Source: Chloroflexota bacterium
GTDB lineage: Bacteria > Chloroflexota > Dehalococcoidia > SZUA-161
Length of the DNA stretch: 39,050 bases
NCBI GenBank assembly: GCA_021787935.1
Contig: JAJYLC010000010.1
Location: 1 to 39,050, forward strand
Direction: 5' to 3'
Part shown: in pieces, positions 1 through 39,050 of the stretch
Layout of the letters: every line of letters starts with the position of its first letter
Position numbering within the stretch: position 1 is the stretch's first letter
The notes under the pieces: model-generated
The model's input: only the letters and a program-made list of their open reading frames with translations
Databases searched by the model: none
What the model was told of the DNA's origin: nothing
Translations under genes and position numbers: made by a program

Positions 1-1968
1 CCCTGCGCCTATAATGGCTACTCGCTCTGTTTTTTGGGGCTTCATGGGAGGCACGAACTCGACGCCATGCTCATAGGCATAGTCCGCAGCCATGCGCTTC
101 AGGTCTCTTATGGATACTGACTGATCGACCTGGGCGCGGCGGCACTTGACCTCGCAGGGGTGGTCGCAGACACGGCCTACCGACATGGGGAAGGGCAGCC
201 GTTGTCTGATAAGCTTGTAGGCATCTGCGTATTTGCCTTCCTTTATCAGCGCTACGTAGCCCGGGCAATCCAACTCCACGGGGCAAGTGTGCTGGCAGGG
301 AGCTCTGAATAAGGGCTGGCACACTGCCGCCGGGCAGTGCTTATCGATAATATGTGCTTCATACTCATCGCGGAAGTGCCGCAGTGTGCTGAGCACCGGG
401 TTGGGAGCGGTCTGACCCAGGCCGCAGAGCGAAGCAGAACCAACCATCTCTGCCAGCTCGCTCAGCACGTTCAAGTCCTCCATCGTGCCTTTGCCCATAG
501 TTATCTTGTTCAGGATCTCCAGCATCTTGGGGATGCCAGCGCGGCAGGGTGTGCACTTGCCGCAGGACTCGTCTCTGGTGAATTGCAGGAAGAACTTGGC
601 TACGTCCACCATGCAGTTGTTCTCGTCCATAACAATAAGGCCGCCCGAGCCCATGATAGCGCCCAGAGCGGTAACGGCCTCATAATCTACCGGTGTATTC
701 AAGTGCCCTATCGGTATGCAACCGCCAGAGGGGCCGCCTATTTGAACGGCCTTGAATTTCTTACCATCGGGTATGCCGCCGCCGATGTCGAACACTATCT
801 GTCCCAGCGGCGTGCTCAACGGTACTTCGATGAGCCCCGAATTATTTATTTTGCCCACCAGGCAGAAGGTCTTGGTGCCCTTGCACCTGTCAGAACCTAC
901 ACTGGCAAACCAGTCCGCGCCTTTGTGTATTATTTGAGGCACGTTCGACCAGGTTTCCACGTTATTCAAAGTTGTAGGCTTGTCCAGCAGCCCTTTATTG
1001 GCAGGGAATGGGGGCCGCTGGCGGGGATTGCCTCGTTTGCCTTCGATGGATGCCAGCAGGGCTGTCTCCTCGCCGCAAACGAAAGCGCCAGCGCCGGGGA
1101 AGACAGACAGGTCGAACTCGAAGTTTGTCCCCAATATATTCTTGCCCAGAAGCCCCAACTGGCGCGCCTGCTCCAGTGCATTGTTGAATGTCTGGATGGC
1201 TAAGGGGTATTCGGCGCGAATATATGCATAGCCGCGGCGCACGTTGCCGATGGCATAGGCACCGATTGCCATGCCCTCAATGATGGAGTGCGGGTTGCCC
1301 TCCAAAACAGCCCTGTTCATGTATGCGCCGGGGTCGCCTTCGTCACCGTTGCAGACGACGAACTTCTCATCGCCCACGGCCCTGCGCACGAAGCTCCACT
1401 TCGTCCCGGTGGGGAATCCGGCGCCACCACGCCCTCTCAAGCCGGCCTTGGTTATCTCATCGATAACCTCTTGGGGCTGCATCTTGCTTATGGCCTTAGC
1501 CAGGGCCTGGTAGCCGTCCCTGGCTATATATTCCTCAATGCTTTTAGGGTCCATGTCCTGGTTATGCATGATCCGAATATGCTGAAGTTTAAAGGTAGGC
1601 GACTCCAAATCGAGCAGCCACTCCTTAACGACCTCGCCCTTGATGAGGTGCTGTTTCACTATAGTGGGCACCTGCTCAGGGGTTAGATTGGCGTAGATAA
1701 CTCTCCCCATCTGTGGATGGACTACGGTAACCACAGGCTCGCGCTCGCACGGGCCGATACAGGCAGCCTCGGTGATAACCACGTTGGTCAGTTTGCGGGA
1801 TTTCACCTCTTTGATAAAGGCGTCTTGCACAGACTTGGCACCGCCGGCTATGCCGCAGGTGCCCAGATGCACCTTGACCTCGATATTCTTGGCACGCTCG
1901 GCCAGTTTACTTTGCGCTGCCTCTCTTATTGCATTGAGATCATCGACTGACGATAGACGCTTCGCCAT
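1..1968 (-). CDS. NuoF/HydB-like NADH-binding flavoprotein fused to a GltD/NfnB-like domain (partial, C-terminus missing)
   Basis: Read on the minus strand from ATG at 1968 with no stop before the window edge (656 codons seen). RBS TTAGGAGGAG lies just upstream and overlaps the nuoE stop. Domain order: N-terminal thioredoxin-like 2Fe-2S region (about residues 30-115, Cys38, Cys70, Cys74; the usual first Cys appears to be His34), an FMN/NADH-binding NuoF core (GRGGAGFPTGTK near 179-190, NGDEGDPGAY near 207-216), an SLBB region, and a 4Fe-4S site (ESCGKCTPCRAG near 467-478 plus Cys515). From about residue 550 a new domain starts with Cys-rich motifs (CQHTCPVELDCPGY, CDHPCEVKC) typical of the Fe-S domain of glutamate synthase small subunit/NfnB, and the sequence ends at VAIIGAG, the start of an FAD-binding Rossmann fold. 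It probably feeds electrons between NAD(P)H and the Hdr/Mvh complex encoded upstream. The exact partner and direction are inferred. Confidence 0.9.
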   Translation of the reverse strand, partial: MAKRLSSVDDLNAIREAAQSKLAERAKNIEVKVHLGTCGIAGGAKSVQDAFIKEVKSRKLTNVVITEAACIGPCEREPVVTVVHPQMGRVIYANLTPEQVPTIVKQHLIKGEVVKEWLLDLESPTFKLQHIRIMHNQDMDPKSIEEYIARDGYQALAKAISKMQPQEVIDEITKAGLRGRGGAGFPTGTKWSFVRRAVGDEKFVVCNGDEGDPGAYMNRAVLEGNPHSIIEGMAIGAYAIGNVRRGYAYIRAEYPLAIQTFNNALEQARQLGLLGKNILGTNFEFDLSVFPGAGAFVCGEETALLASIEGKRGNPRQRPPFPANKGLLDKPTTLNNVETWSNVPQIIHKGADWFASVGSDRCKGTKTFCLVGKINNSGLIEVPLSTPLGQIVFDIGGGIPDGKKFKAVQIGGPSGGCIPIGHLNTPVDYEAVTALGAIMGSGGLIVMDENNCMVDVAKFFLQFTRDESCGKCTPCRAGIPKMLEILNKITMGKGTMEDLNVLSELAEMVGSASLCGLGQTAPNPVLSTLRHFRDEYEAHIIDKHCPAAVCQPLFRAPCQHTCPVELDCPGYVALIKEGKYADAYKLIRQRLPFPMSVGRVCDHPCEVKCRRAQVDQSVSIRDLKRMAADYAYEHGVEFVPPMKPQKTERVAIIGAG

Positions 1969-1976
1969 ATCTCCTC

Positions 1977-2489
1977 CTAACCGTAAGAGCTCAGGACCTC
2001 TTTCATCTTCGTGGGGCTCATCCGGCGGTAGACTTTCTCTTCAATTGATACCACGGGAGCCAGGCCGCAGCATCCCAGGCATCTGACCATCTCCAATGAG
2101 AATAGTCCATCCCTGGTCGTCTCGCCCGGCTCTATGCCCAATTCCTTCTGGAGGGTATTGAGAATCCTTTCACCGCCGCGCACATAGCAGGATGTGCCCA
2201 TGCACGTTGAGACGATGTGTTTGCCCCTGGGAACCATGGTGAAAAAGGAGTAGAAGGTGGTTACGCCGTATATTGTGCTGAGCGGGATATTCAGGTCTCT
2301 GGAGATAATTTGCAGGACAGGCAATGGTAGATAGCCTATCAACGACTGTGCTTTTTGCAGTACCGGGATTAATGCCCCGGCCTGCCCTCTGTTTTCCTCG
2401 ATTGCGGCCTGTACCTGGCGGAATATCTCGCCTGCGATGCCCCGTCCTTCTGCTGTCCCGATTTTATCCTTTGCTCTCCGTTTAGCCAT
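1977..2489 (-). CDS. nuoE: NuoE/HydC-like 2Fe-2S thioredoxin-fold subunit
   Basis: A 170-residue protein of normal family length. The C-terminal thioredoxin-like half carries the four 2Fe-2S ligands: Cys96 and Cys101 in CMGTSC, and Cys137 and Cys141 in RCLGCCG. The N-terminal helical region has the family hallmark of a helix bundle followed by IYGVTTFYSFF. NuoE partners NuoF in complex I, NAD-linked bifurcating hydrogenases and formate dehydrogenases, relaying electrons from FMN. Its stop (TAG at 1977-1979) lies 8 bases before the nuoF-like start and inside that gene's RBS region, so translational coupling is likely. It follows the maturation protease gene by 11 bases. Confidence 0.93.
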   Translation of the reverse strand: MAKRRAKDKIGTAEGRGIAGEIFRQVQAAIEENRGQAGALIPVLQKAQSLIGYLPLPVLQIISRDLNIPLSTIYGVTTFYSFFTMVPRGKHIVSTCMGTSCYVRGGERILNTLQKELGIEPGETTRDGLFSLEMVRCLGCCGLAPVVSIEEKVYRRMSPTKMKEVLSSYG

Positions 2490-2500
2490 ACCGAACCTCC

Positions 2501-2965
2501 CTAGTGGTTTCCATTTAGCTCTTTAATAATGCGTTCTACACATTGGGGAATCGCCTGCTTTACCCTGGGCGTGAATTCCTCTCCAAAGGTGCTGACGTCA
2601 TCAACCTCTATGGCATAGATAATGATTTGTTTGGGCATAGCTATGCCTAGCTTGCTGCCAAGCTCAAGCGCAGTGGCGAAGTTTACATCGTGGGGCGAAG
2701 AAACATGCCGCGTGTTATTGAAAGCATCCGGGTTTAGGCGATAAAGCTGTCCCGTTTTGCCTTCTGCTGTCTGAATGGCATCAACAATAATAGCCTTATC
2801 ATAGCCGGCCAGCAGGTCTATCAGACTGAGACCTGACAGGCTGGTCTCGTTAACCGTTATATCTTCTCGCTGGGCCAGTTTATCTTCCAATACTTGAGCG
2901 ACGCGATTGCCCACGCCGTCGTCGCTGAGTATCGGGTTGCCCAGCCCCAGAATCAATGTCTTCAT
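2501..2965 (-). CDS. [NiFe]-hydrogenase maturation protease (HycI/HyaD/FrcD family)
   Basis: A 154-residue protein when started at ATG 2965, where the family motif begins at once (MKTLILGLGNPILSDDGVG). The frame stays open further upstream into mvhA, but that part has no homology-like content. An alternative ATG at 2983 would add six residues. Asp near 16 in the DDGVG loop, the VDAIQ segment and the PHDVNF segment match metal-binding regions of the M52 peptidase family. These endopeptidases remove the C-terminal peptide of the large subunit after the last His of the L2 motif once Ni is inserted. MvhA just upstream has a 29-residue tail after that His, so a substrate is encoded next door. Confidence 0.9.
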   Translation of the reverse strand: MKTLILGLGNPILSDDGVGNRVAQVLEDKLAQREDITVNETSLSGLSLIDLLAGYDKAIIVDAIQTAEGKTGQLYRLNPDAFNNTRHVSSPHDVNFATALELGSKLGIAMPKQIIIYAIEVDDVSTFGEEFTPRVKQAIPQCVERIIKELNGNH

Positions 2966-3006
2966 TTTCCCTTTCTTCTGCATGGTGACACAAAAGTCAT
3001 TCTTAT

Positions 3007-4482
3007 TTAGGCTCCGGCCAGGTTCTGGCCCAGTTTTTCTTTCACTTCTCCCTTGCTGTCGTAGATAACCACCTCCAGCGGCATCTGGCCTGGCAGCGTG
3101 TGGGTGGCACAGGCCATGCACGGGTCATAAGCCCGGAATGCCATCTCAACCATATTCAGCAGCCCTTCACTGGCAGCCGTACCTTTCTTAATCAAACCTT
3201 GGGCTGCCTTTTTGATGGACATCTGCATAGCAGGGTAATTGTGAGCTGTGGCTACGATCAGGTTCGCCTTAGTGACGATACCGTTATTGTCTGTCTGGTA
3301 GTGATGAATAAGGGTGCCGCGAGGTGCCTCCACAATGCCTACTCCTTCATCGGGCGTGGCGGTGGGGACGGTGCGTACCTTAGGGTCGGTAATCTCTTTG
3401 TCCTGGCATAGCTCCAGAAGCCTCTCCGAGGCGTACAGAAGCTCTACCAGCCTGGCCCAGTGGAATGCCAGCGTGGCATGGACGGGCTTGCCGCCCAGTG
3501 TCTTATACATCTTATCATACTCAGCCTGGGCTAACGGCGTTGCCATGCCGTCGGCAGCATTAAGCCTTGCCAGAGGGCTGACTCTGTAGACTCCACTATC
3601 TTTACCCTCGGTAAAGCCCTTCCAGCCCACCTTTTTCAGGAAGGGGAATTTAAGATAGGACCAGGGCTCCGTATGCTCTGCAATATACTCCAGATACTGT
3701 GAAGGTTTGAATTTAGCGACCTCTTTCCCCTCGGGGTCTACTACACGGATGTCTCCGTCGTAGAAATTCACCTTGTTATTGCTGTCGACCAGGCCCATGT
3801 AGTAGCTCTTCATGGTATATACATTGCCGGTGATTATATTCAAATAGTCTTTGTTAGACAGAACTACATCATTAAACAGCTTTAGACTGAATTTGCTGAA
3901 CTCGACACAGGACTTGGCCTTCGTCTCGAAGTCTTTTCGCTGCTCCTCGGTGATAGGTTTGCTCATACCTCCCGGGACACCGCCCACGGGGTGGGTTGCC
4001 TTGCCGGCGATGGCTGCCTGGATGCTCTGTGCGTAGGCGCGATGCTTTATCACCTCACCGCCGACCTGAAGCCCAACCTTGGATATCACCCCCAGGATGT
4101 TTCTTTGAGCAGGGTCACTGGTAGGCCCCATAACGAAGTCGGGGGCGGCCAGCGCGTAGAAGCAGGCGATATGAGAGTGAACCATATGCGAGCAATAAAA
4201 AAGCTCCCTTAGCTTCTTCCCCGCCGGCGGTAGTTCAACGTGGTACACAGCGTCTGTGGCCTTACACGAGGCCATGTGATGTGCGCCCGGTCAGACACCG
4301 CATATTCTGGGTACTATGCGCGGCAGCTCCTCGACCGGCCTGCCTTCGCAGAACTTCTCGAATCCGCGGAGTTCGGGAATCTGGAGGTAGGCATTGGCGA
4401 CATCGCCGGCATCATCGAGGAAAATATCTATCTTGCCGTGCCCTTCCAGCCTGGTTATGGGGTCAATGGTAATCTTTTTCAT
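3007..4482 (-). CDS. mvhA: F420-nonreducing (Mvh-type, group 3c-like) [NiFe]-hydrogenase large subunit, predicted selenoprotein (Sec64)
   Basis: The gene runs from ATG 4482 to TAA 3007 in one frame, interrupted only by TGA at 4291-4293 (codon 64). Reading it as Sec gives 491 residues. The N-terminus has the RLEGH motif, then L1 as RICGV-U-PGAHH, where the family has RxCGxCxxxH. The L2 motif near the C-terminus is DPCMACATH (Cys456, Cys459, His462), followed by a 29-residue peptide expected to be cleaved off. The downstream part alone (ATG 4275) would lack the first Ni ligand and could not be active, so recoding is the simplest reading. A SECIS-like hairpin follows the TGA. Sec would replace the L1 cysteine that bridges Ni and Fe in known enzymes. 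No export signal is seen, so a cytoplasmic role with MvhG, MvhD and HdrABC is expected. Confidence 0.92.
4257..4274 (-). promoter_or_regulatory. SECIS-like hairpin in mvhA
   Basis: It begins 16 nt after the TGA at 4291-4293. The mRNA forms UGGCCU/AGGCCA (6 bp, perfect) around the loop CGUGUA, with G at loop position 2 and 22 nt from UGA to the loop. This fits the known bacterial SECIS layout (short stem, small loop with early G, loop 16-37 nt after UGA). Confidence 0.7.
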
Positions 4483-4498
4483 CCTGTCCTCCCCCTAT

Positions 4499-5461
4499 CT
4501 AGGTCTTCTGGGGAATTCTTCTTTTCAGCATAGAAACAGACATGCCGAACCTATAGAAGGTCCCGGCGGGGTCGACCAACTCGTTTACCATCTTTTCGAT
4601 GTCTTGCTTGCCATTGGTCTGGTAAATCGAGGCGATAGAGCTAACCAGCTTCGCCCCCTGATCAAAAACCCCGGCTGGAGGGCCAAAGCAACCTCGGCAG
4701 GGGATGTTGACCTTGACACATAATGCTCCGCAGCCTCCTCTGGTGGCTGAGCCCATACAAAGCAGCCCTTGCTCCAGCAGACAGCGCTCCGGGTCGGGAA
4801 TGATCTCGTGAGTGCGGTATATCCTGGAGATCATTTTCTTTTCTTTCTTGCGGTCGCACTCATCGCACAGTGTCTTATCTGAAGCGATAGTTGCGCCGAC
4901 CGGCGGTAAGCTGTTGGTAGCCAGGGCATTCACAACTTTCAAAATCAGGTCCACCGTAGGCGGGCAGCCCGGCACGAAGTACTCCACGGGAACGACCTGG
5001 GCCAGGGTCAGCACGTTATCGTAAAGCTCGGGCAGCGTTAGCTCGCCTTCAGGTACGCTAACCTTTGTTTGCGGAAGTGTTTTATTGGGGTTCTCGTTCG
5101 AAGGGGCTTCTATGTAAGCCCTCTCCATAATCTCGGCGCGTGTAGTAAGATTAGCTAACGCCGGTATGCCGCCGAAACAGGCGCAGGAGCCAAATGATAC
5201 TAATACCTTGGACTTGGAGCGAAGCATCTTGGCTATATGCTCCTGCTCTGAGCTTCTGATAGCGCCATTGAACAGGCAGACGTCAACAGACTTGTCCGGC
5301 ATGGCTTCAACATGATGATATTTGAAGTCCAGCGCTATCGGCCAGAACACTATGTCTGCAAGCTTGGCAACATCGAGAATCTTCTCATTGATGTCAAGTA
5401 CAGCGACATCGCAGCCGCCGCAGGCAGCAGCCCAGTAAAGAGCCAGTTTCAGTTTAGCCAT
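4499..5461 (-). CDS. mvhG: F420-nonreducing [NiFe]-hydrogenase small subunit (MvhG)
   Basis: A 320-residue protein with no Tat signal, as expected for a cytoplasmic group 3 enzyme. The N-terminal flavodoxin-like half has the proximal cluster ligands Cys14 and Cys17 (ACGGC), followed by GSCACFGG and PGCPP. The C-terminal part is Cys-rich (CDEC, CLLEQGLLCMG, CGALC, CRGCFGP) and should hold the medial and distal 4Fe-4S clusters. It passes electrons from the Ni-Fe site in MvhA to MvhD. Its ATG overlaps the end of mvhD by 8 bases, and mvhA starts 16 bases after its stop. No in-frame TGA is present, unlike its two neighbours. Confidence 0.93.
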   Translation of the reverse strand: MAKLKLALYWAAACGGCDVAVLDINEKILDVAKLADIVFWPIALDFKYHHVEAMPDKSVDVCLFNGAIRSSEQEHIAKMLRSKSKVLVSFGSCACFGGIPALANLTTRAEIMERAYIEAPSNENPNKTLPQTKVSVPEGELTLPELYDNVLTLAQVVPVEYFVPGCPPTVDLILKVVNALATNSLPPVGATIASDKTLCDECDRKKEKKMISRIYRTHEIIPDPERCLLEQGLLCMGSATRGGCGALCVKVNIPCRGCFGPPAGVFDQGAKLVSSIASIYQTNGKQDIEKMVNELVDPAGTFYRFGMSVSMLKRRIPQKT

Positions 5462-5876
5462 GCTTCCCTCCTTGATTCCAGTTCAGAGGGCCCAGTGCTC
5501 TTACCTGCTCTGTCATATTGTTAACAATGGAAGCAAAGCGGTCTCCCTCTGAGGCGGAAACCCACTCCAGCATCAGCCTCTTCTCATCGATTCCGAACTG
5601 TTCCAGCATTTTTTTGAGCAAGGGTATTCGCCTGGCTGCTTTTTCATTACCTTCCAGGTAATGGCATTCTCCAAGGTGTCAGCCGCAGACAAGCACCCCG
5701 TCAGCGCCGGACTGGAATGCTTTGACCACGAAAGTTGGGTCCACCCTGCCGCTGCACATTACCCTTACTACCCGCACGTTGGGGGCATACTTCTTTCGTG
5801 AAGTGCCTGCCAGGTCTGCACCGGCGTAGGAGCACCAGTTACACAGGAACCCCACAATCTTAGGCTCGAAGCTCAT
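5454..5876 (-). CDS. mvhD: MvhD-type hydrogenase iron-sulfur (delta) subunit, predicted selenoprotein (Sec66)
   Basis: A 140-residue product if TGA at 5679-5681 is read as Sec. The 65 codons before and 74 codons after the TGA are in the same frame and both match the family: [12 protein letters not shown] at the start, VMCSGRVD in the middle, then [15 protein letters not shown], where most homologues have CGCHxGDCHY. Methanogen VhuD proteins carry Sec at this same site. The cysteines (12, 15, 41, 64, 71 plus Sec66) belong to the 2Fe-2S region that links hydrogenase to HdrA. The start overlaps the hdrA stop as ATGA, and the stop (5454-5456) lies inside mvhG. A truncated 65-residue product would lack half of the conserved ligands. 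Confidence 0.9.
5645..5663 (-). promoter_or_regulatory. SECIS-like hairpin in mvhD
   Basis: It begins 15 nt after the TGA at 5679-5681. It is a perfect 7-bp stem CAUUACC/GGUAAUG around the loop UGGAA, with G at loop position 2 and 22 nt from UGA to the loop. The geometry nearly equals that of the mvhA and hdrA hairpins. Confidence 0.72.
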
Positions 5877-7834
5877 ATCAGCACCCCCTCTACTTGTGCT
5901 AGAATCTGCTCAGTGGTGAAGTGTTTGCTCACTATGGCTCCTGCGGGACAAGCTGCGGCACAGGTGCCGCAGCCTTTGCATAGAGCCTCATTGATAGCAG
6001 CGATCTTTTTGGCTTCCTCGAAAGTGATGGCCTTGTATGGGCAAAGGTCGATGCATGTCTTGCAGCCCGAGCACAGTTTGTCATCGACGATGGAAGTAGT
6101 GGCTTCAATCTCAACCTTGCCCTTGCTGATAACAGAGAGAACGCGCGCCGCGGCTGCCGACGCCTGAGCCACCGTATCGGGGATATCCTTCGGTCCCTGG
6201 CAGCAACCGGCGATGAAAACGCCATCGGTATTGGTAGCCACGGGGTCCAGCTTGGGGTGTTTCTCCAGGAAGAAACCATCGGCGGTCCTGCTCAACGAGA
6301 ACAGCTTTGCCACAGCGCTAACATCCGAGCGCGGCTCTATGGCGGTGCTCAGAATGACCATGTCGACGGGGATGCGGCGCTGTCTTCCGATGAGGGTGTC
6401 CTCACATAGCACGATGAGCTTGCCTACCTCATCCGGTTTCTCTGCTATATCGGAGACCTCACCGGCGCGGCCTCTGATAAAGCGGACTCTTTCTTCCTGA
6501 AGCCTGTTATAGAACTCCTCGTAGCCTTTGCCGAAGCAGCGCATGTCTATATACATCTGGTAGATGTATGCATCGGGTATCTTCTCTCTGATTATGTGGG
6601 AGAACTTTAACGAATACATACAGCAGACTCGCGAGCAGTACTCGTGATAATTCTTATCGCGGCTGCCCATGCAGTGCAGGATAGCTACATTCTTCGGCGT
6701 TGAGCCATCCTTAAGCACAATCTTCCCGTTAGTGGGACCGGAGGCGTTGCTCATCCTCTCGAACTCGAGGCCCGTGTAGACATTGGGGTATCGTCCGTAG
6801 CCGTACGCAGTCATGGGTGTCGGGTCGAAGGAATCGAAGCCGGTAGTAACTATGATGGAGCCGACATCCACCTCCGTAATCCTCTCTTTTTGTTCGAAAT
6901 CGATGGCCTTGGCCTCGCAGAATTTCTCGCAGGCGCGGCACTTTCCCTTCAGGAAGTAAGTGCAGTGCTCTTTGTCTATTACGGGTATATTAGGAACTGC
7001 CTGGGGGAAAGGCGTATAGATGGCTTTCCTTATGCCGAGCCCGACGTCGAACTCGTTGTTTACTTTAATTGGGCATTTATCTCTACAGACACCGCAGCCG
7101 GTGCATTTATCCTCGTTGACATAGCGGGGCTTTTTCCCGATTTTGACCTTGAAGTTGCCTACGTAACCTGAAACTCCCAGCACCTCACTGTATGTCATCA
7201 TCTCGATGTTTTCGTGTGACCTCACCGAGGCCATCTTCGGGGTGAGTATTCAGGCCGAACAGTCGAGGGTAGGAAAGGTCTTGTCGAGCTGGGCCATGTG
7301 GCCCCCGATAGATGGCTCCCTTTCCACAAGGTAGACCTTATGCCCCGAGTTAGCTATCTCCAGGGCTGCCTGAATACCGGCGATCCCCGCACCTACAACC
7401 AGGGTGTTGGGGTTCATGGAGACCTCTCTTATCTCCAACGGCTGGTGATAAGAGACCCTCTTCACTGCTGCGCTCACCAGAGCTTTGGCCTTCTGGGTTG
7501 CCAGCTCTTTATTCTCGGTCACCCAGGCCACTTGCTCGCGGATGTTGGCCATCTCCATTAGATACGGGTTTAAACCGACGCTGGCCAGCGTGCGCCTGAA
7601 GGTGAGCTCATGGAGGCGCGGCGAGCAGGACGATATCACCACACGGTTCAGCTTCTGCTCTTTGATGTCCTTCTTGATGATGTCCTGCCCGGGGTCTGAG
7701 CAAACAAACTTATATTCCCTGGCTATTACCACTCCAGGCAGGCCTTTGGCGAACTCAACCACCTGAGGGACATCGACCGTGCTAGCGATATTTGCTCCGC
7801 AGTCACAGACGTATACACCGATTCTCTGTTCCAT
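5873..7834 (-). CDS. hdrA: Heterodisulfide reductase subunit A (HdrA), FAD and multi-[4Fe-4S] protein, predicted selenoprotein (Sec195)
   Basis: A 653-residue product from ATG 7834 to TGA 5873, if the in-frame TGA at 7250-7252 is read as Sec. The N-terminal domain (CDCG at 10-13) is followed by an FAD-binding Rossmann motif ([12 protein letters not shown] from about 146), then [16 protein letters not shown], where HdrA normally has Cys. Inserted ferredoxin-type clusters follow (Cys244, 247, 250, 254; Cys291, 299, 302, 306), and two classical 4Fe-4S motifs lie near the C-terminus ([26 protein letters not shown]). HdrA is the flavin-based bifurcating core in methanogens, where some species also use Sec at this position. 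The gene uses TGA both as a predicted Sec codon and as its own terminator, overlapping mvhD as ATGA, so general TGA reassignment is excluded. It starts 1 base after the hdrB stop. Confidence 0.92.
7217..7233 (-). promoter_or_regulatory. SECIS-like hairpin in hdrA
   Basis: It begins 16 nt after the TGA at 7250-7252. It is a 7-bp stem UGGCCUC/GAGGUCA (one G-U pair) with the loop GGU, and 23 nt from UGA to the loop. The GGU loop strongly resembles the G-U-bearing loop recognised by SelB in bacterial SECIS elements. Confidence 0.75.
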
Positions 7835-7835
7835 T

Positions 7836-8726
7836 TTATCCCCCCTTGTCGCCTTGCAGCGATTTGGCGAGCACTTTATCGGCCGGGACTATGCATTTTT
7901 CAACGCCCAGTGTCTTGTTATCTATTCCGAAGGCTATGCCCATAAGTTGAGTGAAAAACAGGATAGGGATTTTGTAATTGGTTTTGAATTTCCTATTAAC
8001 CTTCCCTTGATATAGATCCAGATTTGCTTGACATAATGGGCATACAGTAACTATCAGCTCTGCTCCGTTGCTGACTGCGTTTTCGAGCAGTCTATGTATG
8101 GATTGCAGGGCGAGACCCTCCTCCGATAGTATTAGAGAGCCGCCGCAGCAGCGGGTCTTTAACGGGAAGGGTGTGACTTTCGCCCCCAGGCTTTCAACCA
8201 GTTTGTCCAGCGACTGCGGGTCTTCCGGATGGTCGAAGTTGGGCAGGGGACGCACTACCTGGCATCCGTAGTACGGGGCTACCTTAAGTTCTCCCAGATT
8301 CACCTTGACCTTGGATTTAATTTCGTCATAGCCTACGTCATTAGCAATAACATCGAGTATATGACGTATCTTTAAGGTCCCATGGTACTCCAGGCCGCCG
8401 GCTGCCAGAGCCGTAACCAGGATGGCCTTGAGTTTGGTATTATCCTGGAAGTGACGATTGGTTTTATTGAACATGAGATAACAGTCGCTGCACTCTGTTA
8501 CGATGTCAAGTCCCTTCTTTTCAGCCAGAGCCAGGTTACGAGACGAATGGCACAGCGAAGCTAGTTCACTTACTGAGGCCTGGGGTGTTGAGCCACAGCA
8601 ATTCCAATCTTCGAGTTCGATGAGGTCTAGGTCTATAACTTTGGCTATGGCTGCTAAGGACAAGCCATACGCAACAGCGTTTCCATCTAGACAGCAGCCC
8701 GGGAAAAAAGTATAGTGTCTTCTCAT
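7836..8726 (-). CDS. hdrB: Heterodisulfide reductase subunit B (HdrB), two CCG domains
   Basis: A 296-residue protein of usual family length. It has the two CCG cysteine-rich domains: CC at 11-12, NCCGSTP (Cys43, Cys44) and a CSDC motif near 80 in the first; YGCQ near 154, RCCGGS near 193 and CPLC near 232 in the second. In methanogens these bind the two noncubane [4Fe-4S] clusters that reduce the CoM-CoB disulfide. Bacteria lack that substrate in general, so the acceptor here is unknown and might be another disulfide or a protein. The start ATG directly follows the hdrC stop (TAAATG), and its stop lies 1 base before hdrA, which indicates one transcript and coupled translation. Confidence 0.93.
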   Translation of the reverse strand: MRRHYTFFPGCCLDGNAVAYGLSLAAIAKVIDLDLIELEDWNCCGSTPQASVSELASLCHSSRNLALAEKKGLDIVTECSDCYLMFNKTNRHFQDNTKLKAILVTALAAGGLEYHGTLKIRHILDVIANDVGYDEIKSKVKVNLGELKVAPYYGCQVVRPLPNFDHPEDPQSLDKLVESLGAKVTPFPLKTRCCGGSLILSEEGLALQSIHRLLENAVSNGAELIVTVCPLCQANLDLYQGKVNRKFKTNYKIPILFFTQLMGIAFGIDNKTLGVEKCIVPADKVLAKSLQGDKGG

Positions 8727-9299
8727 TTATATCCTCCCTGCCAGTTCCTCAGCCTTATCCACGATGGTTTTGAGCTGACGCCCTGCCTCTGGCTTCAATC
8801 TTCTGGTTTTAATGAACAGGCGCTTGTGCCTGAGCAGACTGAGCGCTGCAGGTAACATCTTTAGAGCACGTAGAGGGTTGGTTCGGAAAAAGTACAAGGC
8901 CATGAAACCTACATCAGGGACGTTGCCCAGGCTATAGGCGAAGTCGCTAAAGCTTGCATACATGGCGGGAGTCGTGACTGAAGTATTTTTGGAAGGATAT
9001 CTAATAGCCATAGACTCCAGGGCATGCATCAGTTCTGTGGGTCTTATATCCCTGGGACAGCGCACTGTGCAAAGGTAGCATGAGGCGCAGCACCACATGG
9101 AGTTGCTCGACAGCACTTCATTTTTCATTCCGGCGCGTGCCATAGCGATGAGCTGGCGAGGCGTATAGTCCATCTTATTAACGTTGGGGCAGGACGCAGA
9201 GCAGGTGCCGCATTGAATGCACAGGCGAATCTTCTCGCCGCCAGGGATGCTGCAGATTTCGTCTATAAATGCCTTTGTTTCTTTTTCTTTAGTCTCCAT
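8727..9299 (-). CDS. hdrC: Heterodisulfide reductase subunit C (HdrC), 2x[4Fe-4S] ferredoxin-like
   Basis: A 190-residue protein with two ferredoxin motifs, CIQCGTCSASCP (Cys27, 30, 33, 37) and CASCYLCTVRCP (Cys71, 74, 77, 81). A mostly helical tail follows. HdrC carries electrons from HdrA to the HdrB active site. It is the first gene of the leftward operon. A plausible RBS (AAGGGG, 7 nt before ATG) is present, and a terminator at 9339-9376 separates it from the genes to its right, so its promoter should lie within about 40 bases of the start or read through from upstream. I do not see a clear -35/-10 pair. Confidence 0.93.
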   Translation of the reverse strand: METKEKETKAFIDEICSIPGGEKIRLCIQCGTCSASCPNVNKMDYTPRQLIAMARAGMKNEVLSSNSMWCCASCYLCTVRCPRDIRPTELMHALESMAIRYPSKNTSVTTPAMYASFSDFAYSLGNVPDVGFMALYFFRTNPLRALKMLPAALSLLRHKRLFIKTRRLKPEAGRQLKTIVDKAEELAGRI

Positions 9300-9338
9300 C
9301 GCACACCCCTTTTGTATTTAAGTAGGCTCAGTTATTCT

Positions 9339-9376
9339 AAAAAATAAAATAAAAATAGGGGGCTCTACTTGCCCCC
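9339..9376 (-). terminator. Rho-independent terminator for the 56-residue gene (leftward)
   Basis: On the minus strand, GGGGGC and GCCCCC pair around a 7-base loop (9358-9376) and are followed by a long T-rich run (9339-9357). It ends transcripts from the right just before hdrC. Confidence 0.7.
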
Positions 9377-9475
9377 CACCTTGCAGTCCCCTGGTGGAAC
9401 TATTTCTAATCACTTGTATCACCGCCGTTCTACAAAGGATTGCCCTCCGAGAATCGAAAATGAAATAAAATCACT

Positions 9476-9646
9476 TTAAACACCCTTACGGGCTTCTTCA
9501 AAAGCTTTCGCTCTTCTTTTCTGCCGTTTCCTTGAATCGCGTAGAACCTGATAAAGTCCACTGACGTTCAGGTACCACACCAGAGCAATCACAAGAAGGA
9601 CGAGAGCTATTCCCAGAACTATGCCTAATATAAAGTACCATTCCAT
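9476..9646 (-). CDS. Small membrane protein (56 residues), unknown function
   Basis: The ORF runs from ATG 9646 to TAA 9476 with an AGGAG RBS 8 nt upstream. It starts MEWYFILGIVLG, and one hydrophobic helix spans about residues 4-25 (rich in I, L, V). A strongly basic tail follows (RDSRKRQKRRAK), which by the positive-inside rule would face the cytoplasm. It is followed 100 bases later by a good terminator, supporting a real transcribed gene. I do not recognise a family. It lies downstream of the two-CW gene and may be cotranscribed with it. Confidence 0.6.
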   Translation of the reverse strand: MEWYFILGIVLGIALVLLVIALVWYLNVSGLYQVLRDSRKRQKRRAKAFEEARKGV

Positions 9647-9732
9647 CTCTCATCTCCTCTTAATTTCTATCAGTTAGTTTTATAAGCAATGCATGTGAAG
9701 GGCATTGCGTTATATTTCCCTTCGTTCGATTT

Positions 9733-10086
9733 TTAGCCTTTCCTGCCTTGCCGGTGGTTCATAGCGCTGTCAATGCCTTTTCCCGAGAGTTTCAGCTCAA
9801 TAGCCCTGCCACCGCCGTATTTTTTATAGATCCGGCATATGGCACAAATGCTGGTGTCTGTACCGGTAACTATTGCTCCGTGCTTCTGCAGTTTACAAAA
9901 AGTGCCCTCAATCTCCCAGCAGGGGAGGAAGGTGTAGGTCGATACCGGACATTCATTCTTTATAGATGGCGGACAGTGGCAGGTCTCCCAGCAGGACGTT
10001 TTGCCTGTCCAGAAGTCGGCTCCGGTTTCGCGGGCAATTTCTTCTTTGCCTGAAATTTCCAGCAATCGCCTTCCTTTTGTTTTCAT
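9733..10086 (-). CDS. Two-CW domain-type cysteine-rich protein
   Basis: A 117-residue soluble protein with ordered Cys/Trp motifs: SCWETCHCPP (about 31-40), ECPVSTY (45-51), PCWEIEGTFCKL (55-66) and ICAICRIYKKYG (80-91). Repeated CWE motifs with spaced cysteines are the hallmark of the two-CW family. The pattern suggests a metal or Fe-S site, but the function is not known. The N-terminus is charged and has no signal peptide. It lies between the response regulator and the small membrane protein gene, all on the minus strand. Confidence 0.65.
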   Translation of the reverse strand: MKTKGRRLLEISGKEEIARETGADFWTGKTSCWETCHCPPSIKNECPVSTYTFLPCWEIEGTFCKLQKHGAIVTGTDTSICAICRIYKKYGGGRAIELKLSGKGIDSAMNHRQGRKG

Positions 10087-10382
10087 CTCTCGAACCTCTT
10101 TTCGCTTTCAGTATTTATATTATCACCGTAGCAGAATAACTAACTTCCGTAGTTGTGCCTGTTTCCAAACTGAATCGAAGTGGGTATTTTTACCTGCCAA
10201 ATAAAGGAGGAGTAAGCATTTATGCCTACAAGCTAGTGGGGTCTTGGCTATCACATTTCCCGGGAGTATATTCCGGCAAGTGCCTTTGTTGTCTTACGTT
10301 CCATTTCAGCTAGCCATCAAATTTTAACAGGTTGCGGTACTTGCTCCAGGTATATATTAAGGTAGTAAATGGTATGTAGTTT
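10087..10382. other. Intergenic region with a possible leader
   Basis: No convincing gene is seen. On the plus strand a strong RBS (AAGGAGGAG at about 10204-10212) precedes ATG CCT ACA AGC TAG (10222-10236), only four codons. The sequence TATGCCTA here (10221-10228) resembles the repeated motif near 11190-11250. An A/T-rich stretch at about 10110-10130 could hold the two-CW promoter on the minus strand. Confidence 0.35.
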
Positions 10383-11081
10383 TCACACTTCAGGCGCAGC
10401 CTGTGGCACATCCTCAAGAGTTATATAGCCCTTTTGCAACCCGCGTACCACGGCTTCGGTCCGTGAGCTGACCCCTATTTTATTGAAAATCTGCGCTACA
10501 TGTCCTTGCACCGTGCGTATACTCAGCCCCAACTCACCCGCGATCTCCTTGTTGGTGAGGCCGCGGGTCATCAGTTTGAGCAGACCTATCTCACGCTCCG
10601 TCAACTCTCCGGGTGTAGCCATATTCGAGGGTTTTCCCGATGTCATCGCGATTCTGCTCAATACTTTGCGGGCAATCGTGGGATGAAGCACGGATTCCCC
10701 TTGATAAACGGATCGAACACCGGAGACGAGCTCTTGAGTGTGGACTGTCTTCAGAAGGTAGCCAGCGGCTCCTGCTTGAAGCAACTTGAACACAAATTGG
10801 TCGTCGTCATGCGCAGACAGTATTAACACATTTATGTCCGGACAAGCATGTTTGATCTGCCTTGTAGCATCAATGCCGTCCAGCTTGGGCATAGCGATAT
10901 CCATTAGAACAATGTCGGGCTTGAGTTGCGTAGCCAGACGTACCGCTTCTTCTCCATCGTATGCCTCTGCGATCACTTCCATATCTGGCTCTTCCTCCAG
11001 GATTTTTCGGGTGCCTTCGCGCAAGACGGTATGGTCGTCAGCAACTATGATTTTTATCTTCTCAGTCGAAGTGTTACCCAT
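10383..11081 (-). CDS. NarL/LuxR-family two-component response regulator
   Basis: A 232-residue protein. The receiver domain spans about residues 8-125 with acidic pair Asp15/Asp16, phospho-acceptor Asp61 in LMDIAMP, and Lys111 in GYLLKT. The C-terminal LuxR-type helix-turn-helix spans about 160-218 (LTEREIGLLKLMTRGLTN, then SIRTVQGHVAQIFNK). It is closely similar to the regulator at 15518, with nearly identical HTH recognition helices, so the two may share sites. No kinase gene adjoins it. It is read away from the small paralogous genes, and the 363-base spacer between them holds inverted repeats that could be its operators. Confidence 0.93.
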   Translation of the reverse strand: MGNTSTEKIKIIVADDHTVLREGTRKILEEEPDMEVIAEAYDGEEAVRLATQLKPDIVLMDIAMPKLDGIDATRQIKHACPDINVLILSAHDDDQFVFKLLQAGAAGYLLKTVHTQELVSGVRSVYQGESVLHPTIARKVLSRIAMTSGKPSNMATPGELTEREIGLLKLMTRGLTNKEIAGELGLSIRTVQGHVAQIFNKIGVSSRTEAVVRGLQKGYITLEDVPQAAPEV

Positions 11082-11184
11082 ATCGCACCTACCCTATAGC
11101 TATTTACCCCATATAATTATTAACTTCCTTAGAGGAGATGCCATCGTATTTATGCGCAATTCCATACAGGCAGTAACACTGTAT

Positions 11185-11250
11185 TTGCCTATTCCGTTTA
11201 AATCGGGTCAGTAGGCAATAATGCTTGAATAACTAGGCCATTATGCCTAG
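11185..11250. promoter_or_regulatory. Putative operator cluster: two TGCCTA-type inverted repeats
   Basis: TTGCCTA (11185-11191) and TAGGCAA (11212-11218) form one inverted repeat with 20 bases between arms. CTAGGC and GCCTAG (11233-11250) form a second with 6 bases between arms. Similar words recur at 10221, 12143 and 12168. The site lies in the 11082-11444 spacer between the divergent response regulator and small-protein genes, which otherwise holds no gene. Confidence 0.4.
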
Positions 11251-11444
11251 CCCAATGCACCAAAGTGAAAATTCTCTGTGACAACAATGCCTGACGCAAC
11301 AGACCATGATGCTTGGGGGAACGTATGAAAGTGCAGACGTCGCCATAATAAATGCCTGAGAATTTAACCGTACGCTGGACGGTGCGTGATTCCGGATATC
11401 GGGAGATAATACAAACATCGAAGGAGTTCTGGAAGGAGGATGTC

Positions 11445-11639
11445 ATGAAAGCACAAGCCGGACACTTTGAGAACAAAATCAACGTAAAGAGGGAGAGCGA
11501 AACCTATAGTGGGGATGTCTTGGCAATGAAGAGGTGCGCAGAGAAGATCTGGAACGCCATATCGAAATACGTGGTCTTTGACAATGACGCCATTTTCAAA
11601 GACCAGAATTGGCCCTATCTTTGGACCGACAAAAAATAA
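11445..11639 (+). CDS. Small conserved-motif protein 1 (64 residues), unknown function
   Basis: ATG 11445 is chosen because GGAAGGAGG lies just upstream; the frame is open further up to 11352 but without an RBS. The product is hydrophilic, has no membrane helix, and has a variable first half followed by a C-terminal motif: IW, then KYV, then D.DAIF.D, then NWPYLW, and a short TDKK tail. The gene at 11743 encodes a second protein with the same ending. I do not recognise the family. The aromatic, acidic ending looks like a binding motif or a recognition tag. It is the first gene of a two-gene rightward unit that ends at a strong terminator, next to a response regulator. Confidence 0.65.
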   Translation: MKAQAGHFENKINVKRESETYSGDVLAMKRCAEKIWNAISKYVVFDNDAIFKDQNWPYLWTDKK

Positions 11640-11742
11640 AGGGCGTCAAGGCCGGGCATTCGTCTGTCCGCAGCAGGGCTGCAAATCAGGAAGCATCTAG
11701 AATCTGGGCCGGGAAGACATAGAACGGACAAAGGAGGTTGTA

Positions 11743-11928
11743 ATGCAAGCATATTTAGACCTGATTGTGCAAGAGGCTTACCTGGAAGCGGGAGAGGCTG
11801 AAAAGAAGGGGATACTGGATTCCCTGAGAAGTATCTGGGACACGGTCCGGAACACTGTAAAGAAGTATGTCACGTATGACAAAGACGCAATTTTTATGGA
11901 TCGCAATTGGCCTTATCTCTGGTCATAG
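11743..11928 (+). CDS. Small conserved-motif protein 2 (61 residues), paralogue of the preceding gene
   Basis: Starts at ATG 11743 with the RBS AAAGGAGG 7-8 nt upstream. The first half is acidic and helical (LDLIVQEAYLEAGEAEKKG). The second half repeats the motif of protein 1: IWDTVRNT, then KKYV, then D.DAIF.D and NWPYLW, ending one residue later. About 18 of the last 30 residues match protein 1, but the N-terminal halves are unlike each other, so selection appears to act on the C-terminal segment. A terminator follows at 12033. Function unknown. Confidence 0.65.
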   Translation: MQAYLDLIVQEAYLEAGEAEKKGILDSLRSIWDTVRNTVKKYVTYDKDAIFMDRNWPYLWS

Positions 11929-12032
11929 CGGTCACCGAAAGTAGGGCATATTAAGGAATATTATTTATATTAAGGATATAAGAAGACAGGGTCAGACTAA
12001 TACGAAGCACTGATGACTTTGTATCCTGAGGC

Positions 12033-12073
12033 GGGGGAGAACAAGACCTTCCGGTCTACTCTCCCCCTTTTTT
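12033..12073 (+). terminator. Strong rho-independent terminator after the small paralogous genes
   Basis: GGGGGAG (12033-12039) pairs with CTCCCCC (12061-12067). An inner hairpin AGACC/GGTCT lies in the loop, and TTTTTT (12068-12073) follows. The rest of the 11929-12258 gap holds no gene; two TGCCTA words sit at 12143-12150 and 12168-12175. Confidence 0.88.
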
Positions 12074-12258
12074 ATAAGCAATTCGAGTACCACTTTGTTT
12101 GATAATAGGTAATTATACGGGTTCTATTTGCGCAGTTTACCGAATGCCTAAGATGGAAAACGGCAGTTTTGCCTACAGCTAATTAAGCAAAATACATGAT
12201 GACACATATCAATAATCCGTGGATAATGCAAATAAGCTGATAGAAGAGGAGGAAGAGA

Positions 12259-13083
12259 ATGGCAATTATTACCCTGACCAGGGGAACATATAGCGGAGCC
12301 AAGGATTTGGGCCAGTATTTAGCGCAGAAGCTCGGATATAAGCTTTTATCCAGAGAGACAATTATCGAGAAACTGGTGGAATACGGGTGGGTGGACGAAA
12401 AGCTGGATAAGGTTCGCCAGAAGCAACTGGGCATGCTGCAGCGCATGAATCTGGAATGGATTCACTATGTTGCCTGTCTCCGGGCTGTGCTGAGCAAAGA
12501 AGTGCAAAATGAAGCTCTGGTCTATCATGGGAACAACGGGCAGGCGGCACTCCGTGGCTTCCCACATATACTGAGCATAAAAGTTATCGCGGACATGAAA
12601 TACCGCATAAAAGCTGTCAGGGAACGCAATGAGTACGCAATCGATCAAAAAGAGGCAATAGAGATAATCCACAGGATTGATGAACGGCGGGAAAGATGGT
12701 CAAAATTTCTCTATCAAACAAATGGTAACGATGCCTCGGCTTTTGATATGGTAATCGATTTAAGCCGTAAAAGCGTCGCCGATGCTTATGAGATGATACA
12801 TGCCACTGTTTCACTACCGCAGTTTCAACCTACTTCTAACTCGAAGAGGGCCATCGACAATTTGACACGCGCTGCCCAGCTGAGAGCCAGGATAGCAATG
12901 GAGGCTGATATTGTAGATGATGAAATCGAAGTCGAGGTTAATGATGGTGTGCTTAACGTCAAAGGAGTAGTACACTCACAGGGTGATGCTGATGAACTCA
13001 GGGAATTCCTCTCTCGTCAGCCGGAGGTTCATGAGGTCGTGAGTCACCTGGCGAAAACACCGCAGGAAATCGACACCGGGTAA
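12259..13083 (+). CDS. Cytidylate-kinase-like protein with C-terminal BON domain
   Basis: A 274-residue protein with RBS AGAGGAGGAAGAG before ATG. Residues 1-190 resemble the cytidylate-kinase-like family (ITLTRGTYSGAKDLGQYLAQ at the P-loop position, followed by LGYKLLSRETI), although the P-loop lacks a standard GxGKS/T lysine. Mid-domain segments (RIKAVRERNEYA, FDMVIDLSRKS) match the lid and later strands. Residues about 200-265 form a BON-like domain (VDDEIEVEVNDGVLNVKGVV, then VHEVVSHL), which in other proteins binds phospholipid or ligands. The fusion suggests a regulatory or sensing use of a nucleotide-kinase fold rather than CMP kinase activity. A hairpin follows at 13120. Confidence 0.75.
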   Translation: MAIITLTRGTYSGAKDLGQYLAQKLGYKLLSRETIIEKLVEYGWVDEKLDKVRQKQLGMLQRMNLEWIHYVACLRAVLSKEVQNEALVYHGNNGQAALRGFPHILSIKVIADMKYRIKAVRERNEYAIDQKEAIEIIHRIDERRERWSKFLYQTNGNDASAFDMVIDLSRKSVADAYEMIHATVSLPQFQPTSNSKRAIDNLTRAAQLRARIAMEADIVDDEIEVEVNDGVLNVKGVVHSQGDADELREFLSRQPEVHEVVSHLAKTPQEIDTG

Positions 13084-13119
13084 ATCAGGCAAGCATTATT
13101 AGCATAGTACTATAAACCC

Positions 13120-13137
13120 CCTCATTTTTTAATGAGG
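13120..13137. other. Small hairpin downstream of the kinase-like gene
   Basis: CCTCATT and AATGAGG pair around TTTT. It lacks a T-run on the plus strand, so it may be a weak terminator or an mRNA processing site. Confidence 0.35.
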
Positions 13138-13238
13138 TGAAACTATAAATTAACAGGTGAATTAGGCCGTTAAATCCTGAATAGTGGCAACGATGTCGAA
13201 AATGGTGTCTATGTTTTGCAGAAAGGAATAAGAGTAGA

Positions 13239-14519
13239 ATGCGGTTCTTTAATGAATGCGGCAGGTATCTGATGGCAGGTGCAACTGCCCAGGCCAGGTG
13301 GGAGATCAATATATCCAATACCATATTTCGTGACAGGAAGCGACTTTTCGTCCTGGCGCTGCTCGTAGTCTCTGCATTGATTGGCATATTTACCTGCTAT
13401 GCTTTAGCACAGGGTTCACTTCCAACTACGTTGGGAGGAAGCTCGGCTTACGAACCAGCCAAATATGCAGTGAACATATTTCTAGCGGCAATTCTTGTTG
13501 GACTTATTGCCGGACTTATAACCGGCTGCATTGGCGCCGGCGGAGGTTTTATTATTACTCCGGCCCTGATGAGCTTCGGAATCAAAGGTATCCTGGCTGT
13601 AGGTACGGACCTCTTTCACATCTTTGCCAAGGCCATCATGGGGGCGACTATTCATAGAAAACTGGGTAATGTGGCGGTAAAAATAGCCATAGCCTTCGGG
13701 GGTGGTTCTCTAATAGGGGCAACGATGGGCGGCATCATTAACAGGGCGCTTTATGACAGAAACCCTGTTCTGAGCGATGCATTCATTACCTCAATCTACT
13801 CAGTCATGCTGGGATTCCTGGGGTTTTATGCCCTTAGGCAGTTCCTCAAGAGCCGGAAAACTGGCGGGGCCGTTTCTCCCGAAGGTGGTGCGGTCGAAGA
13901 GATTGGCAAACTTCCTCAGAAGATACAGTCGATTAAAGTCCCGCCTATGATAGGGTTCGATCGCCATATCGTACCGGGTGGACGTAAGATATCGTGGCTT
14001 TTCGTCGCCCTCATTGGCCTTCTGGTTGGTTTTGTTGCCAGTATCATGGGGGTCGGAGGTGGTTTCCTGACCTTCCCCATGTTCGTTTTCACACTGGGCA
14101 TATCATCGACGACCACAGTAGGGACCGATATTTTTCAGATAATATTTACAGGTGGTTATTCGGCGATCGTGCAGTATGCAATATACGGCTTGATATTCTA
14201 TACACTAGCTATGGGTATGCTGCTGGGTTCGCTGGTGGGCATACAAATTGGAGCGCTGGTCACCAGAGTTGTGCCAATCATGCATATACGCGGCTTCTAC
14301 GCGATGGCCGTTCTTGCGGGTTTCGCCAATCGCATATTTGCACTGCCGGGCAAGCTGGGCTCATTGGGTGTAATTTCAATATCGAACAGCACAGGCAATC
14401 TACTTGCCAACATTGGAGTCTGGGTGTTCTTCGTTATCCTCGGCATTTTCGCGATCTGGGTGATTGGAGTGTTCGTAGGAAGTATAAGAAAGCTTAAGGG
14501 AATAGAGGTGAAAACATGA
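13239..14519 (+). CDS. TSUP-family (TauE/SafE) membrane transporter, likely sulfur oxyanion or organic anion export
   Basis: A 426-residue integral membrane protein. It has two inverted halves, each with the family glycine signature: GCIGAGGGFIITPALMSFG (about residues 99-117) and SIMGVGGGFLTFPMFVFTLG (about 267-286), each followed by a VGTD motif. A long hydrophobic segment at about 30-55 precedes the first half and may be an extra anchor. TSUP proteins carry sulfite, thiosulfate, sulfonates or similar anions; the substrate here cannot be read from sequence. Its stop overlaps the next gene's start (ATGA), so the 242-residue protein is probably a partner. Confidence 0.9.
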   Translation: MRFFNECGRYLMAGATAQARWEINISNTIFRDRKRLFVLALLVVSALIGIFTCYALAQGSLPTTLGGSSAYEPAKYAVNIFLAAILVGLIAGLITGCIGAGGGFIITPALMSFGIKGILAVGTDLFHIFAKAIMGATIHRKLGNVAVKIAIAFGGGSLIGATMGGIINRALYDRNPVLSDAFITSIYSVMLGFLGFYALRQFLKSRKTGGAVSPEGGAVEEIGKLPQKIQSIKVPPMIGFDRHIVPGGRKISWLFVALIGLLVGFVASIMGVGGGFLTFPMFVFTLGISSTTTVGTDIFQIIFTGGYSAIVQYAIYGLIFYTLAMGMLLGSLVGIQIGALVTRVVPIMHIRGFYAMAVLAGFANRIFALPGKLGSLGVISISNSTGNLLANIGVWVFFVILGIFAIWVIGVFVGSIRKLKGIEVKT

Positions 14520-15244
14520 TCCCCGACAAGATCAAGTTCTATACTGGTGTGGGGATGCTGGTGCTTTTTGCAGGCATATTGGCGGTAATGTTCTCGCCGG
14601 TCTTTGATGGTAAGAATGGGATGCGGTATATAGATGAATTATATAACTCAATATCAAAAGGTTCAGTTTACTATATTCCGAGTGTAGAGGAAGACAGCGC
14701 CAAATTTGTAGGAACTCCGCTGGTTGCTACTATTCAGATGAAGACTGCGGCACAGGCAAATCAAACCGCTCTACTGTACCAGGCGACTGGCGCGTCGGTA
14801 ACTACTTCGGGAGTCAATTTGACGATCGATGGGGATTTAGGCAAAATCCTTCAAGCCAGCCTCAGCGATTCAGATGCCATGTATCATGACGAGGGAGAGC
14901 AGATAGCGGCAAAATACGGATACGATGGAAAGCAGGTTCTTTACAATTGGTGGCAATCGTTCAAAGCATTAGATACTGACCTTAAGGACAAAGGAGTGTT
15001 TGACCAGTCTAAGATTATAGAAGAAACGCAGCAGAGAGCGATTGAACCCGCGTACAACTACTACGGGATACAAGCAGAAAAAATAGGGGACAAAGCTGGT
15101 ATTGTAGTATTCTCGTTGGTTTTCTACGTGGCTTATACAGTGTGGTATGGTTTTGCCCTTATGAACGTGCTCGAAGGTTTAGGTTTGAAAATAAAGCAGA
15201 TGCTTCCCTTTAGTTTTATAGCCATAATGAAAGACAAGCCCTAA
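14516..15244 (+). CDS. Membrane-anchored protein of unknown function coupled to TSUP transporter
   Basis: A 242-residue protein with a hydrophobic helix near residues 9-28 (VGMLVLFAGILAVMFSP) and another near 197-220 (AGIVVFSLVFYVAYTVWYG). About 165 polar residues between them would lie on one side of the membrane. No catalytic motif or cysteine pair is seen, and I do not recognise the family. The 4-base overlap with the transporter gene argues for a subunit or accessory role, for example a periplasm-facing ligand domain. It ends the operon. Confidence 0.75.
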   Translation: MIPDKIKFYTGVGMLVLFAGILAVMFSPVFDGKNGMRYIDELYNSISKGSVYYIPSVEEDSAKFVGTPLVATIQMKTAAQANQTALLYQATGASVTTSGVNLTIDGDLGKILQASLSDSDAMYHDEGEQIAAKYGYDGKQVLYNWWQSFKALDTDLKDKGVFDQSKIIEETQQRAIEPAYNYYGIQAEKIGDKAGIVVFSLVFYVAYTVWYGFALMNVLEGLGLKIKQMLPFSFIAIMKDKP

Positions 15245-15483
15245 GCAAGTTTTAAGCTATTACCAAACAGAATCCAAGCGGCTGCCGTTGTTCCACGAAC
15301 TAACAGCGGAGACACCTCGATTCTCCATGAATCCCTAAGGCCAGCGTAGCTTTGCATTACAGACTGTATACTGTTGTGAAAATTCGGGCGCCCTTGTGAT
15401 AAAGGGAGACTATGTTCACTATTCACTCTATTTTTATATTTCGGCGGTTTTTTTACGGTTAACAAGCGCTATCGAATGGGTTA

Positions 15484-15492
15484 TGCTATAAT
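15484..15492 (+). promoter_or_regulatory. Extended -10 promoter for the second response regulator operon
   Basis: TGCTATAAT is a perfect TATAAT with the TGn extension, 25 bases before the chosen ATG at 15518. No good -35 hexamer is seen at 17 bases, which fits an extended -10 promoter. The 15245-15517 gap holds no gene. Confidence 0.55.
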
Positions 15493-15517
15493 ACTTTGGA
15501 ATGGAACAGGAGCTGCC

Positions 15518-16183
15518 ATGGACCGAATCAAGGTGATAATAGCTGATGACCATGCGCTGGTGCGCGAAGGCACCCGGCGAATCCTGGAAGCGGAAAAGGA
15601 CTTGCAGGTAATCGCTGAGGCTGGCGATGGTGAGGAAGCGGTCAAATTGGCCACCAGCCTAGTTCCAGATGTAGCTATTATCGACATCGCTATGCCTAAG
15701 CTCGACGGTATCGAAGTAACAAGGCGAATCAAAGCATCCTGTCCTAAAACAGCAGTGCTGATACTGAGTGCCTATGACGATGACCAGTTCATCTTCGACC
15801 TTTTGGAAGCTGGGGCGGCCGGTTACTTGTTGAAAAGTGTGCGTGGCCAAGAACTGGTCAGCGCTGTTCGAGCACTATATGCCGGTGAATCTGTGCTTCA
15901 TCCGTTGGTTACCCGCAAGGTGTTGAATCATTTTGTCTCTTCATCCGAAAAGGCTAAAAAAGAGAAGCCTTTAGAGATACTTACGCAGCGAGAAATGGAT
16001 ATCCTTAAGCTGGTTACGAGGGGACTTAGCAATAAGGAAATTGCCGACCAGCTTTTTCTAAGCCTGCGTACAGTTCAAGGTCATGTGGGAAGCATCTTTA
16101 GCAAAATTGGAGTGGGCTCACGAACAGAGGCTGTAGTTCGCGCGTTGAAGGAAGGATGGGTAACCCTCGAAGATATACCGTAA
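15518..16183 (+). CDS. NarL/LuxR-family response regulator (second copy)
   Basis: A 221-residue protein from ATG 15518, chosen over the open upstream frame (15476) because AGGAG sits 6 nt before it and MDRIKVIIADDH starts the receiver fold. Key residues: Asp10/Asp11, phospho-acceptor Asp56 in IIDIAMP, and Lys106 in GYLLKS. The LuxR HTH covers about 150-205 (LTQREMDILKLVTRGLSN, then LRTVQGHVGSIFSK). It closely resembles the regulator at 10383-11081, pointing to a local duplication. The histidine kinase gene begins 32 bases later, so this is the likely cognate pair. Confidence 0.94.
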   Translation: MDRIKVIIADDHALVREGTRRILEAEKDLQVIAEAGDGEEAVKLATSLVPDVAIIDIAMPKLDGIEVTRRIKASCPKTAVLILSAYDDDQFIFDLLEAGAAGYLLKSVRGQELVSAVRALYAGESVLHPLVTRKVLNHFVSSSEKAKKEKPLEILTQREMDILKLVTRGLSNKEIADQLFLSLRTVQGHVGSIFSKIGVGSRTEAVVRALKEGWVTLEDIP

Positions 16184-16215
16184 TGTGTCACACCGGCGTC
16201 AGTTAAGGTTCAGAT

Positions 16216-18159
16216 ATGGTGCGTAGATTCCTAGCAAGCTCGGTAAGCTCGCTGGCAAGAAATGCACGTAAGCCTGGTTTCTGGCTAATTATTGTCCTGT
16301 TCATCGTTATCTCAATTCCGTACTACTATGAGGCGCTCCATCCGCCTTTCGTACACCGCGTTTTCAACTACCTGGGTCTAGATAGGCTTTCCTTTGAGCG
16401 GACACTATATATCGTGCCGATAATTCTCTCCGGATTTCTGTTCGGGGCAAGGGGGGCTTATGTAGCTTCGGTGGTCGCTCTAAGTTGCATGGTGCCCCGC
16501 GCTGTGCTCATATCGTTGCACCCTGCGGACGCTCTGTTCGAATCGGGCACTGTTTTTCTCGTTGGCCTTCTCGTGGGCTTCACATTCACATCACTGCAAA
16601 AGGAGCGAAGGCGGCGCATGCAGGTCGATGCGCTCAACCAGACCGCTCTCGTAGTTTCCCAGTCCCTGGAATTGGAGCCTGTTCTGAAAAGTAGCATTGA
16701 CAGCGTCGTCGAAGTGATGAAAGTCGATATTGCGCAGGTATTTCTTGTTGACGAAAAAGCCGGCGATCTCACGCTGGCTGATTACAAGGGTATATCTCGA
16801 AAATTTGCACAGGGCGTCGATCGGTTAAAAATAGGAGAGGGATTGAACGGACTGGTGGCCCAGACCGGCGTGCCAACCTATGTTGAAAACGCTTCTGCTG
16901 ATCCCAGGTTAACCAGGACGGTGTTAAAGGAGGACCACATCGGCTCAATGCTCATTGTTCCCCTGAAATCAAAAGAGAAGGTTATGGGCACGCTTTGTGT
17001 GAGCATGCGGGGGTATCGTAAATTCAACCAGGATGAGGTTGAACTGCTTACAAACATCGGTAATCAGATTGGAGTTGCCATAGAGAACGTGCGACTGTAT
17101 CAGCAGCAGCGAGGGTTCACCGAGCAGTTACGCGCTTCTGAGGAACGATACCGCGAGCTGTTCGCGAACGCTAACGACGGCATATGGGTTCATGATTTGG
17201 AAGGCAATATCATAGCTGCCAACAAGGCTAGCGAGAAGCTCACAGGCTATACTATGGATGAGCTGGTTAAAACTGACAAATTGAACGTGAGCGTATTTCT
17301 TAACGGTGAGGGACTCGGTCTGGCCAAGGAGATAAGGCGCAAGTTACTGGCCAATGAATCTCTGGCACAGCCATATGAGCAGCGCATAATCAGGGGTGAT
17401 GGCACGGAGGCAATATTGATGATGACTACCAACCTGGTGTCAGAGGCCGGCAAGCCGGTAGCCTTCCAGCATATTGCCCGGGATGTGACTGAAGAGAAGC
17501 GAATGAGGGAAAACCTGTATTTCTACCTGCAGCAAATTACCAGGGCCCAGGAGGAGGAGAGGAAACGCATCGCCCGCGAGCTTCACGATGATACTATGCA
17601 GTATCTCGTTGTCCTCACACGGGAGTTAGATGAACTTGCTTACAGCAGCAAGTCGATGTCCCAGGAAGAAAAAGCTAAGCTGGAGAATCTGAGGCAGCAG
17701 ACCACCGGCATAATGGAAGGTGTGCGGCGCTTGAGCCACGACCTCCGCCCCGCTACCTTAGACAGGCTGGGCCTGCTTCCAGCGCTGGAATGGCTGGCCT
17801 CTCAGGTGCCTTCAGAAATAAATATAGAGGTCAAGGCGTATGGAACCGAGCAAAGACTTCCTGCTGAAATCGAACTGGTATTGTTCCGCATCGCCCAGGA
17901 GGCGTTGAGCAATGTACGGCGGCATTCCCAGGCAACTAAGGCTGAGGTCAAAGTGGAGTTCGGGGATAAGAAAACCAGGATAACGGTCAGGGATAATGGC
18001 AAAGGGTTTACCCTCCCTGACACGATGGGAGATCTGGTTAAAGCAGGCAGGCTGGGCTTGGCTGGGATGCAGGAAAGAATCCAGTTGTTAAACGGCAGCT
18101 TGAAGATTGAGTCCGAGCCTGGAAAGGGTACTACGGTAACGGTTGAGGCACCAATATAA
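16216..18159 (+). CDS. Membrane GAF-PAS sensor histidine kinase (HisKA_3/NarX-DegS type)
   Basis: A 647-residue protein. Three or four hydrophobic segments lie at about 21-38, 62-80, 80-100 and 110-126 (an N-terminal membrane sensor). A GAF domain spans about 145-295, a PAS domain with PAC tail about 305-430 (ANDGIWVHDLEGNIIAAN, then AFQHIARDVTEEK), and a HisKA_3 dimerisation domain follows with phospho-acceptor His457 in ARELHDDTMQ. The HATPase_c domain ends the protein (EALSNVRRHSQATK, DNGKGF, GLAGMQERI). The ligand is unknown, and no cysteine or haem motif in GAF suggests a specific cofactor. It is paired with the regulator just upstream and may also signal to the paralogue at 10383. Confidence 0.94.
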   Translation: MVRRFLASSVSSLARNARKPGFWLIIVLFIVISIPYYYEALHPPFVHRVFNYLGLDRLSFERTLYIVPIILSGFLFGARGAYVASVVALSCMVPRAVLISLHPADALFESGTVFLVGLLVGFTFTSLQKERRRRMQVDALNQTALVVSQSLELEPVLKSSIDSVVEVMKVDIAQVFLVDEKAGDLTLADYKGISRKFAQGVDRLKIGEGLNGLVAQTGVPTYVENASADPRLTRTVLKEDHIGSMLIVPLKSKEKVMGTLCVSMRGYRKFNQDEVELLTNIGNQIGVAIENVRLYQQQRGFTEQLRASEERYRELFANANDGIWVHDLEGNIIAANKASEKLTGYTMDELVKTDKLNVSVFLNGEGLGLAKEIRRKLLANESLAQPYEQRIIRGDGTEAILMMTTNLVSEAGKPVAFQHIARDVTEEKRMRENLYFYLQQITRAQEEERKRIARELHDDTMQYLVVLTRELDELAYSSKSMSQEEKAKLENLRQQTTGIMEGVRRLSHDLRPATLDRLGLLPALEWLASQVPSEINIEVKAYGTEQRLPAEIELVLFRIAQEALSNVRRHSQATKAEVKVEFGDKKTRITVRDNGKGFTLPDTMGDLVKAGRLGLAGMQERIQLLNGSLKIESEPGKGTTVTVEAPI

Positions 18160-18180
18160 TACCAAGGGCAATAAATATAA

Positions 18181-19020
18181 ATGAAAGCTACAAGGGAGTG
18201 CTACCCTTGTCTCGCCAATCTGGTGCGCCAGGCTACCGAGCTGGCCACCGATGATCGCAGGTTGAGAGTGGAAGCGTTAGACCGGGGACTGAAGCTCCTC
18301 GGCCGTAAGTTCTCTACTGACAAGACCTCCATCGCTGTTGCTACCATGTTGCATCGTGTAGTGAGAGAGGTGACCGGAAACGTCGACCCTTATTGCCGAA
18401 TGAAAGAAGCTGAAGTAGAGTTGGCCAGGGGCTTGCGTAGGGGCTGGCCTATCAACCATGAGGGGAGCATAAGGGACCTTATTATATTAGCAGTTAGAGG
18501 AAACAATATAGATTTCTTCAAAGATATAAAGCAAATCAAAGAAGGCATGCGGATGCCGGTCGAGTTCGCTATCAACGATATACCGAAGCTAGAAAGAAAA
18601 CTGGCAAAGGCAGAAAGTATCCTTTACCTGGCAGACAATGCCGGCGAAGTGTTCTTCGACTTGCCTCTTGTGGAGAGATTGGAGGATTTTGCTCCAGTCA
18701 CATATGTGGTGAAAGATTCGCCGGTTCAGAATGATATTACCCTTGATGATTTAGAAAGGTTCGGCCTAGTAGAGCAGCTACCCAGAGTAATCACTACCGG
18801 CACCGACACTCCAGGGGTAGATATGTCTATGGCTTCCCAGGAGTTTAAGGCGGAATTTGAGGCTGCTGACCTCGTGCTGGCGAAAGGTATGGGCTACTGG
18901 GAGACCCTCTCAGAACTATCTCCGCAGGGCAAGGTGTTTTATCTACTAAAGGCTAAGTGCAAGCCAGTGGCTGATTCACTGGGCGTAACTCTGAATAGCT
19001 ATGTAGCTCTTTTACGGTGA
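18181..19020 (+). CDS. DUF89/ARMT1-like metal-dependent phosphatase family protein
   Basis: A 279-residue protein. It starts with MKATRECYPCLANLV, the typical CxxC start of the short prokaryotic DUF89 subfamily. The core contains YLADNAGEVFFD (about 146-157), matching the family aspartate/asparagine metal site, then VKDSPVQNDIT and VLAKGMGYWETL. Studied members are damage-control phosphatases acting on metabolite phosphates; the substrate here is unknown. It lies 22 bases after the kinase gene and 6 bases before the MEMO gene, so it is probably cotranscribed with both. Confidence 0.85.
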   Translation: MKATRECYPCLANLVRQATELATDDRRLRVEALDRGLKLLGRKFSTDKTSIAVATMLHRVVREVTGNVDPYCRMKEAEVELARGLRRGWPINHEGSIRDLIILAVRGNNIDFFKDIKQIKEGMRMPVEFAINDIPKLERKLAKAESILYLADNAGEVFFDLPLVERLEDFAPVTYVVKDSPVQNDITLDDLERFGLVEQLPRVITTGTDTPGVDMSMASQEFKAEFEAADLVLAKGMGYWETLSELSPQGKVFYLLKAKCKPVADSLGVTLNSYVALLR

Positions 19021-19026
19021 GGAAAT

Positions 19027-20256
19027 ATGACAGGCGAAATGAGACCGAAATTGAGGCATGTACAGGTCAGCCGCGGGCAGCAGTACGGCCAGCATGTGCT
19101 TATTCTCTCTGATCCCTGCGGTCTTAGCGATTGCGCTATGGTTCTCCCGGCAAGTTTAGCGCCTGTATTGGAACTGTGTGATGGGACTCGCAATATTGCT
19201 GCTTTAAGGACTGGTTTGGAGCTGAAAACTGGATTGCGAGTGGGGCCGGATTATTTGGAAAGAATGTTCGCAGCCCTTGATAGAGCGCTCCTGATAGATA
19301 ATGAGCACTATGCTCAGGCGTATCAGGAAGCTTTGCAGAAGTTCAGGACTGCGCCCTCGCGTCCGCCCACCATGGCGGACCGGGTCTACCCTGCCGATTC
19401 CGAGTTGTTGGAGCAGGTACTATGTGATTATTTTGATAGCCTGCCTCCGGACACAGAGAACATGGCTAAAACTGGTGAGGTTCGCGGGCTGGTAAGTCCC
19501 CATATCGATTATCAGCGTGGAGGCATTGTTTACGCCGGGGTATGGCACAGGGCAGCTAAAGCGGCGCAAGACGCAGACGTTGCTATTATTCTGGGCACGA
19601 ACCACTTCAATGGTCAGAAGCTGGTTACTCTAACGAGGCAGAGCTATACTACTCCCTGGGGTGTTCTGACAACGGCTGGTGAGGTAGTGGATGCTGTGGC
19701 TTCTGCCATCGGAGAAAAAGAGGTTTTCGCTGAGGAGTTCAATCATCGCAATGAGCACTCTGTGGAAGCAGCAGCCGTCTGGCTGCACTATCTGGCGAAG
19801 GATAAGGGCTGTGAGCTTGTGCCTGTCCTTTGCGGCTCCTTCCAGAGGTTTATAGAAGGGGATAGAAATCCTGGTGACGACGGTGAGGTCGCTCGCTTTA
19901 TTGAGGCGTTGAGAAAGGCAACTGCTAATAGGCGCACTCTCATAGTAGCTGCCGGTGACCTGGCTCACGTGGGGCCGGCTTTTGGGGACCGCTGCCCCAT
20001 AGATGTTCTCGAAAAAGCCAGACTTTCGTCAGCCGACAACGAGTTGATGTCTGCCATGGCCAGGGGGGATGCCGAAGGGATGTTCCAGCAAGTGAAAAAA
20101 GAGGCAGACCGGAGAAGAATCTGCGGTCTGTCCGCAATATATCTGGCGCTGCGGCTTTTGGGGAAAGTTAGCGGTGATATTACTGGCTATGCCCAGTGTC
20201 CCGCTGATGAGCAGGGAACTTCTTTCGTATCCATTTGCGGCATTGTCCTGGCTTAG
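19027..20256 (+). CDS. AmmeMemoRadiSam system protein B (MEMO family) with extra N-terminal domain
   Basis: A 409-residue protein. The MEMO fold covers about residues 150-409: GLVSPHIDYQRGG (His159), LGTNHF (His193), NHRNEHSVE (Glu243, His244), PVLCGSFQRF (Cys269) and AAGDLAHVGPAF (His314). These line the putative metal site of extradiol-dioxygenase-like MEMO proteins. Residues 1-140 are an additional region, with a segment resembling a PqqD-like or regulatory helix-turn fold, that short MEMO proteins lack. The usual partners (AMMECR1 protein and a radical SAM enzyme) are not in this window. RBS GGTGAGGAAAT precedes the ATG. Confidence 0.88.
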   Translation: MTGEMRPKLRHVQVSRGQQYGQHVLILSDPCGLSDCAMVLPASLAPVLELCDGTRNIAALRTGLELKTGLRVGPDYLERMFAALDRALLIDNEHYAQAYQEALQKFRTAPSRPPTMADRVYPADSELLEQVLCDYFDSLPPDTENMAKTGEVRGLVSPHIDYQRGGIVYAGVWHRAAKAAQDADVAIILGTNHFNGQKLVTLTRQSYTTPWGVLTTAGEVVDAVASAIGEKEVFAEEFNHRNEHSVEAAAVWLHYLAKDKGCELVPVLCGSFQRFIEGDRNPGDDGEVARFIEALRKATANRRTLIVAAGDLAHVGPAFGDRCPIDVLEKARLSSADNELMSAMARGDAEGMFQQVKKEADRRRICGLSAIYLALRLLGKVSGDITGYAQCPADEQGTSFVSICGIVLA

Positions 20257-20298
20257 TTAAATTATCCGCTATCCTGGCTGATACCGGGAATTGATTGC

Positions 20299-20589
20299 AT
20301 GAAAAATGTCTCAGATAAGAAAGCAGCGATCGAGGTCCACTTGCAGCCCGGGGCCAAAAGAAGTGAGATAGCCGGCTTCAGGGAGGGCATTCTATATGCT
20401 AAAGTGACGGCGCTGCCCCAGAAAGGCCAGGCTAATCGAGCGCTCGTGGAACTGGTGGCCAGGACACTGAAAGTACCTAAAAGTGCTATTGATATTATTC
20501 GAGGTCAGTCCGGAAGAAGTAAAGTTATAGCTATACAGGGTTTAACGAGCGAAGAGGTAAAAGACCTGTTAGCCCGTAACCTGCCATAA
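20299..20589 (+). CDS. DUF167/YggU family protein
   Basis: A 96-residue protein with the family pattern: AIEVHLQPGAKRSEIAGF at the start, KVTALPQKGQANRALVELVA in the centre, and IIRGQSGRSKVIAI near the end. The family is widespread and small, and its function is not established. The gene lies 42 bases after the MEMO gene in the same direction. Confidence 0.9.
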   Translation: MKNVSDKKAAIEVHLQPGAKRSEIAGFREGILYAKVTALPQKGQANRALVELVARTLKVPKSAIDIIRGQSGRSKVIAIQGLTSEEVKDLLARNLP

Positions 20590-20656
20590 AGACTTGATAC
20601 ATCGTTAGGAGACGAAGGGCAGCGGCTGAATCTTTCAAATGCGAAGGTTATTTGTT

Positions 20657-20989
20657 ATGAAGCAGATTTACGTGCATGTAGCCGAGGGTGAGGATATCGG
20701 TTTCGAGGGAAGGTCTTATAGAATAGCCGAAGAGCTATTGGATTATCAGGGTCGCAAGGTTCTGTATTTAAAATCCGAGGCTTCAGCGGTTTCATTTTGT
20801 GACCGCAGCTATGCTTGCCATCTGGGAAGCATTAATGTGAAAGGCTATGTGGTGAGGTGGAAGTACGGCACAAACGAAAATGGTGAGACTCTCTCTGAGA
20901 TAGAGCCTGTAAAGGATGAAGCCGAGCAGAGGGAGATAAGAGCGCTGCTAAGGTCAGGTTATAATATGTCCGCCATTGGGTTTATTTAA
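20657..20989 (+). CDS. Hypothetical protein (110 residues), unknown function
   Basis: ATG 20657 is preferred because GAAGG lies 9-10 nt upstream and the hydrophilic beta-rich sequence MKQIYVHVAEGEDIGFEGR begins there. An in-frame ATG at 20639 would add six residues. The product is soluble, with predicted strands (VLYLKS, NVKGYVVRWKYG) and two cysteines near the middle (CDRSYAC). The acidic C-terminal half ends in a helix (EQREIRALLRSGYN). I recognise no family. It sits between DUF167 and GH57 genes in the same orientation. Confidence 0.65.
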   Translation: MKQIYVHVAEGEDIGFEGRSYRIAEELLDYQGRKVLYLKSEASAVSFCDRSYACHLGSINVKGYVVRWKYGTNENGETLSEIEPVKDEAEQREIRALLRSGYNMSAIGFI

Positions 20990-21056
20990 GGGACGCCACA
21001 ACATTGAGCGTAGCATTAAGCTTTAGGAGACAAACGCAAGTACGAAAGGCGGCATC

Positions 21057-22361
21057 ATGATTTACTGGGCACCTCTGCTGCATTTCTATCAGCCGACTAA
21101 CCAGACGCACTGGGTGTTGAGAAAGATATGTGAAGAATCCTACAGGCCTCTTTTGAAGCTGTTCCGGGAGCTGCCGAATGCCAAGGTCACGGTGAATATC
21201 AATGGCGCTCTCACTGAGCTGCTGGACGATCATGGGATGTCGGATGTCATCACGGGCTTGCGTGATTTGTGCGAGAACGGATGTCTCGAATTCACCGGCT
21301 CGGCTAAGTATCATGCCATTTTGCCTCTCATCGGGCAGGATGAAATGCTGAGGCAGATAGTGCTGAATACTCAGACAAACAGGCAATTCTTCGGCGACTC
21401 CTATTCTCCCCTGGGCTTTTTCCCACCCGAGATGGCCTACAGCCGCGACATTGTGAAGCCGGTCCTTGAGTCAGGTTACAAATGGATTATCCTGAGCGGG
21501 GTTGCCTGCCCTGTGGCATGGCCAACCAATGTTGTGCATGGCGTATCAGCAGGCAGGCAGAAGCTGGTGACGTTCTTTCGTGATGATATATTGAGCAATA
21601 AGATATCGTTTCACCATCTGGATGCCAGTGGTTTTCTTGACCAGTTAAGGGAACTGCAAGGCGATAATAGTGATATTTATGTGATAACAGCTATGGACGC
21701 TGAGACCTTCGGGCACCATATTAAGAACTGGGAGAAGTTGTTTTTGGGCGAGGTGTACGAAGCTCTGGAGCTGATGGAGCCGAAGGGTAGAAGCGGCAAG
21801 CAGTTGCAGCGAATTGTTGATACCCAGAAGGAGATCTTCCAGGCGGCCGGCAAGAAGGATAAGACCGATATTGAGGTAGTTACCCTCAGCAGGCTTATTG
21901 AGTTATTCCCGCAGGGCCAATCCATCGAGCCGCGGGCATCGTCGTGGAGCACTTCTCTGGATGATATAAAGGATGACAATCCTTATCCTCTATGGAGTGG
22001 GAAAGGCAATGTACTTCATCAATTGCAGTGGCAGCATCTCAGAATTGCTATGGATATGACGTACAAGGCAATGAAAGTGGCTACCACAGCCCCTGTTAAA
22101 TTACATGCCGACTTAGCAAGAAACCTGCTGGACAAAGCGATGCAAAGCGACCAGTTCTGGTGGGCTAGCCGCAGGCCGATGTGGGACATCAATCTGGTAC
22201 ACCAAGGCCTGCTGATACAGCGGGAGGTGTTGCTCAACGCCTATAAGGCTATAAAGATGAGCGATTTAAGCGAAGACGAGAAGATGGAATATTACTATCG
22301 AGTAGTCGCCGGGCGTGACATAAGGAGCAAGATAACGGACCAGCTTCTTCTGTATGGATGA
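21057..22361 (+). CDS. Glycoside hydrolase family 57 protein
   Basis: A 434-residue protein. GH57 markers: N-terminal LLHFYQPTNQ (family motif with HxxxxP), FTGSAKYHAILPL near 79-91, GFFPPEMAYSR with Glu125 at the nucleophile position, and AMDAETFGHHIKNWE near 219-233 with the catalytic Asp. There is no signal peptide, so it acts inside the cell, probably on alpha-glucans (alpha-amylase, 4-alpha-glucanotransferase or branching activity cannot be told apart here). The C-terminal part (KYHADL... DQFWWASRRPMWDINLVHQG) resembles the helical region of GH57. A glycosyltransferase at 31233-32711 could serve the same storage polysaccharide. Confidence 0.9.
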   Translation: MIYWAPLLHFYQPTNQTHWVLRKICEESYRPLLKLFRELPNAKVTVNINGALTELLDDHGMSDVITGLRDLCENGCLEFTGSAKYHAILPLIGQDEMLRQIVLNTQTNRQFFGDSYSPLGFFPPEMAYSRDIVKPVLESGYKWIILSGVACPVAWPTNVVHGVSAGRQKLVTFFRDDILSNKISFHHLDASGFLDQLRELQGDNSDIYVITAMDAETFGHHIKNWEKLFLGEVYEALELMEPKGRSGKQLQRIVDTQKEIFQAAGKKDKTDIEVVTLSRLIELFPQGQSIEPRASSWSTSLDDIKDDNPYPLWSGKGNVLHQLQWQHLRIAMDMTYKAMKVATTAPVKLHADLARNLLDKAMQSDQFWWASRRPMWDINLVHQGLLIQREVLLNAYKAIKMSDLSEDEKMEYYYRVVAGRDIRSKITDQLLLYG

Positions 22362-22383
22362 TAGTAACACGCGGCATCTACGA

Positions 22384-22411
22384 GTAGGGGCACGGCATGC
22401 CGTGCCCCTAC
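22384..22411. repeat. 28-bp perfect palindrome between convergent genes
   Basis: GTAGGGGCACGGCA (22384-22397) is followed at once by its exact reverse complement (22398-22411), with no spacer. It lies between the GH57 stop and the ferritin-like stop, so it may act as a two-way terminator, or be a short mobile palindromic repeat. Confidence 0.8.
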
Positions 22412-22413
22412 GT

Positions 22414-22932
22414 TTAATCTGCGCGCAATTCGAACCGATGTAATGTGAAATACTTGCGCGACTGGGTAAGCCACTGCAGCTCTTCTTCCAGCAGCGATAA
22501 ATGACCTTCCTCTTCTTTGGCCAGTGCCCGGAACATATTTTTACCCTTGAGGTCGGGTGTGCTGTCCTCAGCATCTTTGTAGAAAGCGATAGCGTCTTGT
22601 TCGGATTTGATTCCCTGGCGCAGGGCGTCCATCTCGACGGCATCTGCCTTGATTGTGCCGGTTGCCTCTGAAATCGAGGGGAACTCTGTTTTATTTATAG
22701 GAGCGGTCACCCTCTTCCATTCCAGCCACTCATTGTTGTCCAGCACTGACTTCAACTGCTGCCTTAGCTTGGCCAGGTGTCGCAGTTCCTGCTTAGCCAG
22801 CCAGTCGAACATGTTCTTGCCGTTCCGGTCTCTGGTAGATTCGGCAGCCTTCCGGTAGAATTTGTTAGCTCCCCTTTCCCTCTCGATACCAAGCTCAAGC
22901 GCGTCGGCGGCCTTCATGCGTCGCTTTTGCAT
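22414..22932 (-). CDS. Ferritin-like (rubrerythrin-type) diiron protein with internal duplication
   Basis: A 172-residue protein made of two similar halves of about 60 residues. Half 1 (DALELGIERERGANKFYRK, GKNMFDWLAKQELRHLAKL) and half 2 (DALRQGIKSEQDAIAFYKD, GKNMFRALAKEEEGHLSLL) each supply a glutamate on the first helix and an ExxH on the second, giving one four-helix bundle with a diiron site. No rubredoxin domain is present. Such proteins serve in peroxide reduction or iron handling in anaerobes. The RBS TAGGAGGG precedes ATG 22932. Confidence 0.85.
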   Translation of the reverse strand: MQKRRMKAADALELGIERERGANKFYRKAAESTRDRNGKNMFDWLAKQELRHLAKLRQQLKSVLDNNEWLEWKRVTAPINKTEFPSISEATGTIKADAVEMDALRQGIKSEQDAIAFYKDAEDSTPDLKGKNMFRALAKEEEGHLSLLEEELQWLTQSRKYFTLHRFELRAD

Positions 22933-23021
22933 TATTTCCCTCCTAGATTGTAGTTGCCTGATTGATCAGTCGTTTAGGCGGTTTTTCCTCATTCATTCCA
23001 ATCTACACATATGCACATCAT

Positions 23022-23155
23022 ATGTCATTCCCGCGCAAGCGGGAATCCAGGCGCCTGGACTCCTGCTTTCGCAGGAGTGGCATTAAATAGGCTGTATTTA
23101 CATATCATTGCATCGTCGTCCTTTCCACGAAAGGAAATACTTCTCGCAATGACAT
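23022..23155. mobile_element. 134-bp MITE-like element
   Basis: ATGTCATT (23022-23029) and AATGACAT (23148-23155) are perfect 8-bp terminal inverted repeats. Inside are three hairpins: ATTCCCGC/GCGGGAAT (loop GCAA), ACTCCTGC/GCAGGAGT (loop TTTC), and CCTTT/AAAGG near 23120-23134. A palindrome CCAGGCGCCTGG (23047-23058) joins the first two. There is no ORF inside. I see no clear target-site duplication. Confidence 0.65.
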
Positions 23156-23160
23156 GAGGA

Positions 23161-23598
23161 CTATTTGCTCGTTCGCTTCTGTTTAAGTTGTGTTTTAGCC
23201 GTAAGCAACTGCTTGATATCGTTCAGGTCTTGCTCGGATTCTACTTTGATAAAGAGCCAGCGCCCCTCGGGATAGGGATGCGCATCTTCGATAATTTTGA
23301 TTGCCTTTTCGCTGAGCCCTGCACTCAAAGCTTTCTCCGCTTGCTCCTGGCCTATAATAACCTGAGCGGTGAAGGCCTCTCGACCGGGATACAGAGATAG
23401 CAGTGCTTTGCCTGCTTTGCGGAACCGCAGTGCCCAGCCATAGTTCTTGCCGTAAAATGCGAAATCGCCTTTCAGTTTATAGCTTTCCGCCATGAAACTA
23501 TCCAGATTCTCCCATAGTGGCTTTTGGGAGCCTATCGCAGCAACAATCTCTGCTATTGTGGGTTTACGCTCTTTGTCGGTGAATATGCCTATTGCCAT
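23161..23598 (-). CDS. DUF3788 family protein
   Basis: A 145-residue soluble protein. It has the family features: IAEIVAAIGSQKPLWENLDSF near the start, then a WALRFRKAGKALLSLYP segment, then QVIIGQEQAEKAL and a basic C-terminal tail. The family's function is unknown. It lies 19 bases after the flavodiiron gene on the same strand and may be its last operon partner. The 134-bp MITE-like element sits 5 bases beyond its stop. Confidence 0.8.
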   Translation of the reverse strand: MAIGIFTDKERKPTIAEIVAAIGSQKPLWENLDSFMAESYKLKGDFAFYGKNYGWALRFRKAGKALLSLYPGREAFTAQVIIGQEQAEKALSAGLSEKAIKIIEDAHPYPEGRWLFIKVESEQDLNDIKQLLTAKTQLKQKRTSK

Positions 23599-23617
23599 GG
23601 TGAATAAGCCGCTTTGC

Positions 23618-24802
23618 TCAGGCGAATTTATTTTCCTTGTGCTTCTGGGCGATGGTCTCGGCCAGGTTATCCAGGGCTTTCAAATCGGCTTCCTTGGGTA
23701 AGCCCTTACACAGCACCGGCGGCAGTACTTCTACCTTCAGATTTGGCATCATAGCGCTGAGCTGCTCAACTGTTTTGCCTCCCCAACCGTAGGAACCGAT
23801 AATGGAGACGAACTTCAGCTTGGGTCTCAGGGCGTTTGCCAGGAAAACAGCATGGGCTGCATTTGGGTGGGCGGCAGCCAGAACAGTGGGAACTCCCACT
23901 ACAACCGTCGCTGCATCCACCAGCGCCATCGCCAGCTTCCCGAGGTCGGTCTCCGTGAGGTCGAATTGCTTTACTGTGACGCCCCGCTCTGTCAGAGCCT
24001 CAGCAAAATGCCTGACCATCTTCTGAGTGCTGCCGTGCATTGAGATATAAGGCAGCACCACGATATTTTTTGGCTCGTCGAAGACCCAGCTCCGATATGC
24101 CTTCAGAATAGACTCTGGCCTGTTGTACACAGGGCCGTGGCTGGGCGCAATGGTATTGATGCCATAGCCCTTCAGTCGCTCCAGATGCTTCTGGATATTC
24201 GACCAGAACGGCATCATGATTTCCGCATAGTATCTCTTGGCTGCCTCATAGACCCGTCCTTCGTCGGTTACAAATAGCTCGTTTGTGGCCAGATGTGAGC
24301 CGAAGAGGTCACAAGGAAATAGTATCTTGTCTTCTCTCAGGTAGGTGAGTATCGTCTCAGGCCAGTGAACCCAGGGAGCATGGATGAACTCCAGCGTTCT
24401 GTTTCCCAAAGAAATGGTGTCCTTATCGTTGACCGTCTGGAATTTATTTTCAGGGATCATAAGCAGTTCAATGAGAAATTCTTTGCACCTGGGCGAGCAA
24501 ACAAGCTTCGCCTCGGGATATTTCCTCAGGACATGGGGCAGAGAGCCGGAATGGTCCTGCTCTGCATGGTTGGCGATAACATAGTCTATTTTCTTAATCT
24601 CGAGCTTGTCCAGGTGGCCCATCAGAACATCTGTCATTGTAGGGTCTACCGTATCAATGAGAGCCGTTTTTTCACTGCCCTTAATAAGATAAGAGTTGTA
24701 GCTTGTACCATCGGGGAGGGGTATCAGCGAGTCGAACAATCGCCTATCCCAGTCAATGGCTCCTACGAAGAAAACTCCTTCAGCCAGCATTCTGTTGTTC
24801 AT
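23618..24802 (-). CDS. Flavodiiron protein (FprA/Roo type), O2 or NO reductase
   Basis: A 394-residue two-domain protein. The metallo-beta-lactamase-like domain (1-250) has NHAEQDHSG (His79, Glu81, Asp83, His84), APWVHWPE (His146), LFPCDLFGSH (Asp165) and APSHGPVY, covering the diiron ligands. The flavodoxin domain (about 253-390) has IVVLPYISMHGSTQKM as the FMN phosphate loop and SYGWGGK later. It reduces O2 to water or NO to N2O in the cytoplasm of anaerobes, usually taking electrons from rubredoxin. No rubredoxin domain is fused. It follows the S2P-type gene by 30 bases and probably shares its transcript. Confidence 0.94.
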   Translation of the reverse strand: MNNRMLAEGVFFVGAIDWDRRLFDSLIPLPDGTSYNSYLIKGSEKTALIDTVDPTMTDVLMGHLDKLEIKKIDYVIANHAEQDHSGSLPHVLRKYPEAKLVCSPRCKEFLIELLMIPENKFQTVNDKDTISLGNRTLEFIHAPWVHWPETILTYLREDKILFPCDLFGSHLATNELFVTDEGRVYEAAKRYYAEIMMPFWSNIQKHLERLKGYGINTIAPSHGPVYNRPESILKAYRSWVFDEPKNIVVLPYISMHGSTQKMVRHFAEALTERGVTVKQFDLTETDLGKLAMALVDAATVVVGVPTVLAAAHPNAAHAVFLANALRPKLKFVSIIGSYGWGGKTVEQLSAMMPNLKVEVLPPVLCKGLPKEADLKALDNLAETIAQKHKENKFA

Positions 24803-24832
24803 GAAAGGTGCCTCCTAAAATCTAGGTTTAAC

Positions 24833-25954
24833 CTACATCCCTAACTCGGAACGTGTTCGTATGAATGCGAGCAAGTTATCCCGCGCTACCATGCCGACGA
24901 TAGCGTTGTCCTCTATTACCGGCAATTGGTTAATATCTTCTGTAGTCAATATTTGCAGGACATCGGCTAGGTCATCGTTAGGCCTGACAGATTTGAGTTT
25001 ATCTAAGGGCGTCATGGTCTCTTGCACAGTCTGGGTAAGCCGATGTTCACGAGATACCTCTTTTACATCATTCAGCGTTACCAAACCTACTAAGTTGCTG
25101 TTTTCGACCACCGGGAAACACCGGCGGCCGGTATTCAGAAGGTAGTCATGAATCAGTTGCTCAATTGTGAGCCTGGGAGGAACCGTGGGACAATCCCTGG
25201 TCATGACTTCGCTGACTTTGTGGCCTCGCAGCATATCTTGGAGGGCCACCTGCTGATAGCTTCCCGCCGCCGCATTCTCCAGGAACCAGCCGATGAGGGC
25301 TATCCACAGGCCGTTGAACCAGTTGCCATAAAAGATCCAGAAAATACCGCCGAATATGAACATGTAGCCCATGGCTCTGCCGATAGTCGAAGCAATGCGG
25401 GTGGCACGGCGCAGATTCTTGCTGCGCCACCAGAGTATAGACCGCAGCACACGCCCGCCGTCCAGAGGGAATCCGGGGATCAGATTGAAGCCGGCGAGGA
25501 CAGCGTTAATCCAGGCCAGCCAATATGTCAGGGCTGCTGCGGGCTGGCTCACATTTATTGTGGCAATATGTATGCCCCAGAATATGCCTGCGATGACCAG
25601 GCTGCTCAAGGGGCCGGCCAGAGCCATGCGGAACTCGACATCAGCACGCTGGGGCTCCTTGGTGATTTGCGATACTCCGCCGAAGACGAATAGCGTGATC
25701 GACTTGACCGGGATGCCTGAGGCTTGGGCTATCACGCTATGAGAAAGCTCGTGTGCCAGCACCGAGGCAAAGAAAAGCAGGCTGGTGGCCAGGCCGATGC
25801 CCCAGTAGGTTGCTTGACTCCAATTCGGGTAGGCAGTTGGGAAATAACCGGCTGCCAGCGCCCAGGTTACTAGCACGAAGATGATGAACCAGGAATAATG
25901 CAGCCTTATCGAGACACCAATAATTCTCCCTAAAGGTATCCCTCCCTTTAGCAT
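24833..25954 (-). CDS. Site-2 protease-like (M50) membrane metalloprotease with CBS pair
   Basis: A 373-residue protein with five or six membrane segments. HELSH (His68, Glu69, His72) is the zinc site, and NLIPGFPLDGGR (about 155-166) supplies the third ligand. Two CBS modules cover about 245-365 (VSEVMTRDCPTVPP, then VQETMTPLDKLKSV), which usually sense adenine nucleotides. It cleaves substrates within the membrane; typical substrates are anti-sigma factors or stress regulators, but none is encoded nearby. It is the first gene of a three-gene leftward unit with the flavodiiron protein and DUF3788. Confidence 0.93.
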   Translation of the reverse strand: MLKGGIPLGRIIGVSIRLHYSWFIIFVLVTWALAAGYFPTAYPNWSQATYWGIGLATSLLFFASVLAHELSHSVIAQASGIPVKSITLFVFGGVSQITKEPQRADVEFRMALAGPLSSLVIAGIFWGIHIATINVSQPAAALTYWLAWINAVLAGFNLIPGFPLDGGRVLRSILWWRSKNLRRATRIASTIGRAMGYMFIFGGIFWIFYGNWFNGLWIALIGWFLENAAAGSYQQVALQDMLRGHKVSEVMTRDCPTVPPRLTIEQLIHDYLLNTGRRCFPVVENSNLVGLVTLNDVKEVSREHRLTQTVQETMTPLDKLKSVRPNDDLADVLQILTTEDINQLPVIEDNAIVGMVARDNLLAFIRTRSELGM

Positions 25955-26039
25955 TTCCTTACTCCTTCCAGAAAATTAGCAAAACTCACACAATGCGCTG
26001 CCACAGTAACCTGTAGAGCCATTGCCATAATTTCACTTC

Positions 26040-26873
26040 TCAGCATAGCTCGGCATCTCGATCAGTGTATATTGCATCGTCCCTGAGGATTCTTATTAGA
26101 CGCATTGTCCTCATAGTTTCCTTGTTGAGGACGTCAACGAAGGCAGAAGATAGTCCCACCCCGGCAAGCATAGCAAGAAAGGTGTTGTTTATTACCGGGC
26201 GCAGCCGCCTGGGAGCTCCGGCGGATACATTGTTTATCCAGGATGTGGTTCGTATTGGCGGATCGAATATCTCAGAAAAAGCGGGAAGCAGTTCGAGCAG
26301 GGTCTTTATGTGGCGCTGGCCCACATCGCTGGTAACATGTAACACGCCTGGGTCTAGACAGATGTGTTTATTCGAGATGCCAGCCTCATTCGCAGCCCCC
26401 ACTAAAACTGCACTGGACTTTAACATATCTTCTGTACTGGAAATTGCCGTTGGGTTAGATAAATTTAAAATCACCTCTGCCTTATATCGGACAACCAGGG
26501 GCAGAATCCCTTTAAGTTTTTCCTCGCTAAGTGACACGTAATTCACGATTGGGGGGCGCTTGCACGCACGGAGGCCAGCCTCCAGGGTATCTGCCCTGTT
26601 TGAGCTCAAACATAGCTGGCAATCGACTGCCCCCTGAATTGTCTCAACTGCGAACTTCATTATCTCAGGCTCGTCGTGTTGTTGCTGAAGGTTGATATCC
26701 AATATGTCAGCACCTGCTTTTACACAGTCACCGGCCAAACCCTGCAGGAAATCGGTACGTTCTTTTGTAATTCTGTCCGCTACTCTCTGGCTGATTGATT
26801 CGGCAGGACGCAGTTTAAGTGCTTCGGAGACCCTTCTGTTCCTGGTGGTTATGTTATTAGCGATAGCCAGCAT
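26040..26873 (-). CDS. Pterin-binding (dihydropteroate synthase-like) protein, likely methyltetrahydrofolate methyltransferase relative
   Basis: A 277-residue TIM-barrel-type protein with the pterin-binding pattern: AGADILDINLQQ (about 53-64), LCLSSNRADTLEAG, PIVNYVSLSEEKL, VILNLSN and CLDPGVL. This pattern is shared by AcsE-type methyltransferases and MtrH-like proteins that pass methyl groups from methyl-H4folate to a corrinoid protein, and by DHPS. No corrinoid protein or Wood-Ljungdahl gene is next to it, so the acceptor is unknown. The start MLAIANNITTRNRR matches the first barrel strand. It stands alone, with about 85 bases before the S2P gene. Confidence 0.75.
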   Translation of the reverse strand: MLAIANNITTRNRRVSEALKLRPAESISQRVADRITKERTDFLQGLAGDCVKAGADILDINLQQQHDEPEIMKFAVETIQGAVDCQLCLSSNRADTLEAGLRACKRPPIVNYVSLSEEKLKGILPLVVRYKAEVILNLSNPTAISSTEDMLKSSAVLVGAANEAGISNKHICLDPGVLHVTSDVGQRHIKTLLELLPAFSEIFDPPIRTTSWINNVSAGAPRRLRPVINNTFLAMLAGVGLSSAFVDVLNKETMRTMRLIRILRDDAIYTDRDAELC

Positions 26874-27015
26874 CGATATCCCTCCTTATACACCTGTATA
26901 CCTATTCAGTAGCAATCATGCTCCTCAAGCAAACGAGCGTCCTTCATAGCTTGCGCTGGCAAGTTCAATTATATTCTTAGCCTTAAAGAAATGCATCTGT
27001 TTACTGTGGGATCAG

Positions 27016-27225
27016 CTACTTTACTTCTTGGCCCAGCGTCACCGACCACAGGTCTTGCTTCCGTCTCAAGGCGCTGCACTCGGCGCACAGTATTTCCGCC
27101 GCTCTATATTGGGGCATTCGCGCATGGAGAGCCTCTGCCATGGGTGAATGCACCTCAACGCAACCCTTGCGCCCACATGCAGCACAAACTAAGTCCACCT
27201 TTTGCAGTTTTCCTTCTTTTGCCAT
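27016..27225 (-). CDS. Small zinc-ribbon-like protein (69 residues)
   Basis: Starts at ATG 27225 behind the RBS GGAAGGGGG. It has two cysteine knuckles, VCAACGRKGC (about 13-22) and LCAEC (about 46-50), suggesting one zinc site. It is soluble and basic at the N-terminus (MAKEGKLQK). I recognise no named family. It lies upstream of the pterin-binding gene on the same strand. Confidence 0.6.
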   Translation of the reverse strand: MAKEGKLQKVDLVCAACGRKGCVEVHSPMAEALHARMPQYRAAEILCAECSALRRKQDLWSVTLGQEVK

Positions 27226-27408
27226 AACTTAACCCCCTTCCGGTGATTGTATCCTCACCGTGCTGCTCTCACATTATCAATAATAGGGGGTTAGGTATCA
27301 AGAAGTTATAAAATGGAGATAAAAAAGGTTAAAAACTTATCACATATATGTGCTGTACTTAATCAGCACTTTTCCAAGCCTGTAGAGCATAAAGTAGCAT
27401 AATATATT

Positions 27409-27873
27409 TTACGCGGACTGCAGTTGAGAGGTGCAGTTAGGGCAGCGGGTTGCCTTAATCGGTATCTTGGATATACAGTAAGGGCAATCTTTTGTTGTGG
27501 GGGCTGCTGCTGGCTTGGGAGCCTCTGCCCGGCGACGCATGTTGTTAATTGCTCGGATGAGTAAGAAAATCACAAAGGCTATTATCAGGAAGGTGAATAC
27601 AACGTTGACAAAGTTGCCATAGTTTTCCGTTACTGCGCCGGCTGCTTGGGCTTGAGAAAGGCTCAAGTAAGGCCCCTTATCTGTGGGGCCTGCTTTCAGG
27701 AGTACAAAAAGGTTGCTGAAATCCACTTTGTTCAGGGCCAGGCTTATGGGCGGCATGATTATGTCTTTTACCAGCGATGTGACTATAGTGCCGAACGCCG
27801 CGCCGATAATGATGCCGACCGCCATGTCGACTACGCTGCCGCGCATGATGAACTCCCTGAAATCCTTTAGCAT
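27409..27873 (-). CDS. mscL: Large-conductance mechanosensitive channel MscL with C-terminal zinc ribbon
   Basis: A 154-residue protein. The MscL core begins LKDFREFIMRGSVVDMAVGIIIGAAFG, and two transmembrane helices cover about 17-45 and 70-95 (FVNVVFTFLIIAFVIFLLIRAI). The periplasmic loop lies between them. After a Pro/Ala-rich linker, a zinc-ribbon tail follows (CPYCISKIPIKATRCPNC, about 130-147) that Proteobacterial MscL lacks. It opens under membrane tension to protect against hypo-osmotic shock. The tail may bind zinc at the cytoplasmic side. Confidence 0.95.
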   Translation of the reverse strand: MLKDFREFIMRGSVVDMAVGIIIGAAFGTIVTSLVKDIIMPPISLALNKVDFSNLFVLLKAGPTDKGPYLSLSQAQAAGAVTENYGNFVNVVFTFLIIAFVIFLLIRAINNMRRRAEAPKPAAAPTTKDCPYCISKIPIKATRCPNCTSQLQSA

Positions 27874-28002
27874 CTCTCCTCTCCTTTCAACCTGATTTAT
27901 TTGATAATCCGCTATGAGGGGTAAATACGTGGTAGACAGAGCTAGAGTTCGAATATGCTTCGTCTGTGATTATATCAGGTAAGTCAATAAATCGGCGAGC
28001 GT

Positions 28003-28248
28003 TCAGGTGCCGAAGGGGATGCCCAATACCTTGATAGCTATGGTCAGGTGAGCCACTACTGAGCCGAATAGTATGTACCAATAGTAACAATGAGATTTAT
28101 AGAACCTTGCGAAAGGTTTGAAATGGAGCATTTTGGAAAACGGTTTTCGTGATCCCATACACCGACAGGAAAGAAACAGTGCTGACAGTGTAAGGAAATT
28201 TACGATACCGAGGGCAAAAACCACGCGCAATCCCAGCAACGCATTCAT
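28003..28248 (-). CDS. Small membrane protein (81 residues) next to cupredoxin
   Basis: Starts at ATG 28248, 6 bases after the cupredoxin stop, with GGAG 9 nt upstream. It has a hydrophobic N-terminal helix (LRVVFALGIVNFLTLSALFL) and a second hydrophobic segment (WYILFGSVVAHLTIAI) containing a histidine. Basic residues lie between them (RKPFSKMLHFKPFARFYKS). A haem or copper partner role is possible but not shown. I do not recognise the family. Confidence 0.5.
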   Translation of the reverse strand: MNALLGLRVVFALGIVNFLTLSALFLSCRCMGSRKPFSKMLHFKPFARFYKSHCYYWYILFGSVVAHLTIAIKVLGIPFGT

Positions 28249-28254
28249 AGTTTT

Positions 28255-28635
28255 CTACTCCACGATTATTTCCCCGGTCATGAAGGGATGAATTGTGCAG
28301 TGATATTTGAAAGTCCCCTTCTGCTCAAAGGTGTGGCTGAAAGTAGCGCCTGTAGTGATGTCCCCGCTGTTGAACAGGTTGTCATTGCTGGTTACAGTAT
28401 GGGTGACTGAATCTTGGTTGGTCCAGGTAACCGTAGTCCCCACGGTCACAGTTAATGTTGATGGCACAAAAGCGAAGCCGGAGATGCTTACGCTTGCCTG
28501 ACCACTTATCGGTGTAGCGGTAGGGGTAGGCGAGGCTACAGGCGTTGGTGTGGGTGTGGTAGATGTTCCACTACAGGCAGAAAGTATTAGCGTGAGTGCC
28601 AGGAACAGAATGACAGCCAGAATAAATTTTCCCAT
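28255..28635 (-). CDS. Plastocyanin/cupredoxin-type lipoprotein
   Basis: A 126-residue protein. The N-terminal signal ends in a lipobox (LILSAC, Cys21), and a Thr/Pro linker (STTPTPTPVASPTPTATP) follows. The blue-copper domain (45-126) has ligands His79 (SVTHTV), Cys113, His116 and Met119 (CTIHPFM), the complete type-1 copper set. It is predicted to be an electron carrier tethered to the outer face of the membrane. It lies 23 bases after korB on the same strand, which is odd for a cytoplasmic ferredoxin enzyme operon. Confidence 0.93.
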   Translation of the reverse strand: MGKFILAVILFLALTLILSACSGTSTTPTPTPVASPTPTATPISGQASVSISGFAFVPSTLTVTVGTTVTWTNQDSVTHTVTSNDNLFNSGDITTGATFSHTFEQKGTFKYHCTIHPFMTGEIIVE

Positions 28636-28658
28636 GGCAATCTCCTTTTCTATCGAGC

Positions 28659-29510
28659 TTAGATAAACTCTTTGAGCAATTTTTCTACCTGGGTTGGGTC
28701 GGTTTTTTGCCTCACCAGTGGGCCTTTCCCTAAAGCAGGCATTTGTTCCTCGAATGTCGTTCTCGTTTTTCTGTATATCACCCCGATGGGTATTCTATCT
28801 CCCCACTCCTGGGCCTTCTCAAAAGCAGCCAACTTATTGGTAGGGTCATAGCTGGACTCGTCCAGCTTGTAGACCCTTTGTCTGTACCAGTCGTACGTAT
28901 TTTTGTGGTTGAAAGTGACACAGGGTTGCAAAATGTCAATAAGGGCAAAACCCTTGTGTTGAACGCCAGCCTTGATCAGCCCTGCTAAGTGCTCTGCATC
29001 GCCGGCAAAACCCCTAGCTACAAAACTGCCGTCGGCGGCTATGGCCAGGGCTAAGGGGTAAACTGGCTCTGATGCTCCCTGGGGGGTGGTTTTGGTGACG
29101 AATCCCGGGTCGCTGGTGGGAGACGTCTGACCTTTGGTGAGACCATAGACCTGGTTATTATGCACCAGGTAGGTGACATCGTGATTGCGGCGCAGCGCAT
29201 GCAGGAAATGGTTCCCCCCTTCCCCGTAGCCATCACCATCGCCGCCTACGGCGATAACCACAAGTTCCGGGTTGACTATCTTGGCAGCAGTCGCGGCTGG
29301 CAACGTTCTGCCATGGAGTACGTTTAGAACATTGCCTCTAGTATAATGAGGCAGCTTACCTGCCTGGCCGATTCCTGAGACCATCAGGATCTTGTATGGT
29401 TCTATGTTTAGCTCCACCAGGGCACGCTTCACGGCTATCAGGATACCGAAGTCACCGCATCCTGGGCACCAGGCACTGGGACCGCCTGCATAGTCAGCTA
29501 GTTTCACCAT
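28659..29510 (-). CDS. korB: 2-oxoacid:ferredoxin oxidoreductase beta subunit (KorB type)
   Basis: A 283-residue protein. WCPGCGDFG (Cys15, Cys18) starts the Fe-S/TPP region; the thiamine diphosphate-Mg motif is GGDGDGYGEGGNHF (about 98-111). A later cysteine (QPCVTFNHKNTYDWY) matches the third cluster-associated position. It uses CoA and ferredoxin to oxidatively decarboxylate a 2-oxoacid, or the reverse in carbon fixation. It follows korA by 2 bases, and the two form the enzyme. The 2-oxoglutarate versus other 2-oxoacid preference cannot be decided here. Confidence 0.93.
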   Translation of the reverse strand: MVKLADYAGGPSAWCPGCGDFGILIAVKRALVELNIEPYKILMVSGIGQAGKLPHYTRGNVLNVLHGRTLPAATAAKIVNPELVVIAVGGDGDGYGEGGNHFLHALRRNHDVTYLVHNNQVYGLTKGQTSPTSDPGFVTKTTPQGASEPVYPLALAIAADGSFVARGFAGDAEHLAGLIKAGVQHKGFALIDILQPCVTFNHKNTYDWYRQRVYKLDESSYDPTNKLAAFEKAQEWGDRIPIGVIYRKTRTTFEEQMPALGKGPLVRQKTDPTQVEKLLKEFI

Positions 29511-29512
29511 GT

Positions 29513-31228
29513 CTAGCGCACCTCCTGCTTGAGCTGCTTCAATATGTATGCCGGAGAAATAGGACGGCCGTCGAATTTGAGAATCTTGCCTGTCACCTGA
29601 TACCCCGTCTCCGCGCGAAGCAGATGAGCCAACTGAGCGGTTGCGTTGTTCTCAACTGCGATGATTTTCTTGGCTTGCTGCAGGGCCCGTGCTGTTGCCT
29701 CCACAGGGAATGGCCAAATCTCGCTGAGATGGACAAGGTTGATTGCCAGGCCATCCTTCATAGACAGATCGACCGCTTCTCTGATAGCGCCGTAGGTGCT
29801 ACCCCAGCCCAGCAGAGTTACTTCCGGTTTAGCTGCTCCATATACCCTCGGCTCACGGATATCCTTCCTCAAACCCTCCATCTTGCGCAGCCGCTTCAGC
29901 ATCTGGGCAGTTCTCGTCTCAGCGTCTTCAATCAAATGCCCTTCTTCGTTATGCTCGTCTGAATCGGTTACTACGAGGGCTCCCCCTTCCAGAGGGATGG
30001 CCCTGGGCGATATGCCGGATTCAGTGATCTGGTGTCTCTTATATTCTCCCAGCTTGGCCAATTCCTCCTTGGAAAGCAGAATGCCTCTGTCGATGGTCAC
30101 CTGGGAAAGGTCGAATTTGTCAGCCGTGGCGTAGGAGCTTGCCAGATACTGGTCAGTCATCAGAATTACAGGCGTTTGGTACTTTTCTGCGAGGTTGAAG
30201 GCTTTGACAGTTAACCAGAAAGCATCCTCGACAGTAGCTGGTGCCAGCACAGCCCGCGGGAATTCTCCGTGCGCAGCGTGGATGGCAAACTCCAGGTCAC
30301 CTTGCTCTGTCCTGGTAGGCAAGCCGATAGCCGGTCCGGCACGCTGCCCCAGCACTACTACAATGGGCGTCTCGGTCATCCCCGCCAGGCCCAGACCCTC
30401 GACCATGAGACAGAACCCGCCTCCCGAAGTAGCTGTCATGGAGCGCACGCCTGCGAACGAAGCGCCTATGATCATATTGATTGCCGCTATCTCATCTTCG
30501 GGCTGCACCACAACTATGTTAAAGTCCTTACCCTTGCTTGCTAAATATTCCATGATGGAGGTAGACGGCGTCATGGGATATGCCGCCATAAACTTGCAGC
30601 CTGCAGCCAGTGCCCCGAGCGCTATGGCTTCGTTGCCGGAGAGCAGCATCCTCCTGCCATCCCCAAGGGGAGTGAGATTGTGGCTGAAGGCAATCTTAAA
30701 ATTGGCCTTGACATAATCGTAGCCTGCAGTGACTGCGGCGACGTTCTCCTTTCCCACATCGCCGGCACCAAAATATTCTGATATGACGTTGCTTAAGATT
30801 TGTTTATCATAGCTTGCAAGGCCGAGAGCAGCGCCCAGCGCCACGGTGTTTAGCATGAGCTTGTTTTTGCCGTTCTCCAGCGCTATCCGCTCCAAAGGCA
30901 CCGAGAAGAGGCCGCTATTCCCCCTTGTATTCTTGACCTTATCTCCGTCAAAGATTATGACCCCCTGTTTTGCCATCTCCTTCTGATGTAAATCTATGCT
31001 TTCCTTGTCGAGCGCTATCAACACATCCACCAGTTCGGAAATAGCTCTGGCCTCTGTATCGCTGCCCCTGACACGAAAAAAGCTATGGCCGCCTCTAACA
31101 CGCGATTCATAGTCCTGGTCGGCGAAGACATGGTAACCGCCCCGGGCCAGAATCTTACCAAGGACATGACCTGCGGACTGAACCCCCTGTCCTGCCTCAC
31201 CGCCGATCATGAAATTGATGTTCACCAT
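29513..31228 (-). CDS. korA: 2-oxoacid:ferredoxin oxidoreductase, fused gamma-alpha subunit (KorA type)
   Basis: A 571-residue fusion. Residues 1-190 form the gamma domain (FMIGGEAGQGVQSAGHVLGK, YESRVRGGHSFFRVR); residues 195-571 form the alpha domain with ALGALAAGCKFMAAYPMTPS, MTATSGGGFCLMVEGLGLAG and RTEQGDLEF. Fusion of gamma to alpha is usual in KorAB-type enzymes of anaerobes. With KorB it makes a cytoplasmic enzyme coupled to ferredoxin, which could also serve the HdrA/Mvh module. The glycosyltransferase gene ends 4 bases before its start, so it is in the same transcript. Confidence 0.94.
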   Translation of the reverse strand: MVNINFMIGGEAGQGVQSAGHVLGKILARGGYHVFADQDYESRVRGGHSFFRVRGSDTEARAISELVDVLIALDKESIDLHQKEMAKQGVIIFDGDKVKNTRGNSGLFSVPLERIALENGKNKLMLNTVALGAALGLASYDKQILSNVISEYFGAGDVGKENVAAVTAGYDYVKANFKIAFSHNLTPLGDGRRMLLSGNEAIALGALAAGCKFMAAYPMTPSTSIMEYLASKGKDFNIVVVQPEDEIAAINMIIGASFAGVRSMTATSGGGFCLMVEGLGLAGMTETPIVVVLGQRAGPAIGLPTRTEQGDLEFAIHAAHGEFPRAVLAPATVEDAFWLTVKAFNLAEKYQTPVILMTDQYLASSYATADKFDLSQVTIDRGILLSKEELAKLGEYKRHQITESGISPRAIPLEGGALVVTDSDEHNEEGHLIEDAETRTAQMLKRLRKMEGLRKDIREPRVYGAAKPEVTLLGWGSTYGAIREAVDLSMKDGLAINLVHLSEIWPFPVEATARALQQAKKIIAVENNATAQLAHLLRAETGYQVTGKILKFDGRPISPAYILKQLKQEVR

Positions 31229-31232
31229 AATT

Positions 31233-32711
31233 TTACCTTTCCGCAGTTCTTAGCATCCGACTATAAAGAGCCGGTGGCCTGCTTCTCCATCCCCTTTCCC
31301 AATGGGGGATTGGAAAACTAAGATACTCTATTGTATCAATTTTGCCTGTTTCTACCTCCAATGGCCTCTGCTCGATAGGCTCTTTGGATTCAGGATGTGG
31401 GGACGGGTGGTATCCGAGCAATACCTTCTGGATACGTGCCTGGCTCTCCAGCTTGCTGATGAGGTTCTCTGCCGCCGCCTCCCAGGTGAAATAGGCGGCG
31501 GTGCGGCGGGCCTCGTTTCTTATCCTGGTACCCTCGTCGGGGCATTCTTTGAGATACAGGAGATAGCCCTCTATTTCCCTTGGGTCTGAGGTCTCCAGGA
31601 CGAAGGCGTTGCGGTACGGGATGGCGTAGTCCTCGCCGGTGCTGCCGGTGAAGGCGATACCTCCGGCTGCCATAGTCTCCAGCCCGACGATGCCGAAGGG
31701 CTCATGGCCGCTGTTAGCCAGGACTGCGTCGGAGGCCCGGTAGATGATGCGCAGGAAGTCCTGAGGCAGGTGGAACCTGATGTCGATAACGTCGGCCTGA
31801 CAGCTATTGCGCAGGGCCTGGAAAAAGGAATCCGAAGTATTACTGCTGGATATGGCCTCGGATACAGTCAGACCCAGCGCCCTGGCCCTGTCCAGCACCT
31901 CCATACCGTGGGGTTCGAGGCCGCCCCTGGCCAGGAGCAGGGCCCTGATGCCTCGCTGTTTGAGTCTGGCAACCGACTCCACAGCCATGTGCCAGCGTTT
32001 GTCGGGGTCCCAGCGGGCCACCTTGGCCAGGACGGTGCCGCCATCGATAGAGAGACACTGCCTTAGCTGCTGGACCTTGTCCTCCTCCACAGGCTGGAGC
32101 AGTCTTCTGGGGATGCCATTGGGGATGACCAGAGGGTTCAAGCCCATGCCCCACATGATGTGCTTCATATAGCGGCTGACCGTGGTGATGGTAACAGCCT
32201 TGTTCAGCCGTCCCCAGTCGATGCGGTGGAAAGACATAGTGTTGTTGGCGTTCCAGAACAATATCGCTTTATCCCTGAGGTCGCGCTGACGGAGCAGGTC
32301 GCCGATGCGGCAGATAGCCTCGGTGGTCTGCCACTCCTCTCCCAGGATAGCGACCAGCTTGCCCTGTGAAATAGCCGGAGCTGCGACGTGTTCCACCAAA
32401 TAGGGAGGGAGGGACTGATTGAAGTCGTTGAGCTTACCCTCCTCGCCGTCGTAGACGCCGTGGGGGTGATACTGGCTAATCCACTGACACCAGCGGTGCA
32501 GCACCAATTTGCCGCCCTGGCATACCTCCTCGCCGGGGAGTTTAGGGTCGCCGATGAAGAAGACATGGACGGGGAATCCCATATCTGCCAGAGTCTCAGA
32601 TAGATTTGCCACCCTGACGCCCAGCCCGCCAGCCAGGGAGTAGGGGTCCCTGCCTTCAAAGGAGACTATTACGAATACAGTGTTTTCTGTCGTAATAGCC
32701 CGAGCTTTCAT
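31233..32711 (-). CDS. GT4/GT5-type glycosyltransferase (glycogen synthase-like)
   Basis: A 492-residue protein with a GT-B fold. The N-terminal loop GGLGVRVANLSETL matches glycogen/starch-synthase-type glycosyltransferases; the donor-binding half has AKVARWDPDKRW and GHEPFGIVGLETMAAGG (E-x7-E motif). The last 25 residues (FPIPHWERGWRSRPPALYS) look unlike the family and are encoded by an imperfect palindrome near 31285-31315, so they may be read-through of a repeat. It probably makes an alpha-glucan, in line with the GH57 protein. RBS GAGGAG precedes ATG 32711. It is followed by korA. Confidence 0.88.
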   Translation of the reverse strand: MKARAITTENTVFVIVSFEGRDPYSLAGGLGVRVANLSETLADMGFPVHVFFIGDPKLPGEEVCQGGKLVLHRWCQWISQYHPHGVYDGEEGKLNDFNQSLPPYLVEHVAAPAISQGKLVAILGEEWQTTEAICRIGDLLRQRDLRDKAILFWNANNTMSFHRIDWGRLNKAVTITTVSRYMKHIMWGMGLNPLVIPNGIPRRLLQPVEEDKVQQLRQCLSIDGGTVLAKVARWDPDKRWHMAVESVARLKQRGIRALLLARGGLEPHGMEVLDRARALGLTVSEAISSSNTSDSFFQALRNSCQADVIDIRFHLPQDFLRIIYRASDAVLANSGHEPFGIVGLETMAAGGIAFTGSTGEDYAIPYRNAFVLETSDPREIEGYLLYLKECPDEGTRIRNEARRTAAYFTWEAAAENLISKLESQARIQKVLLGYHPSPHPESKEPIEQRPLEVETGKIDTIEYLSFPIPHWERGWRSRPPALYSRMLRTAER

Positions 32712-32732
32712 ATTTTAGCTCCTCTGGGGAAA

Positions 32733-32945
32733 TCAGGCTTGTGCTATCCCCATGGCCAGGCAACCGATGACATAAGCTACCCCTATAGCGAAGAGTCCTG
32801 TGCCTACGGTTCTTACTCGCTGGCCGAGTTTTGCCTGATGCTCAGGGTGCTCCAGAATAGTGCCCTGAATGAAGATAATCAGCCCCAGCATCATCACAGC
32901 GAGACCCATGCCCGCATATGTAAGTATCAGAGTCGATTCTTTCAA
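32733..32945 (-). CDS. Small two-helix membrane protein (70 residues)
   Basis: Starts at TTG 32945 behind GGAGG with a 5-nt spacer; no ATG is available near that RBS. Two hydrophobic helices lie at about 7-28 (LILTYAGMGLAVMMLGLIIF) and 47-67 (VGTGLFAIGVAYVIGCLAMG), with a polar His-rich loop (EHPEHQAK) between. Unknown function. It lies 21 bases upstream of the glycosyltransferase gene. Confidence 0.6.
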   Translation of the reverse strand: MKESTLILTYAGMGLAVMMLGLIIFIQGTILEHPEHQAKLGQRVRTVGTGLFAIGVAYVIGCLAMGIAQA

Positions 32946-32956
32946 TGAAACCTCCG

Positions 32957-33199
32957 CTAGCTAGAACCTGCCGACACACCTGCCATTTGCTCTATCTCGT
33001 CTCCGACCACTACCCTTACCTTCCGTCCCGAAGGAGCCACATAGCTATTATCGTACCTGCCTTGAGCCTGCTTGCGCTCGCAGCCAGCACAGATGGACTC
33101 CATAGCCTCAGCAGCGGTGCAGCATAGTAAAACCCTGATCATGGGCGTCATCTTAGCCCTGGGGCAGTTGTATAATTCCGTACAAGACTCATGATTCAT
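32957..33199 (-). CDS. Small cysteine-containing protein (80 residues), unknown
   Basis: ATG 33199 is chosen because GAGGGGG sits about 8 nt upstream; a longer frame opens at 33256. The product starts MNHESCTELYNCPRAK and has further cysteines in VLLCCTAAEAMES and ICAGCERK, suggesting a metal site. The C-terminal half is polar (SGRKVRVVVGDEIEQ). I recognise no family. It is 11 bases upstream of the small membrane protein and the likely first gene of that unit. Confidence 0.5.
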   Translation of the reverse strand: MNHESCTELYNCPRAKMTPMIRVLLCCTAAEAMESICAGCERKQAQGRYDNSYVAPSGRKVRVVVGDEIEQMAGVSAGSS

Positions 33200-33588
33200 A
33201 GCAGGCCCCCTCACAAAAGCTTGTCCGCCCACATTCTGCTGCGATGAAGCGGGCATGGCAATCCCATTTATGTACTGGAAGCAGGCAGTACTTTGGTAGC
33301 TCCAACCAAAATTGGGAACTAAAGGCTGGGAATCCCATGTGATGGTGTTATAACTAGTGCCAAAACGGGTTTGCCAAAGCGACGGCTGACTTCACTAATC
33401 TGGCTAATATCTGGAATATGGTCAACGTAGAAAATGTCCAAATACGTCAGTGTGTCATGTTAACAAGGGAAGCTTCTATCAAAAACGTGGCAAAAGTGGG
33501 CAACCCCCTGAGTTACCGGACATACTGGCTGAATTAATAGCGACTGAAGAAGCTGTTTACTACCGGACTAGGACCGCTTTGGGAATCG
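33200..33588. other. Intergenic region without a supported gene
   Basis: I see no convincing gene, RNA or repeat here. A rightward frame from 33450 to 33650 overlaps the end of the coiled-coil gene and lacks an RBS, so I leave it out. The promoter for 33199 leftward must lie in this region, but no clear hexamers stand out. Confidence 0.5.
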
Positions 33589-34944
33589 TTACTTCGGGCT
33601 CATCACGGGTTCCGTTTTCTTTAGCTTCAGCAGAATTTTTCTATGATTAGTGCGTTTTGAGGAGCTTGACCGTAAGGTCTTCTTCAAGGACTCGCTGAGT
33701 GGGTGGGAATCAAGGTTTTCCTCTCCCGATGCCTCTTCCACCGCCTCAATCTCTATCAAATCTGTAATAAGATGACAAGGTCGATTCAACAGCACGGATA
33801 TCAATGTCGTGCCATCGGCGCGGCCCCCGGTTGACAGAATACGCACGTTTTTGAGTCTCTGCAGGCATGTACGCAATTTCTTAAGTTGGATTACATCGAT
33901 CGGCGGCATAATGGTTAACTCCACTCGACCTTCGTAAATAGCTGTTTGGTTTGCCACTTCAACCTTCACCTGCGGGGCGGTCTTTTCTTTGCCCAGCTTC
34001 AAAATAGACTTCGGTATTTTCAGGCGAGGTGTGGCTGCAGTTTTTTCCTTTTCAGTTTTGGGACGAGACTTGAGCAGGTTGCCAGCGAATTTTTGATGTG
34101 CCAGCACCTTAGTGAAAATAGTGTTCTTTTTTTCTTCAGGAAGCTGAACTTCGTGATCAACGTCACTGTATTTTTGATCTGTGGAAAGTCTGCTTAAAGC
34201 CGCAGCTTTAGCCTCCTCAAAGAGGCGGCCTTCTTTTTGTTGTCCCTGCGAGATTTTTCTTGTTATCTCTGGCTCAGCATCAGCAATTCTTGCTGCTTCC
34301 ACAATAATATTAAGTCCTGTCTGTAATGCCTGGGTGACAATTTTATTTCCTTCCTCCTCGGCTTTTCTGGTTGCTTCGTCAATAATCTGGCGTCCGGTCT
34401 CCCGGGCCTGGCTCACAATCTTTTCCGCCTCGCTCTCTCTTTTTTTGGTCGCTTCCTCAATAATTTGGCGTCCGTTATCCTTTGCTTGGGCTATTATCTT
34501 GTCTGCTTCGCTCTCAGCCTTTCTGGTTAATTCCATAACAATGCTAAAACCTTTATCAACTGTCTGTGCCATTGTAGTGCCCAATTGTGAATCGATTGCA
34601 ACATTCTGGGCTTCCCTGGCCTGCCCTATTTGCTCTCTGTTCGGGGTGACCGTCTTGCTTTCATGAGATTGAGCTTGCTCTGGTGCTTTTGCTAAAATCT
34701 CATGGGCCTCCTGTCGTGCCTGGGCTAATATCTGGGCTGCCTTGGTCTCGGCAAATCTGACGGAATCACTGATAATCAGCCGCCCCTTCTCTTCGACCAT
34801 ATTGAGGATTTTTGCTGCTTCATCGTTGGCCTGTTTTCTTGCTTGTTCGATGATCAGCTGCCCTTCCTGTTGAGCACGTTTTTGCGAATGGCTAGGATCA
34901 TCACCGGCTTTCCGTTTTTTATCCTCATTTTTCTTGGTCTCCAT
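33589..34944 (-). CDS. Coiled-coil protein with five 26-residue repeats and a C-terminal alpha/beta domain
   Basis: A 451-residue protein starting METKKNEDKKRKAG behind AAGGAGGAG. Residues about 38-90 and 150-228 form repeats of period 26 (for example EADKIIAQAKDNGRQIIEEA, EAEKIVSQARETGRQIIDEA, EGNKIVTQALQTGLNIIVEA), with an earlier pair (EAAKILNMVEEKGRLIISDS). They form long charged helices like those of ATP synthase E/H-type or DivIVA-like scaffolds. A Lys-rich linker follows, and residues about 340-412 form an alpha/beta domain (YEGRVELTIMPPIDVIQL, KNVRILSTGGRADGTTLISV). The tail is basic. No membrane helix. A scaffold or polar-localisation role is only a guess. Confidence 0.8.
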   Translation of the reverse strand: METKKNEDKKRKAGDDPSHSQKRAQQEGQLIIEQARKQANDEAAKILNMVEEKGRLIISDSVRFAETKAAQILAQARQEAHEILAKAPEQAQSHESKTVTPNREQIGQAREAQNVAIDSQLGTTMAQTVDKGFSIVMELTRKAESEADKIIAQAKDNGRQIIEEATKKRESEAEKIVSQARETGRQIIDEATRKAEEEGNKIVTQALQTGLNIIVEAARIADAEPEITRKISQGQQKEGRLFEEAKAAALSRLSTDQKYSDVDHEVQLPEEKKNTIFTKVLAHQKFAGNLLKSRPKTEKEKTAATPRLKIPKSILKLGKEKTAPQVKVEVANQTAIYEGRVELTIMPPIDVIQLKKLRTCLQRLKNVRILSTGGRADGTTLISVLLNRPCHLITDLIEIEAVEEASGEENLDSHPLSESLKKTLRSSSSKRTNHRKILLKLKKTEPVMSPK

Positions 34945-35005
34945 GCCTCCTCCTTGAGCAAGCCGATTTTGTAGTCAACCAGGAACAGGCTCAATTTGCG
35001 ACGAG

Positions 35006-35034
35006 AGTATAATACTTTTTTATATGCTTGTCTA
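35006..35034 (-). promoter_or_regulatory. Sigma-70-type promoter for the coiled-coil gene
   Basis: On the minus strand TAGACA (35029-35034) and TATACT (35006-35011) are separated by exactly 17 bases, about 60 bases before the ATG at 34944. Each hexamer differs from consensus by one base. Confidence 0.55.
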
Positions 35035-35152
35035 GGAGAGTCAACACGTCAGCTATCCATTAGTATTGCCTTATCTCATATGGCGTTGTAGCAGCGCTGA
35101 CTGAGACAGGCCCGCACCGCGCGGTACAATCGCAGAGTTGGAGGATGGGGAC

Positions 35153-35225
35153 TGCCCCCAAGGGAATTCGAATCCCTGTTTCTGCCTTGAAAGGGCAGTG
35201 TCCTAGGCCACTAGACGATGGGGGC
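35153..35225 (-). tRNA. tRNA-Glu (anticodon TTC)
   Basis: Read on the minus strand: acceptor GCCCCCA/TGGGGGC with discriminator A, D-arm with GTCTAGTGGCCTAGGAC, anticodon stem CTGCC/GGCAG around the loop CTTTCAA (anticodon TTC), and T-arm AGGGA-TTCGAAT-TCCCT. It is 73 nt long, and CCA is not encoded. It stands alone between two protein genes. Confidence 0.96.
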
Positions 35226-35306
35226 ACAATTGTAACAGCAAAAAGTATAGCAGAAATAGCCCTGCCTGACTACAGCCAGAGTGTGCGCAATGCGTTTTCA
35301 GCAGAC

Positions 35307-36521
35307 CTATGATTCTCTGACATATCTGATTATCTCCCGTAGGGCAGGCCGCTTGCCGTACATGAGGAGGAATACACGGAATATCTTGGCGGCAAACCAC
35401 ATAGTCAGTGCAATCGAACCCGCCAGGATAATCAGGCTCAGCGCTATCTCCCAGGCAGGGATAGCATGTGAAGCAAGCCTCATCATTGATGTTATGGGGC
35501 TGGTGAGCGGGAAAAAGGTCAGTGCTTTTGATGCAGCACTCTCAGGGCTGCTGATTATAAAGTAGCTGAAATAGTAGGGGAGTATGGCGGGCAGGACGAA
35601 GATGGTTGACCAGCCCTGCCCTTCCCTTGCGCTAGCGCCAATTGAGCCGACGCCCGCATAGAGGGCAGCGAACAGAAGGTAACCCAGCACGAAGTACAAC
35701 AACCCCCAGCCGATAAGGCTGGCGGGGATAGAAAGATCGCTCAGGGCCGGTATAATACTCTTCGCCACCTGGGAAAAGACTATAAGGGTGATTAGCCAGA
35801 CGGCAACCTGAATAAGTCCGGCAACTCCCAGACCCAGCACCTTCCCTACCAGCAATTGCCTCGAGGATGCAGAAGAGAGCAGTATCTCTATCACCCTGTT
35901 CTCCTTCTCCTCGGTGACGCTCTGGAATAGGAAGCCCGAGGCGAAAAAGATAGAGACCATGAATAGCAAAGCGAAGACTATGGGCACGACATAGCTGCTG
36001 ACTACGTCCTGTCCCGGGACTATCTCTCCGCTTTCATTTAATCGGATCGAGGCTAGCAGCATAGGCGTCTTGACCCGGTCCAATACCTGAGGGCTGACAT
36101 TTCCCGCGAGCAGGTTTGAGACTAAAAAATCGGTAATTTGCTCTGTGGTCTTAGCGGAAGGAGTTGGCTCTCTCGATGTGGTATATCTGGTAATAAGCCC
36201 GCTGGAAAGATAGTCGGTGGGTATTACGAAATATTCCTTTATGTCCTTAGCCAGCAGGGCATCTTTGGCCTGCTGTTCACCGGGATAAAGGATGAACAGA
36301 ACGCCGGGCTGGCTTGTGTAGTTACCGAACATCCCGGTCTGGTCTACATAGCCAATCTTCTCTTCTTGCGGGGCGGCGGGATGGTACCAGTGGTGCACCC
36401 CTTGATATATTCCCAGCCCTAGTATTGCCAGCAGGGGGAGCGCAAGAGTAATTATGATGAACGACCTGCTCTTGAAGGTCTGCCTAAATTCATGCTTCAG
36501 GATAATGAAGGTCTTGCTCAT
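35307..36521 (-). CDS. ABC-2 type transporter permease (NatB-like)
   Basis: A 404-residue protein. One hydrophobic helix at 20-40 (FIIITLALPLLAILGLGIYQ) is followed by a large external domain of about 130 residues, then five helices from about 170 to 380 (VVPIVFALLFMVSIFFASGF onward). This layout matches NatB/ABC-2 permeases. The motif TEEKENRVIEILLSS after helix 2 is typical. It pairs with the ATPase encoded just before it; the two overlap by 1 base. NatAB exports Na+ in Bacillus, but ABC-2 systems with this shape also export drugs, so the substrate is open. Confidence 0.92.
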   Translation of the reverse strand: MSKTFIILKHEFRQTFKSRSFIIITLALPLLAILGLGIYQGVHHWYHPAAPQEEKIGYVDQTGMFGNYTSQPGVLFILYPGEQQAKDALLAKDIKEYFVIPTDYLSSGLITRYTTSREPTPSAKTTEQITDFLVSNLLAGNVSPQVLDRVKTPMLLASIRLNESGEIVPGQDVVSSYVVPIVFALLFMVSIFFASGFLFQSVTEEKENRVIEILLSSASSRQLLVGKVLGLGVAGLIQVAVWLITLIVFSQVAKSIIPALSDLSIPASLIGWGLLYFVLGYLLFAALYAGVGSIGASAREGQGWSTIFVLPAILPYYFSYFIISSPESAASKALTFFPLTSPITSMMRLASHAIPAWEIALSLIILAGSIALTMWFAAKIFRVFLLMYGKRPALREIIRYVRES

Positions 36522-37411
36522 TAACCCTCTTTCACCACCTGGATAAATACCTCGTTCAGCGAAGGCGTTGACAACTCGAAACGGTCAACCTTCACCCCGC
36601 TGCTCACCAGGGTGCTCAGCACCTCCTGAGGTGAAGTACGCCCGTCCAAGAAGAGCTCCACATATTTCTGATGGTTCTTGATGCCGGCCACACCGGGTAT
36701 CGTTTCCGGCAAGCAGTCGCATTCTATGAATACTGAGTTGTTTTTATATCTCGATTTTATCTCGGCCAGGCTGCCGTAGAGCACGGCCTGACCTTTGTTT
36801 ATCATCAGGATTCTGTCGCAAAGCTCTTCCACCTGGTTCATCATATGTGTGCTCAGGATAACCGATTTGCCCTGGCTTTTCAGCTCGAGAATCAACTCCT
36901 TTAGAAGCTGAGTATTTACCGGGTCGAGGGCAGCGAAGGGCTCGTCGAAGACCACGAGCTCCGGATCATGCAGAATAGTAGCAACAAATTGTATTAACTG
37001 ACCCATGCCGTGGCTCAGTTCCTCTATTTTTTTGTTCTTGTGAGGCAGCATATTCACCCGCTTCAGGAGTTCCTCCTCTCTCTCCATGGCCAGGCGTCTT
37101 TTCATGTTTTTGAGCGCCGATAGGTAGGATAGCGACTCAGAGACAGTGAGTTTCCTGTAAAGTCCCCTCTCCTCGGGCAGGTAGCCTATGCGGTTCTTAA
37201 CAGCTTCATTTATAGGTTGACCCAGTATCTTTATCTCGCCGGAGTCCGGCTTAATAATGTCCATAAGCATTCTTATGGTGGTGGTCTTGCCAGCACCGTT
37301 AGGGCCAACCATGCCGAATATCTCGCCTTGCCCCGTGTTGAAAGAGACGCTGTCCACCACCTTGATGCCCTTGAAGGACTTGTTTACCTGTGAAACCTCT
37401 ACAACATTCAT
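36521..37411 (-). CDS. ABC transporter ATP-binding protein (NatA-like)
   Basis: A 296-residue protein. Walker A is GPNGAGKTT (36-44), the signature is ELSHGMGQ (about 131-138), Walker B is LVVFDEPFAALDP (about 155-167), and the H-loop is VILSTHMMNQVEELCDRI. A C-terminal domain of about 80 residues, common in NatA/CcmA-type proteins, follows. It powers the permease encoded downstream. The pair has no adjacent regulator. Confidence 0.95.
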   Translation of the reverse strand: MNVVEVSQVNKSFKGIKVVDSVSFNTGQGEIFGMVGPNGAGKTTTIRMLMDIIKPDSGEIKILGQPINEAVKNRIGYLPEERGLYRKLTVSESLSYLSALKNMKRRLAMEREEELLKRVNMLPHKNKKIEELSHGMGQLIQFVATILHDPELVVFDEPFAALDPVNTQLLKELILELKSQGKSVILSTHMMNQVEELCDRILMINKGQAVLYGSLAEIKSRYKNNSVFIECDCLPETIPGVAGIKNHQKYVELFLDGRTSPQEVLSTLVSSGVKVDRFELSTPSLNEVFIQVVKEG

Positions 37412-37582
37412 GCGGAGTTTGCCTTTCCATCTCTGCTCACTCCATCGACCAGCTCAGCAATCTGTCAACTCCGACTGTTCCTATGTATAATAACACATTC
37501 GGCGACAGTGTTGCTCAGCATTGACGGAGATAGAATAGTTGAGTAAAATCATCATAGCGAAATTTGAAGAAGGCTGAGGCGT

Positions 37583-37657
37583 GGGCGGTTAGCTCAGTGG
37601 TAGAGCACCTGACTTTTAATCAGGGTGTCGGGGGTCCGAGTCCCCCACCGCTCACCA
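37583..37657 (+). tRNA. tRNA-Lys (anticodon TTT), CCA encoded
   Basis: Acceptor GGGCGGT/ACCGCTC (one G-T pair) with discriminator A, D-arm GCTCAGTGGTAGAGC, anticodon stem CCTGA/TCAGG around the loop CTTTTAA (anticodon TTT), and T-arm GGGGG-TCCGAGT-CCCCC. CCA at 37655-37657 is encoded. A terminator lies 50 bases downstream. Confidence 0.96.
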
Positions 37658-37707
37658 GAATACAATATGTAGTATCTGGTTAGCCAGATAACACAATATA
37701 TAGTTGG

Positions 37708-37735
37708 AATCGGCCTGAAAGGAGGCCGATTTTTT
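37708..37735 (+). terminator. Rho-independent terminator after tRNA-Lys
   Basis: AATCGGCC and GGCCGATT pair around TGAAAGGA and are followed by a T-run to 37735. Confidence 0.88.
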
Positions 37736-37770
37736 GTTGCCCAGATGATTTTGTCAAACCTGATTTAATA

Positions 37771-37861
37771 GACAGCTGTCAACCTGATTTCTTAGGAGGA
37801 CTAGATGAACGACAAAAATATGGACGTTGCCAACCTCATTGCGGGTTTCAGACTTTCCTAG
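37771..37861 (+). other. Possible leader or gene remnant: palindrome, strong RBS and 18-codon ORF
   Basis: GACAGCTGTC (37771-37780) is a perfect 10-bp palindrome. The words GTCAAACCTGATTT and GTCAACCTGATTT repeat around it. AGGAGG (37794-37799) sits 5 nt before ATG 37805, which opens an ORF of 18 codons (MNDKNMDVANLIAGFRLS) ended by TAG at 37859. It could be the broken start of a lost gene or a short regulated peptide. The rest of the 37736-37995 gap shows nothing else. Confidence 0.35.
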
Positions 37862-37995
37862 GTTTTCCAATTAGGTGCTCTGAAAGGACTTCTTTTTATC
37901 TACACCGAGAAACGACTGTAGCCGCAGCGTTTTTAGGGATCTCTCTCATTCGTCGAAGCGCCAAGCTGCATAAATCAAAAGGAACTTGCCGATGT

Positions 37996-38571
37996 CTACT
38001 GGCTTCTTCTGGAATTGCCGAGCAAGTCTCTGACTGAACCAGCCGGTTGCTCATCTATTTCGACTTCCAATGCGACCAGTACGCGTGCTACCATGGCCCA
38101 GTAACCGATGGACAGCGTGAGCTCAACAATTTGGCGCTCGCTCAGATACCGCCGCAGTGCCTCAAACGTCTTGTCTGACACCTTAATATTAACGGCTACC
38201 TCATCGGCATACTGCAATATAACGCGCTCCTCTTCACTGAAGCTGGGTGATTCTTTCCATCGGTAGATGTCATCGATTTTCTGCTGATCTATTCCAACAT
38301 CCAGGGCTATATATACATGCTGTGTCCACTCGTACTCACTTCCGGTCAATTTTGCCACGCGCAGGATGGCAAGTTCACGCAACTTTGGCGATAGCTCCGC
38401 TTGGTTCAAAAGGCAACTGCCCAGCTTTATAAAAGTTGGGAGGACTGATGGAGTGGCAGCTACCGCTTTGTACAAGTTCATAACTCTAGCCCCGTTCTCT
38501 TCTATTTTCCGGAAAAACTCTTCAACCTTTGGCGGCGCCTGATTTTTCTGTATTAGCTTCACACGGGCCAT
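37996..38571 (-). CDS. Carboxymuconolactone decarboxylase-like (AhpD-fold) protein
   Basis: A 191-residue protein from ATG 38571, chosen since AGGAG lies 9 nt upstream; the frame is open to 38682 without an RBS. The core (about 45-120) has the family pattern LSPKLRELAILRVAKLTGSE, then YEWTQHVYIALDVGI, where His is retained, but the usual AhpD CxxC cysteines are absent (only Glu/Tyr/Trp there). Hence peroxidase-type redox chemistry is unlikely, and a decarboxylase-like or hydrolase role is possible. It lies after the malic enzyme gene on the same strand. Confidence 0.82.
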   Translation of the reverse strand: MARVKLIQKNQAPPKVEEFFRKIEENGARVMNLYKAVAATPSVLPTFIKLGSCLLNQAELSPKLRELAILRVAKLTGSEYEWTQHVYIALDVGIDQQKIDDIYRWKESPSFSEEERVILQYADEVAVNIKVSDKTFEALRRYLSERQIVELTLSIGYWAMVARVLVALEVEIDEQPAGSVRDLLGNSRRSQ

Positions 38572-38823
38572 GTTTTGCATCTCCTTTTCGCGAATTAAAC
38601 TTGTCCAGCCGCTGACTATATAGTCTGAAAAGTCTGTGCGGTTATCAAGGTCACCTGCCTTGCGGAGTGAGATACCCGCCACAACTTGTATCTTTGGTCT
38701 TGGCAGGTTACGTTGTCCTGCCTAATGAACCCACAAGATTAATATTACAGTTCGTACAGAAGACGGCTTTATCCTCATATATGTTCAGTCCAACATTAGA
38801 AATAGTTCTGTTTTTAGGAACAG

Positions 38824-39050
38824 TTATGCGCAGGGAGGCTCTTTGCAATCGACGCTAGCAAAATAGTCGTCGTCCAGCTGTCGCTGGGCAACTCCCGACT
38901 CGGCAGCGGCCCTGGCCACGGCGTGAGTCACCGCCAGGTGCATTTTGGTGTCTATGGCGCTGGGGACAAGCTCTCCCTCAGCTGCAGCGCCAGCGATAGC
39001 CAGAGAGGCAGCTTTGAGCATCTCATAGTTTATCTTTTTCGCCTTGGCAT
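38824..39050 (-). CDS. NAD(P)-dependent malic enzyme, C-terminal end (partial, N-terminus missing)
   Basis: The frame is open from the window edge (39050) to TAA at 38824, giving the last 74 complete residues. AKAKKINYEMLKAASLAIAG, then PSAIDTKMHLAVTHAVARAA and SGVAQRQL match the C-terminal helix region of bacterial malic enzymes, which decarboxylate malate to pyruvate. The final segment (YFASVDCKEPPCA) is not conserved. The catalytic residues are outside the window. Confidence 0.72.
   Translation of the reverse strand, partial: AKAKKINYEMLKAASLAIAGAAAEGELVPSAIDTKMHLAVTHAVARAAAESGVAQRQLDDDYFASVDCKEPPCA

Follow-up and report, generated by a model that had tools for sequence, protein, structure and literature searches.

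We found that two adjacent genes in a 39,050-nucleotide stretch of a Chloroflexota genome (the window) encode small proteins, A and B, and that these genes are genuine, occur as a pair, evolve under purifying selection and travel together with a neighbouring block of genes. As judged from sequence comparison, A and B make up a new and narrowly distributed orphan family of small proteins, of a general kind that is already known. The original prediction had described a tandem pair without a known family, joined by a conserved C-terminal module that might serve in docking, regulated binding or secretion; the undescribed family and its paired module hold up here, and secretion is not supported. 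Coordinates are collected in Table 1.

Table 1. Features of the A and B locus and of related loci. Positions are those of the window unless a contig or locus is named.
Feature	Position	Strand	Details
Small protein with motif (V/Y)WYLNVSGLY or near	9476-9646	-	G007 copies: L076 277-465, 1438-1737, 1782-2000 (-)
117-aa cysteine-rich protein	9733-10086	-	CWETCHCPPSIKNECP...CWEIEGTFCKL...ICAICRIYKKY; also L009 6603-6962 and L076 838-1239
RR1, divergent NarL/LuxR-type response regulator	10383-11081	-	Response_reg + GerE
TAGGCA/TGCCTA elements	11186-11250 and 12143-12176
Inverted-repeat cluster, RR1/A spacer	11205-11254	.	TAGGCAATAATGC, CTAGGCCATTATGCCTAG
Ribosome-binding site of A (AGGAGG)	11434-11439	+	context tggaAGGAGGatgtcATG
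Small protein A	11445-11639	+	64 aa plus stop; MKAQAGHFENKINVKRESETYSGDVLAMKRCAEKIWNAISKYVVFDNDAIFKDQNWPYLWTDKK
Shared C-terminal module in A	11538-11624	+	AEKIWNAISKYVVFDNDAIFKDQNWPYLW; shuffle test
Hairpin inside A coding sequence	11572-11605	+	15-nt arms, one mismatch
Ribosome-binding site of B (AGGAGG)	11732-11737	+	context aaAGGAGGttgtaATG; AGGAGG kept in G002 and G006
Small protein B	11743-11928	+	61 aa plus stop; MQAYLDLIVQEAYLEAGEAEKKGILDSLRSIWDTVRNTVKKYVTYDKDAIFMDRNWPYLWS
Shared C-terminal module in B	11839-11922	+	C-terminal profile match E = 1.1e-18 (B itself among the profile sequences)
Intrinsic terminator after B	12033-12073	+	hairpin ~12033-12067, then T run
Cytidylate-kinase-like/BON-like protein	12259-13083	+	PF13189; PF04972 below Pfam's cut-off; downstream of the terminator
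TauE/SafE-family transporter (PF01925) and 242-aa membrane protein	13239-15244	+
242-aa membrane protein	14516-15244 (L075 8833-9546)	+	directly after the TauE/SafE gene
Third A-type copy, more divergent	G000:C59:11264-11455 (L011 8265-8459)

The prediction of two neighbouring genes, each behind a strong ribosome-binding site (GGAGG), was confirmed in the sequence. Upstream of A, the pattern GATAATACAAA.ATC.AAGGA.TTCTG..AGGAGGATG is conserved in the congener G002 and in a third copy on contig C59 of the window genome (G000), and is less complete in G006, a species of a different genus. A longer start that would extend A to 95 residues was rejected, as that frame does not stay open in G006 (69 aa open) or in the C59 copy (67 aa open). 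In the comparison of the window with G002, A has a dN/dS of 0.125 (0.043 over codons 28-64) and B one of 0.317 (0.224 over codons 28-61), with values of about 0.06 for the neighbouring response regulator RR1 and the kinase-like gene. Against G006, the synonymous sites in the C-terminal half of A are saturated, and non-synonymous differences amount to 3-6%, with about 5% when A of the window is set against A of G006. Because dN/dS between congeners is well below 1 for both genes, we take A and B to be real proteins under purifying selection, which by these estimates acts most strongly on the module of A that B shares.

The two proteins end in a homologous segment of about 30 residues, KYVxxDxDAIFxDxNWPYLW, in which A (EKIWNAISKYVVFDNDAIFKDQNWPYLW) aligns with B (DTVRNTVKKYVTYDKDAIFMDRNWPYLW). 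This similarity lies far above chance, with a local score of 108 versus a maximum of 51 among 5000 shuffles, and when the whole genome was searched in six frames with B as query, A came out as the second match (E = 2e-8). Across both types the columns K, V, D, I, D, N, W, P, L and W are invariant. Over their first 27 residues, A and B have no significant similarity (p ~0.10, shuffle test), so that unlike beginnings and a common end, as originally described, are both borne out by the shuffle tests. The further claim that conservation is confined to the C-terminal 30 residues is not: each N-terminus can be recognised in its own orthologues (window versus G006, 0 of 5000 shuffles as good), and since they are conserved within each type, the N-termini probably matter too.

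AlphaFold gave weak models of A and B (pLDDT 59 and 67) from an input of four sequences, the window proteins and those of locus L004, with the G006 and C59 sequences left out. Both models place a central helix before an aromatic tail of low confidence. When the residues of the helix segment are shuffled, 92-99% of the shuffles are less amphipathic than the segment itself, and its mean hydrophobicity is low (-0.3 to 0.13). Read by eye, neither sequence contains a transmembrane segment of membrane length, and the suggestion of a secreted peptide finds no support in the charged N-termini, in which no signal-like hydrophobic stretch was seen. That the shared C-terminal part is a conserved binding module is plausible.

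Homologues carrying the motif do exist, as the original prediction would have it. Among nine genomes of the family, the pair is present with its order unchanged in three species from two genera (the window genome, G002 and G006), and the B orthologues are 74% (G002) and 56% (G006) identical to that of the window. Searching these nine genomes with a profile at E up to 10 added only the third copy in the window genome. We found no relatives of A or B beyond G000, G002 and G006 in 393 genomes of the class, and in 400 genomes of the phylum the C-terminal profile gave only chance-level matches outside its own genome, the best of them at E 0.06 within a longer frame; as these searches are samples, the narrow distribution holds as far as they reach. 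Plasmids, phages and viral contigs likewise contained no relatives, nor did the small ORFs beside paralogous kinase-like genes, beside a TauE and 242-aa gene pair in G096 or beside RR1-like genes elsewhere. A scan of the GTDB contig collection that used B as query, and that picks up no more than close relatives, returned a single locus. It lies in B_CHL_03, a metagenome-assembled genome from the anoxic deep layer of an acidic pit lake, Cueva de la Mora, that has been assigned to the Dehalococcoidia with SZUA-161 as both order and family (PMC7563247). Judged by kinship, the window genome probably belongs to this family too.

In the databases searched, the motif also answers to no described family. 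PADLOC and NCBIfam gave no match to the family, Pfam no convincing one, PHROGs chance-level matches only and the PDB sequence search chance matches at E 0.75 and above, and a text search of the literature for WPYLW found no paper. MADF (PF10545), a eukaryotic DNA-binding domain, matched one of the seven family members weakly in Pfam (E 0.00099) and did not match A or B of the window; we take this single match as chance.

The C59 copy has a synonymous distance (pS) of 0.27 to A of G002 versus 0.50 to A of its own genome, and its dN/dS is higher (0.48 versus G002). The window genome assembly is 4.95% contaminated, and the copy may be transferred, mis-binned or decaying. No RR1, kinase-like gene or TauE gene adjoins it, and no similar gene follows it downstream; any partner would therefore act in trans, or the copy is decaying. 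By eye, its surroundings resemble a metal-resistance island with P-type ATPases, an OmpR-type regulator and a kinase.

The common terminator foreseen for the two genes is real. The structure after B folds at -24.9 kcal/mol (z = -3.3), and a terminator-like stem that differs in some of its bases aligns at the corresponding position in both G002 and G006. A simple terminator scan did not report it, because its loop exceeds the loop limit of the scan. This strong hairpin and its T run, with stems aligned in both relatives, make it most likely that A and B are transcribed as a unit of two genes, which stops short of the gene at 12259. On the other side of the pair, the response regulator and the inverted repeats in its spacer are both present as claimed; the spacer hairpin (-19.7 kcal/mol, z = -2.7) is kept in G002 and missing in G006. 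We also counted five TAGGCA/TGCCTA elements in the two spacers that flank the pair (693 bp) versus 25 in the whole 39-kb window, a count made post hoc. These elements are possible regulator-binding sites common to RR1, the A-B pair and the kinase-like gene, and from position and spacer motifs only, we infer that the neighbouring response regulator may control A and B.

A further hairpin lies inside the coding sequence of A. The same stem is found in the window, G002 and G006, and neither B nor the C59 copy has it. In the window, only 0.2% of synonymous recodings reach an equally good fold, and 9% do in G002 and in G006; two of the three single-species recoding tests are not significant, and the element was itself noticed post hoc. 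Among the codons beneath it (44-53), 8 of 10 are unchanged across the three species, compared with 5 of 23 in the rest of the C-terminal half (Fisher p 0.005, Met and Trp excluded). This hairpin may be an RNA-level or operator element and is offered as a lead only. Rfam gave no match over positions 10900-12400.

The surroundings of the pair are conserved in the same three species, where RR1 on the minus strand is followed on the plus strand by A, B, the kinase-like/BON-like gene, the TauE/SafE gene, the gene for the 242-aa membrane protein, a second response regulator (RR2) and a GAF/PAS histidine kinase. The closest copies of RR1 (93% in G002, 72% in G006) both adjoin A and B, close orthologues of the kinase-like protein (93% and 82%) occur only in genomes with the pair, and the 242-aa protein, which has no Pfam match, has close orthologues only in G002 and G006 (87% and 67%). 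The best orthologues of these three proteins thus fall in exactly the three species of the family that carry A and B. The genome G007 has RR2, the kinase, the genes after it and, upstream, a relative of the 117-aa gene, and it lacks RR1, A, B, the kinase-like gene and TauE, so the block was gained or lost as a unit. With only three species, this co-inheritance is weak evidence of functional coupling.

Several other genes of the region have relatives of their own. The kinase-like/BON-like proteins occur in six copies in the window genome and in G002 (further copies in G000 lie on contigs C42, C61, C153 and C154), and several adjoin TauE-like transporters. A second family of small proteins, of about 55-100 aa with one hydrophobic segment, is present in the window and as three neighbouring copies in G007. 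The 117-aa cysteine-rich protein has no Pfam match and is conserved in G002 and G007. The 242-aa membrane protein also occurs in another family of the Dehalococcoidia.

What we propose, from co-transcription through a shared partner and its identity to a regulatory role, takes A and B as co-expressed cytosolic adaptors or regulators, with a shared binding module for a common partner and different N-terminal effects. This reading draws on the side-by-side pair, the single module, the different but conserved N-termini and the co-inheritance of the block, and we put it at a little under an even chance. A and B would be made side by side from one transcript, each with its own N-terminus, a short amphipathic helix and an invariant acidic and aromatic tail. 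Helix and tail would form one module, bound by a common partner from the same gene block; candidates are a response regulator (RR1 or RR2) or the histidine kinase, the cytidylate-kinase-like protein and the TauE transporter complex. The different N-termini would give A and B different effects on that partner, and the pair would act as an adaptor or regulator operon with feedback onto the adjoining signalling and transport block. In a more specific form, which we think improbable as a whole, A and B would be paired alternative adaptors under the NarL-type regulator that compete for one partner in the lineage-specific kinase/TauE block, with the hairpin in A helping to set their ratio.

The same evidence can be read more narrowly, with the partner of the adaptors named: A and B would be small co-regulators that bind RR1 or RR2, tune its DNA binding or phosphorylation and feed back on the divergent gene. 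The divergent position beside a strongly conserved RR1 in all three species is consistent with this, as are the TAGGCA/TGCCTA elements in both flanking spacers. However, the argument is one of position, the motif count is the post hoc one given above and RR1-like regulators are numerous in genomes that lack A and B; we consider such co-regulators possible but unlikely. Alternatively, A and B could be membrane-surface peptides, with a basic amphipathic helix on the inner face and the aromatic tail at the interface, that help to assemble a membrane complex of TauE and the 242-aa protein. The amphipathic helix, the tail rich in Trp and Tyr and the adjoining membrane-protein genes would suit such peptides, but the helix is of low hydrophobicity and no transmembrane segment is present. 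Moreover, the TauE and 242-aa pair has a 42% relative in G096 that stands without A and B, so it can do without them, and we find a membrane-surface role possible but improbable.

A role as leader or arrest peptides, whose C-terminal ends would act inside the ribosome on downstream genes, is suggested by the strong conservation of the C-terminus and by Trp and Pro at or near the stop codon. The C-terminus is the best-conserved part of arrest peptides. However, a leader peptide is a short ORF upstream in the transcript of the gene that it controls, and here about 330 nt, with a strong terminator among them, lie between B and the gene that follows. A regulated terminator at this site is conceivable, but A has four residues beyond the last Trp, the conserved part spans about 30 residues and includes a helix, the N-termini are kept within each type and nothing similar lies downstream of the C59 copy. 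Given the terminator in particular, we regard this role as highly unlikely. Spurious ORFs or a non-coding regulatory RNA, which the small size of A and B and the hairpins within A and the spacer might suggest, are refuted as the main explanation by selection (dN/dS 0.13 and 0.32), frames retained in three species, ribosome-binding sites and A-B protein similarity despite saturated synonymous sites, leaving them barely any probability.

Few parts of bacterial genomes are as poorly annotated as their small proteins. As it stands, A and B represent an orphan family of a known general kind, backed by selection, pairing and conserved neighbours; if the shared tail is a docking module, the family would offer a compact and testable case, from an anaerobic lineage without cultures, in which two small proteins compete for one partner.

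Two known systems illustrate how such adaptors might work. The DUF1127 small proteins (the SDPs of A. tumefaciens and YjiS of E. coli) are likewise small and present in several copies per genome, and those studied bind a kinase, the sensor kinase PhoR (PMC12501420). The Pfam profile of DUF1127 matched none of the seven A and B family members at E up to 1, and A and B differ from it in their motif and very narrow distribution, so that DUF1127 serves as a model of working only. MgrB is a small protein of a two-component regulon that acts on PhoQ, feeding back on its kinase (PMC8404706). MgrB sits in the membrane; A and B, in which no transmembrane segment was seen, are not single-pass membrane proteins of that type, and no family match connects them with it. 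DUF1127 with PhoR and MgrB with PhoQ set a precedent in bacteria for small proteins that act on a sensor kinase; A and B belong to neither family.
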